64,000 nucleotides of DNA from Gloeobacter morelensis MG652769. Its GTDB lineage: Bacteria; Cyanobacteriota; Cyanobacteriia; Gloeobacterales; Gloeobacteraceae. The number at the start of each line of letters is the position of its first letter. The first letter of the stretch is position 1. The notes under the pieces are model-generated. The model was not told where the DNA came from. It was given only the letters and a program-made list of their open reading frames with translations, and ran no database searches. Location of the stretch: contig NZ_CP063845.1 of the NCBI RefSeq assembly GCF_021018745.1, forward strand, positions 3,224,001 through 3,288,000, written 5' to 3'. The translations under genes were made by a program, and so were the position numbers. Of the stretch, positions 1 to 64,000 are shown in pieces.

Positions 1-298
1 CCACCGCCACATCCGCATCGGCGCGATCGCCCGTCTGCTCGAAAACCGGCCTGCCGCCGATGCCCACATCGTTCCAGGCTTTGATGGCATCGAGCAGTGT
101 CTGCAGGTACTCGCGCTCGCGCTCGGCGGCGGGTTTGGGGATCGGATCGATAAAGACCTGCAGCGGAAAGGATTCCGCCGGCCAGCCGCAGGGGCGATAG
201 GCCTCCCCGCCGGGAAATTCGCCGCCCGCATCGATGGGCTGGGCCGCAGCGACCGTACACAAAAGCAGAGGCAGAAAAAGCCCAAGCGCGTATTTCAC
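1..298 (-). CDS. Secreted protein, possible matrixin-like metalloprotease (3' end cut by window)
   Basis: The reading frame begins at a GTG at 296-298 and runs off the left edge, so only about 99 N-terminal residues are visible. It opens with a signal peptide (KYALGLFLPLLLCTVAAAQ), so the product is exported. The mature part has FPLQVFID, then an AIKAWNDVG stretch and an ADADV stretch. In my experience this layout resembles the start of matrixin-type zinc peptidases, which have a beta strand, an AxxxWN helix and an ADI strand. The zinc motif HExxHxxGxxH would lie outside the window, so the family call is inference. It is divergent from nothing; thrS follows on the same strand upstream (thrS ends at 372), leaving 73 bases between them. 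A GTG start is chosen because the signal peptide begins there. Confidence 0.6.
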   Translation of the reverse strand, partial: MKYALGLFLPLLLCTVAAAQPIDAGGEFPGGEAYRPCGWPAESFPLQVFIDPIPKPAAEREREYLQTLLDAIKAWNDVGIGGRPVFEQTGDRADADVAV

Positions 299-371
299 TG
301 GAATTTGGGGGAAGAGACGCTAGAAATATCTACCACAATTCCCGGCGGAAAACTACGGCAAAATCCTCGCT

Positions 372-2162
372 TCAGGTGCGCTTTGCGAGGCGCTCCTGCA
401 GGTAGGCGATCGCCTCCTCGACGGGTAGGGTGCCCTTGTCCTTTTCGCCCTCGACGCGGGTGCGTACCGCCACCGTGCCGCTGTTCGCCTCACTTTCGCC
501 CACCACCAACAGCACCGGCACCTTGGCAGTCTCGCCGTTGCGGATCTTCTTGCCCAGCCGTTCGCTGCTCGCGTCGACCTCGGCGCGCATCTCCAGGGAC
601 ACAAGGCGATCTTTGACCGACTCGGCGTAGCCCACGAACTGGTCGGTGACGGGCAAAATCCGTACCTGCTCGGGGGCGAGCCAGAGCGGAAAATCGCCCG
701 CGAAGTGCTCGATGAGGATGCCGATGAACCGTTCGAGCGAACCGAAGGGAGCGCGGTGGATCATCACCGGGCGGCGACGGGAGCCGTCCTCGGCGACGTA
801 CTCCAACTCGAAGCGCTCCGGCAGGATGTAATCGACCTGGACGGTGCCCAGTTGCCACTCGCGGCCGAGGGCATCTCGGAAGATAAAGTCGAGCTTGGGG
901 CCATAAAATGCCGCTTCCCCTTCGGCCACGAAGTACTTGAGACCCAGATCTTGGGCCGCTTTGAGGATAGCGGCCTGGGCCTTTTCCCAGGATTCGTCGG
1001 AGCCGATGTATTTGTCTGAGGTCGGGTCGCGAAACGACAGACGGGCGGAAAAACCGTCGCCCAACTGCAGCGAGCGGAAGACAAACTGAATCAAGTCGAC
1101 GACTTTTTTGAATTCGTCGTCAAGTTGTTCGGGAGTCACAAACAGGTGCGAGTCGTCGACCGTAAAGCCGCGCACGCGCGTCAGGCCGCCCAACTCGCCC
1201 GACTGCTCGTAGCGGTACACAGTCCCAAATTCGGCGAGGCGAATCGGCAGATCCCGGTAGGAGTGCAACCCCGACTTGTAGATCTGGATGTGGAAGGGGC
1301 AGTTCATCGGCTTCATCACGAAGCCTTCTTCGGTCCCTTCCTCGTCGCCTGTGGCCATCAGCGGGAACATGTCGTCTTTGTACTTGAACCAGTGGCCGCT
1401 GGTCTTGAATAAGTCCACGCGGGCGATGTGGGGGGTAACCACCTGCTGGTAGCCGCGCTTGACTTGCTCCTTGCGCAGAAATTCTTCGAGGGTGTAGCGC
1501 AGCAGGGCTCCTTTGGGAGCCCACATCGGCAGACCCGGCCCGACCAGATCCGAGAAGACAAACAGTCCCAATTCGCGGCCGAGTTTGCGGTGGTCGCGCT
1601 TTTTGGCCTCCTCTTCGCGGCGCAAAAATTCTTCAAGTTGCTCGGGGGTCTCCCAGGCGGTGCCGTAGATGCGCTGCAGTTGGGCGCGCTTTTCGTCGCC
1701 GCGCCAGTAAGCCCCCGCCACCGAGCGCAACTTAAAGGCGTTCGGATGAATTTCGGCGGTCGATTCGACGTGGGGACCGGCGCACAGATCCCACCAGTCG
1801 CCGGTGCGGTAGAGGCTCACCGGCGCGTCGGGGTCGAAGCCTTCAAAGAGTTCGAGTTTGTAGGGTTCTCCCAGCGCTTCGAGGCGCTCGCGCATCGCTT
1901 CGCGCGGCACTTCCTCGCGCACCATCGGCAACTTCTGCTGCACGATGCGGCGCATCTCTTTTTCGATCTTTTTGAGATCTTCGGGGGTGAAGGGGGTGGG
2001 CCGGTCGAAGTCGTAGTAGAAGCCGTTCTCGATGGCCGGGCCGATGGTCACCTTGGTCTCCGGGAAAAGCTTCTGGACCGCCATCGCCAGGATGTGGCTG
2101 GTGCTGTGGCGGATCCGGTGCAGTTTTTCGGGGTCGCTTTGCCGGAGGATGTCGTTTTCCAT
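372..2162 (-). CDS. thrS: Threonyl-tRNA synthetase (TGS-less cyanobacterial form)
   Basis: Charges tRNA-Thr with threonine in the cytoplasm. The protein of about 596 residues starts directly with the editing domain, which carries both halves of its metal-type motif: HSTSH at residues 19-23 and CAGPH near residue 125. The class II catalytic core follows, with the zinc-site cysteine in MKPMNCPFH and the motif 3 arginine region HRAPFGSLERF. A C-terminal anticodon-binding domain ends the protein. The N-terminal TGS domain found in the E. coli enzyme is absent, as is usual for cyanobacterial ThrS. The frame stays open upstream to 2198, but MENDILRQ at 2162 is the better start because the extra 12 residues have no family counterpart. 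It is followed by ruvA on the same strand further upstream (150 bases away). Confidence 0.97.
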   Translation of the reverse strand: MENDILRQSDPEKLHRIRHSTSHILAMAVQKLFPETKVTIGPAIENGFYYDFDRPTPFTPEDLKKIEKEMRRIVQQKLPMVREEVPREAMRERLEALGEPYKLELFEGFDPDAPVSLYRTGDWWDLCAGPHVESTAEIHPNAFKLRSVAGAYWRGDEKRAQLQRIYGTAWETPEQLEEFLRREEEAKKRDHRKLGRELGLFVFSDLVGPGLPMWAPKGALLRYTLEEFLRKEQVKRGYQQVVTPHIARVDLFKTSGHWFKYKDDMFPLMATGDEEGTEEGFVMKPMNCPFHIQIYKSGLHSYRDLPIRLAEFGTVYRYEQSGELGGLTRVRGFTVDDSHLFVTPEQLDDEFKKVVDLIQFVFRSLQLGDGFSARLSFRDPTSDKYIGSDESWEKAQAAILKAAQDLGLKYFVAEGEAAFYGPKLDFIFRDALGREWQLGTVQVDYILPERFELEYVAEDGSRRRPVMIHRAPFGSLERFIGILIEHFAGDFPLWLAPEQVRILPVTDQFVGYAESVKDRLVSLEMRAEVDASSERLGKKIRNGETAKVPVLLVVGESEANSGTVAVRTRVEGEKDKGTLPVEEAIAYLQERLAKRT

Positions 2163-2312
2163 AGCCTTCGAGTCGCACTGCAACCGCCATTGTGGCATTT
2201 CAAAGCCTCAAACCGGCCGGACAAAAGCCCCACCGTGAACGACTGGGTGGACCTGAGCCCCAGTTCACCCAGTTTCTCGGTTTCGCCGTCGATCTGGTGC
2301 CGGGACGCTGAT

Positions 2313-2933
2313 TCAGCCCTGCTCCGAAAGCCAGGCGATCGCAGCCCTGAGCCAGGCTTCGGTCTGCTCCTCGCCCGCCATCGCCGGGGCGACCGCATCG
2401 AGGGCGCGCACGACTTCGCCCGGCGCGAAGCCCAGGGCCAACAGCGCCAGTTCGACTTCTTCGTAGACGCGCGAGGAAGCGCGCGCACCGACTGCGCTCA
2501 TGCCCGACTCCTCGCGCCATTTAGAAAGGCGCGAGCGCAACTCCAGGGCCAGGCGCTGGGCGGTCTTGGTGCCGACGCCCGGGGCCAGGGCGAGGGCGCG
2601 GGTGTTGCCCTGCAAAATCGCCTGCACCAGTTCGGTGGGGGCGAGGGTTTCCAGAAGGGCCAGACCCATGCGCGGGCCGATACCGCTCACCGAGACCAGT
2701 TGGCCGAAAAGTTCGCGCTCGCCGGATTCCAGAAAGCCGAACAGCTGCATGGCATCCTCGCGCACGATCATCAGGGTGAAAAGTTTGACCTCTTCGCCGA
2801 TGCGGGGCAATTTGCCGACGGTGCGCGCGTGGGTCCACACCCGATAACCCACACCGCCCACATCCACAGTCGCCCAACTCTGGCCACTGCGCGGACCCAC
2901 CTCCGCGAGCATGCCGCGCACAAAAGTGATCAC
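2313..2933 (-). CDS. ruvA: Holliday junction branch migration protein RuvA
   Basis: RuvA binds four-way DNA junctions as a tetramer and loads the RuvB helicase. The 206-residue length matches the family. The N-terminal OB fold begins VITFVRGML, the helix-hairpin-helix region contains VSGIGPRMGLALLE and APGVGTKTAQRLALELR, and the C-terminal three-helix RuvB-contact domain contains EEVELALLALGF. A longer frame reaches 3065, but the GTG at 2931-2933 is chosen because it gives the family N-terminus. It also makes a GTGA overlap of 4 bases with the stop of the upstream CPBP protease gene, which suggests translational coupling. No ruvB or ruvC lies nearby, as is common in cyanobacteria, where ruv genes are scattered. 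Confidence 0.96.
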   Translation of the reverse strand: MITFVRGMLAEVGPRSGQSWATVDVGGVGYRVWTHARTVGKLPRIGEEVKLFTLMIVREDAMQLFGFLESGERELFGQLVSVSGIGPRMGLALLETLAPTELVQAILQGNTRALALAPGVGTKTAQRLALELRSRLSKWREESGMSAVGARASSRVYEEVELALLALGFAPGEVVRALDAVAPAMAGEEQTEAWLRAAIAWLSEQG

Positions 2934-3466
2934 ACCCGACTCGGCTCCTTGCGCCAGAGCAGGCACGAGAGCCAGTTGACCAGCACATGGGCTACCACCG
3001 GTACCACCAGATTGCCGGTGGCGAGCGTCGCCCCCCCCAACACTAGACCGATGAGCGTCGCCCACAGCGCGTAGGGCCAGTGCCGCCAGTCCCAGATGTG
3101 CAACAGGCCAAACAACAGACTGCTTGCCACCAAGCCGATGGCCGGCAGCGCCACGCCCCGAAACAACAGCTCCTCGCTAAGCCCCGGCAACAGCCCCAGC
3201 CAGACGCGGTCGAAGCGGCTTAAAGGCGTCAGCACCATCTCCATATACTGATCGGCGCTCTCGCGGTAGGCGGGCCACCACTGATAGACCGCGAAACTCA
3301 TCGCCCCGACGGCGAGCCCCAGGCCGACACCCTGGCCAAGGGCGAGCCACGAGAAGACCACCGGTAGGTCGATGCCAGCCAAACTGCGCCAGATCTGGGC
3401 AATCAGCAGCAGCACGATCGCCGAGAATGCCAGGGTCAACAGCAGCTGGGAGCGCGAAAGATCCAT
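2930..3466 (-). CDS. CPBP-family intramembrane metalloprotease
   Basis: A 178-residue membrane protein with about five hydrophobic segments. The CPBP (Abi/CaaX-type) signature is clear: EELLFRG near residue 98 supplies the two glutamates, a histidine occurs in FGLLHIWDW, and HVLVNW near residue 160 is the third motif. Members are glutamate proteases or prenyl-protein endopeptidase relatives in the membrane; substrates of cyanobacterial members are mostly unknown. Its stop codon overlaps the ruvA start by 4 bases, so the two are probably one transcript, although no functional link with recombination is known. The ATG at 3464-3466 is the only sensible start; about 210 bases upstream separate it from the divergent DUF2997 operon. 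Confidence 0.9.
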   Translation of the reverse strand: MDLSRSQLLLTLAFSAIVLLLIAQIWRSLAGIDLPVVFSWLALGQGVGLGLAVGAMSFAVYQWWPAYRESADQYMEMVLTPLSRFDRVWLGLLPGLSEELLFRGVALPAIGLVASSLLFGLLHIWDWRHWPYALWATLIGLVLGGATLATGNLVVPVVAHVLVNWLSCLLWRKEPSRV

Positions 3467-3676
3467 AGGTGAGTGCTTCCTGCAGCGAGTGCCTCGATCT
3501 TAATCGCTCCAGTCCGGGTATTTTAGTCGAAGGCACCCGGCATTTCTTCAATTAGAACTATTTCCGATGTTGCTTGACGACGATCAATTCTTAGGAGACG
3601 ATGACTACTAACTTGCTTCGCTCGTTACAAAACTACAGTCGATCTTACTGTCCCGATTGCCGGTCACCTTGGAGCC

Positions 3677-3877
3677 ATGGAGCAGATCGAATTTATCGTC
3701 CATTCAGACGGCCGCGTCGAAGAGCGCGTCACGGGGGTCGCCGGCAGCCGTTGCTCGGAGCTTACCCGTTCGATCGAGCAGGCGCTCGGCCCGGTACAGC
3801 ATGTGCAGCCGACTTCCGAGTACTTTCAGCAATCGAATATCTCCCAGTCCTTGTGGAACACTTCCCAGACCCACTGA
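3677..3877 (+). CDS. DUF2997 protein, first gene of the Ycf35/ferredoxin operon
   Basis: A 66-residue soluble protein. The first half (EQIEFIVHSDGRVEERVTGV, then SRCSELTRSIEQALG) fits DUF2997, a small cyanobacterial and plastid-lineage family in which a two-stranded hairpin is followed by a C-x-E-LT-x-x-E helix. The ATG at 3677 has a GGAG ribosome site 4 bases upstream. It is followed after 29 bases by ycf35 and then by a ferredoxin, an arrangement conserved across cyanobacteria, so a joint role, perhaps in an electron-transfer or maturation step, is likely but not established. The C-terminal tail is polar (QQSNISQSLWNTSQTH) and probably disordered. Confidence 0.85.
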   Translation: MEQIEFIVHSDGRVEERVTGVAGSRCSELTRSIEQALGPVQHVQPTSEYFQQSNISQSLWNTSQTH

Positions 3878-3906
3878 CACCTTGCAGAGCCGCAGGAGCT
3901 GACCTT

Positions 3907-4293
3907 ATGTCCCATTTCACCCAGATCAAGACGCGCATTCGCAACCTGGACTCGTTGGAGAAGGCCCTTGGAGACCTTCAGATCGCTGCCGAGCGCGGCA
4001 ATGTCTCAGTACGCGGTTACCGCGGCGAGACCCGCCCGGCCCAACTGGTGATCCGCCAGGACAACGGACACGACGTCGGCTTTGTCTGGAACGGCCAGGA
4101 GTACGAGATGGTCACCGACGTTCAATTCTGGCAGCAGCCCTGGACGGTCGAGCGCTTCTTGGGCAAGGTGTCTCAGCGCTACGCCCTGCACACGGTACTG
4201 GCCGAATCGGCCCCCCAGGGTTTCAATCTGGTCACCCAGGAGAACCGCGAGGACGGCACGATGCGCCTGGTGCTTCAGCGCTGGAGCGCCTGA
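3907..4293 (+). CDS. ycf35: Ycf35 / DUF1257 family protein
   Basis: A 128-residue soluble protein starting MSHFTQIKTRIRNLDSLEKAL, typical of Ycf35 (DUF1257), which is encoded in cyanobacteria and red-lineage plastids. Function is not known; the conserved neighbourhood with DUF2997 and a ferredoxin suggests a redox-linked role. Positions near residue 50-75 contain the family pattern DVGFVWNGQEYEMVTD with QFW and a C-terminal RYA segment. The ATG at 3907 is chosen because the family N-terminus is MSHF; the same frame is open back to 3601 but that part overlaps the DUF2997 gene out of frame. It ends one base before the ferredoxin start, so co-translation is likely. Confidence 0.93.
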   Translation: MSHFTQIKTRIRNLDSLEKALGDLQIAAERGNVSVRGYRGETRPAQLVIRQDNGHDVGFVWNGQEYEMVTDVQFWQQPWTVERFLGKVSQRYALHTVLAESAPQGFNLVTQENREDGTMRLVLQRWSA

Positions 4294-4294
4294 G

Positions 4295-4729
4295 ATGGCG
4301 GCGCAGCAGCCCGCGCCCGGTCGCTCCGGCTTCGAGCCGGAACTGGGCGGCCTGCTCCGCGACGGTGTCGAGCGTTCGGGTCATGAACCCGAACTGGGCG
4401 GCACCCTGCGCCAGAAAGGCGTCTACGTCGATGAAGTGACCTGTATCGGCTGCGGTCACTGCGCCTACGTGGCCCGCAATACGTTTTACCTTGAGGCTGA
4501 GTATGGGCGCTCGCGGGTTGTCGACCAAAATGGCGACGCCACTGAACTGATTCAGGAGGCGATCGACTGCTGCCCGGTCGATTGTATCCACTGGGTCGAT
4601 TACACCGAGCTTCCTGCGCTCGAAGAACAGCGGCGCTACCAAGAAATTCCCGATATCGGCCTACCGCCCACAGCGCGCAAAGTGCGCTCGCGCCGCCCGC
4701 CGGTGCGGCGGCCGAGGCCCAAGCCTTAG
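4295..4729 (+). CDS. Ferredoxin with a single [4Fe-4S]-type motif
   Basis: A 144-residue protein whose central part carries CIGCGHCAY (C-x2-C-x2-C) near residue 50 and CCPVDCIHW near residue 91, the remaining cysteines of a bacterial-type 4Fe-4S ferredoxin. The first 40 residues contain two near-identical GFEPELGG / GHEPELGG phrases and the C-terminus is a basic tail (KVRSRRPPVRRPRPKP); both are probably disordered. This is the third gene of the DUF2997-ycf35-ferredoxin operon; its ATG follows the ycf35 stop by one base. It likely carries electrons to an as yet unidentified partner in the cytoplasm or at the membrane. It converges with the next gene, whose stop overlaps this one by 4 bases. 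Confidence 0.92.
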   Translation: MAAQQPAPGRSGFEPELGGLLRDGVERSGHEPELGGTLRQKGVYVDEVTCIGCGHCAYVARNTFYLEAEYGRSRVVDQNGDATELIQEAIDCCPVDCIHWVDYTELPALEEQRRYQEIPDIGLPPTARKVRSRRPPVRRPRPKP

Positions 4730-5430
4730 GGTGCAGGCACACCCAACTCCCGCAGCCGACGGCGAGCTTCCTCGCGCAGCGCAGCGGTGGGTGCTTCGAG
4801 GTAAAACTCATTCCATAGCCTGATAGCCCGTTCCCGGTCGTCGGCGGCGCCAAAAAAGGCGGCGGCGTTCTCTTTCATCACTGGCGGTGCTCCAGGTTCG
4901 GCGGCGGCCCGCGCGAAGTATTTCGCGGCTCGGGCGTAATCGCCGAAATGGCGAAAGGTGACCGAGCCTGCAAGCCGCCACAGATACCAGGTGCCGGTGT
5001 TGCCCAGGGCGTCGGGGCGGCCGGGGTTGGTTACGGCGCCACGCACGAGAATTTCTAGGGCGCGGGCCGGCTCGCCCATCGATTCGGCCACGGCGTAGTT
5101 GGCCTGGGCATAGGCGAACAAAAACCGGGGATTGAGGGTGGTGATCGCCTCCAGGTAGTCGGCGCTGCGGCCGTAGCCGTCTACAAGTCGGGCCGGCCGG
5201 TCGCCGAAGTACTGAACGTACTGCAGCCACAGCCAGTCTGCGAACAAATTACGGTAGCCCAGGCAGGCTGAATCCAAAAGGGCGGCCGGCGGTAGCGGGG
5301 TGGGAAGTGAGAGCGCTGTGCCGGGTTTTGCCTCCAGGCGCGGCCACTGCAGCGCCAGGGCACCGACGCCGAGGGTGCAGGCGGCCAGAAGCGCCCAGGC
5401 TCCCTCGCCGGTTACGAAGCGGCCAGACAC
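4726..5430 (-). CDS. TPR-like repeat protein with N-terminal hydrophobic segment
   Basis: A protein of about 234 residues. One hydrophobic stretch near the N-terminus (AWALLAACTLGVGALAL) could be a membrane anchor or signal. The rest is helical and TPR-like: NPRFLFAYAQANYAVAESM, then GDYARAAKYFARAA and AAAFFGAADDRERAIRLWNEFY, each about a TPR long. YRNLFADWLWLQYVQYFGD just after the anchor is typical of a cyanobacterial family of unknown function. The GTG at 5430 is chosen: it makes the gene start inside the last codons of the upstream oxidoreductase (19-base overlap), and the residues further upstream are shadow sequence. The overlap implies the two genes are co-transcribed. Confidence 0.8.
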   Translation of the reverse strand: MSGRFVTGEGAWALLAACTLGVGALALQWPRLEAKPGTALSLPTPLPPAALLDSACLGYRNLFADWLWLQYVQYFGDRPARLVDGYGRSADYLEAITTLNPRFLFAYAQANYAVAESMGEPARALEILVRGAVTNPGRPDALGNTGTWYLWRLAGSVTFRHFGDYARAAKYFARAAAEPGAPPVMKENAAAFFGAADDRERAIRLWNEFYLEAPTAALREEARRRLRELGVPAP

Positions 5431-6440
5431 CGCACCAGTTCCCGGCCCGCCGCCTGACCCGAAAGAAAGGCGCCCTCCACCCGCGCACCGCTGCACCAGC
5501 AGCCGGCCAACAGCAATGGGGCCGGCCCCATGCGGGCCAAAAACGCCGTGTCGAGGGGATTGGCAGGCATCGCGTAGCGCCAGCGGTGCACTTGCACCCA
5601 CTCGGGACGGGCCAGGGCGAGCGGGGTGACCCCCCCCAGCTTGAGGGCGCAGTGGTCGAGGACCCGTTGGGCGGTTTTTTCAGCCACGGCGTCGAAGTGC
5701 TCTCGGCTGAAGTCCGGTAGCGTGTGCACGACGAAGGTGGTGGCCTTCGGATCGCGGCGCTTGCTCGAATCGAGGGCGCTCCAGACGACAATCGGGTCGT
5801 CCTCCCAGCGCAAACCCCGGGGCAACCCGCCGGGGTCGGCTGCGCCATAACCCGCCATCACCGCCAGACAGGGCAGAAAATCGACGGAGCGGGCCGGGTC
5901 GAAAGCCGATGCGTCTCCAAATTCGCCGGCGATGGCCAAACTTTGCTGCGGGGGCGGCGTGAGCAACACGGCTCTGGCAATTTCTGTGTCCCGATCGGTC
6001 GTCACCCGCCAGCGGCCGTTCTCCTCCAGGGCGAGAGCGGTGGCTTTGGTATCAAGCCGGATATCAAGTTCGTGGGCAAGCACCCTGGCAAGCGCCGTCG
6101 CCCCCTGCGGGCAGATATAGCGCGCCGAGCGGTGTGCGGCGTCCGGAGGCTCCAGAATGCCTTGTTTGAGGGTCGGTACGCCGTCCAACCAAAAAGCGAT
6201 CTCGCCGTCTGCGATCAGCGGCTCTACCACCTCCCGAAAAGCTTCGCTGCGGCAGGTGAAATATTGGGCGCCGTGGTCGAGGCGCACTTCTCCCGAAGCA
6301 GTGGCCACGCGCCGGGTGGCAAGGCGCCCCCCCACCCCCCGCGACTTTTCGACAAGGCGCACGGCAAGCCCCGCTCTGCGCACCACCCCGGCTGCTGCCA
6401 GTCCCGCCACACCCGCTCCGACAATCAAGACATCGTGCAT
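5412..6440 (-). CDS. Renalase-like FAD/NAD(P)-dependent oxidoreductase
   Basis: A protein of about 342 residues with an N-terminal dinucleotide-binding fold (MHDVLIVGAGVAGLAAAGVV), the GRLATRR motif and DHGAQYFTCRS. Together these mark the amine-oxidase branch that contains renalase and bacterial dihydro-NAD(P) isomer oxidases. The C-terminal part has MGPAPLLLAGCWCSGARVEG and GAFLSGQAAGREL, the second FAD-binding motif. Members of the renalase branch oxidise isomeric NAD(P)H forms; whether this one does is inference. The ATG at 6440 gives the canonical N-terminus; the open frame to 6497 is extra. It overlaps the downstream TPR-like gene by 19 bases and is divergent from the NifU-like gene, with about 73 bases between them for both promoters. 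Confidence 0.87.
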   Translation of the reverse strand: MHDVLIVGAGVAGLAAAGVVRRAGLAVRLVEKSRGVGGRLATRRVATASGEVRLDHGAQYFTCRSEAFREVVEPLIADGEIAFWLDGVPTLKQGILEPPDAAHRSARYICPQGATALARVLAHELDIRLDTKATALALEENGRWRVTTDRDTEIARAVLLTPPPQQSLAIAGEFGDASAFDPARSVDFLPCLAVMAGYGAADPGGLPRGLRWEDDPIVVWSALDSSKRRDPKATTFVVHTLPDFSREHFDAVAEKTAQRVLDHCALKLGGVTPLALARPEWVQVHRWRYAMPANPLDTAFLARMGPAPLLLAGCWCSGARVEGAFLSGQAAGRELVRCLAAS

Positions 6441-6513
6441 GCCCTCCAGCCTAACGCGCCGGGGCCGTGGGCAGGTGACGTTAAGATGAAGACACAAAGC
6501 TGGAGAAGTTGCG

Positions 6514-6771
6514 ATGAGAGAAACCTTTGAAGACGAGGTTCTCGAACTGAATCGGGATAACGTCGAGCTGGTCCTCGACGAATTGCGCCCCTATTTGATG
6601 TCCGACGGCGGCAATGTCGAACTTGTCGAAATCGAAGGGCCGATCGTCAAACTGCGCCTGCAGGGCGCCTGCGGCTCCTGCCCCAGTTCGACCTATACCC
6701 TGAAGCTCGGTATCGAGCGGCGCATGCGCGAACTCATTCCGGCCGTCGCCGAGGTCGAACAGGTCCTCTAA
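6514..6771 (+). CDS. NifU-like C-terminal-domain iron-sulfur scaffold
   Basis: An 85-residue protein made only of the NifU C-terminal (Nfu) domain: [27 protein letters not shown] and the cluster-binding CGSC near residue 53-56. In cyanobacteria and plastids such CnfU proteins dimerise through the CxxC, assemble a [2Fe-2S] or [4Fe-4S] cluster and pass it to ferredoxin and photosystem I. It is transcribed alone, divergent from the renalase-like gene, and is followed by a strong hairpin terminator. The start ATG at 6514 has a GAGAAG-like purine stretch upstream (ggagaagttgcg). Full length for the family, no oddities. Confidence 0.94.
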
Positions 6772-6787
6772 GGCATGTCCTAAAACC

Positions 6788-6815
6788 AAAAAGCCCCCGC
6801 TTGCGGGGGCTTTTT
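6788..6815. terminator. Bidirectional Rho-independent terminator
   Basis: A 12-bp stem (6788-6799 with 6804-6815) around a CTTG loop. The G+C core GCCCCCG/CGGGGGC is flanked by AAAAA on one side and TTTTT on the other, so it can terminate in both directions. It lies between the convergent NifU-like gene (ends 6771) and the glycine-zipper gene (ends 6834). Confidence 0.92.
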
Positions 6816-6833
6816 GCCGACAACAGAACCTTC

Positions 6834-7148
6834 CTAGCGGCCGCAGGCAGCATTGTTCTGCAGATGCTGCACGCCTGCCCCGGCCGCAGCACCGACGACC
6901 GCGCCACCGATTCCACCTAGCAACAGACCGCCCGCCCCGCCGTAGGCGGCACCTTTGGTGACGCTGTCCTGCTTCGCTTCACCCTGGCAGGTGTAGCTGT
7001 TCTCACCAGGGTTTTTCGCTTTTTTCTGGCTGACACGCGCCTTCTCGGTCCGAGTGCTCTCTCTGGCTTCGCCAGGCTGGGCCAACAAAGCGGCATTCAT
7101 GCTCAGACCGATGGCGAGCGCGGCTAACAGGGTAAAAGATTTGCGCAT
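6834..7148 (-). CDS. Exported glycine-zipper protein
   Basis: A 104-residue protein with a signal peptide (KSFTLLAALAIGLSMNAALLAQ). A charged middle carries one cysteine (YTCQGE), and the C-terminal hydrophobic Gly-zipper (YGGAGGLLLGGIGGAVVGAAAGAG) is followed by a second cysteine near the end. Such proteins sit in or against the outer membrane (compare the SlyB/17 kDa antigen type), but there is no lipobox here. The two cysteines could form a disulfide in the periplasm. It shares a bidirectional terminator with the NifU-like gene. No specific function can be assigned. Confidence 0.8.
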   Translation of the reverse strand: MRKSFTLLAALAIGLSMNAALLAQPGEARESTRTEKARVSQKKAKNPGENSYTCQGEAKQDSVTKGAAYGGAGGLLLGGIGGAVVGAAAGAGVQHLQNNAACGR

Positions 7149-7267
7149 CGGGGTAACCTCGTCTCTTACCTTTCGATCCTATTCACCCTGGCAGCTGTCT
7201 TCATGCCTCCCACGGCATAGGCTGGCGGGCCGAATCGCGGAGCGCGGCGGTATACTGAGCGAGCCGA

Positions 7268-8260
7268 TTGGTGCTCGCCGCTTTGAATGCGCCGTTTCCC
7301 TGGACCCGCCGCCACGTTTTGAGCCTGGAGGATTTCAGCGCCGCCGAGTACGCCCTGGTACTGCAGACGGCCAGCAGCTTTCAGCAGGTGCTCGCCCGGC
7401 GCAACCGCAAAGTCCCGACGCTGCAGGGCCGGATTATCGTCAATTTGTTTTTCGAGTCCTCGACGCGCACCCGGACGAGCTTTGAATTAGCGGCCAAGGC
7501 CCTCTCGGCGGATGTGGTCAACTTCTCCGCCGCCACCTCCTCGCTCACCAAGGGCGAAACCATCTTCGACACCACCCGCACCTTTCTGGCGATGGGCATG
7601 GATATCGCCGTCGTCCGCCACCGCGACAGCGGCGTACCCCACGCCATCGCCCGCGACCTCGAACAACTCGGCAGCCCTGTGAGCGTAATCAACGCGGGCG
7701 ACGGCCAGCACGAGCACCCCACCCAGGCGCTGCTCGACCTGTTTACCCTCTGCACCCTGCTGGATGCCTACGATCCGCGCCCCGAATTGCTCGCGGGCAA
7801 AAAAATCGCCATCGTCGGCGATATTCTTCACTCGCGCGTCGCCCGCTCGAATCTGTGCAGTCTGGTCACCTGCGGCGCCGAGGTGCACCTGGCCGGGCCG
7901 CCGACGCTGTTGCCCGGCGAATTTCGCCAGTACGGCGCCACCCTCCACCACCGCCTCGCCCCCGCCCTCGCGGGGGCGGATTTTGTGATGACCCTGCGCC
8001 TGCAAAAAGAACGCATGGGCGATTATCTGCTGCCCAGTCTGCGCGAGTACCACCGCCTCTACGGGATCAGCCGCGAGCGGCTCGCCCTGTGCAGTCCGGG
8101 GGTGCGCCTGCTCCACCCCGGCCCGGTCAACCGCGGCGTCGAACTGAGTTCCGATTTGCTCGACGATCCGCGCCTCAGCCTGGTTTCCCAGCAGGTCACC
8201 AGCGGCGTGGCGGTGCGCATGGCCCTGCTCTATCTACTGGCTGGGGGCAAGGCAGCTTGA
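7268..8260 (+). CDS. pyrB: Aspartate carbamoyltransferase catalytic subunit
   Basis: Forms N-carbamoyl-L-aspartate from carbamoyl phosphate and aspartate, the second step of pyrimidine synthesis. The protein of about 330 residues has the carbamoyl-phosphate motif [10 protein letters not shown] near residue 62, the loop SSLTKGE, the HPTQALLDL motif near residue 142 and the aspartate-binding LRLQKERM. The catalytic chain is full length. The window shows no regulatory pyrI, in line with cyanobacteria. No ATG is available at the family N-terminus; the start is TTG at 7268 or GTG at 7271, so the first residue is uncertain. crtD follows 63 bases later on the same strand but belongs to another pathway. 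Confidence 0.96.
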
Positions 8261-8323
8261 AGATTTCCTTGCGGGGGAAGCGCTGCAACGGCAACACTGG
8301 AGAGAGGTGGAGTTCAATAGACA

Positions 8324-9847
8324 ATGACCGAAAAAACGGCAGGCCGCCACCCGCGCGACTGTCAGGTTGTCGTGATTGGAGCTGGGATTGGTGGATTGAC
8401 GGCCGGCGCGCTGCTGGCCGCCCGCGGCTTCGATGTCCTGGTGCTCGAACAGGCCTTTGTGCCGGGGGGGTGCGCCTCGACTTTTAAGCGGCGCGGGTTC
8501 ACCTTCGACGTCGGGGCCACCCAGGTGGCGGGGCTTGAACCGGGTGGGGTGCACGAGCGCATCTTCCGCGAACTCGGGGTGGAGCCGCCCGCCGCCCGAC
8601 CCTGCGACCCGGCCTGTGCGGTGTACCTGCCGCAGGAAACGGAGCCTATTTGCCTGTGGCGCGACCCGGAGCGCTGGCGCGCTGAGCGCATCCGTCACTT
8701 TCCTGGCAGTGAGCGCTTCTGGGCGAAGCTGGACCAGCTCTTTGAATTGAGTTGGGATTTCAACGCGCGCGAACCGCTGCTGCCGCCGGTACGACCCGAG
8801 GAGTACCTGGCTCTGGCCGCCAAGCTCAGACCCCGCACGCTGCTGACCTTGCCCTACGCCCTGCGCACCGTCGCCGATTTGCTCAGTGACTACAAGCTTG
8901 CGGACGACCGGCGGCTCAGGCGCTTCCTGGATATGCAGCTCAAACTCTACTCGACTGTCGAGGCAAACCAGACCGCCGCGCTGTACGGGGCGGTTTCCCT
9001 GGGAATGACCTGCGCTCCGCGGGGGCTCTTTCACCTCGAAGGCAGTATGCAGACCCTCAGCGACCGCCTGGTGGAGGCGCTGCGCCGGCACAACGGCCGG
9101 CTTTTGACCGGCCAGAAGGTGACCGCCATCCACACCCGTCACGGCCTGGCCGCCGGGGTCACCGTGCACGACCGCCGCAGCGGGCGCGACTGGGAAGTGC
9201 GCGCCGCCCAGATTGTGGCGAATGTGCCCGTCTGGAGCCTGCCGGAACTCACCGGTGCGGCCCTCACTAAAAATTATCGCGAGCGGGTCGACAAGCTCCC
9301 GGAGGCCCCGGGGGCCTTCGTCGCCTACCTGGGCGTGCGCTCGGAGGCCGTCCCGGCGGACTGCCCGCCCCATCTGCAGTTTCTGTACGATTACGACGGC
9401 CCGGTGGCTGAAAACAACTCGCTGTTCGTCTCGGTGAGTCAGCCCGGCGACGGCCGAGCCCCCCAGGGCTGCTCCACGATCATCGCCTCCAGCTTCACCG
9501 ACGCCAAAGCCTGGGGTGCCGCGGCGGACTACACCGCGATGAAGGAGCGCTACACCCGTACAGCCATCGAGTTGCTTGGCCGGTACTTTCCTGACCTCGA
9601 AGCCCACCTGGTGCACGTCGAAGCGGCCACACCGTGCACCTTTGAGCACTTTACGGCTCGCCCCCACGGCTTCGTGGGCGGCATCGGCCAGCGCCCGAGT
9701 CAGTTCGGTCCTTTTTCGCTCTCCAACCGCACACCGGTCGAAAACCTCTGGCTGGTGGGCGATAGCACCCACCCCGGGGAGGGCACAGCCGGGGTAAGCT
9801 ATTCGGCGCTCAACTGCGTGAAGCTGCTCGAAGCCGCCGTTTCCTGA
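8324..9847 (+). CDS. crtD: CrtD-like carotenoid C-3',4' desaturase
   Basis: A 507-residue FAD enzyme of the phytoene desaturase/carotenoid isomerase superfamily. The N-terminal FAD motif is VVVIGAGIGGLTAGALLA (residues 15-32), followed by FVPGGCASTF and FTFDVGATQVAGLEPGG, a phrase I associate with the cyanobacterial CrtD group (Synechocystis slr1293 type). The C-terminal dinucleotide motif is NLWLVGDSTHPGEGTAGVSYSALNC. CrtD introduces the 3',4' double bond of myxol- and oscillol-type glycosides in membrane-bound carotenoids. CrtO ketolase and CrtISO are the main alternatives in this superfamily. The frame is complete and has the GC-rich codon use of its neighbours. Confidence 0.78.
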   Translation: MTEKTAGRHPRDCQVVVIGAGIGGLTAGALLAARGFDVLVLEQAFVPGGCASTFKRRGFTFDVGATQVAGLEPGGVHERIFRELGVEPPAARPCDPACAVYLPQETEPICLWRDPERWRAERIRHFPGSERFWAKLDQLFELSWDFNAREPLLPPVRPEEYLALAAKLRPRTLLTLPYALRTVADLLSDYKLADDRRLRRFLDMQLKLYSTVEANQTAALYGAVSLGMTCAPRGLFHLEGSMQTLSDRLVEALRRHNGRLLTGQKVTAIHTRHGLAAGVTVHDRRSGRDWEVRAAQIVANVPVWSLPELTGAALTKNYRERVDKLPEAPGAFVAYLGVRSEAVPADCPPHLQFLYDYDGPVAENNSLFVSVSQPGDGRAPQGCSTIIASSFTDAKAWGAAADYTAMKERYTRTAIELLGRYFPDLEAHLVHVEAATPCTFEHFTARPHGFVGGIGQRPSQFGPFSLSNRTPVENLWLVGDSTHPGEGTAGVSYSALNCVKLLEAAVS

Positions 9848-10192
9848 AGTTCAAGCACCGGCGCTCAAAGACACAGAGGCAATCCATCGGTTTCTAAAGC
9901 GTGATTTGCCTCTCAAAAATACTCCGGCAATCCAATTGTTTATAAGCAACTAAACATAGGGATTTAACAGTTGCAAGCGCTTCTGATCGAATTGCTGAGA
10001 TTAGTCGCGCTGGAATACAGAATAGGGAGTGCACAGCTTGTCTTCGGGCGCACTGTTGATTGTGTTCTCCCCATTTCAAGGGATAAATGAAGGCGACGTA
10101 CAAAGAGTGATTTCCTCCATATCAAGGAGGACGAAGCGTCTGTTAGCCGGTGACACTGTCTTTAGCATTTAGATTATGAAGAGGATTCCACA
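9848..10192. other. 345-base intergenic region, AT-richer than its surroundings
   Basis: No credible gene is seen. The stretch is visibly richer in A/T than the flanking genes. It contains two related phrases, GGCAATCCATCGGTTT at about 9889 and GGCAATCCAATTGTTT at about 9929, and a short CCTCC-N7-GGAGG inverted repeat at 10112-10128. It probably holds the promoter and leader of the secreted helix-hairpin-helix protein that starts at 10193; no -10/-35 pair can be named with confidence. Confidence 0.5.
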
Positions 10193-10669
10193 ATGCAGGA
10201 ACATATCCGCAAGATCAGCGCCCTGGTGTTGAGCGGAGCAGTCTGCATGGGGATGGGTACTGTGGTTTTGGCCCAGAGCAACCCCAGTCCGTCGGGCACT
10301 TATCAACCGGGCGACAAGACCAACCAGGTACCGCCCACAACGACCACACCCGAGCCCGGCCCTGCCGGCACTCCGCCGAGCCCGAGCAGCCCCTACGGTG
10401 CCCCAGCTCAGCCGTCGACCACTCCACCGTCTTCTGGCAGCCCGTCGACCACCCCAGCCCCGGCTGCCCGGACGATCGACCTCAATTCGGTCACTTCCGC
10501 GCAGCTGGTTCGCGCTGGGCTCGACGAACCCTCCGCCAAACTTATCGAACAAAACCAGCCCTACGGCAAGCCAGAGGATGTTCTGCAGGTGCAAGGTTTG
10601 TCCGAACAGACCAAGGCGGCGCTCAAGGCGAACATGGATATCCTCAGAGCCAATCCCAAAGTGAAGTAG
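10193..10669 (+). CDS. Exported helix-hairpin-helix (ComEA-like) protein with Pro/Ser/Thr linker
   Basis: A 158-residue protein: signal peptide at residues 1-27 (ending VVLAQ), a Pro/Ser/Thr-rich spacer to about residue 95, then a helix-hairpin-helix_3 domain of about 60 residues starting [25 protein letters not shown] and ending [16 protein letters not shown]. The domain resembles ComEA and the photosystem II extrinsic protein PsbU, both of which use this fold; the long linker and length do not match PsbU well. It may bind DNA during uptake or act as a wall or thylakoid-lumen protein. It converges with another secreted Pro/Thr-rich gene across a terminator. Confidence 0.75.
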
Positions 10670-10761
10670 GCCAGGTTTTCGGTTGAAGACCTGACCTCGA
10701 TAACCGTATTGCCGGCCTGGCAGTTTTGACGAACTCCACCTTTCTCCCAGGCCGTTTTCTA

Positions 10762-10793
10762 TTTTTTGCCTGCTCTCCGAAGCAGGCATTTTT
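10762..10793. terminator. Bidirectional Rho-independent terminator
   Basis: Stem GCCTGCT (10768-10774) with AGCAGGC (10781-10787), a CTCCGA loop, a T-run on the plus strand (10788-10793, ATTTTT) and the matching ATTTTTT on the other flank. It lies between two convergent secreted-protein genes (ends at 10669 and 10802). Confidence 0.85.
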
Positions 10794-10801
10794 GCAGGAA
10801 A

Positions 10802-11209
10802 CTACCCGGGATTGATTGTCGAAGTCGTACCGCTTGGCGGGACTGTAGCAGGGCTGGGGGCAGGGGTTGTGGAGGGCTGGGGGTTGAATGTCGAACCGGA
10901 CGGCGAGCCTGGCGAAATTGGGTTGATAGGCGCGGGGCGGCCGACCGCTCCGGGCGAAACGGTCCCGCTCGGATTGCTGTAGACGCCTGAGGAGCTGGGA
11001 CTGACGTTGGTTCCCGGTGGATTCGGACCGGCATAAACGGGGGTAGCAGGCGGGTTCGGGTTGATCGGGCTGCTGTTGGGCACTGTTGCAGGTCCGGGGG
11101 CGGTTCCTCCCGGGGTGGTTGTAGTCTGGGCTGCCGCCGCAAACCACAAAGCGCTCGCGGTGGTCCCGACAGCCAAAGCAACGGCAAGCGCGCGGGTCAA
11201 TCGAATCAT
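10802..11209 (-). CDS. Exported Pro/Thr/Ser-rich low-complexity protein
   Basis: A 135-residue protein with a signal peptide (LTRALAVALAVGTTASALWFAAAAQ) and a mature part made almost only of Pro, Thr, Ser, Gly and Asn (PNSSPINPNPPATPVY and similar). No domain, cysteine or membrane segment is present. Composition and export suggest a flexible cell-surface or periplasmic polymer. It faces the helix-hairpin-helix protein at 10193-10669, which has a similar Pro/Thr linker, so a shared context at the cell surface is possible. The frame could in principle be a compositional artefact, but the good signal peptide argues for a real gene. Confidence 0.62.
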   Translation of the reverse strand: MIRLTRALAVALAVGTTASALWFAAAAQTTTTPGGTAPGPATVPNSSPINPNPPATPVYAGPNPPGTNVSPSSSGVYSNPSGTVSPGAVGRPAPINPISPGSPSGSTFNPQPSTTPAPSPATVPPSGTTSTINPG

Positions 11210-11341
11210 GCTGGCCTCGTGGATGTCCTGCTTCCAGGTTGCCGCCGATTGAGAGCCTTGCCCCCTACCCCAGGTGGGAATCCGCGGGCGGCGGCGGCTG
11301 GCGTTTGGCGCGGGTGGACCGGCTGCGGCATTCTGGTGTTG

Positions 11342-12139
11342 ATGAGGCAGAGAAATTCGGTGAACGCGGTACGGATCTGGGCGGTGGCAAGCAACGTCTT
11401 TCGCGAGTCGGTCCGCGACCGCATCTTGTATCTGATTGCCCTGTTTGCGGTGCTATTGCTGGTAGGGGCAAGATTACTGCCGGACCTCAGCGCCGGGGCC
11501 GAGTACAAAATCGTCCTCGATCTCGGCTTGGGGGCGATGCATCTGTTTGGCCTGGTGGTGGCTATTTTCCTGGGCACCAACCTGCTCAGCAAAGAAATCG
11601 ACAAACGCACGATCTTCGTGCTGCTCTCCAAACCCCTCGGGCGGGGGGAATTTATCCTGGGCAAGCATCTGGGGCTTGCGGCGGTGATTGCTCTGTTGGT
11701 AGCTGCGATGGCCCTCTGTTTTTTTGGGGTGGTCTGGATCGAGCGGGTACCGGTGGCTGAGCTCGGTATTCCGTTGGTGCTGTCGGTCGTCTTTGCCTAT
11801 ATCGAACTGCTGTTGCTGGTGGCGGCGGCCTTGTTTTTCGGAAGCTTCGCCAGTGCGGTGATGGCTTCAATCTTTACCCTGTGTCTTTATCTGGTGGGCC
11901 ACTTTACCCAGGATCTGCTCAAACTCGGCCGCCTCGCCGGGAGCACCTCTATTGAGCAGGCCACCCAGATTCTCTACCTGGTCTTGCCGGATCTTGAACG
12001 GCTCAATTTGCGCAACGGGGCCGTCTTCGGCCAGATTCCCCCTACAACCGAACTGGTACAGGCGGGAGCCTACGGTCTTCTCTACACCGGCATCCTGCTT
12101 GCTCTCGCCATCGCCGTCTTCAGTCGCAGGGAATTTTGA
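11342..12139 (+). CDS. ABC-2-type transporter permease
   Basis: A 265-residue inner-membrane protein with about six hydrophobic helices (YLIALFAVLLLVGARLL, LGLAAVIALLVAAMALCFFGVV, IPLVLSVVFAYIELLLLVAAALFF and others). The region SKEIDKRTIFVLLSKPLGRGEFILGKHLG is the characteristic cytoplasmic loop of ABC-2 permeases. The cognate ATPase is not next to it; the family often acts with a separately encoded ATPase in lipid, polysaccharide or drug export. The ATG at 11342 is chosen because the residues before it in the open frame (from 11219) are antisense to the neighbouring signal peptide and low in quality. Followed by a toxin-antitoxin pair on the same strand. Confidence 0.88.
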   Translation: MRQRNSVNAVRIWAVASNVFRESVRDRILYLIALFAVLLLVGARLLPDLSAGAEYKIVLDLGLGAMHLFGLVVAIFLGTNLLSKEIDKRTIFVLLSKPLGRGEFILGKHLGLAAVIALLVAAMALCFFGVVWIERVPVAELGIPLVLSVVFAYIELLLLVAAALFFGSFASAVMASIFTLCLYLVGHFTQDLLKLGRLAGSTSIEQATQILYLVLPDLERLNLRNGAVFGQIPPTTELVQAGAYGLLYTGILLALAIAVFSRREF

Positions 12140-12236
12140 TTCTGTTGCTTCTGTTCTCGGTAAGGCCCTCGAAATCGACAGAAAATGCCATATGCTGGCA
12201 ATGTGTGGCACCGAAGAGAAAACGTGACACAAAAGA

Positions 12237-12428
12237 GTGAATATGGATGACACATTGAAATCGGTGAAAGTGCATCTGGGTCGCCAGGGTCGGTTGGTAC
12301 TCGAAAAGCAGGACACGATTAAGCAACGGTTAAAGGCTCGATTTGCACACTTGCCCGAAGAGCACAGTTTGGTAGATGATTTGATCGCGGAACGGCGTGA
12401 AGCTGCGAGAGCGGAAGCGGCTGAATGA
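12237..12428 (+). CDS. Antitoxin of a VapBC-type pair (AbrB/MazE-like N-terminus)
   Basis: A short protein of 61-63 residues, starting at GTG 12237 or ATG 12243. The segment VKVHLGRQGRLVLEKQ looks like the first strands of an AbrB/SpoVT swapped-hairpin DNA-binding domain, although it is shorter than usual and lacks a clear second half. The Ala/Glu/Arg-rich C-terminal helix would wrap the toxin. Its stop overlaps the toxin start by 4 bases (ATGA), the usual arrangement of such modules, so it should autoregulate the pair. Family placement rests on position and this short motif. Confidence 0.7.
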   Translation: MNMDDTLKSVKVHLGRQGRLVLEKQDTIKQRLKARFAHLPEEHSLVDDLIAERREAARAEAAE

Positions 12429-12805
12429 CAGTCGTTTTGGATGCCTCGGCGCTGCTGGCTTATTTGAGAGACGCACCAGGAAATGTCGTGGTGGATGGAG
12501 TGCTGGCGGAGGGGGCAATCTCGAGTGTGAACTGGGCGGAAGTCGTGCAGAAGTCGATCGCGGCAGGTGTCGGAGTGGATGGAATGCTGGATGATTTGCA
12601 GGCTCTTGGTGTGAGTGTGGAACCGTTTATGCCGGAGGACGGGGAAGTCACCGGACGACTGTGGGAGAAAACGCGACAGTCGGGATTGTCCCTGGGAGAT
12701 CGAGCCCGCCTGAGTCTGAGATTGCGATTGGGAGTGCCTGTTTTGACGTGTGACCGCGCCTGGGCATCTCTCAACCTTTCTATCGGTGTGCAAGTAATTC
12801 GGTGA
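12425..12805 (+). CDS. vapC: VapC-type PIN-domain ribonuclease toxin
   Basis: A 126-residue PIN domain. The acidic residues of the Mg-dependent nuclease are visible: D in VVLDASALLAYL, E in SSVNWAEVV, D in GLSLGDRARLSLRL and D in VLTCDRAWASL. These proteins cleave tRNA or rRNA when freed from their antitoxin. The length is standard. The start ATG overlaps the antitoxin stop by 4 bases. The gene looks intact, unlike the collapsed PIN relic at 39562-39685, whose N- and C-terminal motifs match this one. Which RNA it cuts cannot be told. Confidence 0.93.
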   Translation: MTVVLDASALLAYLRDAPGNVVVDGVLAEGAISSVNWAEVVQKSIAAGVGVDGMLDDLQALGVSVEPFMPEDGEVTGRLWEKTRQSGLSLGDRARLSLRLRLGVPVLTCDRAWASLNLSIGVQVIR

Positions 12806-12846
12806 GACTTTACTCGAATAGAAACAGTGGATCCCATTTGGATTTT

Positions 12847-14199
12847 TTACTGTGTTAACAGTCGAGCCAAGCTGGGTAGCGCTTCGCCGTAAGTAGGGTG
12901 AATGTGGACGGATTGTTCGAGAATTTTCCAGGTGGAACCCGCCTGCATATGGGCAAGCAGCACATGGACGATCTCGGCGGCTTCGTACCCGACCAGGGTC
13001 GCCCCCAGAATTTTGTCGGTGTCTTCGTCCACCACCAGCCGATAGAAGCCCAGGTCGTGTCCCCACTCGATCGCCCGGGCGATGTGGGCCATGGGCAAGG
13101 TCACCGCGCGCGCCCGGTGGCCTTGGGCGAGTGCCTGATCGAGGGTCAGCCCCACCCGCCCGACCTGGGGCTCGGTGTAGACCGCGTAGCCCAACACCCG
13201 ATCGGAGCGGGTGCGCTGCTCGCCGTTTAAGATCGCCTGCAACCGCCGGTAATCCTCCCAGGAGACGTGGGTGAAGGCGGGCTGGCGGGCCACATCGCCG
13301 ATGGCGTACACCCCCGGGGCGGTGGTGCGAAAGTGCTCGTCGATGACCACGTAGCCCTGCTTATCGAGGTCGATGCCCGCCGCCGAAGCGCCGAGGGCGG
13401 CGGTGTTCGGGATGCGCCCGGCAGCAGCCAGCAAAGCTGCATCCCCCCGCAAAGTCTGCCCGTCTGCCAGGGTGAGCGCGCAGATCCCATTCTGGTAAAT
13501 CGCCTCGTTCACCTCGCAATCAAGATGCAGGTGAACGCCGTCGCGGCTTAGGGCCTCAGCCAGCACTTCGCCCACCTCCGGTTCTTCGTGATTTAAAAGC
13601 CGATCGTGGTTGTGGACGATGTGCACTTCACTGCCCAGGCGCGCCAGTCCCTGCCCGAGTTCGAGGCCGATGTAGCCACCCCCCAGGATGAGGGTGCACC
13701 TCGGCAGCTTCTCCAGATCAAAAATGTTCAAGTTGGTGAGTAGTGGTAAACCCTTCAAATCCGGCAGCTCCGGAATGGCAGGCCCGGTGCCGGTGTTGAT
13801 TACTACCAGCGGCGATTGCACCTGTAATCCGCCGCCGGTGACCGTCTGGGGGTCCAGGAAGCTTGCCTCGGCGCGCACGATCCGCACCCCCGCTTCGGTG
13901 AGCCGCCGCTCGATACCCTGGCTGAAACTGGCGCGAATCGAGCGCACCCGCTCCATCACGCGCTCAAAATCGACCTTGACCTCGGCGTGGATACCCAAAG
14001 GTGCCGCCAGCCGCGCCCGTCCGGCGGCGTGGGCGGCGGCAAGGAGCGCCTTCGAGGGCGTGCAGCCGTAGTTGATGCAGCTTCCCCCCAGGGCGGCGCG
14101 CTCAAAGAGCACCACCTTGCGGCCGCAACGGGCCTGGTCCACCGCCAGCGGGACGCCCCCCTGGCCGCTGCCGATGACGATCACATCCGCCTTTTCCAT
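12847..14199 (-). CDS. Class I flavin disulfide oxidoreductase (mercuric reductase/dihydrolipoamide dehydrogenase-like)
   Basis: A 450-residue flavoprotein. FAD motif VIVIGSGQGGVPLAVDQA (residues 6-23), redox-active disulfide in GGSCINYGCTPSK (residues 38-50), NAD(P)-binding ILGGGYIGLELGQGLARLG, second FAD motif GVYAIGDVARQPAFTH, and the C-terminal HIHPTYGEALPSL containing the His-Glu pair of the catalytic interface. The C-terminal CC pair and heavy-metal domain of a true mercuric reductase are absent, so it more likely reduces a small disulfide or another acceptor. It converges with vapC (41-base gap) and is divergent from the small genes that follow. Confidence 0.92.
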   Translation of the reverse strand: MEKADVIVIGSGQGGVPLAVDQARCGRKVVLFERAALGGSCINYGCTPSKALLAAAHAAGRARLAAPLGIHAEVKVDFERVMERVRSIRASFSQGIERRLTEAGVRIVRAEASFLDPQTVTGGGLQVQSPLVVINTGTGPAIPELPDLKGLPLLTNLNIFDLEKLPRCTLILGGGYIGLELGQGLARLGSEVHIVHNHDRLLNHEEPEVGEVLAEALSRDGVHLHLDCEVNEAIYQNGICALTLADGQTLRGDAALLAAAGRIPNTAALGASAAGIDLDKQGYVVIDEHFRTTAPGVYAIGDVARQPAFTHVSWEDYRRLQAILNGEQRTRSDRVLGYAVYTEPQVGRVGLTLDQALAQGHRARAVTLPMAHIARAIEWGHDLGFYRLVVDEDTDKILGATLVGYEAAEIVHVLLAHMQAGSTWKILEQSVHIHPTYGEALPSLARLLTQ

Positions 14200-14371
14200 C
14201 GCCCTGCCACCCGCGCTTCACCCACGATTATTCCGGTTTTCGCGCCGATGGGCTATGGGCGCCGTCCCTGTTCGCGCCAATGCATCTGTTGGGTCCGCAC
14301 AAGCGTACTCATGATGACCACGGCGAATCCACCAGTGCCGTTGTGCCCCCCGCGCTTCGCAGGAGTGATCC

Positions 14372-14494
14372 ATGTTTCCGTATGTGACTGCTATTTTCTG
14401 GTCTGTGCCCTTCCAAACAGAGCACGTTGCCCTTTTGTGGATCGCCATGGCCCTGATGGTGCTGAGCGTCCTCGAACATTACCGCATCTTTTGA
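14372..14494 (+). CDS. Small single-span membrane protein, 40 residues
   Basis: ATG at 14372 is preceded by AGGAG at 14361-14365, a good ribosome site. The product begins MFPYVTAIFWSVPFQ and contains one hydrophobic helix (HVALLWIAMALMVLSVLEHY). It ends at TGA 14492-14494, 8 bases before the DUF2949 gene, so the two are likely co-transcribed. No family is recognised. The RBS, the helix and tight spacing support a genuine short gene. Confidence 0.55.
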   Translation: MFPYVTAIFWSVPFQTEHVALLWIAMALMVLSVLEHYRIF

Positions 14495-14502
14495 GGTCCG
14501 CT

Positions 14503-14676
14503 ATGTATCCGGCGATGGAAGAATATTTGATCGCGCGCGGCCTGGTGAGCGAACGGCAACTGCAGCGCGCCGGAGAACTGGCGCAACTGTGGCAGGGGAC
14601 GGTGCCGGTGGTGCTGTGGAAACTGGGCTGGATCGACTTGAACACATTTGCGGCACTGCTCGAATATTCGGTGTAG
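14503..14676 (+). CDS. DUF2949 family small protein
   Basis: A 57-residue soluble protein. EEYLIARGLVSERQLQRAGELA followed by VPVVLWKLGWIDLNTFAALLEY matches the two short helices and the LW-x-GWIDL core that I associate with DUF2949, a small cyanobacteria-specific family of unknown function. The start ATG at 14503 follows GAGG at 14493-14496. The reading frame is open far upstream (to 13987), but that portion is antisense to the oxidoreductase gene. It is probably in an operon with the 40-residue membrane protein before it. Confidence 0.75.
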   Translation: MYPAMEEYLIARGLVSERQLQRAGELAQLWQGTVPVVLWKLGWIDLNTFAALLEYSV

Positions 14677-14695
14677 AGCAGGTGTCAGGATTGAA
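14677..14695 (+). repeat. Dispersed AGCAGGTGTCAGG repeat, copy 1
   Basis: AGCAGGTGTCAGG followed by TTGAAAA, immediately after the DUF2949 stop codon. The same 13-mer plus TGAAAA occurs at 49769, and a variant (AGCAGGTGTCGGG) starts in the stop codon at 49502. Confidence 0.6.
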
Positions 14696-14807
14696 AATGT
14701 TGTGCGCCGGTGCTTTGCGTTCCATGCAGCAGAGGTGCGGTGAATCTCCTTCGGGCGGTTGACGGAGCCTGGCCTTTCGGGGTACACCGGCGGCGTTGCC
14801 CATCCGG

Positions 14808-15713
14808 ATGGCCATGGACACCGCCGCGCCGAAGCCTGAGGTACTTGTCAACGCCAGAGCCCGCCTCGGGGAAGGTCCCTGCTGGCATGAACCTACCCGG
14901 ACGCTGTACTGGGTCGATATCCACAACCACCGAGTCCATCACTGCGACCCGACCACCGGGGAGAACCGATTTTTTGAGGTGGGCGAGGTGGTCGGTTGCC
15001 TCGCCCCGGCGGGGGACTATCGGCTCATCCTGGCCCGGCGCCACGATCTGGTTTTTCTCGATACCACCGATGGCGCGGTGACGCCCATTTTGCAAGTCGA
15101 GGCGCCCCGGCCGGGGGTGCGCTTCAACGACGGCAAGTGCGACGCCGCCGGACGCTTCTGGTTCGGCTCGGCGGATCCGGAGGGGGGCACGGGCTGTCTG
15201 TATCGCTTCGACCCGGACAGGTCACTCCACCGGATGGAGACGGGGCTATTTATCTCCAACGGCCTTGGCTGGAGTCCGGATCAGCGGACGTTTTATCTGA
15301 CCGATACGCCAAGGCAGACCATCTACGCCTACGACTTCGACCTCGAAAGCGGCCGGATCGCCCGTCGGCGCCCGTGGGTGGATCTAAGCGGTATGGGTCT
15401 GTTTCCGGACGGGCTGACGGTCGATCGAGAAGGCTGCCTGTGGTCAGCGATGTGGGACGGCTGGTGCGTCGTCCGCTTTGCCCCCGACGGTCGCGAACGC
15501 TCGCGCCTGGGTCTGCCCGTGCAGCGGCCCACCTGCTGCACCTTCGGCGGAGCGGACCTGGGCACGCTTTTTATCACCAGCGCCTCGGTGGGCTTAAGCG
15601 AAGCACAGATCGAAAAGAGTTTTCACTCCGGGGATGTGTTCTGCGTCCGGGGCCTAGCTGTGGGTGTACCGACCTACAGCTTCGCGGGGAGCGATAATGT
15701 AAAAGCTCTGTAA
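14808..15713 (+). CDS. SMP-30/gluconolactonase family lactonase
   Basis: A six-bladed beta-propeller protein of about 300 residues. Metal- and substrate-site signatures are visible: LGEGPCWHEPTRTLYWVDI with the conserved glutamate near residue 20, FNDGKCDAAGRFWFGS (N and D), and TGLFISNGLGWSPDQRTFY with the second asparagine, then LFPDGLTVDREGCLW with the catalytic aspartate. Members hydrolyse sugar lactones using Ca or Zn. The start could be ATG 14808 or ATG 14814; the upstream TTG at 14796 is less likely. The ABC exporter starts 10 bases after this gene, suggesting co-transcription, though no functional link is known. Confidence 0.92.
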   Translation: MAMDTAAPKPEVLVNARARLGEGPCWHEPTRTLYWVDIHNHRVHHCDPTTGENRFFEVGEVVGCLAPAGDYRLILARRHDLVFLDTTDGAVTPILQVEAPRPGVRFNDGKCDAAGRFWFGSADPEGGTGCLYRFDPDRSLHRMETGLFISNGLGWSPDQRTFYLTDTPRQTIYAYDFDLESGRIARRRPWVDLSGMGLFPDGLTVDREGCLWSAMWDGWCVVRFAPDGRERSRLGLPVQRPTCCTFGGADLGTLFITSASVGLSEAQIEKSFHSGDVFCVRGLAVGVPTYSFAGSDNVKAL

Positions 15714-15723
15714 CGCATTGTGC

Positions 15724-17490
15724 ATGTCTGAAGCCGCCTATTCGCAGCCGGGGGAGCGCCGCAACTGGGAATTGCTCAAGCGCGTCTGGCCTTTCGCCCG
15801 CAGGCAGGTGCGCCTGTTTGTTCTGGCCCTCGTCATGCTACCGCCGCTTGCCGCCGCGAGCGCCATCGGCCCGATACTCATCCAGCGGGCCATCGACGGA
15901 CCGGCCAGGACCGGCGACATCGCGGGGCTGCACTGGCTGGCGTTTTTGTTTGCCCTGGCGGTGGTGGTGCGCCTGGGGTTGCAGGCCTGGCAGGGTTATT
16001 TGCTGCAACAGGCGGGCCAGAGGATGACCGCCGACATTCGCTCGGCGCTGTTTGACCACGTCACCCGCCTTTCGAGCAGCTACTTCAGCCGCACGCCGGT
16101 GGGCAAGCTTATCACCCGCCTCACCAGCGACGTCGAAGCGTTGGGCGAAGTCTTCTCCACCGGCGGCGTGGGTATCCTCAGCGATGCCGTCTCGATTGTG
16201 ATCGTCGCCGCGTTCATGTTCACGCTGCGCTGGGATCTGGCCCTGGTGGTGGTGGTGCTCTTGTTTCCGATTACCGCCATTGTCATCTGGTTTCAGAACA
16301 CCTACCGGGCAGCCAATTCCCGCGTGCGCGAGACGCTTTCCAATCTCAACGCCATCTTGCAGGAGAACCTGATTGGCGTGAACGTCGTGCAGATGTTCCG
16401 CCGCGAGGGGCGTAACGCCGAGCAGTTCGACCGGGTCAACCGCGAATATATCAAGTCGGTGGACGAGACGATCCTCTACGATTCGGCCCTCTCGGCGGTG
16501 ATGGAGTGGATCTCGCTGGTGGCCATTGCCGGGGTGCTCTGGTACGGCGGCGGCCAGGTGCTCCAGAATGCGATTACTTTTGGGACGCTGGTGGCCTTCA
16601 TCCAGTACGCCCAGCGCCTTTTTGACCCAATTCGCCAGCTGGGCGAGCGCTTCACGTCGATCCAGTCGGGCTTTACTTCCTTGGAGCGAATCACCGGCAT
16701 CCTGGATGAACCCATCGAAATAAAAGATCAAGAACAACCCTTGCAACTACCTGCCGACGGCACCGGGGAAGTCACCTTTCAAAACGTCTGGTTTGCCTAC
16801 AAAGCGGACGAGTACGTCCTCAAAAACGTCAGCTTCACGATCAAACCCGGCCAGACCGTGGCATTGGTCGGTCCCACCGGCTCCGGCAAAAGTACGATCA
16901 TCCGGCTACTGTGCCGCCTGTACGAACCCACCCAGGGGCGCATCCTCATCGACGGCGTGGATATTCGCCTGATCGCCCAGGAAGAGTTGCGCCGCCGCAT
17001 CGGGGTCATTTTGCAAGAAGGGTTTTTATTTTCCGGCGACATCAACTCCAACATCGCCCTGGGTGAACCCTTCAGCGAAGCGGAAATCCAACAGGCTGCC
17101 CGGTCGATGAATGTCGATCGCTTCATCCGCGACTTGCCGAACGGCTACAAGACCCAGGTGCGCGAGCGCGGCAACAACCTCTCCAGCGGCCAGAAGCAAC
17201 TGCTGGCCTTCGCCCGCGCCGCCGTGCGCAACCCGAGAATCCTGATTCTCGATGAGGCGACCGCTTCGCTCGATGTAGGCACCGAGGCGATCATCCAGCA
17301 GGATCTAGGCCGCCTGCTTGCAGGGCGCACCTGCATCATGATCGCCCACCGGCTTTCGACTATCCGCGACGTCGATCGCATTCTGGTCTTGCGCAAGGGC
17401 GAACTGGTCGAAGACGGCAGCCACGAGCAGCTATTGGCCCAGCATGGGCTTTACGAGAGCCTCTACAAGCTGCAGGCCCTGGCCTCTTGA
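15724..17490 (+). CDS. ABC exporter, fused permease-ATPase (MsbA/multidrug type)
   Basis: A 588-residue half-transporter. Six membrane helices occupy about residues 30-320 (LFVLALVMLPPLAAASAIG and others). The nucleotide-binding domain follows: Walker A GPTGSGKST near residue 385, the Q-loop region VILQEGFLFSGDINSNI, the ABC signature LSSGQKQ, Walker B ILILDEATA, and the H-loop IMIAHRLSTI. A homodimer would export lipids, drugs or peptides across the inner membrane; the substrate is unknown. The ATG at 15724 is preferred over TTG 15718. It lies 10 bases after the lactonase gene. Confidence 0.96.
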   Translation: MSEAAYSQPGERRNWELLKRVWPFARRQVRLFVLALVMLPPLAAASAIGPILIQRAIDGPARTGDIAGLHWLAFLFALAVVVRLGLQAWQGYLLQQAGQRMTADIRSALFDHVTRLSSSYFSRTPVGKLITRLTSDVEALGEVFSTGGVGILSDAVSIVIVAAFMFTLRWDLALVVVVLLFPITAIVIWFQNTYRAANSRVRETLSNLNAILQENLIGVNVVQMFRREGRNAEQFDRVNREYIKSVDETILYDSALSAVMEWISLVAIAGVLWYGGGQVLQNAITFGTLVAFIQYAQRLFDPIRQLGERFTSIQSGFTSLERITGILDEPIEIKDQEQPLQLPADGTGEVTFQNVWFAYKADEYVLKNVSFTIKPGQTVALVGPTGSGKSTIIRLLCRLYEPTQGRILIDGVDIRLIAQEELRRRIGVILQEGFLFSGDINSNIALGEPFSEAEIQQAARSMNVDRFIRDLPNGYKTQVRERGNNLSSGQKQLLAFARAAVRNPRILILDEATASLDVGTEAIIQQDLGRLLAGRTCIMIAHRLSTIRDVDRILVLRKGELVEDGSHEQLLAQHGLYESLYKLQALAS

Positions 17491-17513
17491 TTCAGTAGCG
17501 AGGCAATCGAGGG

Positions 17514-17723
17514 GTGAGTGAGCAACAACCGCCTGAAGGTACTCCTGAACAGAAACCAAAATCAGCAGCATCAGTTGGCTCTTCATCTCCTGACTTAAGC
17601 AGCATTAGTGCGGGCTACTCAATAGAACCAAAGACAAAACTCGGTCAATGGGTCAAGGAAGTTGTGCTGAGCGCTTCAGAGAGCATTGACCCTGTTGGAC
17701 GAGCATTAATGGGCGATCTTTAG
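17514..17723 (+). CDS. Hypothetical small protein
   Basis: A 69-residue frame from GTG 17514, 23 bases after the ABC exporter. The N-terminal half is Pro/Gln/Ser-rich and likely disordered; the C-terminal half (KLGQWVKEVVLSASESIDPVGRALM) could form an amphipathic helix. No family is recognised. Support is limited to the open frame and position; base composition is less GC-biased than its neighbours. Confidence 0.4.
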   Translation: MSEQQPPEGTPEQKPKSAASVGSSSPDLSSISAGYSIEPKTKLGQWVKEVVLSASESIDPVGRALMGDL

Positions 17724-17748
17724 AGAATAGTATATCTTACTATTCAAG

Positions 17749-18096
17749 ATGCAATCGCTCTTAGCGTTTTGTTGCGTATCTCAGGGCTTGGTGGAGGCCG
17801 GACGCGAGGCTGCCGAGGAAGGGATTGCCGTCAGCAGGAGCCTGGAGAGGGCTAACCGATTGTCTGCCAACCGCCTGGAGGCGGCTCTGGGCGAGCGTGC
17901 TGGAGGGCCGGATCTTTTCAAGATCGCCACTTTGCTCAATACGCTTCTGCTCGGCCGGGCGGTAAGCGCTTACGCCGGAGCTTCCCAGGTGCCCTGGGTT
18001 GACCGCAAAGACTTTTTGGCCAGTGTGCAAGAAAAAGATAAAATCGGCTCAGGTTTATCGGCAGGTCAAATGAAGACCACGGTCCGGTTGCCGTAG
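17749..18096 (+). CDS. Hypothetical helical protein
   Basis: A 115-residue frame from ATG 17749. [33 protein letters not shown] looks like a long helix, and [22 protein letters not shown] a second one; no family is recognised. Its last 31 bases overlap the 3' end of purU on the opposite strand, so the true end or reality of the gene is uncertain. The helix pattern and good codon use make it plausible. Confidence 0.42.
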
Positions 18097-18923
18097 ATCA
18101 AAACGCGATCTTCCACGTGCCACTTGACTGCCCGGGCGAGCACGACGCGCTCGATGTCGCGGCCTTTGAGTTTGAGATCGGCTACCTGGTCTCGATGGTT
18201 GACCCGCACCACGTCCTGCTCGATAATTGGCCCCGCATCCAGTTCTTCGGTGACGTAGTGGGCGGTGGCACCGATGACTTTGACTCCCCGCTCACAGGCC
18301 CGCTCGTAAGGCGAAGCGCCCACGAAGGCAGGCAGGAAGCTGTGGTGAATGTTGATGATCCGACCGGAATAGCGCTCTACGAAGCTGGGGCTCAGCACGC
18401 GCATGTAGCGGGCTAGAACAACAAAATCGGCCTCGCCTTCGAGCAAATCGAGTATCTGGGCTTCGCGCTCCAGGTGATTGGTTTTGTCGATGGGCAGGTA
18501 GTGGTACGGCAGGCCGTACTGGGCGGCCACCGGTTCGAGATCGGGGTGGTTGCTCACCACCAGCGGGATTTTGACGGGCAGTTCTCCTGAGTGCCAACGC
18601 CACAACACATCGACAAAGCAATGGCCCAGCCGCGAGACAAAAAGCGCCATGCGCTTCGGTTCGCCCGTGCGCACCAGCCGCCAATCCATCGCAAAGCGCT
18701 CAGCCACGGGGGCAAAGCGACGGGTGAAGTCGCTGTCGTCGGCAGGCGCGTCCATGTACAGAAACTCCAGGCGCATGAAGAAGATGCCCCCGATGGGGTC
18801 GGTGGTGTGCTGGTCGGAGCGGATGATATTGCCCCCTGCCTCCAGCACGCACTGCGAGACGGCAGCCACGATCCCCCGGCGGTCGGGGCAGGAGATAAGC
18901 AGGGTGCGGGCGGTGGGGATCAT
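18066..18923 (-). CDS. purU: Formyltetrahydrofolate deformylase
   Basis: Hydrolyses 10-formyl-THF to formate and THF, balancing one-carbon pools and supplying formate to PurT. About 285 residues: an N-terminal ACT domain ([22 protein letters not shown]), then a formyltransferase fold with [14 protein letters not shown], the catalytic [10 protein letters not shown] (N-x-H) and [17 protein letters not shown] (D). All catalytic residues are present. The start MIPTARTLL at 18923 is the family N-terminus; the open frame extends to 19001 without support. It lies downstream of cphA on the same strand, 195 bases apart. Confidence 0.96.
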
Positions 18924-19118
18924 TGTAGTTCCGGCGGCAAAAACACACATACGATAGCCAAAATGCCTCGGATGCGCGTAGGTGTGAACAGTGTCCTGCA
19001 CCGAAGTACGAGCGTGGCGCGGTTCGCTTGGTCGCTCGCGCCTGGAGGCGGAGCGCCAAGAGTTGCTCTGGCCGAACGGCTCAGGGCCATGGGGATCGAC
19101 CCGGAGCAGCGATAGGCT

Positions 19119-21755
19119 TCATTTCTCAGGGAGGCGCACCGGGTCTGACTCTTCTTTGACGCGGCTGATGATCTGGATTGTCCGCTGCACATCCGCCGGG
19201 AAGATCACCACCAGGTCGCCGGAAGCGGCATTGCGCAGGGCATGCTCCACCGCTTCCGCCTCATCCAGAATCGTCTGAAACGGAAATTCGGGGTTGCGCT
19301 GCTTGATGCCCTCGCTAATCAAAGCCGCCGCCTCGTCGGGAGCCCGGCCGCGCCGGTCGTCGTCCTCTTTGACGATGGCGGCGTCAAACATGCCGGCAGC
19401 CAGATAGCCCAGTTTGCGCAGGTCCTCGTCGCGCCGGTCGCCGGGGCCACCGATGACGCCGATTTTGCGGGGGTTGTCCATACGCTCGAGCACCCGCTGA
19501 ATAGCTTCGTACCCCGCCGGGTTGTGGGCGTAATCGACAATGACCTCGAAACCGTTGACGTCGAAAACGTTGAGCCTCCCCGGCGTCTGGGCTGGGGAGG
19601 GCACGAAGCTGCTCAAGGCGGCACGGATGTCGTCGATTTTAATGCCGTGCAAAAAGGCCGCCAGGGTGGCCGCCAGCACGTTCTGGATCATGAAGACCGC
19701 CCGGCCCGATAGGGTGAGCGGGATATTGACCACCCGCTCGACGCGCAGTTTCCAGGCTCCCTTGAGAATCGAGACGTGGCCTTCTTCGAATACCGCTGCG
19801 ATCCCGCCGCGGGAGACGTGCTCCTGGATAAGGGGGCTTTGGGGATCCAGACTGAAGTAGGAGACGGGTGCTTTGGCGTCGTGGGCCATGTCCGCCACCA
19901 GTTCGTCGTCGGCGTTCAGCACTACAAAGCCGTCCGGGTGGACCGATTCGGGCACCACCGATTTGACCCGGGCCAGATCTTCGAGGGTCTCGACGCCCTT
20001 AAGCCCCAGGTGATCCTCGGTGACGTTGAGCACCACGGCAATGTCGCAGACCGGAAAGCCCAGCCCTTCGCGCAGGATGCCACCCCGGGCGGTCTCCATC
20101 ACCGCCGCTTCGACGGTCGGGTCTTTGAGTACCAGCTTGGCGCTAAAGGGGCCGGTCATGTCACCCTTCATGACCATCTGGTTCTGGATGTAGACGCCGT
20201 CGGTGGTCGTAAAGCCGACCCGCACACCCACGCCGCGCAGGATGTGGGCAATCAGGCGGGTGGTGGTGGTTTTACCGTTGGTGCCGGTGACGGCGATGAT
20301 CGGGATGCGCGTCTTGGCCCCCGGCGGGAAGAGCATGTCGACCACCGGTTCGGCTACGTTGCGCGGCAGACCTTCGCTGGGGGCGATATGCATACGAAAA
20401 CCCGGGGCGGCATTCACCTCGATCACTGCCCCTCCCACCTCGTTGATGGGCTGGGAGATATTGGGGCAAATCAGGTCGATGCCGCAGATATCCAGCCCGA
20501 TGTTGCGCGAGACGCGCTCGGCCAAAAAGGCGTTATTGGGGTGCAGCAGGTCGGTGCGGTCGATGGCGGTGCCGCCGGTGCTCAAGTTGGCGGTGGATTT
20601 GAGATAGCAGATTTCACCCTCCGCCAGCACCGTGTCGAGGGTATAGCCGCGCAGATCTAGAATCCGCTGGGTCATCTCGTCGATGGTGATGAGCGTGAGC
20701 ACGTTCTCGTGGCCAAAGCCCCGGCGCGGATCGCGGTTGACCTGGTCGATCAGTTCGCGAATGCTCTGGCGGCCGTCGCCGGTGACGTGGGCCGGGACGC
20801 GCTCGGCCACCGCGACCACCTGGTGGTTGATGACCAGGATCCGGTAATCCTTGCCGGTGATATATTGCTCGACAATCACTTCTTTAGAAAATTCGCGCGC
20901 CGCGTCGTAGGCCGATTGAGCGGTCTTCAGATCCTGGACATTGACGGTGATTCCCTTGCCGTGATTGGCATCGAGGGGCTTGAGCACCACCGGATAGCCG
21001 CCCAGGTCTTTGATCGCCTCTCCGAGGTCGGCCAGCCGGCGAACGGTGGTGCCTCTGGGGACCGGGATACCCACCGAGGCGAGCATGCCCTTGGTGGCGG
21101 TTTTGTCGGAGGCAAGCTCGGTGGCGATGATGCTGGTATTGGTGGTGGTGGTCGCCTGGATGCGCTTTTGATAGATGCCGTAGCCCAGCTGCACCAGCGA
21201 CTTCTCCGATAGGCGAATGTGCGGGATGCCGCGGGTCTGGGCTTCTTCGACAATCGAGGCGGTGCTCGGTCCGAAGCGCACTTCTTCGCGGATTTCTTTG
21301 AGTTCCTGGATATCTTGCTCCAGTTCGGTATAAGGTTCTCCCGCCGCCAGGGTGCGGCAGATGCGCACGGCCGCGCGGGCTGCGTAGCGCCCCGCCGCCT
21401 CCTCGACGTAGGAGAACACGACGTTGTAGACACCGTGGGTGCTGGTTTGGCGGGTGCGGCCAAAGGCGACGTCCATGCCGGCCAAAGTCTGCAATTCGAG
21501 GGCGACATGCTCGATGACGTGGCCCATCCAGGTACCCTCGGTCACCCGCTCCATGAAGGCGCCGTCGCGCCCTTCCGAGCAGCCGTGCTGCATCAGGCTG
21601 GGCATCAGGGCGAGCAGCCGGTCGTCGAAGCCAGGGATCAAGTTGGTCGGTTTTTCTTCCAACTCCTCTAGATCCAGCTGCATGACGATCAAATTGTGGC
21701 GCCGGATGCTCCAGTAGTTTGGCCCTTTAAGGGCGTGGGTCTGCAAAATTCTCAT
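19119..21755 (-). CDS. cphA: Cyanophycin synthetase
   Basis: Polymerises aspartate and arginine into the nitrogen-storage polymer cyanophycin (multi-L-arginyl-poly-aspartate) in cytoplasmic granules. The 878-residue protein has the N-terminal domain starting MRILQTHALKGPNYWS, a central ATP-grasp domain (about residues 215-475, with YPVVLKPLDANHGKGI and EVNAAPGFRMH) and a C-terminal Mur-ligase-like domain with the P-loop VTGTNGKTTTT at residues 489-499. All domains are intact and of usual length. The start at 21755 is the family start; the open frame runs on to 21914. No cyanophycinase gene (cphB) adjoins; the divergent neighbour is sodB. Confidence 0.98.
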   Translation of the reverse strand: MRILQTHALKGPNYWSIRRHNLIVMQLDLEELEEKPTNLIPGFDDRLLALMPSLMQHGCSEGRDGAFMERVTEGTWMGHVIEHVALELQTLAGMDVAFGRTRQTSTHGVYNVVFSYVEEAAGRYAARAAVRICRTLAAGEPYTELEQDIQELKEIREEVRFGPSTASIVEEAQTRGIPHIRLSEKSLVQLGYGIYQKRIQATTTTNTSIIATELASDKTATKGMLASVGIPVPRGTTVRRLADLGEAIKDLGGYPVVLKPLDANHGKGITVNVQDLKTAQSAYDAAREFSKEVIVEQYITGKDYRILVINHQVVAVAERVPAHVTGDGRQSIRELIDQVNRDPRRGFGHENVLTLITIDEMTQRILDLRGYTLDTVLAEGEICYLKSTANLSTGGTAIDRTDLLHPNNAFLAERVSRNIGLDICGIDLICPNISQPINEVGGAVIEVNAAPGFRMHIAPSEGLPRNVAEPVVDMLFPPGAKTRIPIIAVTGTNGKTTTTRLIAHILRGVGVRVGFTTTDGVYIQNQMVMKGDMTGPFSAKLVLKDPTVEAAVMETARGGILREGLGFPVCDIAVVLNVTEDHLGLKGVETLEDLARVKSVVPESVHPDGFVVLNADDELVADMAHDAKAPVSYFSLDPQSPLIQEHVSRGGIAAVFEEGHVSILKGAWKLRVERVVNIPLTLSGRAVFMIQNVLAATLAAFLHGIKIDDIRAALSSFVPSPAQTPGRLNVFDVNGFEVIVDYAHNPAGYEAIQRVLERMDNPRKIGVIGGPGDRRDEDLRKLGYLAAGMFDAAIVKEDDDRRGRAPDEAAALISEGIKQRNPEFPFQTILDEAEAVEHALRNAASGDLVVIFPADVQRTIQIISRVKEESDPVRLPEK

Positions 21756-21929
21756 AAAATCCTGTGCAAGGTATCGCCGTATGGCTACCGTGAACCAGCA
21801 TAGCGCTTCTACCTGGGCGGTTGAAAAGCGGGCTTGTCCGGCCGCCCACAGCACTGACCAAAGCGGAACCGGCGTGTTATTAGATCTTAGGAGGAATGCC
21901 GAACCCATTGGCAATTAAGAGAGGACCCC

Positions 21930-22541
21930 ATGGCTCATACACTCCCGCCGCTGCCCTACGACGAGAACGCTCTCGCTCCGTATGTTTCGGCCCAAACTTT
22001 GAGCTTCCACTACGGCAAGCACCACACCGGCTATCTCAACAACATGAACAAAGCGATCGCCGGCACCGAGCTGGAGTCGCTGTCGCTGGTGGACCTCATC
22101 CGCACCGTCGCCAAAAATGCTGAACAAAAGACGCTGTTCAACAACGCCGCCCAGGTCTGGAACCACACGTTCTACTGGAACAGCATGCGCCCCGGCGGCG
22201 GCGGCGAGCCGGGCGGGACGCTGGGCGAGCTGATCAAAGATTCCTTCGGCAGCTACGACGAATTCAAGAAGCAGTTCATCACCGCCGGTACCACCCAGTT
22301 CGGCAGTGGCTACGCCTGGCTGGTCAAAGACGGTGAGAAGCTGGTGGTCACCAAGACCCCCAACGCCGAGACCCCCCTCACCGACGAGAGCAAGGTGCCG
22401 CTGCTCAACATGGACGTCTGGGAGCACGCCTACTACCTCGACTACCAGAACCTGCGCCCCGACTACGAAAATGCCTTCGCCGACAACCTGATCAATTGGG
22501 AGTTTGCCGAGAAGAACCTGGAGCGCGTCTTCGCAGGTTAA
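21930..22541 (+). CDS. sodB: Iron superoxide dismutase
   Basis: Converts superoxide to oxygen and peroxide in the cytoplasm. The 203-residue protein has the four metal ligands in standard places: His in LSFHYGKHHTGY, His in VWNHTFYWNS, and Asp and His in MDVWEHAYYLDY. The GTTQFGSGYAWL segment, with Gln supplied from this loop and AGTTQFGSG rather than a Mn-type GSGWGWL, fits the iron enzyme. The start ATG at 21930 follows a GAGAGGAC purine tract. A strong terminator follows at 22564. It is transcribed alone, divergent from cphA. Confidence 0.96.
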   Translation: MAHTLPPLPYDENALAPYVSAQTLSFHYGKHHTGYLNNMNKAIAGTELESLSLVDLIRTVAKNAEQKTLFNNAAQVWNHTFYWNSMRPGGGGEPGGTLGELIKDSFGSYDEFKKQFITAGTTQFGSGYAWLVKDGEKLVVTKTPNAETPLTDESKVPLLNMDVWEHAYYLDYQNLRPDYENAFADNLINWEFAEKNLERVFAG

Positions 22542-22563
22542 TTGCCCTGAGCATTTTTCACGC

Positions 22564-22603
22564 GGCCCGCAACCGCCCGATCCTGGGCGGCGGCGGGCCT
22601 TTT
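22564..22603 (+). terminator. Rho-independent terminator of sodB
   Basis: Two stacked stems: GGCCCGC (22564-22570) with GCGGGCC (22593-22599), enclosing CCGCCC (22573-22578) with GGGCGG (22585-22590), followed by TTTT. It lies 23 bases after the sodB stop. Confidence 0.9.
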
Positions 22604-22647
22604 GCTTTGGATGGGAACGTTGGATCGGATAGGCTGTTGCTGCTCCG

Positions 22648-23604
22648 ATGTGCCGTGCGCCGATGCCCTCGACCGTCTCCGAGATTTCGCAGGTCTATCA
22701 CCAGCCGCTGCCCGATTTGCTCTTCGAGGCCCAGCGCGTCCACCGCGCCCACCACGATCCCCGCGCGGTGCAGCTTTGCACCCTCAGCAACATCAAAACT
22801 GGTCTGTGCCCTGAAAACTGCGGCTATTGCTCCCAGAGCGTTCACCACAAAAGCGATCTGATTCCTCAGGAACTCAGTACGCTCGATGCGGTGATGGCCG
22901 AGGCGCAAGCCGCCAAAGCGGCAGGTTCGACCCGATTTTGCATGGGGGCCGCCTGGCGAGAAATCAAAGACGGTCCGCAGTTCGAGCGGGTGTTGCAGAT
23001 GGTGCGCTCGGTGGCGGCCCTGGATATGGAAGTCTGCTGCACCCTCGGCATGCTCAAACCGCACCAGGCCCAACGCCTGAGGCAGGCGGGACTCACCGCC
23101 TACAACCACAACCTCGACACCGGCCCCGGCTACTACCCGCAGGTGGTCACCACCCGCGCTTATCAGGACCGGTTGGAGACTATTCGGGCGGTGAGCGCTG
23201 CGGGCATCTCCGTGTGCTGCGGCGGCATCCTGGGCATGGGCGAATCGCTTACAGACCGCTTCGAACTGCTCGAAGCACTCGGTAGCCTCGATCCAATTCC
23301 CGAGTCGATTCCGATCAACTGCCTGGTGCCGGTGGCAGGTACTCCCCTTGCCGATTCAGCACCGGTCGAACCGCTCGATCTGGTGCGGATGATCGCTATC
23401 ACCCGCATCCTTTTTCCAGGTGCCATGGTGCGCCTTTCGGCAGGGCGGCTGCAGATGAGCGAGGAGCTGCAGGCTCTTTGCTTCCTGGCCGGGGCCAACT
23501 CGATCTTTACCGGCCCGAAACTGCTCACCACCCCCAACCCCGAGCATTCCCACGATCTGAAGATGCTTAAAAAATTGGGTATGCAGCCAAAGACGACCCA
23601 GTGA
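22648..23604 (+). CDS. bioB: Biotin synthase
   Basis: A radical-SAM enzyme that inserts sulfur into dethiobiotin. The 318-residue protein has the SAM cluster motif CPENCGYCSQS near residue 54, preceded by LSNIKTGL, and the [2Fe-2S] ligands in GSTRFCMGAAWR, EVCCTLGML and the NHNLDTGPGYYP strand region; the conserved arginine is in VRLSAGR. Full length. Two ATGs, at 22648 and 22663, are possible. No other bio gene adjoins; it stands alone after the sodB terminator. Confidence 0.97.
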   Translation: MCRAPMPSTVSEISQVYHQPLPDLLFEAQRVHRAHHDPRAVQLCTLSNIKTGLCPENCGYCSQSVHHKSDLIPQELSTLDAVMAEAQAAKAAGSTRFCMGAAWREIKDGPQFERVLQMVRSVAALDMEVCCTLGMLKPHQAQRLRQAGLTAYNHNLDTGPGYYPQVVTTRAYQDRLETIRAVSAAGISVCCGGILGMGESLTDRFELLEALGSLDPIPESIPINCLVPVAGTPLADSAPVEPLDLVRMIAITRILFPGAMVRLSAGRLQMSEELQALCFLAGANSIFTGPKLLTTPNPEHSHDLKMLKKLGMQPKTTQ

Positions 23605-23715
23605 ACATCAATATTTCGCCCATTCAATTTTGAAGTGCAACAGCTGAGAGCCTTCCGCTGAGGGGGCGACCAGTGTTGATTTGAAAACGCTCCGCCGTTG
23701 GACAAACCCTGGTAG

Positions 23716-25125
23716 TTGTGTCATAGTTTGAGCGAAATTTCCCTGCCGACGGTGGCCAGCTTTCAAGGACGGCGAGATCCTCTGTTGGGCCGCACGGTCG
23801 GCCGCTACCGCCTGGTGGAAAAGATCGGCGTCGGTGGGATGGGTTCGGTCTACAGAGCCATTCACGTCGAGATCGACGATCTGATGGCGGCGGTGAAGCT
23901 GCTTTCCCAGAGCCTCAACACCAGCGATCTGCACCAGCGCTTTCGCAATGAGGCGGCTATTTGCGCGCGTTTGAGCGAACGCAGCCCTTACATCGTGCAG
24001 ATCTACGACTACGGCATCCTCGACGATCTCGATTTGCCGTACTTCACGATGGAGTTTCTTAAAGGCCACGCCCTCGACGACCTGGCCGGTTCGCCTTTGC
24101 CGGTCGAGCAGGTGGTGGCGATTGGGGTTCAGCTTTGCGAAGGGTTGCAGGTCGCCCACGATCTAGGAGTCGTCCACCGCGACCTCAAACCCGGCAATAT
24201 CTATCTCTCCGGCGACCCCCAGTCGGGCTGGCGCGTGAAGATTCTCGATTTTGGGATTGCCAAACTGGTCAGCGACGCGATGATCTACGGCGAGCGGGGG
24301 CAACTTACCCACGGCTACCTGGGCACACCGCGCTACTCGGCACCTGAGCAGTTGCGCGGTCAGGCGGTGACAGCCCTGTCCGACGTCTACAGCCTCGGAA
24401 TGATTCTGTACGAGCTATTTTCCGGCACCGACCCGTTCGCCCTCGCCGATCAGAGCTTCAACTCCTGGTATCACGCCCATACCGAACGGATGCCCCGCGC
24501 GATGGCTCAAGCCAATCCCTATGGGGCCGTACCGCCTGCTGTCGAGCGGGTCGTACTCGCCTGCCTGCAAAAAGAGCCCCGCTCCCGTCCGGCAGGCATG
24601 CGCGAAATCGCCCAACTGTTGCGCAGCGCCGTCCACAGCGAGCCTTCCCGGCCCTTGCGCCGCGACGAGACGCGCATTGCATATCCGTTGGAGTTGAACG
24701 CAAACCAACGCGACCGGTTGCAGAAGCACCTTGCCTCGCTGATTGGACCGATCGCTCCTATCTTGATGCGCCAGGCTCAGGTTCTGGCCCAGGATGCTCA
24801 GGATCTGGTGGAAAGGCTCGCGGAGCAACTGCCCGAAAAACAGCGGGCGAGTTTTAGCCATAAGGCGATGGATTTGCTGGGAGCCACACCTTCGCGTCCA
24901 CCGGCCACCAATCCCGGTGCAGATCCATCCCCGGCGCTCGATGCCAATTTTGTGCAGCGCTGTGAGCGGGAGTTGGCGCACTTTGTCGGACCGATTGCCG
25001 CGCGGCTGGTGCAGGTGGCTTCCCAATCGGGCCACCTCACCCAGGCGGATCTAATCGACAGGCTGGCGGCCCAGATTGGCGATCCGACCAAAGCGGCCCA
25101 GTTCCGGCGGCGGTTTTTGTCTTAG
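23716..25125 (+). CDS. Ser/Thr protein kinase with duplicated C-terminal domain
   Basis: A Hanks-type kinase of up to 469 residues. The kinase domain covers about residues 25-310: glycine loop GVGGMGSVYRA, lysine in AAVKLL, catalytic HRDLKPGN with Asp near 156, DFG near 178 and SAPEQLRG. It has no membrane segment, so it is cytoplasmic. After a linker, two related segments of about 55 residues follow: DRLQKHLASLIGPIAPILMR (from about 335) and CERELAHFVGPIAARLVQVA (from about 415), each ending with a DLVERLAEQLP / DLIDRLAAQIG helix. I associate this with the DUF8082-type tail found on other bacterial kinases. The start is uncertain (TTG 23716 or TTG 23728 have no strong ribosome site). It converges with the haem sensor gene with a 3-base gap. 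Confidence 0.9.
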   Translation: MCHSLSEISLPTVASFQGRRDPLLGRTVGRYRLVEKIGVGGMGSVYRAIHVEIDDLMAAVKLLSQSLNTSDLHQRFRNEAAICARLSERSPYIVQIYDYGILDDLDLPYFTMEFLKGHALDDLAGSPLPVEQVVAIGVQLCEGLQVAHDLGVVHRDLKPGNIYLSGDPQSGWRVKILDFGIAKLVSDAMIYGERGQLTHGYLGTPRYSAPEQLRGQAVTALSDVYSLGMILYELFSGTDPFALADQSFNSWYHAHTERMPRAMAQANPYGAVPPAVERVVLACLQKEPRSRPAGMREIAQLLRSAVHSEPSRPLRRDETRIAYPLELNANQRDRLQKHLASLIGPIAPILMRQAQVLAQDAQDLVERLAEQLPEKQRASFSHKAMDLLGATPSRPPATNPGADPSPALDANFVQRCERELAHFVGPIAARLVQVASQSGHLTQADLIDRLAAQIGDPTKAAQFRRRFLS

Positions 25126-25128
25126 TTT

Positions 25129-26034
25129 TCAACGGCTGTGATCGCCCAGCATCTTGAAGGCGATCTCCAGACTCGCCTTCATGCGGTTGAAGGCTTTGCC
25201 GAGCATGCCAATCTCATCACCTGCATCTTCAGGAAAGTTGTCGCTCGATTGGCCTGTGCTCACCTGCTCGGCGGTCTGGGCCATGCGCACAATCGGGAGG
25301 GTGACCGTTTGCCTGAGCAGCACCGTGATCACCCCGGCAAAAATTACAAAAAAGCCCGCCAGGATGCTCACCACCAGCACCCAGGAACGTACCGCACTCG
25401 CGTAGACTGCTTCGACCGGCACCGAGATGAGCTGGATGGCGATGATTTCGCCCAGTTTCCACCCGAAGCCGTTTCGATCGCCGTAGACATTCAGCATGCT
25501 CTTGGGGGCAACCTCCGGGGTGCTGTGGCACTGCAGGCAACTGGGCTCGGACACTTTTAAAGGCCGGGCGACGTAGAACACTTCACCGCCCGGCTGTTCG
25601 CGAAAACCGCTGATTTCTTTGGTGGCCGGCTCCCTGCGAAAGCGGCCGACCAGGGCTTCTTCAAAAGCGTCCGCCTTGTCGCGCAGGTTGGTGGGGTTGG
25701 GGGCGGCCTCTTTATAGAAAAAACTCCGATACTCCTCGTTGCCGCGCAGGTTCTCAAAGACAGTGGTGGCCGAAAAAGACGGGATGCGCTCCGGATGAAA
25801 GTCGGTCTCGTCGCTCACCTGATCTGAAAGAATGGCAGGCTCGACGTTCAAGTCGGTGTACTGGCGAATGGCGAGCATCGTCTGCATGAGCATCCCCGCC
25901 TTCGAGGCGATTTCGCGCTCGGCGTTCTGCTGCAGGACAAACGAGAGCATCGCGCCGCTGCCCACGATCGTGCAGGCGGAAGCGAGCAACAGGATGAGGC
26001 CGAACTTGGCTCCGAGTCTGAGGTTCTTGAACAT
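25129..26034 (-). CDS. Haem-c binding membrane sensor (Tll0287/DUF3365-like) with HAMP domain
   Basis: About 301 residues: an N-terminal membrane helix (FGLILLLASACTIVGSGAMLSFVL), a periplasmic Tll0287-like domain with the haem motif SCLQCHST (C-x-x-C-H) and PNPTNLRDKADAFE, a second helix (SWVLVVSILAGFFVIFAGVITVLL), then a HAMP linker ending soon after. No kinase, cyclase or methyl-accepting domain follows, so signal output must go through a partner. The family senses redox or gases by haem c in plant-like and cyanobacterial proteins. The start MFKNLRLG at 26034 is the usual N-terminus; a GTG at 26070 is possible. It is divergent from a LuxR-type response regulator at 26430. Confidence 0.88.
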   Translation of the reverse strand: MFKNLRLGAKFGLILLLASACTIVGSGAMLSFVLQQNAEREIASKAGMLMQTMLAIRQYTDLNVEPAILSDQVSDETDFHPERIPSFSATTVFENLRGNEEYRSFFYKEAAPNPTNLRDKADAFEEALVGRFRREPATKEISGFREQPGGEVFYVARPLKVSEPSCLQCHSTPEVAPKSMLNVYGDRNGFGWKLGEIIAIQLISVPVEAVYASAVRSWVLVVSILAGFFVIFAGVITVLLRQTVTLPIVRMAQTAEQVSTGQSSDNFPEDAGDEIGMLGKAFNRMKASLEIAFKMLGDHSR

Positions 26035-26429
26035 CGGCTCGTAAAAAGTAGAGTGTATTTCGGTGCTCACTTGGCTGCCTGTGGGGTGCAGTGGATATGC
26101 ACCCCGAGTTTAAACCGCCTCGCGGGCGAGATCGCCGAGCTGTGTCACCAGTGCTGCCGGTCGGTGTGCTCTAGGGTAAGAATGGCTTTGCGGGGCGAAA
26201 GGCTACCCCTTCGTGCAGGTGCTGCGAACGGTAGCTCAGGATTTCTCCCGGCAGGGCCAGTTGCGCCGAAAAAGTGCTGTTGCAGTGGGGATGCCGAGTC
26301 GGAGAGAAAAACCGGTTCAACCCAAAGCAACTCCCACTCAAGTCGTGCCCGCCTACGGAGACTTGCGCTTTGGGCTCAGGCAGCGCAGAAGCCGCAGTGG
26401 TACGCTGAGGAAAATCCCTCAACACCCCT
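26035..26429. other. Divergent intergenic region between haem sensor and response regulator
   Basis: About 360-395 bases, longer than most gaps in this window. It contains a perfect inverted repeat at 26083-26105 (listed separately) and several smaller GC-rich complementary stretches such as GGGGCGAAAGGCTACCCC at about 26191. No gene is seen on either strand that beats the shadow frames. It should hold both promoters, and a small RNA is possible but not supported. Confidence 0.4.
26083..26105. promoter_or_regulatory. Perfect 8-bp inverted repeat, candidate operator
   Basis: GGGGTGCA (26083-26090) and TGCACCCC (26098-26105), separated by 7 bases. It sits 13 to 49 bases upstream of the possible starts of the haem sensor gene and has no T-run after it on either strand, so an operator or leader hairpin is more likely than a terminator. 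Confidence 0.45.
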
Positions 26430-27083
26430 ATGGCCTTGCGCTTCATCATTGTCGAAGATCATCCCGAGGTGGCCAAGAACAACTGCGAGTGGCTGCAGAA
26501 GCTCGAAGCCGACGCCTATTGTGAGACTTTGAGCGACCCGGTCGCCGCGATCAAACGCCTCAAAGAATTCCAGCCGGATCTGTTGGTGGTCGACTTGCTC
26601 TACGGCCAGACTAGCGGCCAGCAGTCGGCCGAACCGGGCCTCAATTTGCTGCGCGACGTCTTCAAGCACTTTCCGCACCAGTGCGTCATGGTCTACTCGA
26701 GTGAGCCCCTGTTGCTCACCCCCTTGGGCGAGGCGATCGGTCGCCATGAGGGCGGTTTTGCCGCCGTCAACAAGATGGACCGGCGCACCCAGTTTCTCGA
26801 AGGTGCCAAAAGTGCCCTGAGCGGCGAGCTGAAGATCCCCCGCGAGCTGCGCGGTCTGCTGCAGCTGACCGAGCGGGAGGTCGAGGTGCTCAGCCTCATC
26901 TGCAAAGAAGCCCTCACCGATCAGGCGGTGGCCGATCGCATCTATACCAGCAAAAAAACGGTGCAGAACCACGTCCAGCGCCTCAAAGAAAAGCTGGGGA
27001 TCGCCCTGGAGGATACCAACGAAACCAACGGCCGGGTGGCGCTATGTATCGAGGCGGTGCGGCGCAAACTGGTGCAGTTTTAG
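26430..27083 (+). CDS. LuxR/NarL-type response regulator
   Basis: A 217-residue transcription regulator. The receiver domain (1-125) has the acidic pair ED at 9-10 and the phospho-acceptor Asp55 in DLLVVDLLYG; the conserved Lys is in AAVNKMDRR. The C-terminal helix-turn-helix (about 145-210) reads LTEREVEVLSLICKEALTDQ and SKKTVQNHVQRLKEKLG. The domain is atypical in having an insertion (YGQTSGQQSAEPGLNLL) after the phospho-site. No histidine kinase adjoins; the divergent haem-HAMP sensor is the nearest signalling gene. The csaB gene begins one base after its stop, so they are co-transcribed. Confidence 0.93.
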   Translation: MALRFIIVEDHPEVAKNNCEWLQKLEADAYCETLSDPVAAIKRLKEFQPDLLVVDLLYGQTSGQQSAEPGLNLLRDVFKHFPHQCVMVYSSEPLLLTPLGEAIGRHEGGFAAVNKMDRRTQFLEGAKSALSGELKIPRELRGLLQLTEREVEVLSLICKEALTDQAVADRIYTSKKTVQNHVQRLKEKLGIALEDTNETNGRVALCIEAVRRKLVQF

Positions 27084-27084
27084 A

Positions 27085-28125
27085 ATGCGGGCCGTTCTGT
27101 GCGGCTACTACGGCTTCGGCAACGGCGGCGACGAAGCGCTGCTGTCCGCTCTGTTGCAGATGCTGCCCGGCCACATCGAGCCGGTAGTGCTCGCGGCCAA
27201 CCCCCGGCAGATGCAAAAACGCTACGGCGTCGAGTGCCGGGATCGGTGGAACTGGTTTGCAGTCAGCAGCGCCATTGCCCGCGCCGATGCGTTCATCTGG
27301 GGCGGCGGCAGTCTGATGCAGGATGTCACCGGCCGCAAAAGCGTGCTCTACTACGGTTCACTGATGCAGCTGGCCCAGAGTTTCGGCAAGCGCACCGTCG
27401 CCTGGGCCCAGGGCATCGGGCCATTGCGCGATCCTTGGTGCCGCGATTATACCCGCAGAGTGCTGGCGGGTTGTCGGGCGGTGAGCGTACGCGATGCGGC
27501 TTCTGCCCAGTTACTAGACGCCTGGAGTATTCCCCACGAACAGACCTGCGATCCGGTCTGGGCACTGGAACCGGCCTCTAACCCGACGGCCGGATCGCTC
27601 CGGCCGCCGCGCGTGGCGGTGGTCCTCAGACCCCACCCGGACCTCGGCGCGCGCCGGCAGGCGGTGATCATCGCGGCACTCGACCAACTGCAGCGGGATC
27701 TCGGTGCAAGCGTTCTGTGCGTTCCTTTTCAGATTCCTGGGGATGAACCCCTTGCCCGCGCCGTCGCCGAAAGCCTCGAAAAACCTGGACTGGTGGTCAG
27801 CGAGGACGATCCCCGCCGATTGATGGGTCTGTTCGCCTCGGTGCAGCTCACTGTCGCCATGCGGCTGCACGGCGTGCTGATGGCCGCCGCCGGGGGTAAC
27901 CCGGTCTGGGGCCTCAGCTACGATCCGAAAGTGGCTCAACTGCTCAGCCAGATCCAGGCTCCCGGCTGTGCACTTGACCGGCTTCCCGACGACCCGGCGG
28001 TGCTCGCCCGCGCCTGGGGCGAAGCCTACAAAGGCAGCGGCCTCAATGCCGAGGTGCGCCAAGGCTGGGCGCACAGAGCACGCGCCAATGCTCGGGTCCT
28101 TACCCGGGTGCTTGGCCCGGCTTAG
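27085..28125 (+). CDS. csaB: Polysaccharide pyruvyl transferase CsaB
   Basis: A 346-residue protein of the pyruvyl transferase family. MRAVLCGYYGFGNGGDEALL is the CsaB N-terminal signature, followed by FIWGGGSLMQD, KRTVAWAQGIGPL and VAMRLHGVLMAAAGGNPVWG, the last being the family C-terminal motif. CsaB adds ketal pyruvate to cell-wall polysaccharide, which in turn binds SLH-domain surface proteins; an SLH protein is encoded at 37756-39561 in this window. The ATG lies one base after the response-regulator stop. It converges with clpS, with a 4-base overlap of the two ends. Confidence 0.92.
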   Translation: MRAVLCGYYGFGNGGDEALLSALLQMLPGHIEPVVLAANPRQMQKRYGVECRDRWNWFAVSSAIARADAFIWGGGSLMQDVTGRKSVLYYGSLMQLAQSFGKRTVAWAQGIGPLRDPWCRDYTRRVLAGCRAVSVRDAASAQLLDAWSIPHEQTCDPVWALEPASNPTAGSLRPPRVAVVLRPHPDLGARRQAVIIAALDQLQRDLGASVLCVPFQIPGDEPLARAVAESLEKPGLVVSEDDPRRLMGLFASVQLTVAMRLHGVLMAAAGGNPVWGLSYDPKVAQLLSQIQAPGCALDRLPDDPAVLARAWGEAYKGSGLNAEVRQGWAHRARANARVLTRVLGPA

Positions 28126-28403
28126 CAGTCAGGTTCGTAGGTGCTGGTCAAGTTGTGGCGGTTGAGGCTTTCACTATAAAATTCGGCGTGTTCGAGGGCA
28201 CAGACAATCACCACAGCCACCCCGCTGTTGTGGGCTTCGAGCATGATCTTGCGCGCCTTGGAAGGCTGCATTTTTGGAATGGTCTTCATCAGCACCTCGA
28301 TCACGTAGTTCATCGGCGTGTGATCGTCGTTGTGCAGCAGAACCTTGTACAGCGGCATAGGTTTGCGCTGTACACTCTTCTTCTCAAGGGTCTCAGTGCT
28401 CAT
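28122..28403 (-). CDS. clpS: ATP-dependent Clp protease adaptor ClpS
   Basis: A 93-residue adaptor that delivers N-degron substrates to ClpC/ClpA. The core YKVLLHNDDHTPMNYVIEVL has the substrate-pocket asparagine and aspartates, followed by MQPSKARKIMLEAHNSGVAVV and EHAEFYSESL. The N-terminal extension is short and polar. Length and motifs are standard for a cyanobacterial ClpS1. It stands alone, convergent with csaB. Confidence 0.95.
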   Translation of the reverse strand: MSTETLEKKSVQRKPMPLYKVLLHNDDHTPMNYVIEVLMKTIPKMQPSKARKIMLEAHNSGVAVVIVCALEHAEFYSESLNRHNLTSTYEPDC

Positions 28404-28512
28404 AAAATATTCGGATGAATGCGCAAAAATACTCAGTTACTCATTTTGCCTGCCAGTAGGGGCGTTGGCAATACCAAATATATCCACTGGCTGAGAAATT
28501 GAAAGGAGCGAC

Positions 28513-29067
28513 ATGAAACTGACCCTGGTAAGCGGTGCCGCCCGCAGCGGCAAGAGCCAACTGGCTGAGCAACTGGCGGCGCGCGCTACCCGGGTTACTT
28601 ACGTTGCCACAGGCTGGAGTGCCCCTGATGATGCGGACTGGCAGGTGCGCCTCGCGCGCCACCGCGAGCGCCGTCCCTCCTACTGGGGTCTGGTTGAGAC
28701 CGGTGTGCCCGGTGGCCCGACCCTCGAAGCGGTGCTCGCAGAAGCCGAAGCGGACGAATGCTTGCTGATCGATTCGCTCGGGGGCTGGCTGGGTGCGAGG
28801 CTGCTGACAGATTTTGAGGAGGAATCGCTCGCCCGGGCGGTGGCGGCCCTGCCCGGGCAGCTGCACCGGTGTGCGGCACGGGTGATCGCCGTGAGCGAGG
28901 AGGTCGGGTGGGGTGTGATCCCCGCCTATCCCCTGGGTCGGCGTTTCCGAGACTTGCTCGGTGCACTCAACCGCAATGTGGCCCGCGAGGCCGACGCCGC
29001 TTACCTGGTCGCCAACGGCTATGCCCTGGATCTAAAGGTGATTGGGCGGGCCATCGATCAATTTTAA
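28513..29067 (+). CDS. cobU: Adenosylcobinamide kinase / cobinamide-phosphate guanylyltransferase
   Basis: A 184-residue bifunctional enzyme of the nucleotide-loop assembly of cobalamin (CobU/CobP). The P-loop is [12 protein letters not shown] near residue 8-19, the nucleotidyl-transfer segment [10 protein letters not shown] follows, and the signature [10 protein letters not shown] is near residue 137, followed by [16 protein letters not shown]. The start ATG at 28513 follows AAAGGAG. No other cob gene adjoins in this window. A tRNA-Gln gene lies opposite, just beyond its end. Confidence 0.94.
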
Positions 29068-29076
29068 ACCACTATC

Positions 29077-29148
29077 CTCGGGCGGATGGATTCGAACCAC
29101 CGAGTGCCTGGACCAAAACCAGGTGCCTTACCGCTTGGCGACGCCCGA
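29077..29148 (-). tRNA. trnQ-UUG: tRNA-Gln (anticodon UUG)
   Basis: A 72-base cloverleaf on the minus strand. The 7-bp acceptor stem (TCGGGCG with CGCCCGA) is perfect, the D arm contains GCCAAGCGGTAAGGC, the anticodon stem CCTGG/CCAGG encloses TTTTGGT with anticodon TTG, and the T arm is GGTGG-TTCGAAT-CCATC. The 3' CCA is not encoded. The downstream side overlaps nothing; cobU ends 10 bases away on the other strand. Confidence 0.95.
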
Positions 29149-29190
29149 ACGCTTCGCCAATCGTAACCCACGCGCTCGCAGGCCTGTCAA

Positions 29191-29214
29191 GGCGAGGCCC
29201 GCTCGGGCCTCGCC
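29191..29214. other. Perfect 10-bp inverted repeat upstream of ndhC
   Basis: GGCGAGGCCC (29191-29200), loop GCTC, GGGCCTCGCC (29205-29214). No T-run follows on either strand. It lies between the 5' side of the tRNA-Gln gene and the ndhC start at 29264, so it could be a leader structure of the ndh operon or a weak terminator. Confidence 0.5.
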
Positions 29215-29263
29215 CGCAAGCTGCGTTACACTGAAGGCGACAACCGTTACTTCACAAAACGCA

Positions 29264-29626
29264 GTGTTTGTTCTTTCCGGTTACGACGCCCTGCTCATCT
29301 TTTTGATGTTGAGCGCCCTGGTCCCGGTACTGGCCCTCACCATCTCCTATCTCATTCGCCCCAAAGGTTCCGGCGCCTTCCGCACCACCACCTATGAATC
29401 AGGGGTCGATCCGCGCGGCGACAGTTGGATCCAGTTCAACATCCGCTATTACATGTTTGCCCTGGTTTTTGTCGTCTTCGACGTGGAGACGGTATTTCTC
29501 TATCCCTGGGCCGCGGCGTTCAACCAGCTGGGACTGCTCGCGTTTATCGAAGCACTGATTTTTATCGCTATTCTGGTAGTCGCCCTGGTCTACGCCTGGC
29601 GCAAGGGCGCCCTCGAGTGGACCTGA
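29264..29626 (+). CDS. ndhC: NDH-1 subunit 3 (NdhC)
   Basis: A 120-residue membrane subunit of the cyanobacterial NDH-1 complex (photosynthetic and respiratory ferredoxin-plastoquinone oxidoreductase). Three membrane helices are seen: [37 protein letters not shown] and [19 protein letters not shown]. The cytoplasmic loop [21 protein letters not shown] is the invariant NdhC/NuoA motif. A GTG start at 29264 gives the family length; an upstream frame to 29042 reads through the tRNA gene and is not coding. It heads the ndhC-ndhK-ndhJ operon. Confidence 0.96.
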
Positions 29627-29682
29627 TCCGACCCGACTGTATCTACGCACCCACCCCGCACGGGCGCAAGCCCTGAGACGCC

Positions 29683-30381
29683 ATGGACACCAAGAACCTG
29701 CTCAACCCGATCGAGCGCCCGGAAGTCACCAGCGAACTGACCAACAACGTGGTGCTCACGACGCTCAACGATCTGTACAACTGGGCGCGGCTTTCGAGCG
29801 TCTGGCCTTTGATGTACGGTACAAGTTGCTGCTTTATCGAATTTGCCGGGCTCATCGGCTCGCGCTTCGACTTCGACCGCTTCGGGCTGGTGCCCCGGGC
29901 CTCGCCGCGCCAGGCGGACCTGATCATTACTGCCGGTACGGTCACTATGAAGATGGCCCCAGCGCTGGTGACACTCTACGAACAAATGCCCGAGCCCAAG
30001 TACGTGATCGCCATGGGGGCCTGCACGATCACCGGCGGCATGTTCTCCACCGACTCCTACACCACCGTGCGGGGTGTCGACAAGCTCGTACCGGTAGACG
30101 TGTACATCCCGGGTTGCCCGCCCAGGCCGGAGGCAATCTTCGATGCGATCATCAAGTTGCGCAAGAAAATGGCCACCGAGGATGTGCGCGACCGCTACGA
30201 GCAAATCCGCCAGACCCACCGCTACCACACGACTGCCCACACGCTCAAAGCGGTCCCGGAGTCGCTCTCGAGCAAGTATCTCGAGAGCCCGACCCGCCAG
30301 GCGCCCCCACCGGAGCTGGCGGCGGCCCTGGAGATGCCCCTGGTGCTGCCCGCAGTCGTCAAGCAAAACGAACAGAGCTGA
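29683..30381 (+). CDS. ndhK: NDH-1 subunit K (NdhK/PSII-G type)
   Basis: A 232-residue peripheral subunit that carries the N2 [4Fe-4S] cluster next to the quinone site. Ligands are visible: the CC pair in [10 protein letters not shown], Cys in [11 protein letters not shown] and Cys in [10 protein letters not shown]. The core is highly typical; the C-terminal 45 residues (from about [10 protein letters not shown]) are a cyanobacterial extension rich in Ala/Pro. It lies 56 bases after ndhC and 3 bases before ndhJ. Confidence 0.98.
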
Positions 30382-30384
30382 GCG

Positions 30385-30915
30385 ATGGAAGAGCAAACCA
30401 CCCCATCCACGGCCGAAGAGCAGATTGCCATCGAGCTTGTCGCGGGCCCTATTTCCGACGCGCTCAAGGCGCGCGGTTTGCCCCACGAATTGACGGGTCT
30501 CGACAACCGCAAAATCGAGATCATCAAAGTGGAGCCCGAGCACCTGATTGCAGTAGCCAGGGCTCTCTACGACGACGGCTTCAACTATCTGGCCTGCCAG
30601 TGCGGCTTCGACGAGGGCCCCGGTGCTCCACTCGGGAGCATGTACCACCTCACCAAGCTGAGCGACAGTGCCGATCGGCCGCAGGAAGTGCGCATCAAAG
30701 TCTTTCTGCCCCGCGACAATCCGCGCGTCCCTTCTCTCTACTGGATCTGGAAGACGGCGGACTGGCAGGAGCGCGAGTCATTCGACATGTACGGAATCAT
30801 CTACGAAGGCCATCCCAACCTCATCCGCATCCTGATGCCGGAGGACTGGGTAGGCTGGCCGATGCGCAAAGACTACGTGACGCCCGATTTTTACGAGTTG
30901 CAGGACGCCTACTGA
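30385..30915 (+). CDS. ndhJ: NDH-1 subunit J
   Basis: A 176-residue peripheral subunit (NuoC/30-kDa type) of NDH-1. The signature [25 protein letters not shown]-type segment is seen as [10 protein letters not shown] and [19 protein letters not shown], and the C-terminal [14 protein letters not shown] is typical. ATG at 30385, 3 bases after ndhK. It ends the operon and converges with mfd (15-base gap, no terminator seen). Confidence 0.97.
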
Positions 30916-30930
30916 GCCCCTCAGGCGAGA

Positions 30931-33900
30931 TTATCCCGCCATCTCCAGCGATGGCAACTGTACCTTGTCGAGCCACTGCACCAAATTTTCGAGTTGCTGG
31001 GCGCTGGGGAGGGTGCCCAGGTTGCGCACGGTGACTTTGCCGGGCTGGAAGAAAAAGCGTCCGCGCACCTCCGCCGGCAGCGCCTGGTGGATCTGCTCCC
31101 AGGCGGGGGCCTCCATGGGGGTCTCCAGCACAATGTTGGTGCCTTCGGGGCGGATGCGGGCAAAGCCCAGGGCGCGGGCCACCTGCTTCAGTTCCATGAC
31201 GCGCAGGAGCTGCTGGGCAGCGGGTGGGACCGGACCGTAGCGCTCGGTCCACTCGAGGGCGGTGGCCTGCAGCTGGGTGCGGTCGGGGGCAGCGGCCACC
31301 TGGCGGTAGGCGCGCATCTTCTGTTCGAGATCCGGGATGTAGTCGGCCGGGATAAAGGCGGTGACGCGCAGGTCGATCTGGGTGGCTTCGACTTTGGGCA
31401 GTTTGCGGCCGCGGATTTCTTGGATCGCCTCTTCGAGCAGTTCCATGTACAGATCGAAGCCGATGGCGTTGAGCTGACCCGACTGCTCGGCACCCAGCAA
31501 GTTGCCGACGCCGCGGATTTCCATGTCGCGCATGGCGAGCTGGTAGCCCGAGCCCAGCTGCGTAAATTCTTGAATAGCCCGCAGGCGCTTGCGCGCCTCG
31601 TCGGTGAGGCCGTCCTCCTGCTTGTAGAACATCCAGGCGTGGGCCTGTACCCCCGAGCGGCCCACCCGGCCGCGCAACTGGTAGAGCTGGGAAAGACCGA
31701 ACTGGTGAGCGTTCTCGACCAGGATCGTGTTGACGCGGGGAATATCGAGGCCCGATTCGATGATCGTCGTGCACACGAGAATGTCGTACTCGCCGCCGCT
31801 AAACGCAAGCATCGTCGATTCGAGTTCGCCCTCCTCCATCTGGCCGTGGCCGACGCCGACGCGGGCGGTGGGGATCATCGCCTGCAGACGGGCGGCGACA
31901 TCCTGGATATCTTCGATGCGGTTGTAGACATAAAAAATCTGGCCACCCCGGCCTAACTCCTGCAAGATCGCCGTGCGCACGTGCTCGGGGTCGTAGGGAG
32001 CCAGGTGGGTCTTAATCGGGCGGCGGCTCGGGGGCGGGGTGGTAATCAGGCTCATCTCGCGCACCCCAGAAAGCGACATGTAGAGCGTGCGGGGGATGGG
32101 AGTGGCCGTGAGGGTGAGCACGTCCACCTGGGTCTTGAGGGTCTTGATTTTTTCTTTTTGGGCGACGCCGAAGCGCTGCTCCTCGTCGATAATCAATAGC
32201 CCAAGATTCTGGAAGCGCACCCCGGCGCCCAACAGCTGGTGGGTGCCGATCACCAAGTCCAGTTCGCCGGTGGCGAGGCGGGCGAGCAGGTCTTTTTTCT
32301 CGCTCGCGGTGCGAAAGCGGTTGAGCAGGCCGATCGAAATCGGGTAGGGGGCGAAGCGCTCTTTAAATGTGTGGTAGTGCTGCGAGGCGAGCACCGTGGT
32401 GGGGACCAGCACGGCGCACTGGACACCTGAGGTGAGGGCTTTGAAGGCGGCACGGATCGCCACCTCGGTTTTGCCGAAGCCGACATCGCCGCAGACCAGT
32501 CGGTCCATGGGCCGTTCTGACTCCATGTCGATTTTCACTTCCTGGATGGCGCGGGCTTGATCCGGGGTGAGCGGATAGGGAAAAGACTCTTCCATCTCCC
32601 GCTGCCAGGGCTGGTCGGGCGGAAAGGGAATGCGGCTTTCCTGGGCGCGGCGGGCATAGAGATCGAGCAGGTCGAAGGCAATTTTCTGGATCGCTTTTTT
32701 GACTTTTTGCTTGGTCTTCTCCCAGCTCTTGCTCCCCATGCGCGAAAGCTGCACCGTCCCGCCGGTGGAGCGATAGCGCGAGAGCGAATTCATCTGGTCG
32801 GCCGCCACCCGCAGGATGCCGTCGGCGTACTCGATGACCAGGTACTCGCGCGCCGAGCCGCTCACGGTCAGCTTTTCAAGCTTCGCGAAGCGACCAATCC
32901 CATGGTTGCGGTGGACAACAAAATCGCCAGGGTTGAGCTTGTCGAGGTCGATTTGCTTGGAGGCGGCCCGGCGGCGCTTGCGCACGAAGTTGGGTGTGGC
33001 GAGCACCCGCTGTCCAAAAAATTCGCGATCGGTGACCAGCACGACGCGCAGGGTGGCAAGGATGCTCCCCTCCATCTCGGCAAGGCCCGAGTACTTGAGG
33101 GCAATGGGCGTGCGGGTGGAGCGCGCCTTTTCGATGGCAGGCAGATCCTGCGGGTTGGGGATGAACTGGGCGGGGCAGTCGTGATCGCCCAACAGGGCCA
33201 CTGCCCGGCTCGGCTGGGCCGAGAGCATCCAGATTTGTAGCCCCTGGGTGCGGTACTGCCGCAGGTGTTCCGCCAGGTTGCCGAACTGGTGGGGCACACT
33301 CGGCAGCGGCCGGCCGCCCAGACCGAACGCCTCACCCTCGGTGGCCAGTTCGCGCATCTCGATGCGCGCGTAGCGCCCGAGGGACGCTTCGATCGCCGCA
33401 AAATCGGTGTGTAGCGGCCCCGGTCCCACCGGCTGGTGGCACCACTGCTCCTCGGCCTGCTCGCACCAGCGGTACTCGGAGGAGCGCACCTGCTCGGGTT
33501 CATCGACACAGACAGTCAGCGCGTCCGGCAGATAGCTCACCAGCGAGGCCGGTTGGTCAAACGCCAGCCCCAGCCAGCGGCGCAGCCCCTCGGGAGCCTG
33601 ACCCTGCTGGATCTGGGTGCGCACGACTTCTTGCCAGCTATCGGGTAACGCGGCCACCCGCGCCGGGGTGAGGCGCAACTGCAGCTCCGGCAGTACCACC
33701 GGCCCGAAGCCCACTGGGGTAATCGCCACCTGCTCCACCGCATCGAGCGAGCGCTGGGTGGCCGGGTCAAATTCGCGCAGGCGCTCCAACTCGTCGCCGA
33801 ACCACTCGGCGCGCACGGGTATCTCGGCAGAAACCGGAAAGAAGTCCAGAATGTCGCCGCGGCGGGAGAATTGGCCCTCCGCCTCGACCTGTGGCACCCG

Positions 33901-34395
33901 CAAATAGCCCAGCCGGACCAGTTCGCCGGTCAACTTCTCAATCGACAGACCCGCACCCGCCTCCAGCGACAGGCAATATTCCGCCAGGTACTCCGGCGGC
34001 GGCAGGTGGGGATGCAGCGCCCGGCTGGTGCAGACGATCGCCCAGTGGGCGCTGATGCGTCCGGTCAGCTCGGCGAGCACCTGCAGTTGTCCCCAGGTGA
34101 CTTCTTCTTCCGGATCGAAAGGTTCGTAGGGGGTCGCTTCTGAGGACGGATACAGGTACACCGAACCCCAACCCATCGCTTCGAGCTGAGCGCTCCAGCG
34201 CGCCGCTTCCTCAAGATTGGCGGTGATCACCAAAAGTGGCGTGCCCTGGCGGCGGGCCAGTGCCGAGGCGGCAAGGCCGCGGGCGACCCGGTTGCCACCC
34301 TGCAGCCGGACAGGCAGGGCTTTGCCGAGGCGTTGGGCCATCTCCTCAAGAAACGGAGAACCCTTGAGACTCTGGACGAGGGCGGTGAGCGGCAT
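30931..34395 (-). CDS. mfd: Transcription-repair coupling factor Mfd
   Basis: A 1154-residue DNA translocase that removes stalled RNA polymerase at lesions and recruits UvrA. Domains in order: UvrB-homology region (about 1-330), RNA-polymerase-interacting CarD-like domain from about residue 480 ([18 protein letters not shown]), superfamily-2 helicase with Walker [12 protein letters not shown] near 632 and DEEQRFGV near 737, second RecA lobe with [19 protein letters not shown] and [10 protein letters not shown], and the C-terminal TRCF/UvrA-masking domain. All are present and of normal length. It is divergent from rpmB across 121 bases. Confidence 0.98.
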
Positions 34396-34516
34396 GAACG
34401 ACAGGCAGCGTCAGCAATCTATTGTAACGTTGAGCCCACCGGCCACGACACCCGTGCGGCGAGCCCCGCAGGTGTGTAATAATTGGCGATTGTGTCCAAA
34501 ATCCGGAGTGCGGACG

Positions 34517-34762
34517 ATGTCTCGCAAGTGCATGCTCACCGGCAAAAAAGCCAATAACGCCTACAGCGTCTCTTTTTCCCACCGCCGCAACAAGCGCCTG
34601 CAGATGGCCAACCTGCAATGGAAGCGAATCTGGGATGACCAGCAGGGTTGCTTCGTGCGCTTGAAGCTTTCGACCAAAGCGATCAAGACCCTTGAGCACC
34701 GCAGCCTGCAGGCCTTAGCCAAAGAAGCGGGTCTGGATCTGAGCAAATACGTGGTGAAATAA
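34517..34762 (+). CDS. rpmB: 50S ribosomal protein L28
   Basis: An 81-residue basic ribosomal protein. [20 protein letters not shown] and [14 protein letters not shown] are the usual L28 motifs, ending with a helix-rich [20 protein letters not shown] tail; length is standard for cyanobacteria. The ATG at 34517 is the family start, the frame being open but meaningless upstream to 34217. It converges with the sucrose-phosphatase gene, with a 21-base gap containing only a short GGTGCG-CCGCACC hairpin. Confidence 0.97.
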
Positions 34763-34783
34763 ACCGATGGTGCGCCGCACCGT

Positions 34784-35533
34784 TCAGATGAGCTGCCAGT
34801 GACGCAAGCCTTCGGCGATGCCTTCCGCACAGCGGGCCTTCGCAGCGTAGATGGGCAGCTCCGGTTGCCCCGCCATCCACGCGACCAATTCGCTGCGGGC
34901 GTTGCCGACGGCGATCCCCAGGTTGCCGGTCTCAAAGAGGCTTTGATCGTTGCCGGAATCGCCGCAGACCACTGTATTTCGGCTGTCAAAATTCCAGCGA
35001 TCCTGCAGGTAGCGCACCGCCGAGCCCTTGGTACCCTTAGCAGGCAGGATGTCGAGATCGCGGAAGCTGGAGTAAACCACGCGCGTCTGCAATTGTGCCT
35101 TTCGTAACTGTTCTTCGAGTTCACCGATGCGGTGGCTGTGGACGGCATCGAGAAAGTAACTGCGCTTGAATGGGCCTTGCTCCTCTGCCGGTTGAGGCCG
35201 CAGTTCGGGGAAAAGTCCGGTGACAGCTTCAATGGCCTCCGTTTGCCAGCCGTCCTTCAGCTGCTCCCACCACCGATGATCCGGCCTATCGGGATCTTCA
35301 AAATAGTAGATAGCTGTCCCGACACTGGTCACCAGGGCATCAGGAATTAACAATTCAGCTTCGGCGATCAAGGTCAAAGCCGAAGCCGGCGAGCGCCCGG
35401 TGGCGTAGACCACGGTGATCTCCGGCCCGGCGAGAATCGCGTTGAGCGCCCGCAGCGCCTCGCGGTCCTCAGGCTGCGAACCGACCAGGGTATCGTCGAG
35501 ATCGCTGACGAACAGAAAGGGCAAGTTTGCCAT
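34784..35533 (-). CDS. Sucrose-6F-phosphate phosphatase-like HAD hydrolase
   Basis: A 249-residue HAD-superfamily phosphatase of the Cof/S6PP type. Motif I is FVSDLDDTLVG (nucleophile Asp and general-acid Asp), motif II the T of YATGRSPASALTL, motif III the K in LDILPAKGTKG and motif IV VVCGDSGNDQSLFE. The AKGTKG sequence, KRSYFLDA, and adjacency to a GT4 sucrose-phosphate-synthase-like gene (3-base gap, same strand) point to the last step of sucrose synthesis. Full length. Confidence 0.88.
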   Translation of the reverse strand: MANLPFLFVSDLDDTLVGSQPEDREALRALNAILAGPEITVVYATGRSPASALTLIAEAELLIPDALVTSVGTAIYYFEDPDRPDHRWWEQLKDGWQTEAIEAVTGLFPELRPQPAEEQGPFKRSYFLDAVHSHRIGELEEQLRKAQLQTRVVYSSFRDLDILPAKGTKGSAVRYLQDRWNFDSRNTVVCGDSGNDQSLFETGNLGIAVGNARSELVAWMAGQPELPIYAAKARCAEGIAEGLRHWQLI

Positions 35534-35536
35534 CGG

Positions 35537-36784
35537 CTAGGCCACCGACTGCTGCTTTGGCGGGCGCTGGGCAGTCCGACGGGCGGCCAGGTTCGCGTAG
35601 AGGCGTCCCAGTTGGCGGCTTACCCCGGCCCAGGTGAAGTGGTCGTGGATGCGGCGAATACCGGCGGCTGAGAATCGCTCGCGCAACCCGGCGTCGGTGA
35701 TCACCCGGCGAATGGCCCCGGCAAAGCCTTCGGCATCGCGCGGCGGTACCAGCAAACCCGTCTCGTCGTTGACGACGCTGTAGCACAGGCCACCCACCGC
35801 ACTGGCAATCACCGGCGTTCCGCAGGCCATCGCTTCGATGGCCACCAGGCCGAACGGCTCGTAGTGGCTCGGCACCACGCATACATCCGCCGCTGTATAA
35901 AAATTGGGTAGATCCGCCTGATCGATACGGCCCGTAAATTGGGTCCGACTGGTTAGACCCACCTCCTCGACTATGCCCCGGATGCGCTCGAACTCTACAC
36001 CGTCGCCGCGGTCGGGCGTATAGCCGCCGCCGATGACCAGACGCACCGGCTCCTCAATCTGCGCCACTGCACGCACCAGGGTCTCGATACCCTTGCGTTT
36101 ATCGAAGCGGCCCACATACAGTACCACCTTCTCCTGTTCGGTCCAGCCGAGCACCCGGCGCGCCGCCGCCCGATCGGTCTCCATGAAATGACGAGCATCT
36201 ACGCCGCAGGGAATAATATCCACCGAACCCTTGCGCGAGACATAGGTGCGCATGTGCTCCGCCTCCTGGGGGCTGGTGGCCACGATACGGTCCGCCTGCT
36301 CGAGGATGCGGCGCTCGCCGCTCAGCCGCAGCTGTGCCGAAGCGGGAATCTCCGCCACGTTCATATACTTGATGGCGCCCAAAGAGTGATAGGTGTGCAC
36401 CACAGGTATACCCAGTTTCTCGCGCAAAGCCAGACCCACCATGCCCGAGTGCCAGTAGTGGGTATGTACCGCGTCGTAGGAGTGGCGCCGGGCGTAGGCT
36501 GCTAAGCTGTCGACAAAATCGGGAATATAGCTGTGCAAGTTGTCGCGCTTCACAAACTCCAGCGGCCCGGCCGCAAGGCGGATTGTGCGGCAGTTGGGGG
36601 CTTCTTCGACCACCTCGGCTTGCGACGGATCGATGCGACGCGTGAACATGTCTATCTGATAACCGAGGCTTGCCAGATGCTTGCCGACTTCGCGAACATA
36701 GACATTTTGTCCACCTGCTTCCTCTGCGCCGATGACCGCCGAGGGATCACCATTTACAGAGATCAGGGCAATCCGTCCGTACAT
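35537..36784 (-). CDS. GT4 glycosyltransferase, probable sucrose-phosphate synthase
   Basis: A 415-residue GT-B enzyme. The N-terminal GAEEAGGQNVYVREVGKHL is the glucosyl-acceptor loop typical of sucrose-phosphate and sucrose synthases, with HTHYWHSGMVG and VVHTYHSLG. The nucleotide-sugar lobe has YVGRFDKRKGIETLV, with R and K of the phosphate site, and SHYEPFGLVAIEAMACGTPVIAS with the E-x7-E motif. It lacks the C-terminal phosphatase domain of plant SPS, as minimal cyanobacterial SPS proteins do. A separate phosphatase follows 3 bases later. Other GT4 enzymes are the alternative. Confidence 0.85.
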   Translation of the reverse strand: MYGRIALISVNGDPSAVIGAEEAGGQNVYVREVGKHLASLGYQIDMFTRRIDPSQAEVVEEAPNCRTIRLAAGPLEFVKRDNLHSYIPDFVDSLAAYARRHSYDAVHTHYWHSGMVGLALREKLGIPVVHTYHSLGAIKYMNVAEIPASAQLRLSGERRILEQADRIVATSPQEAEHMRTYVSRKGSVDIIPCGVDARHFMETDRAAARRVLGWTEQEKVVLYVGRFDKRKGIETLVRAVAQIEEPVRLVIGGGYTPDRGDGVEFERIRGIVEEVGLTSRTQFTGRIDQADLPNFYTAADVCVVPSHYEPFGLVAIEAMACGTPVIASAVGGLCYSVVNDETGLLVPPRDAEGFAGAIRRVITDAGLRERFSAAGIRRIHDHFTWAGVSRQLGRLYANLAARRTAQRPPKQQSVA

Positions 36785-37072
36785 ATATAATCTCCGAGAC
36801 GCTTGTCGTTGCTTTGTTGATTGGTAGCCTGACCATAGGATGCCTCACGCGATGCATGCAATTCTTCTGTCCCAGGGCTGAAATGATCGAACTGTTCCCC
36901 CGGGGCCGTTCTGGGTTTAGCCAGGGTTGAACCTGTTCCATCTCTCTTTAGGGGGAAGTCGCGGCGCCGCAGTCCCATCAAGATTAAGACTAGGTAAAGA
37001 AAATAGCGCTCGTCCTGCCGGAGGCGAGCTTCCCGGGCGGGCCAACTTCGAGCCGATTCAAGGAGCGTTCCT

Positions 37073-37648
37073 ATGATGTATCGCGCACTTGTTCCTGCCG
37101 CTGCCCTCGGGGCGCTGGTCGCCGTTCCGGCCGGTGCCATTCAGTTTGCCGACGGCGAAACCGCCTTTGACCACATTCCGCGTCTGGTCGGCCAGGATCT
37201 GGTCGACCGCGGATTCAATACCCGTGGCACCTACAACATCCGCATCCAGGTTCCACAGCAAAGCAATACTGCCCTGGGACGGGTCGTCATCGGTCTTGCC
37301 AATCCCCTTAACTGCGACACCATCGCGCCGGTGCCCGGCAGTGGCGATGTGTCGGTGGCGCAGATGACCTCCAGCCGGACGATGCCGGTGCGGGTGCGCG
37401 TCGGGGACGGCACCGGTTTGCGCTACGGCGACGCTGTTTCCTCTGTAGCCCGCATTGAGGGGTCGCAGTTGGCGGTTACCTTTGACGAGCCGGTTGCCCC
37501 CGGCAGCACCGTCAATATCGAGTGGATGGCCTCCAACCCGCAGGTCGAGGCCACCTATCTATTCGACGTGGTCGCCTACCCGGCCGGGGACGCGCCGCGC
37601 GGCCAGTTTCTGGGCTTTGCCCGCCTCAACGTCGGGACAAACTTCTAA
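37073..37648 (+). CDS. DUF2808 exported protein
   Basis: A 191-residue protein with a signal peptide (YRALVPAAALGALVAVPAGAIQ) followed by a DUF2808 domain: TYNIRIQVPQQSNTALGRVVI, then NPLNCDTIAPVPGSG and VEATYLFDVVAYPAGDAPRGQFLG. The family is largely cyanobacterial, secreted and of unknown function. ATG ATG at 37073/37076 follows AAGGAG at 37060-37065. The 288 bases upstream hold the promoter, shared in position with the divergent glycosyltransferase. Followed after 107 bases by the SLH protein on the same strand. Confidence 0.88.
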   Translation: MMYRALVPAAALGALVAVPAGAIQFADGETAFDHIPRLVGQDLVDRGFNTRGTYNIRIQVPQQSNTALGRVVIGLANPLNCDTIAPVPGSGDVSVAQMTSSRTMPVRVRVGDGTGLRYGDAVSSVARIEGSQLAVTFDEPVAPGSTVNIEWMASNPQVEATYLFDVVAYPAGDAPRGQFLGFARLNVGTNF

Positions 37649-37755
37649 AGCAATCCAGGCGGCCTTGCAATGAACCAATTTGTTCCTTCGGGAACCCTAC
37701 CGCCGCACTTTTGTCTGGCTACACTATCAGTCAGGTAGTGCACGGATAGTAAGCC

Positions 37756-39561
37756 ATGAAACGCAACTGGGTTGTACATGTGGGTTTGTGGCTGGGGTTG
37801 TGCGGGAGCATCTCCCAGGCGCTTGCCCAGGAGCCTCCTGGGGCCTCCCCAAAAACCGACAGTGCCCCGCCGCCGGAGTTGCCCTCCCTCGCTCCGCCCC
37901 CGTCGGCCCCTGCGAGCGACGAGCTGGACGTGCGCTGGACGAAGCCTTATGCCGAGGCGGTGCAGAGCAAAAGCGATCTCATCATCCTGGGGGAATCCCT
38001 CGATGCGACGATGAGCCGCATCGAGCTGGCCCGCTGGCTTACGAACGTCTTTGAAATCCGGCCCGCCGCCAAGAAGAAGGACACACCGATCAAAGATGTG
38101 CCCAAAAATAGCCCCGATTATTTCAACGTCCAGGCGCTGTTGCAGGCCGGGGTGATGTCCGCCTATCCGGGCAGTCTGTTTAAGCCCCAGGGCGATCTCA
38201 CCCGTCTGGAGGCGCTCGCCATCTTCGGGCGCGCCCTCAAGCTGGCTGCACCTTCCAAACCGGCGGTCGAAAGCTGGCTGGGTCTGTACAGCGATACTGC
38301 AGCTGTACCCCAGGCGGGGCGCGAATTTATCGCCGCCGCCGCCCAGGCGGGATTGGTGGTCAACGTGCCCGACGCCAAAAAGCTCGGCCCCGACGATGTC
38401 CTCACCCGCGGCGAGGTGGCGGTGCTGATGCACCAGTCGCTCGTCTACCAGAAGAAGCTGGCGGCGGTGGAGGCCCCGGTCGCCCAGATCAAGATCGAGC
38501 GGCCGACGATCGCCTCGATTCAGGTGCAGCCGGACGCCAAGGTCACCCCCGGCCAGGCGGTGACGGTGACGGCCAAGGGCACCCCCGGCGCCCAGGCCAA
38601 GTTCGATCTGGCGGATCTGGCAACCGGCGTGGCGATGCAGGAGAGTAGCCCCGGCGAATACACTGGTACCTACAAAGTCACCGACAAAGACGCCATTATC
38701 AACCCGACAGTAACGGTGCGCCTCGACCGGGGTGGCCTCGCCACCCAGGCCCAACGGATCGCCAAGCTAGAGGTGGGCAACACCCGCACCGCCCAGGCTC
38801 CGAGGGATACCTACCCCGACGACGAGCTGCCTCCGATGCCCTCGCAGTCGCCGCGGCGGGCCGGCGGCTTCGACAACAGCTACGGCTCGCGTTCAGCCGC
38901 CGCCCCAAGCAGCAGCCCCCGCTCCGCCTACGACGACGACGGCTTCCCGGCCGTCCCGCCCCCGAACAACAATGCAGGTGTCTCGGGCAGTTTCGACAGC
39001 TACAGCACCCGCGGCGGCTACGGCTACGGCAATCCGAACCCCTACGGCACCAGCCCCGGCGGCGGCAGCTTTGGCACCAGTCCCTACGGCACCCGTCCCG
39101 GCAGTCTGGGCGGCAGTTTTGGCACCAGCCCCTACGGCACCCGTCCCGGCAGTCTGGGCGGCAGCTTCGGCGCCCCCGGCTACGGCAACCCGCCCATCAT
39201 CACCCGCCGCAGCAGCGGCGATTTGTTCAGTCCGCCTTCGCCCTTCGACCCGGTGCAGCGTCCCAATCGCCTGCGCATCCGCCAGGTGAGCGTCGATCCG
39301 GCCAACCGGGTGCTCCACAGCGGCGATGTGCTCACCGTCTCCCTTGAGGGTGACGGCGGCGGCAAGGCCACCTTCCGCATCCTGGGCTATACCGGCCCGA
39401 TCACCATGAAGGAAATTACCCCCGGCTTCTACGAAGCGACCGTGCAGATCGGCAAAAACATCAACGTCCCGGGCGGCACGATCGAGGTGGCCCTCGAACG
39501 CGAAGGCCAGCGCACCACCCGCAATATCAACGAATCGATCAACATCTCCTCGAACCGCTAG
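37756..39561 (+). CDS. SLH-domain surface protein with Ser/Gly/Tyr-rich tandem repeats
   Basis: A 601-residue exported protein: signal peptide (WVVHVGLWLGLCGSISQALAQ), Pro-rich spacer, then SLH-like segments at about 60-225 (PDYFNVQALLQAGVMSAYPG followed by RLEALAIFGRALKL is one clear unit; LTRGEVAVLMHQSL another). Next an Ig-like domain (about 260-345, ITVKV-type beta strands in VTVTAKGTPGAQAKF), a low-complexity Gly/Ser/Tyr region with 16-residue tandem units at about 436-480, and a second beta-domain at about 510-600. SLH domains bind pyruvylated cell-wall polymer, consistent with csaB at 27085. The gene is complete. Confidence 0.85.
   Translation: MKRNWVVHVGLWLGLCGSISQALAQEPPGASPKTDSAPPPELPSLAPPPSAPASDELDVRWTKPYAEAVQSKSDLIILGESLDATMSRIELARWLTNVFEIRPAAKKKDTPIKDVPKNSPDYFNVQALLQAGVMSAYPGSLFKPQGDLTRLEALAIFGRALKLAAPSKPAVESWLGLYSDTAAVPQAGREFIAAAAQAGLVVNVPDAKKLGPDDVLTRGEVAVLMHQSLVYQKKLAAVEAPVAQIKIERPTIASIQVQPDAKVTPGQAVTVTAKGTPGAQAKFDLADLATGVAMQESSPGEYTGTYKVTDKDAIINPTVTVRLDRGGLATQAQRIAKLEVGNTRTAQAPRDTYPDDELPPMPSQSPRRAGGFDNSYGSRSAAAPSSSPRSAYDDDGFPAVPPPNNNAGVSGSFDSYSTRGGYGYGNPNPYGTSPGGGSFGTSPYGTRPGSLGGSFGTSPYGTRPGSLGGSFGAPGYGNPPIITRRSSGDLFSPPSPFDPVQRPNRLRIRQVSVDPANRVLHSGDVLTVSLEGDGGGKATFRILGYTGPITMKEITPGFYEATVQIGKNINVPGGTIEVALEREGQRTTRNINESINISSNR
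39061..39192 (+). repeat. 48-bp coding tandem repeat (GGSFGTSPYGTRPGSL)
   Basis: Two full units at 39061-39108 and 39109-39156, followed by a diverged partial third. The two full units differ at only two third-codon positions (AGCTTT/AGTTTT, AGTCCC/AGCCCC), which indicates a recent duplication. In frame inside the SLH-protein gene. Confidence 0.9.
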
Positions 39562-39685
39562 TCAGCGGCACAGCCGTACATCCACACCCATATCCAAGCC
39601 TTCCCAGCCGCGATCGGCCGTAAGCACCGACAGAGTAGATTTCAAGGAGCGCGGAGGCATCCAGAACGTAGGCCGCGTTGTTCAC
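39562..39685 (-). pseudogene. Collapsed vapC (PIN toxin) relic with internal deletion
   Basis: The GTG at 39683-39685 overlaps the stop of the antitoxin at 39682 by 4 bases, as in intact vapBC pairs. The frame opens VNNAAYVLDASALLE, the typical PIN N-terminus. It then shifts; in another frame the DNA reads LSVLTADRGWEGLDMGVDVRLCR followed by a stop at 39562-39564, which is the typical PIN C-terminus (compare VLTCDRAWASLNLSIGVQVIR at the end of the vapC at 12425-12805). The middle of about 85 codons is missing and the junction is out of frame (124 bases). The remaining piece cannot be a working toxin. Confidence 0.82.
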
Positions 39686-39960
39686 GCATCGCTCTCTTGC
39701 CGGGCCTCCAGCCGGCGCTCTTCAATCAGGGCGCCAGCCCAGTCCGCGCCTGGGCTGGTGTTTTTGTACAGTCCTTGCAGTTTGGTAACTTGGGCTCTCA
39801 GGCCAACCAAACGCAGGCTACCGTCCGGCTGCACAGTCAGAACCAGCCGATCGCCCTCGCGCAATCCCAGCTGTTCACGCACAGCAGCAGGCAGAACCAG
39901 ACGACCTCGCGCCCCCAAGTTTAATGTGTGGCTGTGGGATAGAGCTGGATTGTGACTCAT
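39682..39960 (-). CDS. AbrB/MazE-type antitoxin left without its toxin
   Basis: A protein of about 92 residues. HTLNLGARGRLVLPAAVREQLGLREGDRLVLTVQPDGSLRLV is a complete AbrB/SpoVT swapped-hairpin DNA-binding domain, and the C-terminal helix (ADWAGALIEERRLEA) is the toxin-binding part. The ATG at 39960 gives the usual N-terminus; the frame to 40032 is open but unsupported. Its partner vapC downstream survives only as a 124-base relic, so the antitoxin is now an orphan that may still bind DNA. Confidence 0.88.
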   Translation of the reverse strand: MSHNPALSHSHTLNLGARGRLVLPAAVREQLGLREGDRLVLTVQPDGSLRLVGLRAQVTKLQGLYKNTSPGADWAGALIEERRLEARQESDA

Positions 39961-40234
39961 CACTTGAATTGGCCATGAATTCGGTTGCACCCGAGGTAGC
40001 CCATGAACTATCAAGTTCACCCCGGTTCGCACCGGTAGTCATCAAAGCCCGGCTTCTGCGACTATGTCTCTGCAACCCGATGGCGTATCGAAGCGTTCCC
40101 ACGGCTGCATAAATTTTCTCAGTGGCGACTAGTGGTTTTCTGCGGTTGGCAAGTAGGTATTCAACTGTGAATCCTGGCACCTCGGCCAAAAAGACTATCA
40201 AAGACAAACACAACATGTAAACTCGTGGGTACAA

Positions 40235-40852
40235 ATGCTTTTTGAGAGGCCATCGGTGAAACCTTCCGACAGCGATGTGACCCAGTTACTTCAGCAATGG
40301 AGCAGCGGCGACAGGCAAGCCCTCGACAAGCTCTATCCGCTTATTTATAAAGAATTGCATTTACTAGCTGAGCGCTGCACAAGATACGAACGGGCTCATC
40401 TCACCTTGCAGGCGACTGCACTGCTCAACGAAGCGTACCTGAGGCTGGTCGATCAACGTCGCGTACCTGCCTGGCAGGACCGTATCCATTTTTATGCGGT
40501 CGCGGCCAAGGCGATGCGCCACGCCCTTGTAGACTATGCCCGCAATCGCCAGGCGGAAAAGCGTGGAGGCGGTTTTGTGCATATTCCCCTGGATAAAGCG
40601 GGAGAAATTGCTGCGAACGGCCACGAGGAGGGGTTCATGGCACTCGAGAACGACGAGGAGTTGCTGGCTTTGCACGCAGCGTTGCAAAGGTTGACGAAAT
40701 TCGACGAGCAAATGGGCCGGATTGTGGAGTTGCGCTATTTCGGCGGGCTCGGCAACGAGATGGTCGCCCAGGAATTGGGAATTTCCGTTGCGACGGTAAA
40801 ACGGCGCTGGAGCCTCGCAAAGGCATGGCTGGCGCGGGAACTGCAAGGGTGA
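40235..40852 (+). CDS. ECF-type RNA polymerase sigma factor
   Basis: A 205-residue sigma-70-family protein of the group usually titled ECF sigma factor (Sig-70_X6, TIGR02999-like). Region 2 includes LYPLIYKELHLLAERCTRYERAHLTLQ and TALLNEAYLRLVDQ, then HFYAVAAKAMRHALVDYARNRQAEKRGG. Region 4 has the helix-turn-helix IVELRYFGGLGNEMVAQELGIS and VATVKRRWSLAKAWL. There is no anti-sigma gene beside it; instead its stop overlaps a kinase start by 4 bases (GTGA at 40849-40852), so the kinase is a likely regulator. The upstream 274 bases, shared with the divergent antitoxin, hold its promoter. Confidence 0.93.
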   Translation: MLFERPSVKPSDSDVTQLLQQWSSGDRQALDKLYPLIYKELHLLAERCTRYERAHLTLQATALLNEAYLRLVDQRRVPAWQDRIHFYAVAAKAMRHALVDYARNRQAEKRGGGFVHIPLDKAGEIAANGHEEGFMALENDEELLALHAALQRLTKFDEQMGRIVELRYFGGLGNEMVAQELGISVATVKRRWSLAKAWLARELQG

Positions 40853-43182
40853 ACACCTTCGAAAGGTGGCAGCGGGTTGGTGCTCTATTCGACCGGGCGG
40901 TCGAGCTTGATCCTGCTGAGCGTTCTTGCTTTTTCGCCAACTTGAATGCTGAGGATGCCGGGCTGCGAGCGGAGGTCGAATCGTTGCTCGCCTGGCATGA
41001 GCAGGATACAGATTTTTTGGAAGCGCCGGCCTTTTCGGTGGTGGGCTCACGGCTTGGGGCCTACCGGGTACTGCGCGAGATTGGCAGGGGTGGGATGAGT
41101 GTGGTGTATCTCGCCGGTCGGGCCGACGCTCAGTTTCGCAAGCAGGTGGCCATCAAATTGCTCAAGCCGGGTTGGGAATCCGCCCATCTGGTGGAGCGTT
41201 TTCAACTCGAAAGGCAGCTATTGGCCAACCTCGAACACCCCAACATCGCCCGCCTGATCGACGGCGGCGCGACCCGGGAGGGGCGGCCCTATCTGGTGAT
41301 GGAATACGTCGACGGGGTGCCCATCGACGAATATTGTCGCCGGCAGAGGCTCTCCCTGCCCGAGCGGCTCAAGCTTTTTTGCCGCGTGGGCGCCGCGGTC
41401 CAGTACGCCCACCAGAACCTGATTGTGCACCGCGACATCAAGCCCGGCAACATCTTGGTGACCGCCGAGGGCGAACCGAAGTTGCTGGACTTTGGCATTG
41501 CCAAGCTGCTCGACGCGGCGCCGGGTGTGCCTTTGCCGCAGCCGACGGCGACGGTCACCCGCATGCTCACGCCCACCCACGCAAGCCCAGAGCAGTTGCG
41601 CGGCGGGCCGATTACCACGGCAAGCGACGTCTACTCGCTGGGGGTGCTTCTGTACGAACTGCTTACCGCGCGCTCGCCCTACCAAGTTTGCAGCGAGGAT
41701 CCCCAGGCTTTTTGGCAAGCGGTCTGCCACGAAGAACCGCAAAAGCCCAGCAGCACTGCCGCAGAGCCGCCAAGCGGTACCGCGGCTCCGTGGCGGCGGG
41801 CTCTAAGGGGAGACCTTGACAACATCGTCCTGATGGCCCTGCGCAAGGAACCGGCCCGGCGCTACGGGTCGGTCGACCAGTTGGTGCGGGACATCGAGCG
41901 CCACCTGGAGGGGTTGCCGGTTGCAGCTCGGGAGGATACCTGGCGGTACCGCACGAGCAAGTTTATCGGCAGAAACAAAGCGGCCGTGACGGGGGCGGTC
42001 CTGGTAGTCCTTTCGCTGGTTGGGGGGATGGCGGCGGCCGGGTGGCAGGCGCGCTCCGCCCAAATCCAGCGGGACCTGGCGGTGCGGGCCGCCAATTCGA
42101 TGGTGCACGAGATGGCTGGGGGGCTTGGCCAAATGCTCGGTCCGACGCAAAGCCGCCTGGGACTGTTGGTCCGCGCCGGCGAGATTTTCGACGAGGTGAA
42201 TGTCCAGGGAGGAACCACCGCCGAGCTGCAGCGGCAGAGCGCCGAGGCGAATCGGGTGCTCTCCCAGGCTTACCGCCAACTCGGCGATTATCGCCGCGCC
42301 TCTAAGCGGGCCACCCTTGCGGTGCGCCAGGCCCGGGCCTTGGCGGGCGACGCGGGTTCGACCCCCCAGGGCAAAGCGGTGCTGGCCGCGGCGCTGATGG
42401 AACTGGGGGATGTCCTACGGGACACCGGGCAGGCGGAGCAGGCGGAGCGCCTTTACGGGCAGGCCCGGCCGTTCGCCGAAGCGGCAGCCGGGGCCGCCGG
42501 CGCCCCGGCAACCCACCGCCGCAATCTGGCCAACCTTCTGCAGCGCCAGGGGGATATTTTTTATAACGGCGGCAAGCTGGCGGAGGCTGAAACCCTCTAT
42601 CTGCGCAGTGCCGGCATCTACCAAGACTCGCTTGCCCGCGGTGAAGGGACGGCGGAGGCCTACTCCGTCCACGCCATCGGCCTTGAACGATTGGCGGACA
42701 TGCACTACGCCGCGGGCCAAGTCGACCGCGGCTGCGAGCGCTATCGCGAAGCTCTGCAGATGCACCGCCGCGCGCGCGCGGGAGCGGCCGGACATCCTTT
42801 GCTGTTGCAGCGCCAGGCCATCGGGTTGCAGAACGCCGGTTGGTGCGCCGAGCAGCAAGGCCAGCAAAAAGCCGCCCTGGAGCTGTACCGCGAAGGGGTG
42901 CAGCTGCAACGGCAGCTCCTCGCAGCCGACCCCGCCAACATCGGTGTGCGGCAGCACCTGATGGGCGGGCTGGGCACGATCGGCGCTCTGCACACGGTCC
43001 GCGGCGAGACCGCTCTGGCGGTCTCCCAGTACCGCGAAGCCTTGGCCTTCGGCAAAACGTTGCAGCAACAGAAAATCGACAATGCGGAGGTGAACACCCT
43101 CTGTGCCGAGCTCGCCTGGATGCTGGCCCTAGCGCTGATCAAGCAGGGCAAAACAGCCGAGGCCGAAGTGTCGTTGGTTTAA
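40849..43182 (+). CDS. Membrane Ser/Thr protein kinase with TPR-like C-terminal half
   Basis: About 777 residues from GTG 40849 (the frame is open to 40825). The N-terminal segment (WQRVGALFDRAVELDPAERSCFFANL) is typical of kinases paired with ECF factors. The kinase domain covers about 73-350: GRGGMSVVYL, Lys103, HRDIKPGN with Asp196, DFG near 214 and SPEQLRGG. A membrane helix lies at about 379-400 (AAVTGAVLVVLSLVGGMAAAGW), and the outside part holds TPR-like repeats (GDYRRASKRATLAVRQARAL, YNGGKLAEAETLYLRSAGIY, GQQKAALELYREGVQLQRQL). The stop TAA at 43180-43182 uses the first base of IS982, so the native C-terminus may have been cut off. It starts within the ECF gene stop, indicating co-translation. 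Confidence 0.93.
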   Translation: MNTFERWQRVGALFDRAVELDPAERSCFFANLNAEDAGLRAEVESLLAWHEQDTDFLEAPAFSVVGSRLGAYRVLREIGRGGMSVVYLAGRADAQFRKQVAIKLLKPGWESAHLVERFQLERQLLANLEHPNIARLIDGGATREGRPYLVMEYVDGVPIDEYCRRQRLSLPERLKLFCRVGAAVQYAHQNLIVHRDIKPGNILVTAEGEPKLLDFGIAKLLDAAPGVPLPQPTATVTRMLTPTHASPEQLRGGPITTASDVYSLGVLLYELLTARSPYQVCSEDPQAFWQAVCHEEPQKPSSTAAEPPSGTAAPWRRALRGDLDNIVLMALRKEPARRYGSVDQLVRDIERHLEGLPVAAREDTWRYRTSKFIGRNKAAVTGAVLVVLSLVGGMAAAGWQARSAQIQRDLAVRAANSMVHEMAGGLGQMLGPTQSRLGLLVRAGEIFDEVNVQGGTTAELQRQSAEANRVLSQAYRQLGDYRRASKRATLAVRQARALAGDAGSTPQGKAVLAAALMELGDVLRDTGQAEQAERLYGQARPFAEAAAGAAGAPATHRRNLANLLQRQGDIFYNGGKLAEAETLYLRSAGIYQDSLARGEGTAEAYSVHAIGLERLADMHYAAGQVDRGCERYREALQMHRRARAGAAGHPLLLQRQAIGLQNAGWCAEQQGQQKAALELYREGVQLQRQLLAADPANIGVRQHLMGGLGTIGALHTVRGETALAVSQYREALAFGKTLQQQKIDNAEVNTLCAELAWMLALALIKQGKTAEAEVSLV

Positions 43183-44144
43183 CGTCAGTTCGGGTTAAGC
43201 ATTGAGCTGGTCGGCATCAGACGCCACCGACGGCTTGTTCGGTTTGTGGCAGTAGGCAATCAACCCACACACCAGGTTCACCAAAAAATTCACTTCGCTG
43301 CGATGGCGGGTGTGCTCTATCTGCGAAATGTTCTTCAACTGGTCATTGATTGCTTCGATGATCCCGCGCTTGCGCAACAGCAGTTTGTCCGTCATCACCA
43401 TCAGCCGATTGGTCATCTTGCGCCGCAACTTGGTGATCAGCGCCATGCCCAGCTCCTCGCGCAATTGCCTGCCAAGCTTGCTGCTGATGTAGCCGCGGTC
43501 GCCAAACACTTTGCCGTGCAAGTCTTTGAGCAGTTCAGGCACAGGCTTGCGATCGTCAGTGTTCCCAGCCGTCACGCTCATCGCCAGCAATTCGCCGCGC
43601 TCATTGACCACCAAGTGCAGCTTGAAGCCGTAAAACCAGCCCACCGAGCTTTTGCCCCAGGCGGCCAGACCGACAAAGACTTTGTGGGCGTGGACGCGGC
43701 GCACATGGCAGACGGCAAGTGGAGTCGAATCGATAAAACTGATGCCGGTGCAGGGGCCAAAACAGTGGCGCAGGTAGGCACTGAGCGGCATAAGGGTAGA
43801 GGGCATCCACTCGACGAAGCGCGCGTAGCTGACCAGTCCAGGAAAAGCGCTTCGCCAGTAAGCGCAGACCATTTCGGTGTAGAAGGCCTTGAAGTGGCGG
43901 TAGGCGGATTGGTGAAAAGCAATCAGAATCGTCAGGATTTCGCTGAGGCAGAGTCGGCGTGGCCGTCGCCTGTGTCGCAGGCCATCGTCGAGCAATTGTT
44001 GCTGCCAGAGCGGTTCGAAGCGTTGGCAGAAGTCATCGACATGGCAAAAGAGCGCTTCTAGACTGGGCATAGCGAGCGGTCCGTGGCTTGTGATGTGCTA
44101 ATCCCAGCCTAGGCGGACCGCCTTTCCTTATCCCGAACTGACGT
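43182..44144. mobile_element. IS982-family insertion sequence
   Basis: A 963-base element bounded by imperfect terminal inverted repeats: ACGTCAGTTCGGGTTAAG at the left (43182) and the complement of ACGTCAGTTCGGGATAAG at the right (ending 44144), 17 of 18 matching. It contains one intact transposase gene on the minus strand. No matching target duplication is seen in the flanks (left TGGTTTA, right TTACTTA), so one flank may have been rearranged after insertion. Confidence 0.9.
43195..44070 (-). CDS. IS982-family transposase
   Basis: A 291-residue DDE transposase. [17 protein letters not shown] and [21 protein letters not shown] are the family N-terminal motifs. The catalytic triad is visible as Asp in [13 protein letters not shown], Asp in [14 protein letters not shown] and Glu in [26 protein letters not shown]. 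The gene has no frameshift or early stop, so the element could still be active. It is transcribed towards the 3' end of the kinase gene. Confidence 0.95.
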
Positions 44145-44239
44145 TTACTTATTTGCCAAGCATAAATGCTTGGTCCCCTTATGGCTGTCCTGACGCACCG
44201 CTCACTGATGGGCGAAAATCGGGTATTCTCCGCCCGCAC

Positions 44240-44428
44240 ATGACTATGGACCTCACGCCACAACAGCAACTGGCCGGCAAGGAGCATCTCGATGCTGTTG
44301 CAGCTATCCTCTACCAGAACACCCCGCCCAAGCAGCTGACCACTCTCGAAGGCATCGAACTCGCCGTCCGCCAACACATCAACCAAGCCGTCGGACCCCA
44401 GTTCGTCCTTTTTTTGTCCAGACAATGA
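44240..44428 (+). CDS. Short protein, possibly the N-terminal remnant of an ISKra4-type transposase
   Basis: A 62-residue frame from ATG 44240: DLTPQQQLAGKEHLDAVAAIL and LTTLEGIELAVRQHINQAVGPQF. The phrase resembles the N-terminus of ISKra4-family transposases as I remember them, in which a longer zinc-binding and DDE part would follow; here the frame stops after PQFVLFLSRQ. It lies 95 bases beyond the IS982 right end. A stand-alone small protein is the alternative. The 39-residue frame that follows overlaps its stop. Confidence 0.45.
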   Translation: MTMDLTPQQQLAGKEHLDAVAAILYQNTPPKQLTTLEGIELAVRQHINQAVGPQFVLFLSRQ

Positions 44429-44544
44429 GCGATAGTCGGCTGCCGGCGGATCTGGATCTGGCTCTGCTCAACCGTTTTGTCGATCCTGACAACGAGCCGG
44501 GGGCCATCAAAGCTTTTCGCGATGCCCTGGGCGAAGTGCGCTAA
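44425..44544 (+). CDS. Hypothetical 39-residue protein
   Basis: ATG at 44425 overlaps the stop of the preceding frame (ATGA). The product reads SDSRLPADLDLALLNRFVDPDN and ends with AFRDALGEVR. No family is recognised. It ends 30 bases before aroC. The overlap and acidic helical composition are the only support. Confidence 0.35.
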   Translation: MSDSRLPADLDLALLNRFVDPDNEPGAIKAFRDALGEVR

Positions 44545-44574
44545 AATCCGAATTTCGCCGCCTACGGTAAGACC

Positions 44575-45762
44575 ATGCTGCGCTTTTTGACCGCCGGGGA
44601 GTCCCACGGGCCGGGGCTGACCATCATCGTCGAGGGCATTCCCGCCGATCTGCCCCTGTTGGCCGAGGACATCGACCGGGATCTGGCCCGCCGCCAGGTG
44701 GGTTTCGGCCGGGGTGGCCGGATGAGCATCGAGACCGACCGGGTCACCTTTCGGGGCGGCGTGCGGTTGGGCCGCACGATCGGTTCGCCCATCGCCATGA
44801 CCCTCGAGAACCGCGACTTTAAAAACTGGGCAGTGCCGATGTCGGTTTCCCCGGTAGATCTGGGCGACGAAGCGGTGCGCGCCCAACTGGAGGCCAAGCG
44901 CATCACCCGCCTGCGCCCCGGCCACGCCGACTACCCGGGGGCGGTCAAATACGGCCTCGCCGACGTGCGCAACATTCTTGAGCGCTCCAGTGCCCGTGAG
45001 ACCGCCTCGCGCGTCGCGGCCGGAGCGATTGCCAAGCAACTGCTGCGCCAGTTCAACATTCACGTCCACTCCCACGTCGTCGAAATCGGCGGCGTCGGGG
45101 CGGGTGAATCCGTGCGTCCCGCCCTGCCCGCTTTCGAGGCGTGGAAAGACCTCTTCGAGCGCGTCGAGCAGAATGACCTGCGCTGCCATCCGGATCTCTA
45201 TGAGCGGCTGCGCGCGCGCGTCGTCGAGGCCGCCAAGGGCGGCTACACCCTGGGAGGTGCTGTCGAACTGGCGGCCTACGGCGAGATTCCGGTGGGCCTC
45301 GGCTCCCACGTCCACTACGACCGGCGCATCGACGGGCTACTGGCCGGAGCGGCAATGTCGGTGCACACTGTCAAGGCGGTGGAAGTGGGCATCGGCACCG
45401 CCGCCGCCCGCGAGACGGGCGCCGATGTCCAGGATGAATTTATCAATGCAGCAGGCGAAATCGCCCGCACGAGTAACCACGCAGGCGGTATCGAAGGCGG
45501 GATGACCAACGGCCAGCCGGTGCTCCTGCGCGCCTACCTCAAGCCGCTACCGACCATGCGCAAGGCCCTCAAGTCGATCGACCTCATCACCCGCGAGCCG
45601 TTCGAAGCCCACTACGAGCGCTCCGACACCTGTGCTGTCCCCGCCGGGGGCGTCGTGTGCGAAGCGATGATGGCCATCGTGCTCGCCCAAGAGCTGCAGC
45701 GCAAACTGGGCGGCGATTCGCTGGCGGAAATGCTGCGCCACGCCGGGCGCGGACCGGTCTGA
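44575..45762 (+). CDS. aroC: Chorismate synthase
   Basis: Converts EPSP to chorismate with reduced FMN, the last common step of the shikimate pathway. The 395-residue protein has LRFLTAGESHGPGLT at the N-terminus, RRQVGFGRGGRMSIE, RPGHADYPGAVKYG, RETASRVAAGAIAK and the C-terminal DTCAVPAGGVVCEAMMA, all of which are conserved signatures. The enzyme is full length, and the gene has the GC-rich codon use of the region. Confidence 0.98.
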   Translation: MLRFLTAGESHGPGLTIIVEGIPADLPLLAEDIDRDLARRQVGFGRGGRMSIETDRVTFRGGVRLGRTIGSPIAMTLENRDFKNWAVPMSVSPVDLGDEAVRAQLEAKRITRLRPGHADYPGAVKYGLADVRNILERSSARETASRVAAGAIAKQLLRQFNIHVHSHVVEIGGVGAGESVRPALPAFEAWKDLFERVEQNDLRCHPDLYERLRARVVEAAKGGYTLGGAVELAAYGEIPVGLGSHVHYDRRIDGLLAGAAMSVHTVKAVEVGIGTAAARETGADVQDEFINAAGEIARTSNHAGGIEGGMTNGQPVLLRAYLKPLPTMRKALKSIDLITREPFEAHYERSDTCAVPAGGVVCEAMMAIVLAQELQRKLGGDSLAEMLRHAGRGPV

Positions 45763-45813
45763 GCAAATCGACCGCTTCGTCTTTGTGATAATCTGCTCAC
45801 AAAGGAGACTGCC

Positions 45814-46353
45814 ATGAAGCCAATCTTGAATGTTGCCGATGCTCCCATCCGCGAGCTTGAAAGCGGCGAGCACTTCGCCTGCCGTCTGGCGCAACTGGCT
45901 CATCCTTTGGGTGCAAAGTCCATCGGTGCCAACGTGACGCGCGTTCCGCCGGGCAAGGCCGCCTTTCCGTTTCACCACCATTACGCCAACGAAGAGCACT
46001 TTTTTATCCTGAGCGGCAGCGGCACACTGCGCGTCGGCTCCCAAACCTATCCGGTGGGGCCGCACGACTACATCTTCACCCCGCCCGGCGGGCCGGAAAC
46101 GGCCCATCAGCTGGTCAATACCGGGCATGCAGATCTGGTGTATCTGGCGATTTCGACTCTGCAACTGCCGGAGGTGGCGGGTTATCCAGATTCAGGCAAA
46201 ACGGGCATCCGGGTCACCTACGACGCCCCCTCCGGCTCCGCCGGGAACGGCAGATTCTTGATCGCCGATACGTCCAAGGACGAAGTGAGCTACTGGGACG
46301 GCGAAGACGGTCGTGCCATCGCCCAGATGCAAACTGGGACACCGGCACCGTAA
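45814..46353 (+). CDS. Cupin-domain protein
   Basis: A 179-residue protein with one conserved beta-barrel cupin. The metal motif appears as PFHHHYANEEHFFILSGSG (His-His-Glu) with the second motif PPGGPETAHQLVNTGHADL (His). The C-terminal 45 residues (SGSAGNGRFLIADTSKDEVSYWDGED) are an extension seen in several proteobacterial and cyanobacterial cupins of unknown function. The start ATG at 45814 follows AAAGGAG. It could bind a metal and act as an isomerase or dioxygenase, but no substrate can be named. Confidence 0.88.
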   Translation: MKPILNVADAPIRELESGEHFACRLAQLAHPLGAKSIGANVTRVPPGKAAFPFHHHYANEEHFFILSGSGTLRVGSQTYPVGPHDYIFTPPGGPETAHQLVNTGHADLVYLAISTLQLPEVAGYPDSGKTGIRVTYDAPSGSAGNGRFLIADTSKDEVSYWDGEDGRAIAQMQTGTPAP

Positions 46354-46366
46354 CACGGACGCCGGG

Positions 46367-47689
46367 TTACCGCTCCGCCTGGGCTTGCGTCGTACCGTCC
46401 CGGTAGATCTGGCCGTTTTTGATTACCAGCCGGACCTGGCGCAGGGTTTTGATGTCCCGCGCCGGGTCGCCTTCGACCGCTACGAGATCGGCAAGCAATC
46501 CGGGTTTGATCTGACCAATACTGGTTTCCATGTGCAGCAAACGGGCGTTGACCGAGGTGGCCGCCTGCAATGCCGCAAGCGGTGCAAGCCCGTACTCGAC
46601 CATCAGTTCCAGTTCGCGGGCATTCTCACCGTGGGCAAAGACCCCGGCGTCGCTGCCGTTGCAGATGGTCACTCCGGCGGCGAGGGCCGCTTTAAAGCTG
46701 GCGCGCTTTTGGGTGAGTGCCTCAGGTTCCGGGGCGGACCCAGGCCTCCAGCCCCGGTAGCGCTCAACCGCTTCGCTCGCCGCCAAAGTCGGACAATAGG
46801 CGACGCCGCGCCTGGCCATCAGTGCGAAGACTTCGCCCGTACCGGCATCGCCGTGCTCGATCGTCTCGAACCCGGCCAACGCTGAGCGGCGCATCCCTTC
46901 GGGGTGGGTGGCGTGGGCGACGGCGGGCCGGCCGCTGCTGCGGGCCGCCTCGACGATCGCGCTCAGTTCGGAGGGCAAAAAAGTGGGTTGTACTTCACCG
47001 TTCGGTCCCCAGCGGTAGTCGGCGTAGACTTTGATCCAGTCAGCACCTTTACCAATCTGATCGCGCACGACCCGGGTGAGCCCTTCAACGCCGTCCGCCT
47101 CCTCCGCCCCCTGGGGTACCGCGTAGGCCGGGTCGAAGCCCTTCGGCCCGTAGGAGCCGGTGGCCACAATCGCCCGGGTCACTACCACCAGGCGCGGCCC
47201 CGGCACGACACCCTGGTCGATGGCCTGCTTAAGGCCGACATCGGCGTAACCCGCCCCCTCGGTCCCCAAGTCTCTGAGGGTCGTAAACCCGGCCATCAGC
47301 GTCCTGCGGGCCGCCGCGACGGCACGCGCGACGCGCAGAGTCAACGATTCTTTGAGTACCTGGTCGTCCCAGAGCGCTTCGTTGTAGGGGTGCAACAGCA
47401 GGTGCGTGTGCAGATCGATGAGCCCCGGCAGCAGCGTCGCACCCGGGAGATCGATGATTTCGGTGCCACCCGGAACACCCACTTCGCCAAGCGGCCCCGC
47501 GGCTGCTATCCGCTCCCCTTTGACCAACACTACCCATCCGGGGCGTGGCGCGCTCACACCGTCAAAGACCGCCGCCGGTTTGAGCAAGTAGCTGCTTGCA
47601 GTTTGCGCTGCTGACGGTCGGAGACTCAATACCAATACAGCAATCACCAAGAGGAGAACTTTGATGCGCCCGCAACAATCTCTGCCCAA
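46367..47689 (-). CDS. Exported amidohydrolase (Xaa-Pro dipeptidase/imidazolonepropionase-like)
   Basis: A protein of about 440 residues with a signal peptide ([19 protein letters not shown]) and an amidohydrolase barrel. Metal-site residues are visible: HTH in [13 protein letters not shown], a lysine in [11 protein letters not shown] that would be carboxylated, HATHPEG, IEHGDAG and [13 protein letters not shown]. The family includes periplasmic dipeptidases and prolidase-like enzymes (Sgx9260 type). The start is a TTG at 47689; a start nearer the signal peptide is possible. It converges with the cupin gene with a 13-base gap. Confidence 0.9.
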
Positions 47690-47859
47690 ACGCTCGCCTC
47701 CACTACCGTTTCCTTATCATGCCTTTCATTTTGTACAAGCTTCGGTATGGTCCGCAGGAGCATCGAGGATGTCACCCCCGATGCGCTGATGCAACTGTCC
47801 ATAGGGCAATCAAATTAATCAATACTTCCGGGATATAACGATTCTGGTTAGTGAGGACA

Positions 47860-48102
47860 ATGATGCCCCGCGGTGTCAGCCCGGATTCCCTGCGCAACCT
47901 TCGCCCGCGCTCTCGGTTCTATGGCGAGCCGAAGAAAACTCGGGAGGTCTCGGTCACCGAGACTGGCTGGCGGGGTGTACGCGCCCTGGCCGCTTCCCTG
48001 GACCTGTCCGTGTCGGAGTTGCTCGAACGACTCGGCCGCGATCGACGGCTCCTCGATGGCGCCGGCGAACTGGAGTATCCCAATGAGCCAGACGAGTTTT
48101 GA
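47860..48102 (+). CDS. Hypothetical small protein upstream of a frameshifted gene
   Basis: About 80 residues from ATG 47860 (also ATG 47863 or GTG 47851), with GAGGA at 47853-47857. RPRSRFYGEPKKTREVSVTETGWRGVRALAASLDLSVSELLERLGRD resembles short cyanobacterial proteins with a helix-turn-helix-like C-terminus (ASLDLSVSELLERLG) and a strand before it. These often precede a small DUF6887-like partner, as here. The 3' end overlaps the next gene start by 20 bases. Function unknown; an antitoxin-like DNA-binding role is a guess. Confidence 0.55.
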   Translation: MMPRGVSPDSLRNLRPRSRFYGEPKKTREVSVTETGWRGVRALAASLDLSVSELLERLGRDRRLLDGAGELEYPNEPDEF

Positions 48103-48261
48103 ACAGATGACCACTGCCCAACTGCGCGCCTACGTGCTTGAGCACCGCGAGGATGAATGGATCGCCTTTACGCCGCACCCAAGACGGCGAGCTTCCCCGC
48201 AGGCGGTGACATGCGAGCACAGCTCGAAGAGGTGCTCCGCCGCCGGCGCGGTGAGCACTAG
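48083..48261 (+). pseudogene. Frameshifted small protein (DUF6887-like)
   Basis: ATG at 48083 opens SQTSFEQMTTAQLRAYVLEHREDEWIAF, the start of a small cyanobacterial family with a conserved LRxYVLxHREDE core. The frame then becomes low in quality. Reading one base back at 48169 gives YAAPKTASFPAGGDMRAQLEEVLRRRRGEH and a stop at 48259-48261, which continues the protein sensibly. A one-base loss near CCTTTAC (48165-48171) explains this. A sequencing error or -1 slippage are the alternatives. The family name is from memory and uncertain. Confidence 0.55.
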
Positions 48262-48391
48262 TACCTGCCAGAAGACTACGCCCGATCGAACTCTTCCGGC
48301 GTCGCGTTCTAAGCAGCTCGGAATCAACAGCACCAATTCTTTAGACTTACTCCGGTGTTAGACTGAATCTTGACTTGTAGGGAGACAGTCG

Positions 48392-48586
48392 ATGACCGTC
48401 GAGCAGAAAGTGCGCGAGCGCCTGGCTGCGCTTGGAGTAAGCAATCCGAGCGTGGAAGTGGAGGAAGAGTTTTTGGTGAAGATCGTGTTGCCTGCGGACA
48501 GCACAGCCGATCTGCGCCGGATCCAGAGCGAGATGAACGCCCTGGATGTCTGCGTGACCCGCCTGGTCAAAGCAGGCGAAGCCTGA
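48392..48586 (+). CDS. Hypothetical small acidic protein
   Basis: A 64-residue frame from ATG 48392 preceded by GGGAGA. EQKVRERLAALGVSNPSVEVEEEFLVKIVLP and RRIQSEMNALDVCVTRLVKAG suggest a helix, two strands and a helix, a small alpha/beta fold. No family is recognised. It lies 53 bases before the dienelactone hydrolase on the same strand. Confidence 0.6.
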   Translation: MTVEQKVRERLAALGVSNPSVEVEEEFLVKIVLPADSTADLRRIQSEMNALDVCVTRLVKAGEA

Positions 48587-48639
48587 TGTCTTCGTCCGGA
48601 CTCTGGTAGGATTCCGGAGTTGCTTTCGGAGAGCCCGCC

Positions 48640-49503
48640 ATGGATTCGGATTTGCTCAGTTTGCTGCCCCGGGTGGAAGCGATCGACCGCCGCACGTTCA
48701 TTGTGACCACCCTGGCGGCAGGTTTTGCCCTGGCGGTCTTGCCGGTGGGAGCGGCGACCATCAACACCGACACCACCGGACTGACCGCCGGGGAAGTGAA
48801 AATCCCGGTCAAAGACGGCGAGATCCCCGCCTACCGGGCGATGCCCGCCACCGGCAACAACCTGCCGGTGGTTCTGGTCGTGCAGGAAATTTTTGGCGTC
48901 CACGAGCACATCAAAGATGTCTGCCGCCGCTTCGCCAAACTCGGCTACTTCGCCATCGCCCCCGAACTGTACGCCCGCCAGGGAGATGTCTCCAAGCTGC
49001 AGGACATCAAGGCGATCTCCGAGGTGGTGAGCAAAGTGCCCGACGCCCAGGTGATGTCCGACCTCGACGCCGCCGTAGCTTACGCCGCAAGCACCGGCCG
49101 GGTGAATGCCGAGAAGCTGGCCGTCACCGGTTTTTGCTGGGGCGGGCGGATCACCTGGCTCTACGCGGCCCACAACCCGAAAGTCAAAGCCGGGGGCGCC
49201 TGGTACGGCCGCCTGGTGGGCCAATCCAGCCCCAACACTCCGACCTACCCGGTCGATGTCGCCCCCAAGATCAAAGGGACGGTCCTGGGCCTCTACGGCG
49301 GCCAGGATCAGGGCATTCCCGTCTCCACCGTCGAGCAGATGCGCAAGGTACTCAAAGAATCGGGCAACCCCTCGGAGATCCTCGTCTACGAACAGGCCCC
49401 CCACGGCTTCCACGCCGACTACCGCCCAAGCTACCGCCCGGAAGCGGCCCAGGACGCCTGGCAAAAACTGCTTGCCTGGTTCAAGAAGTATGGGGTCGCG
49501 TAG
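48640..49503 (+). CDS. Exported dienelactone hydrolase family protein
   Basis: A 287-residue alpha/beta hydrolase. The N-terminus has a twin-arginine-type signal: [20 protein letters not shown]. The DLH fold follows with [23 protein letters not shown], the nucleophile Cys in [14 protein letters not shown], the acid in [11 protein letters not shown] and His in [13 protein letters not shown]. Cys-type DLHs act on dienelactone or related esters; the natural substrate here is unknown. The stop codon TAG overlaps the start of a dispersed repeat. Confidence 0.92.
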
Positions 49504-49549
49504 CAGGTGTCGGGGTAAGATCGCTGCCTGTCCAGGTTTCCGGCCATCC
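49502..49549 (+). repeat. 48-base direct repeat, copy A
   Basis: Begins AGCAGGTGTCGGGGTAAG and ends AGGTTTCCGGCCATCC. It aligns without gaps to copy B (49769-49816), with 34 of 48 bases identical and best conservation at both ends. Copy A begins inside the stop codon of the dienelactone hydrolase gene. Confidence 0.65.
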
Positions 49550-49701
49550 TTCCGGTACCGCGACTTACCCAAATCTGTGCCGCAGTCGACACGCGTCGTG
49601 CACGCACTGGATGAATGAGCCTATCCCACCCACCGACTCTCCCGCCCACCATGCCGATAAGTCCGGGGGTGTCGGGGCTGGCAGCCCCTCGACGCGGGGG
49701 G

Positions 49702-49760
49702 GAGAGCGCGAGAGGGCACCCGAAGGGGGTGCCGCCTCTCGCCCCACAGACCGTCGTGCA
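49702..49760. repeat. Dispersed hairpin repeat, copy 1
   Basis: GAGAGCGCGAGAGGGCACCC, a short loop, then GGGTGCCGCCTCTCGC followed by CCCCACAGACCGTCGTGCA. The arms form 7 bp (49708-49714 with 49736-49742) and 7 bp (49715-49721 with 49727-49733), separated by a 2-base bulge. A second copy is at 55049-55109 with paired changes in the stem. It lies in a 337-base gene-free gap between the dienelactone hydrolase and VOC genes. Confidence 0.75.
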
Positions 49761-49768
49761 CAGCCAGC

Positions 49769-49816
49769 AGCAGGTGTCAGGCTGAAAACCATTGCCATCG
49801 AGGTTTCCAGCCAGCC
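49769..49816 (+). repeat. 48-base direct repeat, copy B
   Basis: Begins AGCAGGTGTCAGGCTGAAAA and ends AGGTTTCCAGCCAGCC. It matches copy A (49502-49549) at 34 of 48 positions and the short copy at 14677. It directly follows the hairpin repeat and, with it, fills most of the 49504-49840 gap; no gene is seen there. Confidence 0.65.
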
Positions 49817-49840
49817 TCGTCTTGGCAACTGAAAGCCGCT

Positions 49841-50254
49841 CTAAACGCTCCCCTCGGGGATCAGGCAATAAAACGAGCAGCGGTGCCCGTCGGGATCGTG
49901 CAAGTTGAGGGCAACTTCCCGCGCCGCCAGAGCCGCATGAACAAATTCACGGCGCTCAAAAGCGATCCCCTGGGTGCAGAAACGCTCCGCCAACGCCTCC
50001 AGAGCCTGTTCGTCCGCGATCTTCCAGCCAAAGCGCACCGGCAAAACTCGCCCCTTCAAAAGCAACAATTCCAGGCCATAAACGGCAAACAGGACGTACC
50101 CGGCTTCGCTTCCCACCTGCGCCCGCCCATTGAGCAGCCGCTCATAAAACGCCTGGGAGCGCACCAGATCCGCAGTGCCCAGCTCGATATGAACCGCCCG
50201 GACAGCCGTGTCAAAATCGTCTGGCTGTGCTTTGGATGTCTGTGTGTCTTTCAC
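49841..50254 (-). CDS. VOC (glyoxalase/bleomycin resistance) superfamily protein
   Basis: A 137-residue protein of two beta-alpha-beta-beta-beta units. VHIELGTADLVRSQAFYERLLNGRAQ is the first motif (metal His/Glu region) and REVALNLHDPDGHRCSFYCLI the second, with HDPDGHRCSFY typical of the fold. Members are lactoylglutathione lyases, resistance proteins or dioxygenases; no specific role can be assigned. Its 5' end overlaps the divergent GNAT gene by about 11 bases (GNAT start at 50244), so promoters of each must lie inside the other gene, or one annotated start is too long. Confidence 0.85.
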   Translation of the reverse strand: MKDTQTSKAQPDDFDTAVRAVHIELGTADLVRSQAFYERLLNGRAQVGSEAGYVLFAVYGLELLLLKGRVLPVRFGWKIADEQALEALAERFCTQGIAFERREFVHAALAAREVALNLHDPDGHRCSFYCLIPEGSV

Positions 50255-50717
50255 CGTCGCTCCCGTCCGCTGGCAGGACCACCAGCAAGCACTCTACTAC
50301 GTGCGCCGGGTGGTCTTTATCGAAGAGCAAAACGTTCCGCCTGAGATCGAAATCGACGAGTGGGATACTCTGAGCGTCCACGCCCTGGCCTGCGACGCCG
50401 AAGGAAGGCCCATCGGCTGCGGCCGACTCCTCCCGGACGGGCACCTTGGACGGATGGCGGTGCTTGCCGCCTGGCGCGGCCGGGGGGTGGGAAAGGCTCT
50501 ACTCGAGTGCCTGCTTTCCCTGGCACAGGACACGGGCATGGAAACCGTCGAACTGAGCGCCCAAGTGCACGCCCAGCCCTTCTACGAAAAATTCGGCTTC
50601 AAAGCTTTTGGCGAAATCTACGACGAGGCAGGCATCCCGCACCGGGCGATGCGGCGGGTGCTGCCGCAGGATACTCGCCGCCCTCAGCAGATCTCAACGC
50701 AGGAGCCGAGGACCTGA
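50244..50717 (+). CDS. GNAT family N-acetyltransferase
   Basis: About 157 residues from GTG 50244 (frame open to 50208). The fold is a single GNAT domain: ALYYVRRVVFIEEQNVPPEIEIDEWD is the N-terminal motif of the ElaA/YjcF-like group. The acetyl-CoA loop is LGRMAVLAAWRGRGVGKALLECLL and the C-terminal core is VELSAQVHAQPFYEKFGFKAFGEIYDEAGIPH. The substrate is unknown. It is divergent from the VOC gene with overlapping 5' ends, and its 3' end overlaps the convergent DUF2227 gene by 24 bases. Confidence 0.88.
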   Translation: MSFTVAPVRWQDHQQALYYVRRVVFIEEQNVPPEIEIDEWDTLSVHALACDAEGRPIGCGRLLPDGHLGRMAVLAAWRGRGVGKALLECLLSLAQDTGMETVELSAQVHAQPFYEKFGFKAFGEIYDEAGIPHRAMRRVLPQDTRRPQQISTQEPRT

Positions 50718-51245
50718 TATCTGCACTCGGCGGCGCCTGCGGCGACGAACCAGCCGCTTCCAGGCGCTGCCCGTCCAATCGCTGAGGCTATGGCTCATCG
50801 CCCCCAACTCCAAACCCACCAGCCCCCAAACCACCGTGGAAGTGTTGGCGCCACACCACAGCGACAGCATCTGCCAGGCTCCCTGCCAATCGAGGCTCGC
50901 CCCCGTCAGCCACTCGAACACCGGGGCTGCCGGCACCCCCAAACTGACTGTCACGATCGCCAGATACAGGAGCCTGCCCAGGGTGCCTATCAGCGGCCCG
51001 TGGGAAAAAAGCGAGCGGTGCGGGGCAATACGCCGATAGGGCAGCCAGAGCCAGCGCAGCAACCCCCAGCGGCGGTACTGGACGGAGTGGGTATCCAGGT
51101 CGCCCCCGAACATCAACCCCGCGAACAGATAGGCGCACGCCGCGCTCACGGCGGCCTCGAAGGTACCGCTCACCAACCAGACGGCGGCACCGGCGGCAGG
51201 TACGCTCCACCAGGTGATCCGGTCGTGGGTGCGGCCCAGGGGCAT
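50694..51245 (-). CDS. DUF2227 putative metal-binding membrane protein
   Basis: A 183-residue membrane protein. GRTHDRITWWSVPAAGAAVWLV, FGGDLDTHSVQYRRWG, PHRSLFSHGPLIGTLGRLLYL and LELGAMSHSLSDWTGSAW give the His/Asp pattern of DUF2227 (a phage-holin- or lipase-like metal-binding group common in cyanobacteria), with about three membrane helices. The last 15 residues are a run of arginines (RRRRRRRVQ). ATG at 51245 lies 2 bases before the deoxyribosyltransferase stop, so they share a transcript. Confidence 0.85.
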   Translation of the reverse strand: MPLGRTHDRITWWSVPAAGAAVWLVSGTFEAAVSAACAYLFAGLMFGGDLDTHSVQYRRWGLLRWLWLPYRRIAPHRSLFSHGPLIGTLGRLLYLAIVTVSLGVPAAPVFEWLTGASLDWQGAWQMLSLWCGANTSTVVWGLVGLELGAMSHSLSDWTGSAWKRLVRRRRRRRVQISGPRLLR

Positions 51246-51247
51246 CC

Positions 51248-51676
51248 TCAGCCCCCGTGCGGATAGTCAGCCTCAAACTTCGCCACCAGCTCGTCGATGC
51301 TTGCCAGCAACTGCCGGGCAGCCCCCCGCAGCATCAGATTTGGGTAGCGCGCCCGGTCGGGATAACCGTAGGCCATCTCGCTGCGCAGGGCGTAGACAGG
51401 TTTGGAGCGGGCGTAGGCGTAGCCCACCTCGAAGGCCGTTCCCGAGTCGGCGTCGGCTCCCGAAAGATTGGCCACCACAACGGCGCTGGCATCGATGCCC
51501 GCCACACAGCGCGCGAAGACTTCCTCTGCCCCGGCGTCGGCGGGAATTTGCGCCTGCGGCAAAAAGACCCGCCCCAGGGGGGCGAGTCTTGCGGCCAGTT
51601 CGGCCTGGTAGGCCTGCTCGTAGGCGTTAAAGAGCGGTCCTGCCACGTAGAAACGGTAGGAATCAAGCCCACTCAC
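51248..51676 (-). CDS. Nucleoside 2-deoxyribosyltransferase-like protein
   Basis: About 142 residues from GTG 51674-51676, immediately after the TonB-like gene stop (51678). YRFYVAGPLFNAYEQAYQ is the family N-terminal motif, followed by ASAVVVANLSGADADSGTAFEVGYAYARSKPVYAL with the catalytic Asp and Glu and the D-x-G-x-A-x-E pattern. The enzyme would swap or hydrolyse bases of deoxynucleosides in salvage. The frame is open to 51817, but it there overlaps the neighbouring gene antiparallel in frame content. Operon with the genes on both sides. Confidence 0.88.
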   Translation of the reverse strand: MSGLDSYRFYVAGPLFNAYEQAYQAELAARLAPLGRVFLPQAQIPADAGAEEVFARCVAGIDASAVVVANLSGADADSGTAFEVGYAYARSKPVYALRSEMAYGYPDRARYPNLMLRGAARQLLASIDELVAKFEADYPHGG

Positions 51677-51677
51677 C

Positions 51678-53240
51678 CTAGAATCCCCGCCCGCCGACAT
51701 CGACACCACCGAAGACGTTGATGTCGAAGGTGAACTGGATCTCAATGCGGTCACCTTTGTAGGCGACGGGCAAGGGACCAAATGGAGCCGCGCGCTGCAC
51801 CGCTTCCATAGCCGCATTGTCGGAGGAGGTCGAGCCGGAGGAGCGGCCGACCCGCAGGTTCATGATTTGCCCGCTGCGCGAGACGGTAAACAGCAGCACC
51901 GTGCGCCGGGAATTGCCCGCCTCAGGAGCGATCCAGTTGCGCTTGACCTTGCGCTGCAAGGCGGCCATGTAGGGGCCAAAATCGACATCCTGGGCAGCGT
52001 CGATGCCCGAGCCGTCGCCGTCGCGCCCGGGATTGAGGGTGCCGCTCTCGCCCAAGCCGCCATTGCCGCCGCTGCCGCGGCTGGCGCTCAGGGGACCGCC
52101 CAGGGCCGAGGCGGGCGCCAGGGAAGATCCCGAAGTGGCACTGGAGCGCGAGGCGCGGCGCTTGGGAGCCGGGGCGGGCGGAGCGGGCTCCGGGGTCGTC
52201 TCCTGGGGAAGCGGGGCCAGTTCGGGGCTGGTCTCTTTCGGCGGCTCCTCGATCTTGGGCAGCACCGCCTCCGGCGAGGGCGGCGGGGCGGCCTTCGGCT
52301 TGGGAGCCGGGGTGGGTTTAGGCTGCTCCGGCCGGGGGGTCGGCTGCTCGGCCCGGGGCGGGGGCGGCGTGGGCCGCGGCCGCGGCTGCGGGGTGGGCCG
52401 GGCCTGCGGGGCGCCCTTCACCCCCGCGTCGGTGGGCAGTTGGCGGTTGCGCTTTTTGGCGGTCGAGTTGGCGTTGGCCTTAGGAGCATTCGGCGGCGGC
52501 TTGACCTTGTCGGTCGGGTCGATGAGCGTAAATTCCATCGGTGGCGCCGGCGGTTCGGGCGGCGTCAATTCCGGAAATTTGATATTGAGCGCTTCGAAGA
52601 GCAGCGGAATGATAATTGCCAGTACCGCCGCCGCCACGGCCACCAGCAGGTGAATAAACAAAGACGAAACAATCGCCGGATACAGATTGGCACTGGTGCG
52701 GCGCGGATCGGCAATCACGCGGGTGTTGGCGAACTTGTCCGGCAGACCCTGCTTTTCGCCGTCCAGGCTTGCAAAGATAAACGCAAGCACCAGCAAAAAG
52801 CCGCTGGCCAGAAGACCAAAGAGTACCGAGCCGAACACGTAACCGACAAAAAGGGCACCCCCCAAAATCAAATAGCTGATCAGGTGCCGCTTGAGCAGCG
52901 TGCCGAGGTTCAGGTCGCTCTCGTCGGCGCTCACCATGCGGATGCCCACCAACCGCTGGCCCACCGTCTGGCCCTTGTGGCTAAGCGGCCAGATGAGGTA
53001 GTTGCCCAGGGCGAGGATGGCGTAGAGCCCCAGAGTACCCAGAGCGAGCGCGGCCCCGTCTGGCCCCGCCCCAAACAGCGACAGCAGAGCGCCGAACACC
53101 TGGGCGAGGGTAAAGGCCACGAGCAGCAACAGCGCCTGATCGAGAATCAGGGCACAGAATCGATACCACAGGCTCGCCAGGGGCTTGAGCACCTGCAGCC
53201 TGGCAGTCGATCGGGTCCGGGTCAGAAGATTGGCTGTCAT
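51678..53240 (-). CDS. RDD-TonB fusion protein
   Basis: A 520-residue membrane protein. The N-terminal RDD domain (about 20-165) has helices LILDQALLLLVAFTLAQVFGALL and LYAILALGNYLIWPLSHKGQTVGQRLVGIRMV. A further helix (IHLLVAVAAAVLAIIIPLLF, about 195-215) corresponds to the TonB anchor. A Pro/Lys-rich periplasmic spacer (about 220-360) and a C-terminal TonB domain (about 420-515) follow, the latter with DFGPYMAALQRKVKRNWIAP and TVLLFTVSRSGQIMNLRV. TonB couples inner-membrane energy to outer-membrane receptors. An RDD domain in front of it is unusual. No exbB/exbD adjoins. It leads an operon with the deoxyribosyltransferase and DUF2227 genes. Confidence 0.88.
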   Translation of the reverse strand: MTANLLTRTRSTARLQVLKPLASLWYRFCALILDQALLLLVAFTLAQVFGALLSLFGAGPDGAALALGTLGLYAILALGNYLIWPLSHKGQTVGQRLVGIRMVSADESDLNLGTLLKRHLISYLILGGALFVGYVFGSVLFGLLASGFLLVLAFIFASLDGEKQGLPDKFANTRVIADPRRTSANLYPAIVSSLFIHLLVAVAAAVLAIIIPLLFEALNIKFPELTPPEPPAPPMEFTLIDPTDKVKPPPNAPKANANSTAKKRNRQLPTDAGVKGAPQARPTPQPRPRPTPPPPRAEQPTPRPEQPKPTPAPKPKAAPPPSPEAVLPKIEEPPKETSPELAPLPQETTPEPAPPAPAPKRRASRSSATSGSSLAPASALGGPLSASRGSGGNGGLGESGTLNPGRDGDGSGIDAAQDVDFGPYMAALQRKVKRNWIAPEAGNSRRTVLLFTVSRSGQIMNLRVGRSSGSTSSDNAAMEAVQRAAPFGPLPVAYKGDRIEIQFTFDINVFGGVDVGGRGF

Positions 53241-53277
53241 AAGGGCATGGCTGGAGCGGAATTCCCCGCGTTGAGCT

Positions 53278-54132
53278 TTATTGTACTGATTGCTGGGCGC
53301 ACTGGCAGGTGGGACAGAAGTGGGTCGAGCGGCCCGCCAGCCGGATGCGCTCGATCAGGCTATGGCAGACGCGGCAGGGCTGGCCTTTGCGCCCGTACAC
53401 CCAGGCGGTGCCGGCGTAGTTGCCGTTGATGCCCTGGGCGTCGGTGTAGTTGCGCAACGTCGCGCCCCGCTGCGCGATACCCGCTTCGAGCACCTTGACT
53501 ACGGCTCGGTGCAAGCGTTCGAGGGCAGCCGCGTCAAGCCCGCCTACGGGCAGGGCGGGATGGATGCCACTGCTGAAGAGGGCCTCATCGGCATAAATGT
53601 TCCCCACTCCCGCCACCAGTTGTTGATCGAGCAGGGCGCTTTTGACCGGCTGGTTGCGCCCGGCGAAGCGCCCCGCCAGGTACCGGCCGTCGAACATCTC
53701 AGCAAAAGGCTCGGGACCAAGCCGGGCGAGCCCGCCCATCACCCGCTCCGGGGGCACCCCCACCGGAATCAGCCAGAGCCGACCAAAGACGCGCATGTCC
53801 TCAAAGCGCAGTTCGTGACCGCTCGCCATGGGTATCCGGACCCTGGTATGGGGTTCCAGGGGAGCTTCGGCACGGCGCCAGAGCAACCTCCCCGACATGC
53901 GCAGGTGCACTCCCATGGCCGCCCCTTGCTCGAAGTAGAGCAGCAGGTACTTGCCGCGCCGAAGCATCCTATCGCTGAAGACCTGGCCTGTCATCTGTGC
54001 GCTGAAAACGGCCGGATCGGCGGGGTAACCGACCGAATCGCTGCGCAAAACCTCCACACCCGCCACCCGTTCGCCGGGCAGATGGATGAGGAGGTCGCGG
54101 CGCAGCGTTTCGACTTCGGGCAGTTCGGGCAC
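53278..54132 (-). CDS. mutM: Formamidopyrimidine-DNA glycosylase
   Basis: Removes 8-oxoguanine and Fapy lesions (base-excision repair) using N-terminal Pro as the nucleophile. The 284-residue protein starts PELPEVETLRRDLL after the initiator, has the catalytic Lys in MLRRGKYLLLYFE, the H2TH region VAGVGNIYADEALFSSGIHP, and a zinc finger at the C-terminus (CRVCHS and HFCPTCQCAQ). The GTG start at 54130-54132 lies directly next to the psaE stop codon, so it is co-transcribed with photosystem I gene psaE. Confidence 0.97.
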   Translation of the reverse strand: MPELPEVETLRRDLLIHLPGERVAGVEVLRSDSVGYPADPAVFSAQMTGQVFSDRMLRRGKYLLLYFEQGAAMGVHLRMSGRLLWRRAEAPLEPHTRVRIPMASGHELRFEDMRVFGRLWLIPVGVPPERVMGGLARLGPEPFAEMFDGRYLAGRFAGRNQPVKSALLDQQLVAGVGNIYADEALFSSGIHPALPVGGLDAAALERLHRAVVKVLEAGIAQRGATLRNYTDAQGINGNYAGTAWVYGRKGQPCRVCHSLIERIRLAGRSTHFCPTCQCAQQSVQ

Positions 54133-54330
54133 TTAGGCTTCGACTTCTTCCAGTTCGCTGACGCCAAAGTTGTTGGTGTTGATCCCCGAGTAGTTGACCT
54201 TCTCGAAGCGGACCGTCACCGGGTAGATCGTCCTTTCGTTCTTATCGACCGACGCAACCGTACCCACCTCCCGATACCAGTAGGACTCCTTGCGCAGGAT
54301 ACGGACTTTGGCACCTCTTTCAATGGCCAT
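54133..54330 (-). CDS. psaE: Photosystem I subunit IV (PsaE)
   Basis: A 65-residue stromal-side peripheral subunit of photosystem I that helps dock ferredoxin and supports cyclic electron flow. [28 protein letters not shown] and [20 protein letters not shown] are canonical. The start MAIERG at 54330 is chosen over the open frame to 54348. Its stop (54133-54135) is followed at once by the mutM GTG. The upstream neighbour, divergent, is a small exported protein at 54591. Confidence 0.97.
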
Positions 54331-54590
54331 AGCGTTCGCCTTTCTCACATACGGGTGTGCGCCGTGTTCACATTACCGCGAAGGCCCGAGACCACCGGGC
54401 CATCCTTTACACAATGCAACGATTGGCGCGTTTTGCTATCGGCAGGCGGACACGCCATTGCTCGCTGCCACCGGCGACCATCACCTGTGGGCCGGAAAAT
54501 AGACGGCACCTGCTCCAAAACTTGCGGCTGGCTGAACTGAACCGACGGGTACAGCGTCAGAAGTCCAACACCGAACGTCGAGGCAACCGC

Positions 54591-54872
54591 ATGCGCAGCG
54601 CACTGGTTTTGTTACTGATCGGGTCGGCACTGGCGCTTCCGGGCGCTACCTTGGCCCAGAACTCTCCCTACCAGGGTTCCTCACCCTACGGGTATACCGG
54701 CGGCGCCTATCCTCAGGCCGGTAGCGCCAGCAGTGCCACTCGCCGGGCACAGCTTCGCCAGCGTTGGGCACAACTGAGCCCTCAGCAGCGGCAACAAATT
54801 CTCCAGCGCTACCGGCTCAAACAGCGCTCCCAGGGTGGTATGGGGCGGCCCGGCGGATTCGCCCGGCCTTAA
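54591..54872 (+). CDS. Exported small protein with Gln/Arg-rich C-terminus
   Basis: A 93-residue protein from ATG 54591: signal peptide (SALVLLLIGSALALPGATLAQ), then a Ser/Gly/Tyr segment (SPYQGSSPYGYTGGAYPQAG) and a basic helix (RRAQLRQRWAQLSPQQRQQILQRYRLKQRS). It resembles periplasmic DUF-type proteins in which a WxxLSPxQRQxILxRY helix is repeated in other bacteria. Function unknown. Divergent from psaE; an earlier start at 54357 is open but includes non-coding sequence. Confidence 0.72.
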   Translation: MRSALVLLLIGSALALPGATLAQNSPYQGSSPYGYTGGAYPQAGSASSATRRAQLRQRWAQLSPQQRQQILQRYRLKQRSQGGMGRPGGFARP

Positions 54873-55048
54873 GGCACGAGCCCTTTTGCGCCGAAGGCTT
54901 CCCGCTTGTCATAAACAAAATACATCGTTCTGATTGATTGCGTTTATGGTGAAGGGTAGAAACATGCGCGCATTTGCGAAGTGCCTCGGCGCGGCGGGGG
55001 TAGTAGCCTGCCCGGTCGTCGGTGTCCCGCCGGTCCTGGCGGCATTGG

Positions 55049-55109
55049 AGAGCGCGAGAGGGGAAGCGCGCAGGGGGTTCCGCCTCTCGCACCCACAGAC
55101 TGTCGTGCA
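55049..55109. repeat. Dispersed hairpin repeat, copy 2
   Basis: GGAGAGCGCGAGAGGGGAA, a longer loop, then GGGGTTCCGCCTCTCGC followed by ACCCACAGACTGTCGTGCA. The outer 7 bp (55054-55060 with 55084-55090) are identical to copy 1 at 49702-49760. The inner stem reads GGAA/TTCC here where copy 1 reads GGCACCC/GGGTGCC, so pairing is retained. It lies in a 254-base gap before ftsY. Confidence 0.7.
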
Positions 55110-55126
55110 AAACCAACCGCCAAATA

Positions 55127-57448
55127 TCAGGCGGCGTCGTAGTCGCTCAAAAGCGCCTCGACAAACTCGTAGCTATTAAACGGCCGCAGATCGTCAATCT
55201 TTTCACCCACGCCCACAAAGCGAATCGGCAGCTGCAACTGCTCGACAATCGCCAGAGCGATCCCCGCCTTGGCCGACCCATCCAGCTTGGTGATCACCAC
55301 ACCAGTCAGTCCCGCCGTCTCGCCAAACACCTTGGCCTGCTGCAGGCCGTTCTGGCCGGTAGTCGCATCGAGCACCAACAACGATTCGATGTGGGCATCG
55401 ATCGCCTGCTTGTCGATGATCCGGCGCACCTTGGCCAGCTCATCCATCAAGTTCTTCTTATTCTGTAAACGGCCCGCCGTATCGACCAGAAGCAACTCGA
55501 CATCGCGGGCCTTCGCAGCGCTGATCGCATCGAAGACGACCGCCGCCGGGTCGGCCTTTGGCGAAGGATTGGCCACCACCGTCACCCCGGAGCGCTCGCC
55601 CCAAATGGATAGCTGCTCGACCGCCGCAGCCCGGAAAGTATCACCGGCAGCGATCAATGTCCTATATCCCGAGCGGGTGGCCAGCGCCGCAATCTTGCCG
55701 ATCGTCGTCGTCTTGCCCACACCGTTGACCCCGACGATCAACCACACATTGAGCTGACCACGCTTGGGAGCAAAACCGGTCGGGTCGTCCCCTTCAAGTT
55801 CGAGTTGTTTGCGCAGCTGCGATTTAAGAAAAGGCAGCACCTGGTCACCGGGGAGCGCTTCGCGGCGCACCCGCTCCTGCAGCGCCGCCAGAATCCGCTC
55901 GCTGACGGTGATTCCCACATCGGCCTGCAGCAGCAAGCCTTCGAGTTCTTCCAGTTCATCGGGACCGATCGGCCCACGCCCGGCCAGCGCCTTGACGTTG
56001 TTGACCAGGCTGCGGCGGGTGCGCCCGAGCCCGGCGCGCAATTTCTGCAGCCAGGAAATTTCTTCGACGGTGACATCTTCAGGGCGACGACCCTGGGCTG
56101 CGAGCACCTCCGCCGACCACAAAAATCCGGCATCCAGTTCAAAGCGGGGCTTGGGCTGAGCAGCCGCCGCCTGCTCAGCGGCCGGTGGCGGCGGAGGAGG
56201 AGGCACCACAGGTTGAGGAGCAGGCGGCGGCTCGGGGACGACAGGCGGCTGCACCGGCGGTGTCTCGGGAGTCCGGGGTCGATTGAGAAAGCGACGCCAA
56301 TCGAAGACGGGCGGAGCCGCCGGGGGCTCCGCTGCAGGCGGTGCAGCCTCAGCGGCCGGAGCTTCAGGAGCAGCCGGGGCCGGAGTTTCAGGAGGTGCCT
56401 CGACCGGCCGATTGCGATTGAGAATGCGGCGCCAATCAAATAGAGGGGCACTCGCCGGAGACTCCGGTGGCGGTTCAGCCGGTGGGGCGGACGGCGGCGG
56501 TTCGACCGGAGCGCCCTCGGCCGCCGGTGGAAAAATTGGCGGCGCTTCGACAGACGGCACCACCTCCTCCTCAACCGGCGGCGGTTCCTCAGCCGCCGGC
56601 ACCTCGACCGTTTCAGCCTCAAAAACCGGGGATATCTCCACCGCTGCAGGCAACTCGGGCTCCGGCGGTTCCACAACAGGTGCCGGTTCTTCTTCAGCCA
56701 CCGGCAAAGCAGGCAATGTCTCGGCTTGCGGCAGCGGCTCGACCGGTACTTCGGCCACCGTCAACGGCGCCGACTCCACCGGCAAAATTTCTTCCTCAGC
56801 CACCGGTGCCGAAGGAAATTCCTCCACTAGCGGCTCAACGACTGGTTCCACCGCCGGGGGTTCCGGCGCTTCTACCACTGGGCTTTCAAAAGCGGGAGCC
56901 GCTTCCAGCGATGCGGGTGGAGCCTCAGCGACGGGCGGCTCGACGGGGGCAATAGGCCTGGTGCCATACAAAACGGCCTGCCAGTCGAAAGCGGCAGGAC
57001 TGACCTGAGGCGGTTCCGGGACCGGGGAAGTTGGGGCGACAGCCGGTGGCGGTGGTGGCGGGATGACCGCCTCGGTAACCGGTGGCGTTGCGGTAGGAGG
57101 CGGTGGCGGCTCGACCGGTGCGGCGGGTTTGGTGCCGTACAGGACCGCCTGCCAGTCGTAAGCGGGCGCACTCGGCGGCTCGATGGGCGGTGCCAGGGGC
57201 GCTTTGGCGGCGGGCGCTTCTGCAAAGGCGGCGGGAGCCTCCGGCTCTACCGCAGGCTGCTCGGCCAGTTCCTGGTTGAGCTTTTCCTGGGCGAGGCGTG
57301 CCCACTTCATGTAGTCGGGCTCAGCGGCCGGTTCTTCTACTGGTGCGGGCGGCTGGGCTTCAACCGGCTCCTGGGCTTGGGTGGGTTCGGGAGTGGGCTC
57401 TTCTTTTTTGTCCTTTTTGATAAATCGATTGAACCAGTTGAAGACCAT
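55127..57448 (-). CDS. ftsY: Signal recognition particle receptor FtsY with very long Pro/Ala/Glu N-terminus
   Basis: A 773-residue SRP receptor GTPase. The C-terminal NG domain (about 460-770) is typical: helical N part LQKLRAGLGRTRRSLVNN, P-loop GVNGVGKTTTIGKIA, GDTFRAAAVEQL, DTAGRLQNKKNLMDEL and TKLDGSAKAG. It docks ribosome-SRP complexes at the membrane. The N-terminal extension of about 455 residues is Pro/Ala/Glu-rich and contains four Trp motifs: YDWQAVLYGTKP (97-108), FDWQAVLYGTRP (154-165), FDWRRILNRNRP (337-348) and FDWRRFLNRPRT (382-393). FtsY A domains are usually much shorter. Starts at 57448 with an amphipathic basic helix (FNWFNRFIKKDKK). Confidence 0.95.
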   Translation of the reverse strand: MVFNWFNRFIKKDKKEEPTPEPTQAQEPVEAQPPAPVEEPAAEPDYMKWARLAQEKLNQELAEQPAVEPEAPAAFAEAPAAKAPLAPPIEPPSAPAYDWQAVLYGTKPAAPVEPPPPPTATPPVTEAVIPPPPPPAVAPTSPVPEPPQVSPAAFDWQAVLYGTRPIAPVEPPVAEAPPASLEAAPAFESPVVEAPEPPAVEPVVEPLVEEFPSAPVAEEEILPVESAPLTVAEVPVEPLPQAETLPALPVAEEEPAPVVEPPEPELPAAVEISPVFEAETVEVPAAEEPPPVEEEVVPSVEAPPIFPPAAEGAPVEPPPSAPPAEPPPESPASAPLFDWRRILNRNRPVEAPPETPAPAAPEAPAAEAAPPAAEPPAAPPVFDWRRFLNRPRTPETPPVQPPVVPEPPPAPQPVVPPPPPPPAAEQAAAAQPKPRFELDAGFLWSAEVLAAQGRRPEDVTVEEISWLQKLRAGLGRTRRSLVNNVKALAGRGPIGPDELEELEGLLLQADVGITVSERILAALQERVRREALPGDQVLPFLKSQLRKQLELEGDDPTGFAPKRGQLNVWLIVGVNGVGKTTTIGKIAALATRSGYRTLIAAGDTFRAAAVEQLSIWGERSGVTVVANPSPKADPAAVVFDAISAAKARDVELLLVDTAGRLQNKKNLMDELAKVRRIIDKQAIDAHIESLLVLDATTGQNGLQQAKVFGETAGLTGVVITKLDGSAKAGIALAIVEQLQLPIRFVGVGEKIDDLRPFNSYEFVEALLSDYDAA

Positions 57449-57550
57449 AGACGCCCCGCGACACCTCTTCTTTTAATCCTAGTCGGCACGCTGCGATCTA
57501 CCAGAGGCCCCCCATTACCGCAAACCGAGGATGCTCGTCAGCCAAACGGG

Positions 57551-59608
57551 TCAAAACTTCAACTGCATACGGAGGTTGGCCACCAGGAACGCCCAGCGGT
57601 CCGCCGCTTCTTCGATGAGCTTGGCGGTCGGCTTGCCCGCCCCATGACCCGCCTTCGTCTCGATGCGAATCAACACCGGCCCTTCGCCCGCCTGCGCCGC
57701 CTGCAGCGCTGCTGTGAACTTGTAACTGTGAGCTGGCACCACCCGGTCGTCGCTCTGCGCCGTCGTCACCAAAGTCGCCGGGTAGCGTCTGCCCGCTTTC
57801 AAGTTGTGCAAAGGCGAGTAGGCGTACAACGCCTGGAACTGCTCGCGCTCTTCTGCAGAACCGTAATCCGACACCCACGCCCAGCCAATTGTGAACTTCG
57901 TAAAGCGCAACATGTCCATCACCCCCACCGCCGGCAGGGCGGCGGCGAACAACTCCGGGCGCTGGGTCATCGCAGCTCCCACCAGCAAACCGCCGTTGCT
58001 GCCGCCGCCGATGGCCAGTTTCTCCGAGGCGGTGTACTTGTGGGCAATCAGGTATTCGGCGGCGGCGATAAAGTCATCGAAGACGTTTTGTTTGTTGAGC
58101 TTGGTGCCCGCCTGGTGCCAATCCTCGCCGTACTCGCCGCCGCCGCGCAAATTGGCAACGGCGTAAAGGCCGCCCATTTCCAGCCACAGCAGGTTGGCCG
58201 GTGAAAAAGTGGGGGTGAGCGAAACGTTGAAGCCGCCGTAGCCGTAGAGGTAGGTGGGGTGGCGGGCGTTGCGGGGGGTGCCTTTTTTGTAGGTGATGAA
58301 CATCGGGACGCGGGTGGCGTCCTTGCTGTGGAAGAAGACCTGCTCGGTGGTGTACTCGCCCGGGTCGAAGTCGACTTGAGGCTGGAAGAGGACGGTGCTT
58401 TTGGCCGTGGGGAGGTCGTAGCGGTAGATGGTGGTGGGGGTGGTGAAGCTGGTAAAGGCATAAAACGTCTCGCTGTCCGTGCGCTTGCCGCCGAAGCCCC
58501 CGGCGCTGCCGATACCCGGCAATTCGACTTCTCCCACGTACTGCCCTTGCAGATCGTAGATGCGGACCTGGGTGCGGGCGTCTTTGAGATAGATGGCGAA
58601 AAATTTGTGATCGAGAATGCTGACTCCCTGCAGCGTGTCTTCGCTTTCTGGAACCAACTCGTTCAGGTGCAGAGGTTGGGTGATATCGATGGCCACCACT
58701 CGTCCGCGCGGCGCGTCCTTGTCGGTGGTAAACCAGAATAACGGACCGTCGTTGTCGATAAATTCGTAGGCGGCGTCGGCCTCGGGCAGCAGTTCGACCA
58801 CCGCCGCAGCCGGGTCGGTCAGATCTTTATAGAAGATCCGGTTTTTGGGATCGGTACCCTGGCTGACGCGAATGACGAGGTACCGTCCATCCTCGCTCAC
58901 CTCGCCGCCGAAGCCCCACTCTTTTTGGTCTTTGCGCTCGTAGACCAGCACGTCCTGGTCCTGGGGGGTGCCCAGGCGATGGAAGTAGAGCTTCTGAAAG
59001 TAATTGACGTCTTTAAACTGGCCGGCGGCGTTCGGCTCGTCGTAGCGGCTGTAGAAAAAGCCCTTGCCGTCTTTAAGCCAGGAAGCGCCGGAAAATTTGA
59101 TCCACTGCACCGTGTCCGGCAGATCCTCGCCCGACTCGATATCCAGTACCCGCCACTGCTGCCAGTCGGAGCCGGAGGCGGCGGTGCCGTAGGCCAGATA
59201 CTTGCCGTCGTCGCTTACCGCCAGACCGGAAAGCGCCACTGTGCCGTCTGCAGATAGTACATTCGGGTCGAGCAGCACCTGCAACTCGCCCTCTAGATTC
59301 GGTGCGGTGTAGAGCACGCTCTGGTTTTGCAGACCGGTATTCTTGAACAGAAAATAGCGCCCTCCCTCCCGAAAAGGGGTGCCGTAGCGCTCGTAGTTCC
59401 AGATGTCGGTAAGTCGTTCCCGAATCGCTTCGCGCTCGGGGATCGCCTCCAGAAAGCCGAACGTCACCCGGTTTTGCGCTTCCACCCAGGCTTTGGTCTC
59501 GGCAGATTCGATATTCTCCAGCCAGCGGTACGGATCGGCCACCGGCGTGCCATGGTAGTCGTCCACTTGATCGTCGCGGCGGGTCGGGGGATAGTTGTCA
59601 AATTTCAT
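57551..59608 (-). CDS. Prolyl oligopeptidase (S9 family)
   Basis: A protein of about 685 residues without a signal peptide. The N-terminal propeller begins YHGTPVADPYRWLEN, and the C-terminal alpha/beta hydrolase holds the catalytic triad: Ser in AIGGGSNGGLLVGA near residue 539, Asp in TTAQSDDRVVPAHS and His in IETKAGHGAGKP near 655. It cleaves after proline in short peptides. A start ATG at 59608 is used; TTG 59611 precedes it. IS4 is inserted 41 bases upstream of the start, so the promoter is probably disturbed or replaced. Confidence 0.96.
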   Translation of the reverse strand: MKFDNYPPTRRDDQVDDYHGTPVADPYRWLENIESAETKAWVEAQNRVTFGFLEAIPEREAIRERLTDIWNYERYGTPFREGGRYFLFKNTGLQNQSVLYTAPNLEGELQVLLDPNVLSADGTVALSGLAVSDDGKYLAYGTAASGSDWQQWRVLDIESGEDLPDTVQWIKFSGASWLKDGKGFFYSRYDEPNAAGQFKDVNYFQKLYFHRLGTPQDQDVLVYERKDQKEWGFGGEVSEDGRYLVIRVSQGTDPKNRIFYKDLTDPAAAVVELLPEADAAYEFIDNDGPLFWFTTDKDAPRGRVVAIDITQPLHLNELVPESEDTLQGVSILDHKFFAIYLKDARTQVRIYDLQGQYVGEVELPGIGSAGGFGGKRTDSETFYAFTSFTTPTTIYRYDLPTAKSTVLFQPQVDFDPGEYTTEQVFFHSKDATRVPMFITYKKGTPRNARHPTYLYGYGGFNVSLTPTFSPANLLWLEMGGLYAVANLRGGGEYGEDWHQAGTKLNKQNVFDDFIAAAEYLIAHKYTASEKLAIGGGSNGGLLVGAAMTQRPELFAAALPAVGVMDMLRFTKFTIGWAWVSDYGSAEEREQFQALYAYSPLHNLKAGRRYPATLVTTAQSDDRVVPAHSYKFTAALQAAQAGEGPVLIRIETKAGHGAGKPTAKLIEEAADRWAFLVANLRMQLKF

Positions 59609-59717
59609 CAAAACACGCTCACGATTACAGTATTCTTCATACTCGATTTTTCAAGGGGTGACAGAGTAGCTCACAAACCGGACTGGACAAGCATTCCAGG
59701 CATCGCTACATAGGAAA

Positions 59718-59745
59718 ATGGACTTGGGATGTCGCCCAAGTCCAT
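59718..59745 (+). promoter_or_regulatory. Perfect hairpin over the upstream ATG of the IS4 transposase
   Basis: ATGGACTTGGG (59718-59728) pairs perfectly with CCCAAGTCCAT (59735-59745) around a 6-base loop. The first possible ATG is the first base of the stem. In other elements (IS10, IS50) such structures hide the transposase start from read-through transcripts. Confidence 0.7.
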
Positions 59746-59756
59746 CCAAAAAAACA

Positions 59757-60908
59757 ATGATGCCTGCATTCTACCAGACCTTCTTCGCACACCTGCTCAC
59801 TGCGCGACAGTCTCTGTTTTTGCATTTGCTTGTCGCCACTTTGCAAACCCACAAACAGCTCGCCTTGGGCAAACTCTCCCAGGCACTGCCGCTGCCGATC
59901 ACTGCCGACAGTCGCAAGCGCGCTCTCCAACGCTTTCTCACCCTCGACAAACTCAATATTTTCGAGGCTTGGTTCCCATTGGTTTTGTACCTGGTACTGA
60001 CCCACTTTTCCAAGACAACCACACTCAAACTGGCGATCGACCGCACCGACTGGTGGCACTACAACGTGCTGACAGTGGCCCTGGTGTGGCATAGACATGC
60101 CTTGCCACTCAATTGGACCTTGCTCGACCATCCTGGCAACAGTAACCTCGAAGACCAACAACTGTTACTCTCACCGGTTCTGTCTCTACTTTCTGCCTAT
60201 CGCGTCGTGGTGTTGGGGGACAGAGAGTTTTGCAGTGTCAAGCTGGCCAATTGGTTGCGCAGTCGAAAGGCCGGCTTTTGCTTGAGATTAAAAATCAGTG
60301 AATATATTCGACAACAAGGTGCAGACTTTCGCTCGCTAAAGTCTTTGGAACTACAACCTGGAATGTCGATGTTTCTTGGCGGAGTGCGCGTCACCAAAAA
60401 TCGTAAAAACAAGGGATTCGAGCCGTTCAATATTGCTTGTATCTGGAAACGAAAAATCCGGAATATGCAACCGGGTGAAGGCTGGTATATTTTGACAGAC
60501 CGGCCAAAGTTACACGAAGCACTTGAGCTGTATGCTGACCGTTGGGGAATCGAAGTTTGGCACAAAGACGTCAAATCCTGTGGCTACCATCTTGAAGAAG
60601 TACGCGTCAGTCAGGAACGGATGATGCGGGTACTGTTGTTAGCATCGATTGCCTGGAGTGCAGCGATGCTCAACGGTCTGCAACTGGAGCGAATAGGGGT
60701 GGACAAGTACACCGGCAGGGTTCAAGAAAAGCAGCGACGCTTGCGGCGTCACAGCCCTTTTCGGGTTGGCCAGTACGCTTGGCACTGGGCACAGGCGGTG
60801 CTGGGTTTGGGTGACTGGCTCGACAATTTGATAGACACCTGTAGGAACAAAGCCCGGGACTATCGACGCGGGTTGCGGGCTGCAAGGTTGATGCTGAGCG
60901 TCACGTAG
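59757..60908 (+). CDS. IS4-family transposase
   Basis: About 383 residues from ATG 59757 (396 if ATG 59718 is used). A DDE transposase with Asp in KLAIDRTDWWHYN, Asp in VVLGDREFCSVKL, and the IS4 signature Y-x2-R-x3-E-x6-K visible in YADRWGIEVWHKDVK. It is complete with no frameshift and lies in a bounded element with a target duplication, so the element may be active. The upstream ATG sits in a hairpin, so 59757 or 59760 is the more likely start. Confidence 0.93.
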   Translation: MMPAFYQTFFAHLLTARQSLFLHLLVATLQTHKQLALGKLSQALPLPITADSRKRALQRFLTLDKLNIFEAWFPLVLYLVLTHFSKTTTLKLAIDRTDWWHYNVLTVALVWHRHALPLNWTLLDHPGNSNLEDQQLLLSPVLSLLSAYRVVVLGDREFCSVKLANWLRSRKAGFCLRLKISEYIRQQGADFRSLKSLELQPGMSMFLGGVRVTKNRKNKGFEPFNIACIWKRKIRNMQPGEGWYILTDRPKLHEALELYADRWGIEVWHKDVKSCGYHLEEVRVSQERMMRVLLLASIAWSAAMLNGLQLERIGVDKYTGRVQEKQRRLRRHSPFRVGQYAWHWAQAVLGLGDWLDNLIDTCRNKARDYRRGLRAARLMLSVT

Positions 60909-60971
60909 CCTTGTCTGTCACCCCTTGAAACTCGATTTACACACAGCAGGTTAGCAATTAAGTCGCCGAAT

Positions 60972-61652
60972 TCACTCGTGTAATTGGTATTTTTGCCTGC
61001 GGTCTCCTAAGGTAATAAATATCTTGAGTCGGGCCTCCCATTCAACGGCAACACGATGCTTTTCTCTGTAGCGATCGCTATCTGTCAAAATTGGTGACCA
61101 TGGCTTGGTTTTGAGACTGCTTGCATTAACTCTGTTCCATCTGGAAAGGTAGTTGCTGTCTCCCCAAAAGTCAATATAAAAGACGGGATTTTGATAGCTT
61201 ACTGTTGTAAGCTTGATCCGCAACATGTTTATTTTTTTAGTGGTTTTAGAGCCTCCTATTGTTATTCCGACAAAGTTGGAAGGAGCTTGTATCTCTTTTG
61301 CTACAGAAACTTCGAAGTAATCAGAATCAATTTTGGCTTCGATAAGCTCTCGATCAGAAAATACGAAAATTTCGGGTTTTTCTTGCCACCACGGAAAACG
61401 GCAAATAGCAACTTTGTTCTCGTCACTACTTATAAAAATTGCGGACGAGCAATTGTAGGAAATATAAGGGTCAATGTGGCTCGCTCCTAGCACGTCTTGA
61501 ACACTTCGGAATACGAGTTGTTTCCTGTCTTGAATCTTTGTATTTGACCAAAGCAAAGTATAGGTCACTGGATAAAGTTGTACCAAATTAGCAACGTCTA
61601 AGAAAGTGTTCAAATTGATCAACCATTCGTTCAAAAATTCTAGATCTAGCAT
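60972..61652 (-). CDS. AT-rich orphan protein of unknown function
   Basis: A protein of about 226 residues from ATG 61652 (GTG 61661 possible). It is visibly richer in A/T than every neighbouring gene and uses codons such as TTA, AAA and ATA freely, so it looks foreign. Mostly beta-rich (NCSSAIFISSDENKVAICRF, VFSDRELIEAKIDSDYFEVSV), with no membrane segment or motif I recognise. It stands 42 bases from the IS4 right end, probably part of an acquired segment. No function is proposed. Confidence 0.68.
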   Translation of the reverse strand: MLDLEFLNEWLINLNTFLDVANLVQLYPVTYTLLWSNTKIQDRKQLVFRSVQDVLGASHIDPYISYNCSSAIFISSDENKVAICRFPWWQEKPEIFVFSDRELIEAKIDSDYFEVSVAKEIQAPSNFVGITIGGSKTTKKINMLRIKLTTVSYQNPVFYIDFWGDSNYLSRWNRVNASSLKTKPWSPILTDSDRYREKHRVAVEWEARLKIFITLGDRRQKYQLHE

Positions 61653-62060
61653 TAAACCCACCTCAAGGACACTCTTAGTAGTCTTAATATAGACGAGTCA
61701 ACAGGTATATCGTGCAAGGAGTTCCAGGCTTGGTGCTTTGATGAGCAGCTGTTGCCCAGTACAAATTTGCTGAAGGCTAGGTCTACTTCACCATGCTCTC
61801 AAACCTGGCAGGCCGCCAACTCAGAGGCCGCTGCTCCGACCATTCAGCAGTTCGCCTCGACGGTCAAGCAAATCTTCGTCTCCGTGCAGGCAGGGCTCGC
61901 GTAGGCAAGTCGCTGCCGGACGGTTTGCAGAGGCGACAGCCCGGCCCGGCGACCGTTGGGCATGCCGCTCCGAAAGATTCATGCAATCCGCAGGAAATTA
62001 CCCTTTACAATTTGGGTGGCTTCCAGTTTTTTCGCTTTGCGGCCGTCTCGCTTCCAGGGG
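61653..62060. other. Gene-free region of about 400 bases with a possible reading-frame relic
   Basis: No convincing gene. On the plus strand, one frame ending at TAG 61902-61904 reads WQAANSEAAAPTIQQF and ASTVKQIFVSVQAGLA, which has protein-like composition but no start codon in reach, so it may be the tail of a lost gene. The rest probably carries the promoters of the flanking genes. The GC content rises from the orphan gene towards the PDZ gene. Confidence 0.4.
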
Positions 62061-62723
62061 GTGCCTGTGCGCTTTTCCAGCATCGGTTTGTGGGTTGTCA
62101 CCGTGGCGCTCGGCCTGAGCAGTGCCGCTTCCGGTGGGGCACAGACCCCCACCTGCCCCCAGCGGGAGCCCCAGCGCTTTTCGGGCGTCGGCCTGGAGAT
62201 GGGGTTCGATCCGGCAGGCTCGATGTCGGTACTTCGCGCCCTGGACAATAGCCCCGCCGCCCGCTCCGGCCTGCAGGCCGGGGACCGCGTCGTCGCCGTC
62301 GACGGTGTGCCCGTGGCCAGGCTCAAAGGCGAAGCGGCTGCTCGCATCCGTGGTGAAACGGGCAGTTCGGTCAACCTGACGGTGCGCCGCGGCGAGTCTG
62401 AATTCGATGCGGTGCTCACGCGCGAAGAGATTACGATGCCGCCGCGCTCGGTGGTGGGAATCGGCGTCACCCTGGGCGCCTCCAAAAAGGGTGAACCGAT
62501 GATCCAGACGGTTCTGCCCAACTCTCCTGCCTCGGAAGCGGCTTTGCGAAGTGGTGATATCGTCGTCTCCGTGGACGGCAAACCCGTGGGTCAAGCCGCG
62601 GACGGCGCGATCCAGGGTCTGCTGCGCGGTGAAGAGGGCGTCCCCGTCATGATTGGAATCCGCCGCAGCGGTCTGGTGACCGACTACAGCATCACCCGTC
62701 TGCGGTTTGTCCCGGGCTGCTGA
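62061..62723 (+). CDS. Exported two-PDZ-domain protein
   Basis: About 220 residues from GTG 62061 or GTG 62067: a signal peptide (FSSIGLWVVTVALGLSSAASGGAQ), then two PDZ domains. The first has FSGVGLEMGFDP, SPAARSGLQAGDRVVAVDGVPV; the second has SVVGIGVTLGASKKGEP, SPASEAALRSGDIVVSVDGKPV. No protease domain is attached, unlike DegP or CtpA. It would bind C-terminal peptides or tether periplasmic or thylakoid-lumen proteins. The longer frame from 61956 lacks support. It converges with terC with a 6-base gap. Confidence 0.87.
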   Translation: MPVRFSSIGLWVVTVALGLSSAASGGAQTPTCPQREPQRFSGVGLEMGFDPAGSMSVLRALDNSPAARSGLQAGDRVVAVDGVPVARLKGEAAARIRGETGSSVNLTVRRGESEFDAVLTREEITMPPRSVVGIGVTLGASKKGEPMIQTVLPNSPASEAALRSGDIVVSVDGKPVGQAADGAIQGLLRGEEGVPVMIGIRRSGLVTDYSITRLRFVPGC

Positions 62724-62729
62724 TGGGTT

Positions 62730-63512
62730 CTACGAGCGCAGCGACGCTTCTTCTTCGACGTCGCTTTCAACATTTTTTTTAGTAAAACCCCAGGCGAAGA
62801 TGGCCGCTACCACGCCGAGCACCACCCACTCCGGCGTCTCGAAGTGGAGCTTGGGGACCAGCTGGTTGGCCACCACTTCGGTCATCATCTTGAAGCCGAT
62901 AAAGCCCACCGCCAGAAAAGCCGCCGTCTCCAGACGCACGAAGCGGTCGATGAGCTTGATAAACAGCTCTGCGACAAAGCGCATCGTGACGATTCCCAGG
63001 ATGCCGCCGACGATTACCACCCAGGCTTTGTCGCTAAAGGCCACCGCCGCGGTGATCGAATCGACCGAAAAGGCGATGTCGGTCAGCTCCACCAGCACGA
63101 TCACCCGCCAAAAAGGCGACAGGCGGCCGAGTGTCGCCCGAAAGAGCGGATTGCTCAGCAGCTTTTTCTCCTCGGCCACCACATCCTCGTCTTCGTCTTT
63201 GCCCTTGAGAAAGTGGCTGACCGCCAGATAAATCAAGTACAGGGCACCGGCCAACTTGAGCGGCCAGTTGTCGATGAGCCAGGCTGCAAACAGTACTGCA
63301 AAAAAACGAAAGACAAAGGCGCCGATGATCCCGTAGCGCAGCGAGCGACGGCGTTCTTCGTCGTTGGGCAGGGTGCGGGTGAGGGCGGCGAGCACTGCGG
63401 CGTTGTCCGCACTGAGAGCACCTTCCACGAAAACCAGGGCAAAGATAATGGCAAAATCCCAAGGCTCAACTCCGAGATCAAAGCCCAGGTGGTCGTAGAG
63501 GAATTCCCACAT
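62730..63512 (-). CDS. TerC family integral membrane protein
   Basis: A 260-residue membrane protein with seven hydrophobic helices. FVEGALSADNAAVLAALTRTLP (N-terminal acidic TM motif), VIVLVELTDIAFSVDSITAAVAFS and the central acidic loop GKDEDEDVVAEEKKLL are TerC signatures. TerC proteins are tied to metal-ion (Mn or Ca) handling and to thylakoid biogenesis in chloroplasts; the exact ion here is not known. The starting ATG at 63512 is the family start. No cognate ter genes adjoin. Confidence 0.93.
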   Translation of the reverse strand: MWEFLYDHLGFDLGVEPWDFAIIFALVFVEGALSADNAAVLAALTRTLPNDEERRRSLRYGIIGAFVFRFFAVLFAAWLIDNWPLKLAGALYLIYLAVSHFLKGKDEDEDVVAEEKKLLSNPLFRATLGRLSPFWRVIVLVELTDIAFSVDSITAAVAFSDKAWVVIVGGILGIVTMRFVAELFIKLIDRFVRLETAAFLAVGFIGFKMMTEVVANQLVPKLHFETPEWVVLGVVAAIFAWGFTKKNVESDVEEEASLRS

Positions 63513-63632
63513 CAGCAGTACCCTAAGCCTCCAGAAGATGACGCGAATTACAATGTGCTATGTCAATTATCTGCGCTATTGCAGGTCCGAGACATCGCAC
63601 TTCGACAGATATTCCGAGCATAGCGCCGCGCC

Positions 63633-64000
63633 ATGATGCACTACCAGCAGACACTCAAGCTGCAGACCCGAGGCCAGTCTCTCTACCCTATCACCGGGGC
63701 AGTGGGCGAAGTGGTGAATCAATCCGGTATACAAACGGGCTTATGCACCTTGTTTTTGCGCCACACTTCCGCCAGCCTGCTTATCCAGGAGAACGCCGAT
63801 CCCGATGTGCTGGCTGATCTGGAGAGCTTTTTGGCGAAGCTCGTGCCGGAGGACGCCCGGGCCTACCGCCACAACGCCGAGGGGCCGGACGATATGCCCG
63901 CCCATATTCGCACCGCCCTCACCCACACCAGCGAGAACATTCCGGTGAGCGACGGCCGGTTGGTCCTGGGCACCTGGCAGGGCATCTATCTTTGGGAACA
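63633..64000 (+). CDS. yjbQ: YjbQ/UPF0047 protein (3' end cut by window)
   Basis: ATG at 63633 or 63636; about 122 residues are visible before the window ends, near the usual C-terminus of a family of about 140 residues. HYQQTLKLQTRGQSLYPIT, SGIQTGLCTLFLRHTSASLLIQENADPDV, DDMPAHIRTALTHTSENIPV and DGRLVLGTWQGIYLWE are all present, with the conserved H-T-S and E residues. Members have thiamine-phosphate-synthase-like activity in E. coli and are widespread in cyanobacteria. It is divergent from terC. Confidence 0.94.
   Translation, partial: MMHYQQTLKLQTRGQSLYPITGAVGEVVNQSGIQTGLCTLFLRHTSASLLIQENADPDVLADLESFLAKLVPEDARAYRHNAEGPDDMPAHIRTALTHTSENIPVSDGRLVLGTWQGIYLWE

Follow-up and report, generated by a model that had tools for sequence, protein, structure and literature searches.

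The hairpin repeats in the window, by which we mean the whole analysed stretch of 64,000 nucleotides (contig NZ_CP063845.1, positions 3,224,001 to 3,288,000) of Gloeobacter morelensis MG652769, are members of a family of about 50 small mobile DNA pieces, and most of the readable ends of this family sit exactly on the stop codons of genes. Gloeobacter is a primitive cyanobacterium. Our main reading, to which we give a probability of about 0.7, is that the hairpins form the interior of a MITE-like, non-autonomous element of the G. violaceus group that inserts at TA, is seated on stop codons and is moved in trans by a presumed IS630/mariner-type mover. What is new is the stop-codon seat in a TA-type MITE; we infer its mechanism, and survival bias is a possible source of it. 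Literature on repeats in Gloeobacter, on MITEs and other small dispersed repeats, and on stop codons gave no description of this family, but few subscription journals were covered and it may have been published before.

Both hairpin copies named in the sequence-only reading were confirmed, at 49708-49742 and 55054-55090, with the common tail CCCACAGAC-GTCGTGCA. The pair was real and far beyond chance, but its description was too small: a larger unit encloses a core of about 200 bp, and within this core the hairpins are conserved best. A search of the G. morelensis genome with the hairpin pattern GCGAGAGG-N8-30-CCTCTCGC gave 46 exact sites, so the two copies are not alone, and the reversed-pattern control gave 0. 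A model of the core had 60 matches in this genome, 51 in G. violaceus, 42 in the Aphanocapsa lilacina MAG and 0 in G. kilaueensis; the outcome that the same reading had named as refuting, two copies only and no conservation in a sister strain, is therefore not what was found. Outside the genus the matches were weak: one in genome G005 (3e-10), four in genome G007 (best 4e-5) and a single one (4.6e-4) in a further genome sampled from the phylum. The copies are mostly extragenic, and 18 copy sites are common to two species, while many others are without demonstrated sharing.

The better-preserved window copy is a composite element of 343 bp running from TA to TA (49501-49843, plus strand), as determined by reading its ends together with the ends of the open reading frames and of the arms. 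It consists of a left arm beginning TAGAGC (49501-49578, plus strand), the terminus of which is eroded (TAGCAGGTGTCGGGG), the family core delimited by nhmmer and alignment (49579-49769, plus strand), and a right arm closing with GCTCTA (49770-49843, plus strand; CCGCTCTA), recognised by its sequence and the reading-frame ends. On the plus strand of the core lie hairpin 1 (GTCGGGGCTGGCAGCCCCTCGAC; 49671-49693), located from the sequence and the family pair counts, and hairpin 2, the originally reported stem (49708-49742), located by pattern search and the same counts. The element spans the distance from stop codon to stop codon of two convergent genes, filling the gap and supplying both stops. 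With its first TAG (49501-49503) it terminates an upstream dienelactone hydrolase-family gene (48640-49503, plus strand; Pfam DLH, 7.2e-62), the G. kilaueensis ortholog of which has no element and likewise has TAG as its stop at this codon. At the other side, CTA at 49841-49843 reads as the TAG stop of a 137-aa convergent gene from the open reading frame list (49841-50254, minus strand), which ends at the last TA of the element. This gene had no Pfam match and is glyoxalase-like by eye only; tblastn found relatives of 81% in G. violaceus, 93% in genome G002 and 56% in G. kilaueensis. G. violaceus and genome G002 also carry a core at this site. The second window copy is a remnant (55047-55122, plus strand) that holds core positions 128-202, its left part being missing; its hairpin 2 (55054-55090, plus strand, by pattern search) has the inner arm GGAA/TTCC. 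It adjoins an ftsY-like gene (55127-57448, minus strand; Pfam SRP54, 2e-73), and its full counterpart in G. violaceus (259851-260054) adjoins the same gene. At 14674-14689 (plus strand) the window also has the left terminus of a core-less arm-type repeat, and an open frame of 282 codons reads into its TAG in frame.

Across the family, the unit consists of arms with short inverted ends (TA-GAGCAGGTGTCAGG... and ...GAAAACCGCTC-TA) around a GC-rich core with two hairpins. The terminal inverted repeats, TAGAGC(A/G)G at both ends, are short and imperfect. Besides the window copy, the measured units were copy 323704 (344 bp), three others of 303-377 bp and copy 4267010 of about 510 bp. The element carries no transposase gene, and its size and gene content are those of a MITE, save for the copy of about 510 bp. 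An intact end was recognised in a minority of the 84 core copies (a left end in 22, a right end in 14), and the right end was not found for 16 of the 29 listed arm ends. Twelve sites were tried for empty counterparts in G. violaceus. Two of them, 323704 and 4267010, were clean and fit insertion at TA: the whole arm-core-arm unit was absent, the break was at the arm ends, and the TAA at the end of the G. violaceus gene lay exactly at the junction. At 323704 a target duplication longer than TA, GCTYTA, is possible. Four other tried sites differ by more than the element, and at 1964853 TA fits on one side only. From the earlier suggestion of a REP or MITE-like repeat, the MITE-like part was thus upheld by the dispersed copies, the short inverted ends, the two empty sites and the species-variable sites, but the part that envisaged a REP moved by a RAYT/IS200-like enzyme was not.

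The position of the ends relative to genes was then compared with the TA dinucleotides on offer. In a sample of loci that favours well-preserved ends, the end coincided with the stop codon of a long open frame, in frame, for 27 of the 41 independent left ends and for 9 of the 23 right ends, whereas stop codons accounted for 29 of the 341 non-coding TA in the window (about 8.5%), the others being intergenic. The enrichment was significant for left ends (P from 1e-19 to 2e-14) and for right ends (P from 6e-5 to 2e-3). Convergent neighbours were found for 43 of 77 copies, compared with 126 of 545 in the comparison set. Since the end of the element starts with G on its inner side, an element inserting into the TA of a TAA or TAG stop codon would recreate TAG and the gene would keep its end intact. 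Pieces that supply a stop codon would spread without breaking the gene, and by recreating the stop codon on which it lands a mobile element could easily spread without harm even where genes are densely packed. Such insertion would also explain extragenic repeats at gene ends without selection for RNA structure. Where the element lies between convergent genes, its hairpins may serve as 3'-end roadblocks.

A serious competitor, which we place somewhat below an even chance, is that the stop-codon seat reflects survival only, insertions elsewhere having been lost or their ends having decayed while selection kept the TA of stop codons. The TA was retained in all in-frame-stop sites and not in all others, both for left ends (27 of 27 compared with 10 of 14) and for right ends (9 of 9 compared with 9 of 14), and the sampling of well-preserved loci would work in the same direction. 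However, the proportion of left ends on stop codons still stands when ends that lost their TA are counted, and the window offered 312 intergenic TA against its stop-codon TA. The bolder view that the element is aimed at stop codons, by a transposase that prefers the TA of stop codons or convergent ends, so that TA-G rebuilds the stop, the insertion conceals itself and a bidirectional hairpin roadblock is carried along, seems to us rather unlikely.

The paired stem change that keeps the pairing, pointed out in the sequence-only reading, was real over 79 aligned cores, yet it was concentrated at two positions. One inner pair of the reported hairpin was A-U in 64 cores, C-G in 12 and unpaired in 3, and one pair of the other hairpin was C-G in 38, G-C in 20, G-U in 1, unpaired in 5 and gapped in 15; the reported hairpin has 15 pairs, of which 11 were invariant. 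None of 500 shuffles attained the observed share of paired cells (97.4% compared with 95.1% in shuffles), number of cells changed on both sides (34 compared with 11.0) or covariation score, but related sequences can pass this control without any structure. In contrast, changes on both sides affected only 3 of 25 pairs, a number that 126 of the 500 shuffles also attained, and the fold of the window copy was not more stable than those of shuffled sequences (z of -1.0, -0.6 and -0.9). Selection for the structure, as suggested before, does not follow from these data, and correction within the palindrome may be another source of symmetric stem changes. The view that selection keeps a structured RNA or a bidirectional terminator at gene ends, possibly a domesticated element, would agree with the first three shuffle results, the enrichment between convergent genes and the 18 sites common to two species, but we hold it to be improbable. 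Convergent position also follows from stop-codon insertion, no intrinsic terminator was found at the window copy (0.5 expected by chance), and Rfam gave 0 matches in 6 copy-bearing loci and only a tRNA within the window. The unremarkable fold of the window copy, the absence of matches in G. kilaueensis, the many sites without demonstrated sharing and an inversion in place also argue against it.

The expected RAYT/IS200-like partner did not appear: the genome has four Y1_Tnp genes, the core was absent from the 6-6.5 kb around each, and the three regions that were read look like IS loci by eye. Hairpins in many, mostly extragenic copies would suit a REP- or REPIN-type palindrome moved by a RAYT, but with these loci and with the short inverted ends and TA junctions of the element, this origin is very hard to credit. 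GTAG and CGTC REPs, and REPINs with their RAYTs, are described as dispersed, largely extragenic palindromes (PMC3733652, PMC3116915), whereas the Gloeobacter unit of about 300-380 bp exceeds a palindrome of 20-40 bp, has TA junctions and shows no core near Y1 genes. Under the MITE-like reading the mover would presumably be a TA-specific transposase of the IS630/mariner type acting in trans. No partner with matching ends was found among two multi-copy DDE_3 families of the IS630 type, which end in TAAGTAGGC.. and TATAGCTGTCG.., a comparison outside which 4 further DDE_3 loci and genome G002 lie. A hidden autonomous copy was considered for the larger differences at 1384957, 2282362, 3415225 and 4492444 and rejected, as the G. 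violaceus DNA in between contains open frames that by eye are non-transposase, and has no matching end pair.

TA termini are described for most bacterial MITEs (PMC5896051), and RUP of Streptococcus pneumoniae, an IS630-Spn1-dependent MITE, is described as likewise short and non-coding, with inverted ends and a TA target (PMC2229807). However, RUP has a matching IS630 partner, which was not found for the Gloeobacter element, and the available part of that source does not mention a stop-codon seat. Correia/NEMIS and ERIC elements resemble it by description in their TA termini, inverted repeats and stem-loops (PMC2229807), but they occur in other hosts, and the Gloeobacter element has a two-hairpin core and arms that also occur core-less. 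QMITE1 and QMITE2 of Coxiella burnetii are described as MITEs of similar size, and one QMITE2 copy lies at the 3' end of enhC beside a stop codon (PMC5896051), a single case compared with the many Gloeobacter sites. Nezha is mentioned as a cyanobacterial MITE (PMC3733652, PMC10969869).

The composition of the unit allows another origin. Arms were also found without the core, a few of them being complete short elements of about 70-130 bp with both ends present, and the core is also found flanked by arms of a second type (ATATCGAATCC...). The core is inverted relative to the arms at 1964853 and relative to the flanks at 217341/2002603. The second arm type and these inverted cores suggest that the core may be separate from the arms, and it could be a mobile or recombining unit of its own that repeatedly entered short arm-type MITEs to give nested composites. 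We consider this possible but unlikely, because both clean empty sites lack the whole arm-core-arm unit and break at the arm ends, and locus L113 has a doubled CAGGT..CAGG motif, as one would expect had the arm-only copies lost their core. One copy is inverted in place, another joins the flanks of two different copies, and the copies show a pattern of homogenisation; from these patterns, copies of the MITE-like element would seem to homogenise, invert and recombine with one another after insertion. Gloeobacter genomes are described as strongly rearranged (PMC13237429, PMC3806779), and the dispersed copies, with two sets of flanks joined in at least one of them, offer a concrete substrate for genome rearrangement.

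Both hairpins that the sequence-only reading had taken for copies of a REP- or MITE-like dispersed repeat were confirmed in the window as described, one within a unit at 49501-49843 and the other within a remnant at 55047-55122. A search of the G. morelensis genome with the pattern GCGAGAGG-N8-30-CCTCTCGC gave 46 sites, against 0 for the reversed control. Alignment of copies showed that the reported hairpin is the best-conserved portion of a longer core, about 203 bp in all, which comprises a head with GCCGCAGTCG, hairpin 1 (GTCGGGG..CCCCTCGAC), hairpin 2 (the reported one), and the tail ACCCACAGACTGTCGTGCAAAACCAACTGCCAG. By nhmmer, the loci examined held 49 core copies in G. morelensis and 41 in G. 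violaceus, of which 43 and 40, respectively, covered more than 150 model positions. Inserts, one of about 0.9 kb and the other of about 0.2 kb, split two G. morelensis core copies (G000:C1:911913-913081 and 2205453-2205872).

Pairing was analyzed for 25 pairs from the two hairpins in 79 cores, with 500 shuffles. Paired cells (97.4% versus 95.1% shuffled), cells changed on both sides (34 versus 11.0), and the covariation score (0.057 versus 0.024) all lay above every one of the 500 shuffles, all three figures being inflated by kinship among rows; only 3 pairs showed both-side changes, a number equalled in 126 of 500 shuffles. The pairing in the core hairpins is maintained. Palindrome correction would yield identical symmetric stem changes. 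Folds of the window copy were no more stable than those of shuffles. As to the proposed selection for structure, the data do not demonstrate strong selection acting on an RNA fold.

The core was then counted with a covariance model (E ≤ 0.001, up to 150 candidates per genome scored). Among the candidates scored there were at least 60 matches in G. morelensis, at least 51 in G. violaceus, at least 42 in the Aphanocapsa lilacina MAG, and none in G. kilaueensis. At the order level, 5 of 9 genomes matched, two of them, from outside the genus, weakly (G005, one match at 3e-10; G007, four, the best at 4e-5). Under stricter filters, 2 of 194 genomes sampled across the phylum matched, namely G. morelensis and one other at 4.6e-4. 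The exact hairpin pattern occurred in 6 contigs of the GTDB r220 species genomes, a set from which records close to G. morelensis may be absent, and every one belonged to the A. lilacina MAG.

In a number of copies, arms lie outside the core, with the termini TA-GAGCAGGTGTCAGG (left) and GAAAACCGCTC-TA (right). Left-end sites with up to 2 mismatches numbered 39 in G. morelensis, 34 in G. violaceus, 31 in the A. lilacina MAG, and 2 in G. kilaueensis (reversed controls, 0-2 per genome). For 16 of 29 left ends looked at, a right end could not be recognised in the adjoining 1.5 kb, and five belonged to complete short core-less elements of 72, 84, 91, 96, and 133 bp; two additional ones were found at loci L113 (97 bp) and L123 (91 bp), and L124 was the 84-bp element again. 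Core-bearing units measured 343 bp in the window, 344 bp plus TA at genome position 323704, about 510 bp at 4267010, and 303, 326, and 377 bp in three more, the last two being orthologous. The left part of copy 4267010 (G000:C1:4266788-4267010) is longer than elsewhere and includes a stretch not observed in the others, possibly captured DNA. Some other copies have their core flanked by a second arm type, ATATCGAATCCG, which gave 16 sites in G. morelensis with up to 1 mismatch (control 0). At window 14674-14689 there is a core-less arm-type left end, and an open frame of 282 codons leads in frame into its TAG; a right end was looked for there and none was recognised.

Candidate mobilisers were also investigated. 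G. morelensis has four Y1_Tnp genes, two beside TnpB-like frames and one beside a transposase-like frame as judged by eye; the core was absent from all four regions, the fourth being screened for the core only. DDE_3 (IS630-type) matches numbered 10 in G. morelensis and 6 in G. violaceus. The two multi-copy DDE_3 families (9 and 3 copies) were rejected as mobilisers because their ends differ from the arms, a comparison that left four further loci outside. The hairpin/arm family is not described in the available portions of PMC3116915, PMC6006769, PMC3733652, PMC3806779, PMC10969869, PMC13237429, PMC2229807, and PMC5896051.

Twelve G. morelensis copies for which the flank comparison described below gave no G. 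violaceus counterpart were selected, and their flanks were searched in the A. lilacina MAG and G. violaceus. Cleanly empty sites were found in G. violaceus for two. At 323704, a 344-bp insert lies between CATGCTTTA and (GCT)CTAATAG, where G. violaceus has CATGCTCTAATAG; at 4267010, G. violaceus has GGCTAAATTTCGCGG and G. morelensis GGCTAGAACTC...CGCTCTAGATCTCGCGG. Both sites fit insertion at TA with duplication of the TA, and a longer duplication at 323704 is conceivable. Two further sites, additional to these twelve, were empty but not clean: 1964853, with 16 extra G. violaceus bases and TA fitting one side, and 3138508, with an ambiguous junction. Among the other ten of the twelve, the G. 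violaceus site of 1362271 was occupied, but its core was interrupted by a transposase-like frame, IS4-like by eye (L173:740-2215). Both flanks of 1384957, 2282362, 3415225, and 4492444 were present around different DNA with no core, a single flank was found for 511384 and 902507, and the flanks of 1863840, 1865714, and 3103962 were not found in G. violaceus.

Of 49 G. morelensis copies compared with G. violaceus, 18 had both flanks around a copy and 2 around a core-less site; 4 had flanks at distant places, 4 had one flank, and 21 had none in the stretches examined. Conversely, 18 of 41 G. violaceus copies matched one G. morelensis copy on both sides, 1 had a displaced flank, 5 had one flank, and 17 had none. 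In only 6 of the 18 shared pairs was the ortholog the top G. violaceus match of the core, a pattern suggesting that copies homogenise one another. Mean identity in these pairs was 0.887 for the core and 0.880 and 0.875 for the flanks, figures depressed by badly aligned pairs. In pair 217341/2002603 the core is inverted relative to the flanks, so its flank alignment is meaningless. The two flanks of copy 346581 adjoin different G. violaceus copies (2913378 and 4280574), as would be expected for recombination between copies; the remaining distant-flank cases were weaker (4034270, a single 68% match; 4452294, duplicated flanks).

At both clean empty sites, the TAA of a G. violaceus gene falls exactly on the insertion TA, and the inserted copy makes TAG. 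We examined arm ends in the stretches analysed; the left ones are a subset of the 106 left ends counted and are skewed to well-kept ends, because that count supplied loci for 30. Of the left ends that have TA, 49 were non-redundant, and at 39 of these the terminal TAG/TAA closed, in its own frame, 100 or more open codons; the other two frames were open in 9 and 5. At right ends the values were 15 of 24, and 4 and 2. With orthologous sites merged and TA-less ends admitted, in-frame stops occurred at 27 of 41 left and 9 of 23 right sites; among the remaining sites, 4 left and 3 right had another frame open. The baseline in the window was 8.5% (29 stop-codon TA versus 312 intergenic TA, from our own simple gene calls, 58 in all). 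For left ends, binomial p was 1.3e-19, or 1.7e-14 against a higher baseline of 13.5%; for right ends it ranged from 6e-5 to 2e-3. Among core-bearing copies, recognisable left ends (11 of 43 in G. morelensis, 11 of 41 in G. violaceus) had 10 and 10 in-frame stops, and recognisable right ends (8 and 6) had 6 and 6. TA was kept at 27 of 27 in-frame left sites versus 10 of 14 others. This contrast speaks against pure target preference, and decay of unselected ends therefore contributes to the stop-codon position. The closest case, in the available text of PMC5896051, is a single copy of QMITE2 that lies next to a stop codon at the enhC 3' end.

Gene context was determined for 87 copies with at least 100 model positions: the flanking calls were convergent for 43, tandem for 27, and divergent for 7, while 5 copies were inside a called ORF and 5 had no call. 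Convergent pairs made up 126 of 545 adjacent call pairs in the window and G. violaceus stretches (Fisher p 1e-8, orthologous copies counted twice). The window unit begins on the stop codon that closes a DLH-family gene (49501-49503) and ends on the one closing the convergent 137-aa gene (49841-49843). The G. kilaueensis DLH gene, without the element, has TAG at the same codon, as does that of the A. lilacina MAG, whose convergent gene ends differently, with TAA. In the G. violaceus DLH ortholog (L094) the stop is now CAG, and five codons read into the element before TAA. At the site of the second window copy, a full core lies next to ftsY in G. violaceus, where G. morelensis has only the remnant; the G. 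violaceus copy 261443 adjoins a synteny break. The FtsY-like protein encoded at window 55127-57448 (minus strand) has a long proline/glutamate-rich N-terminal extension.
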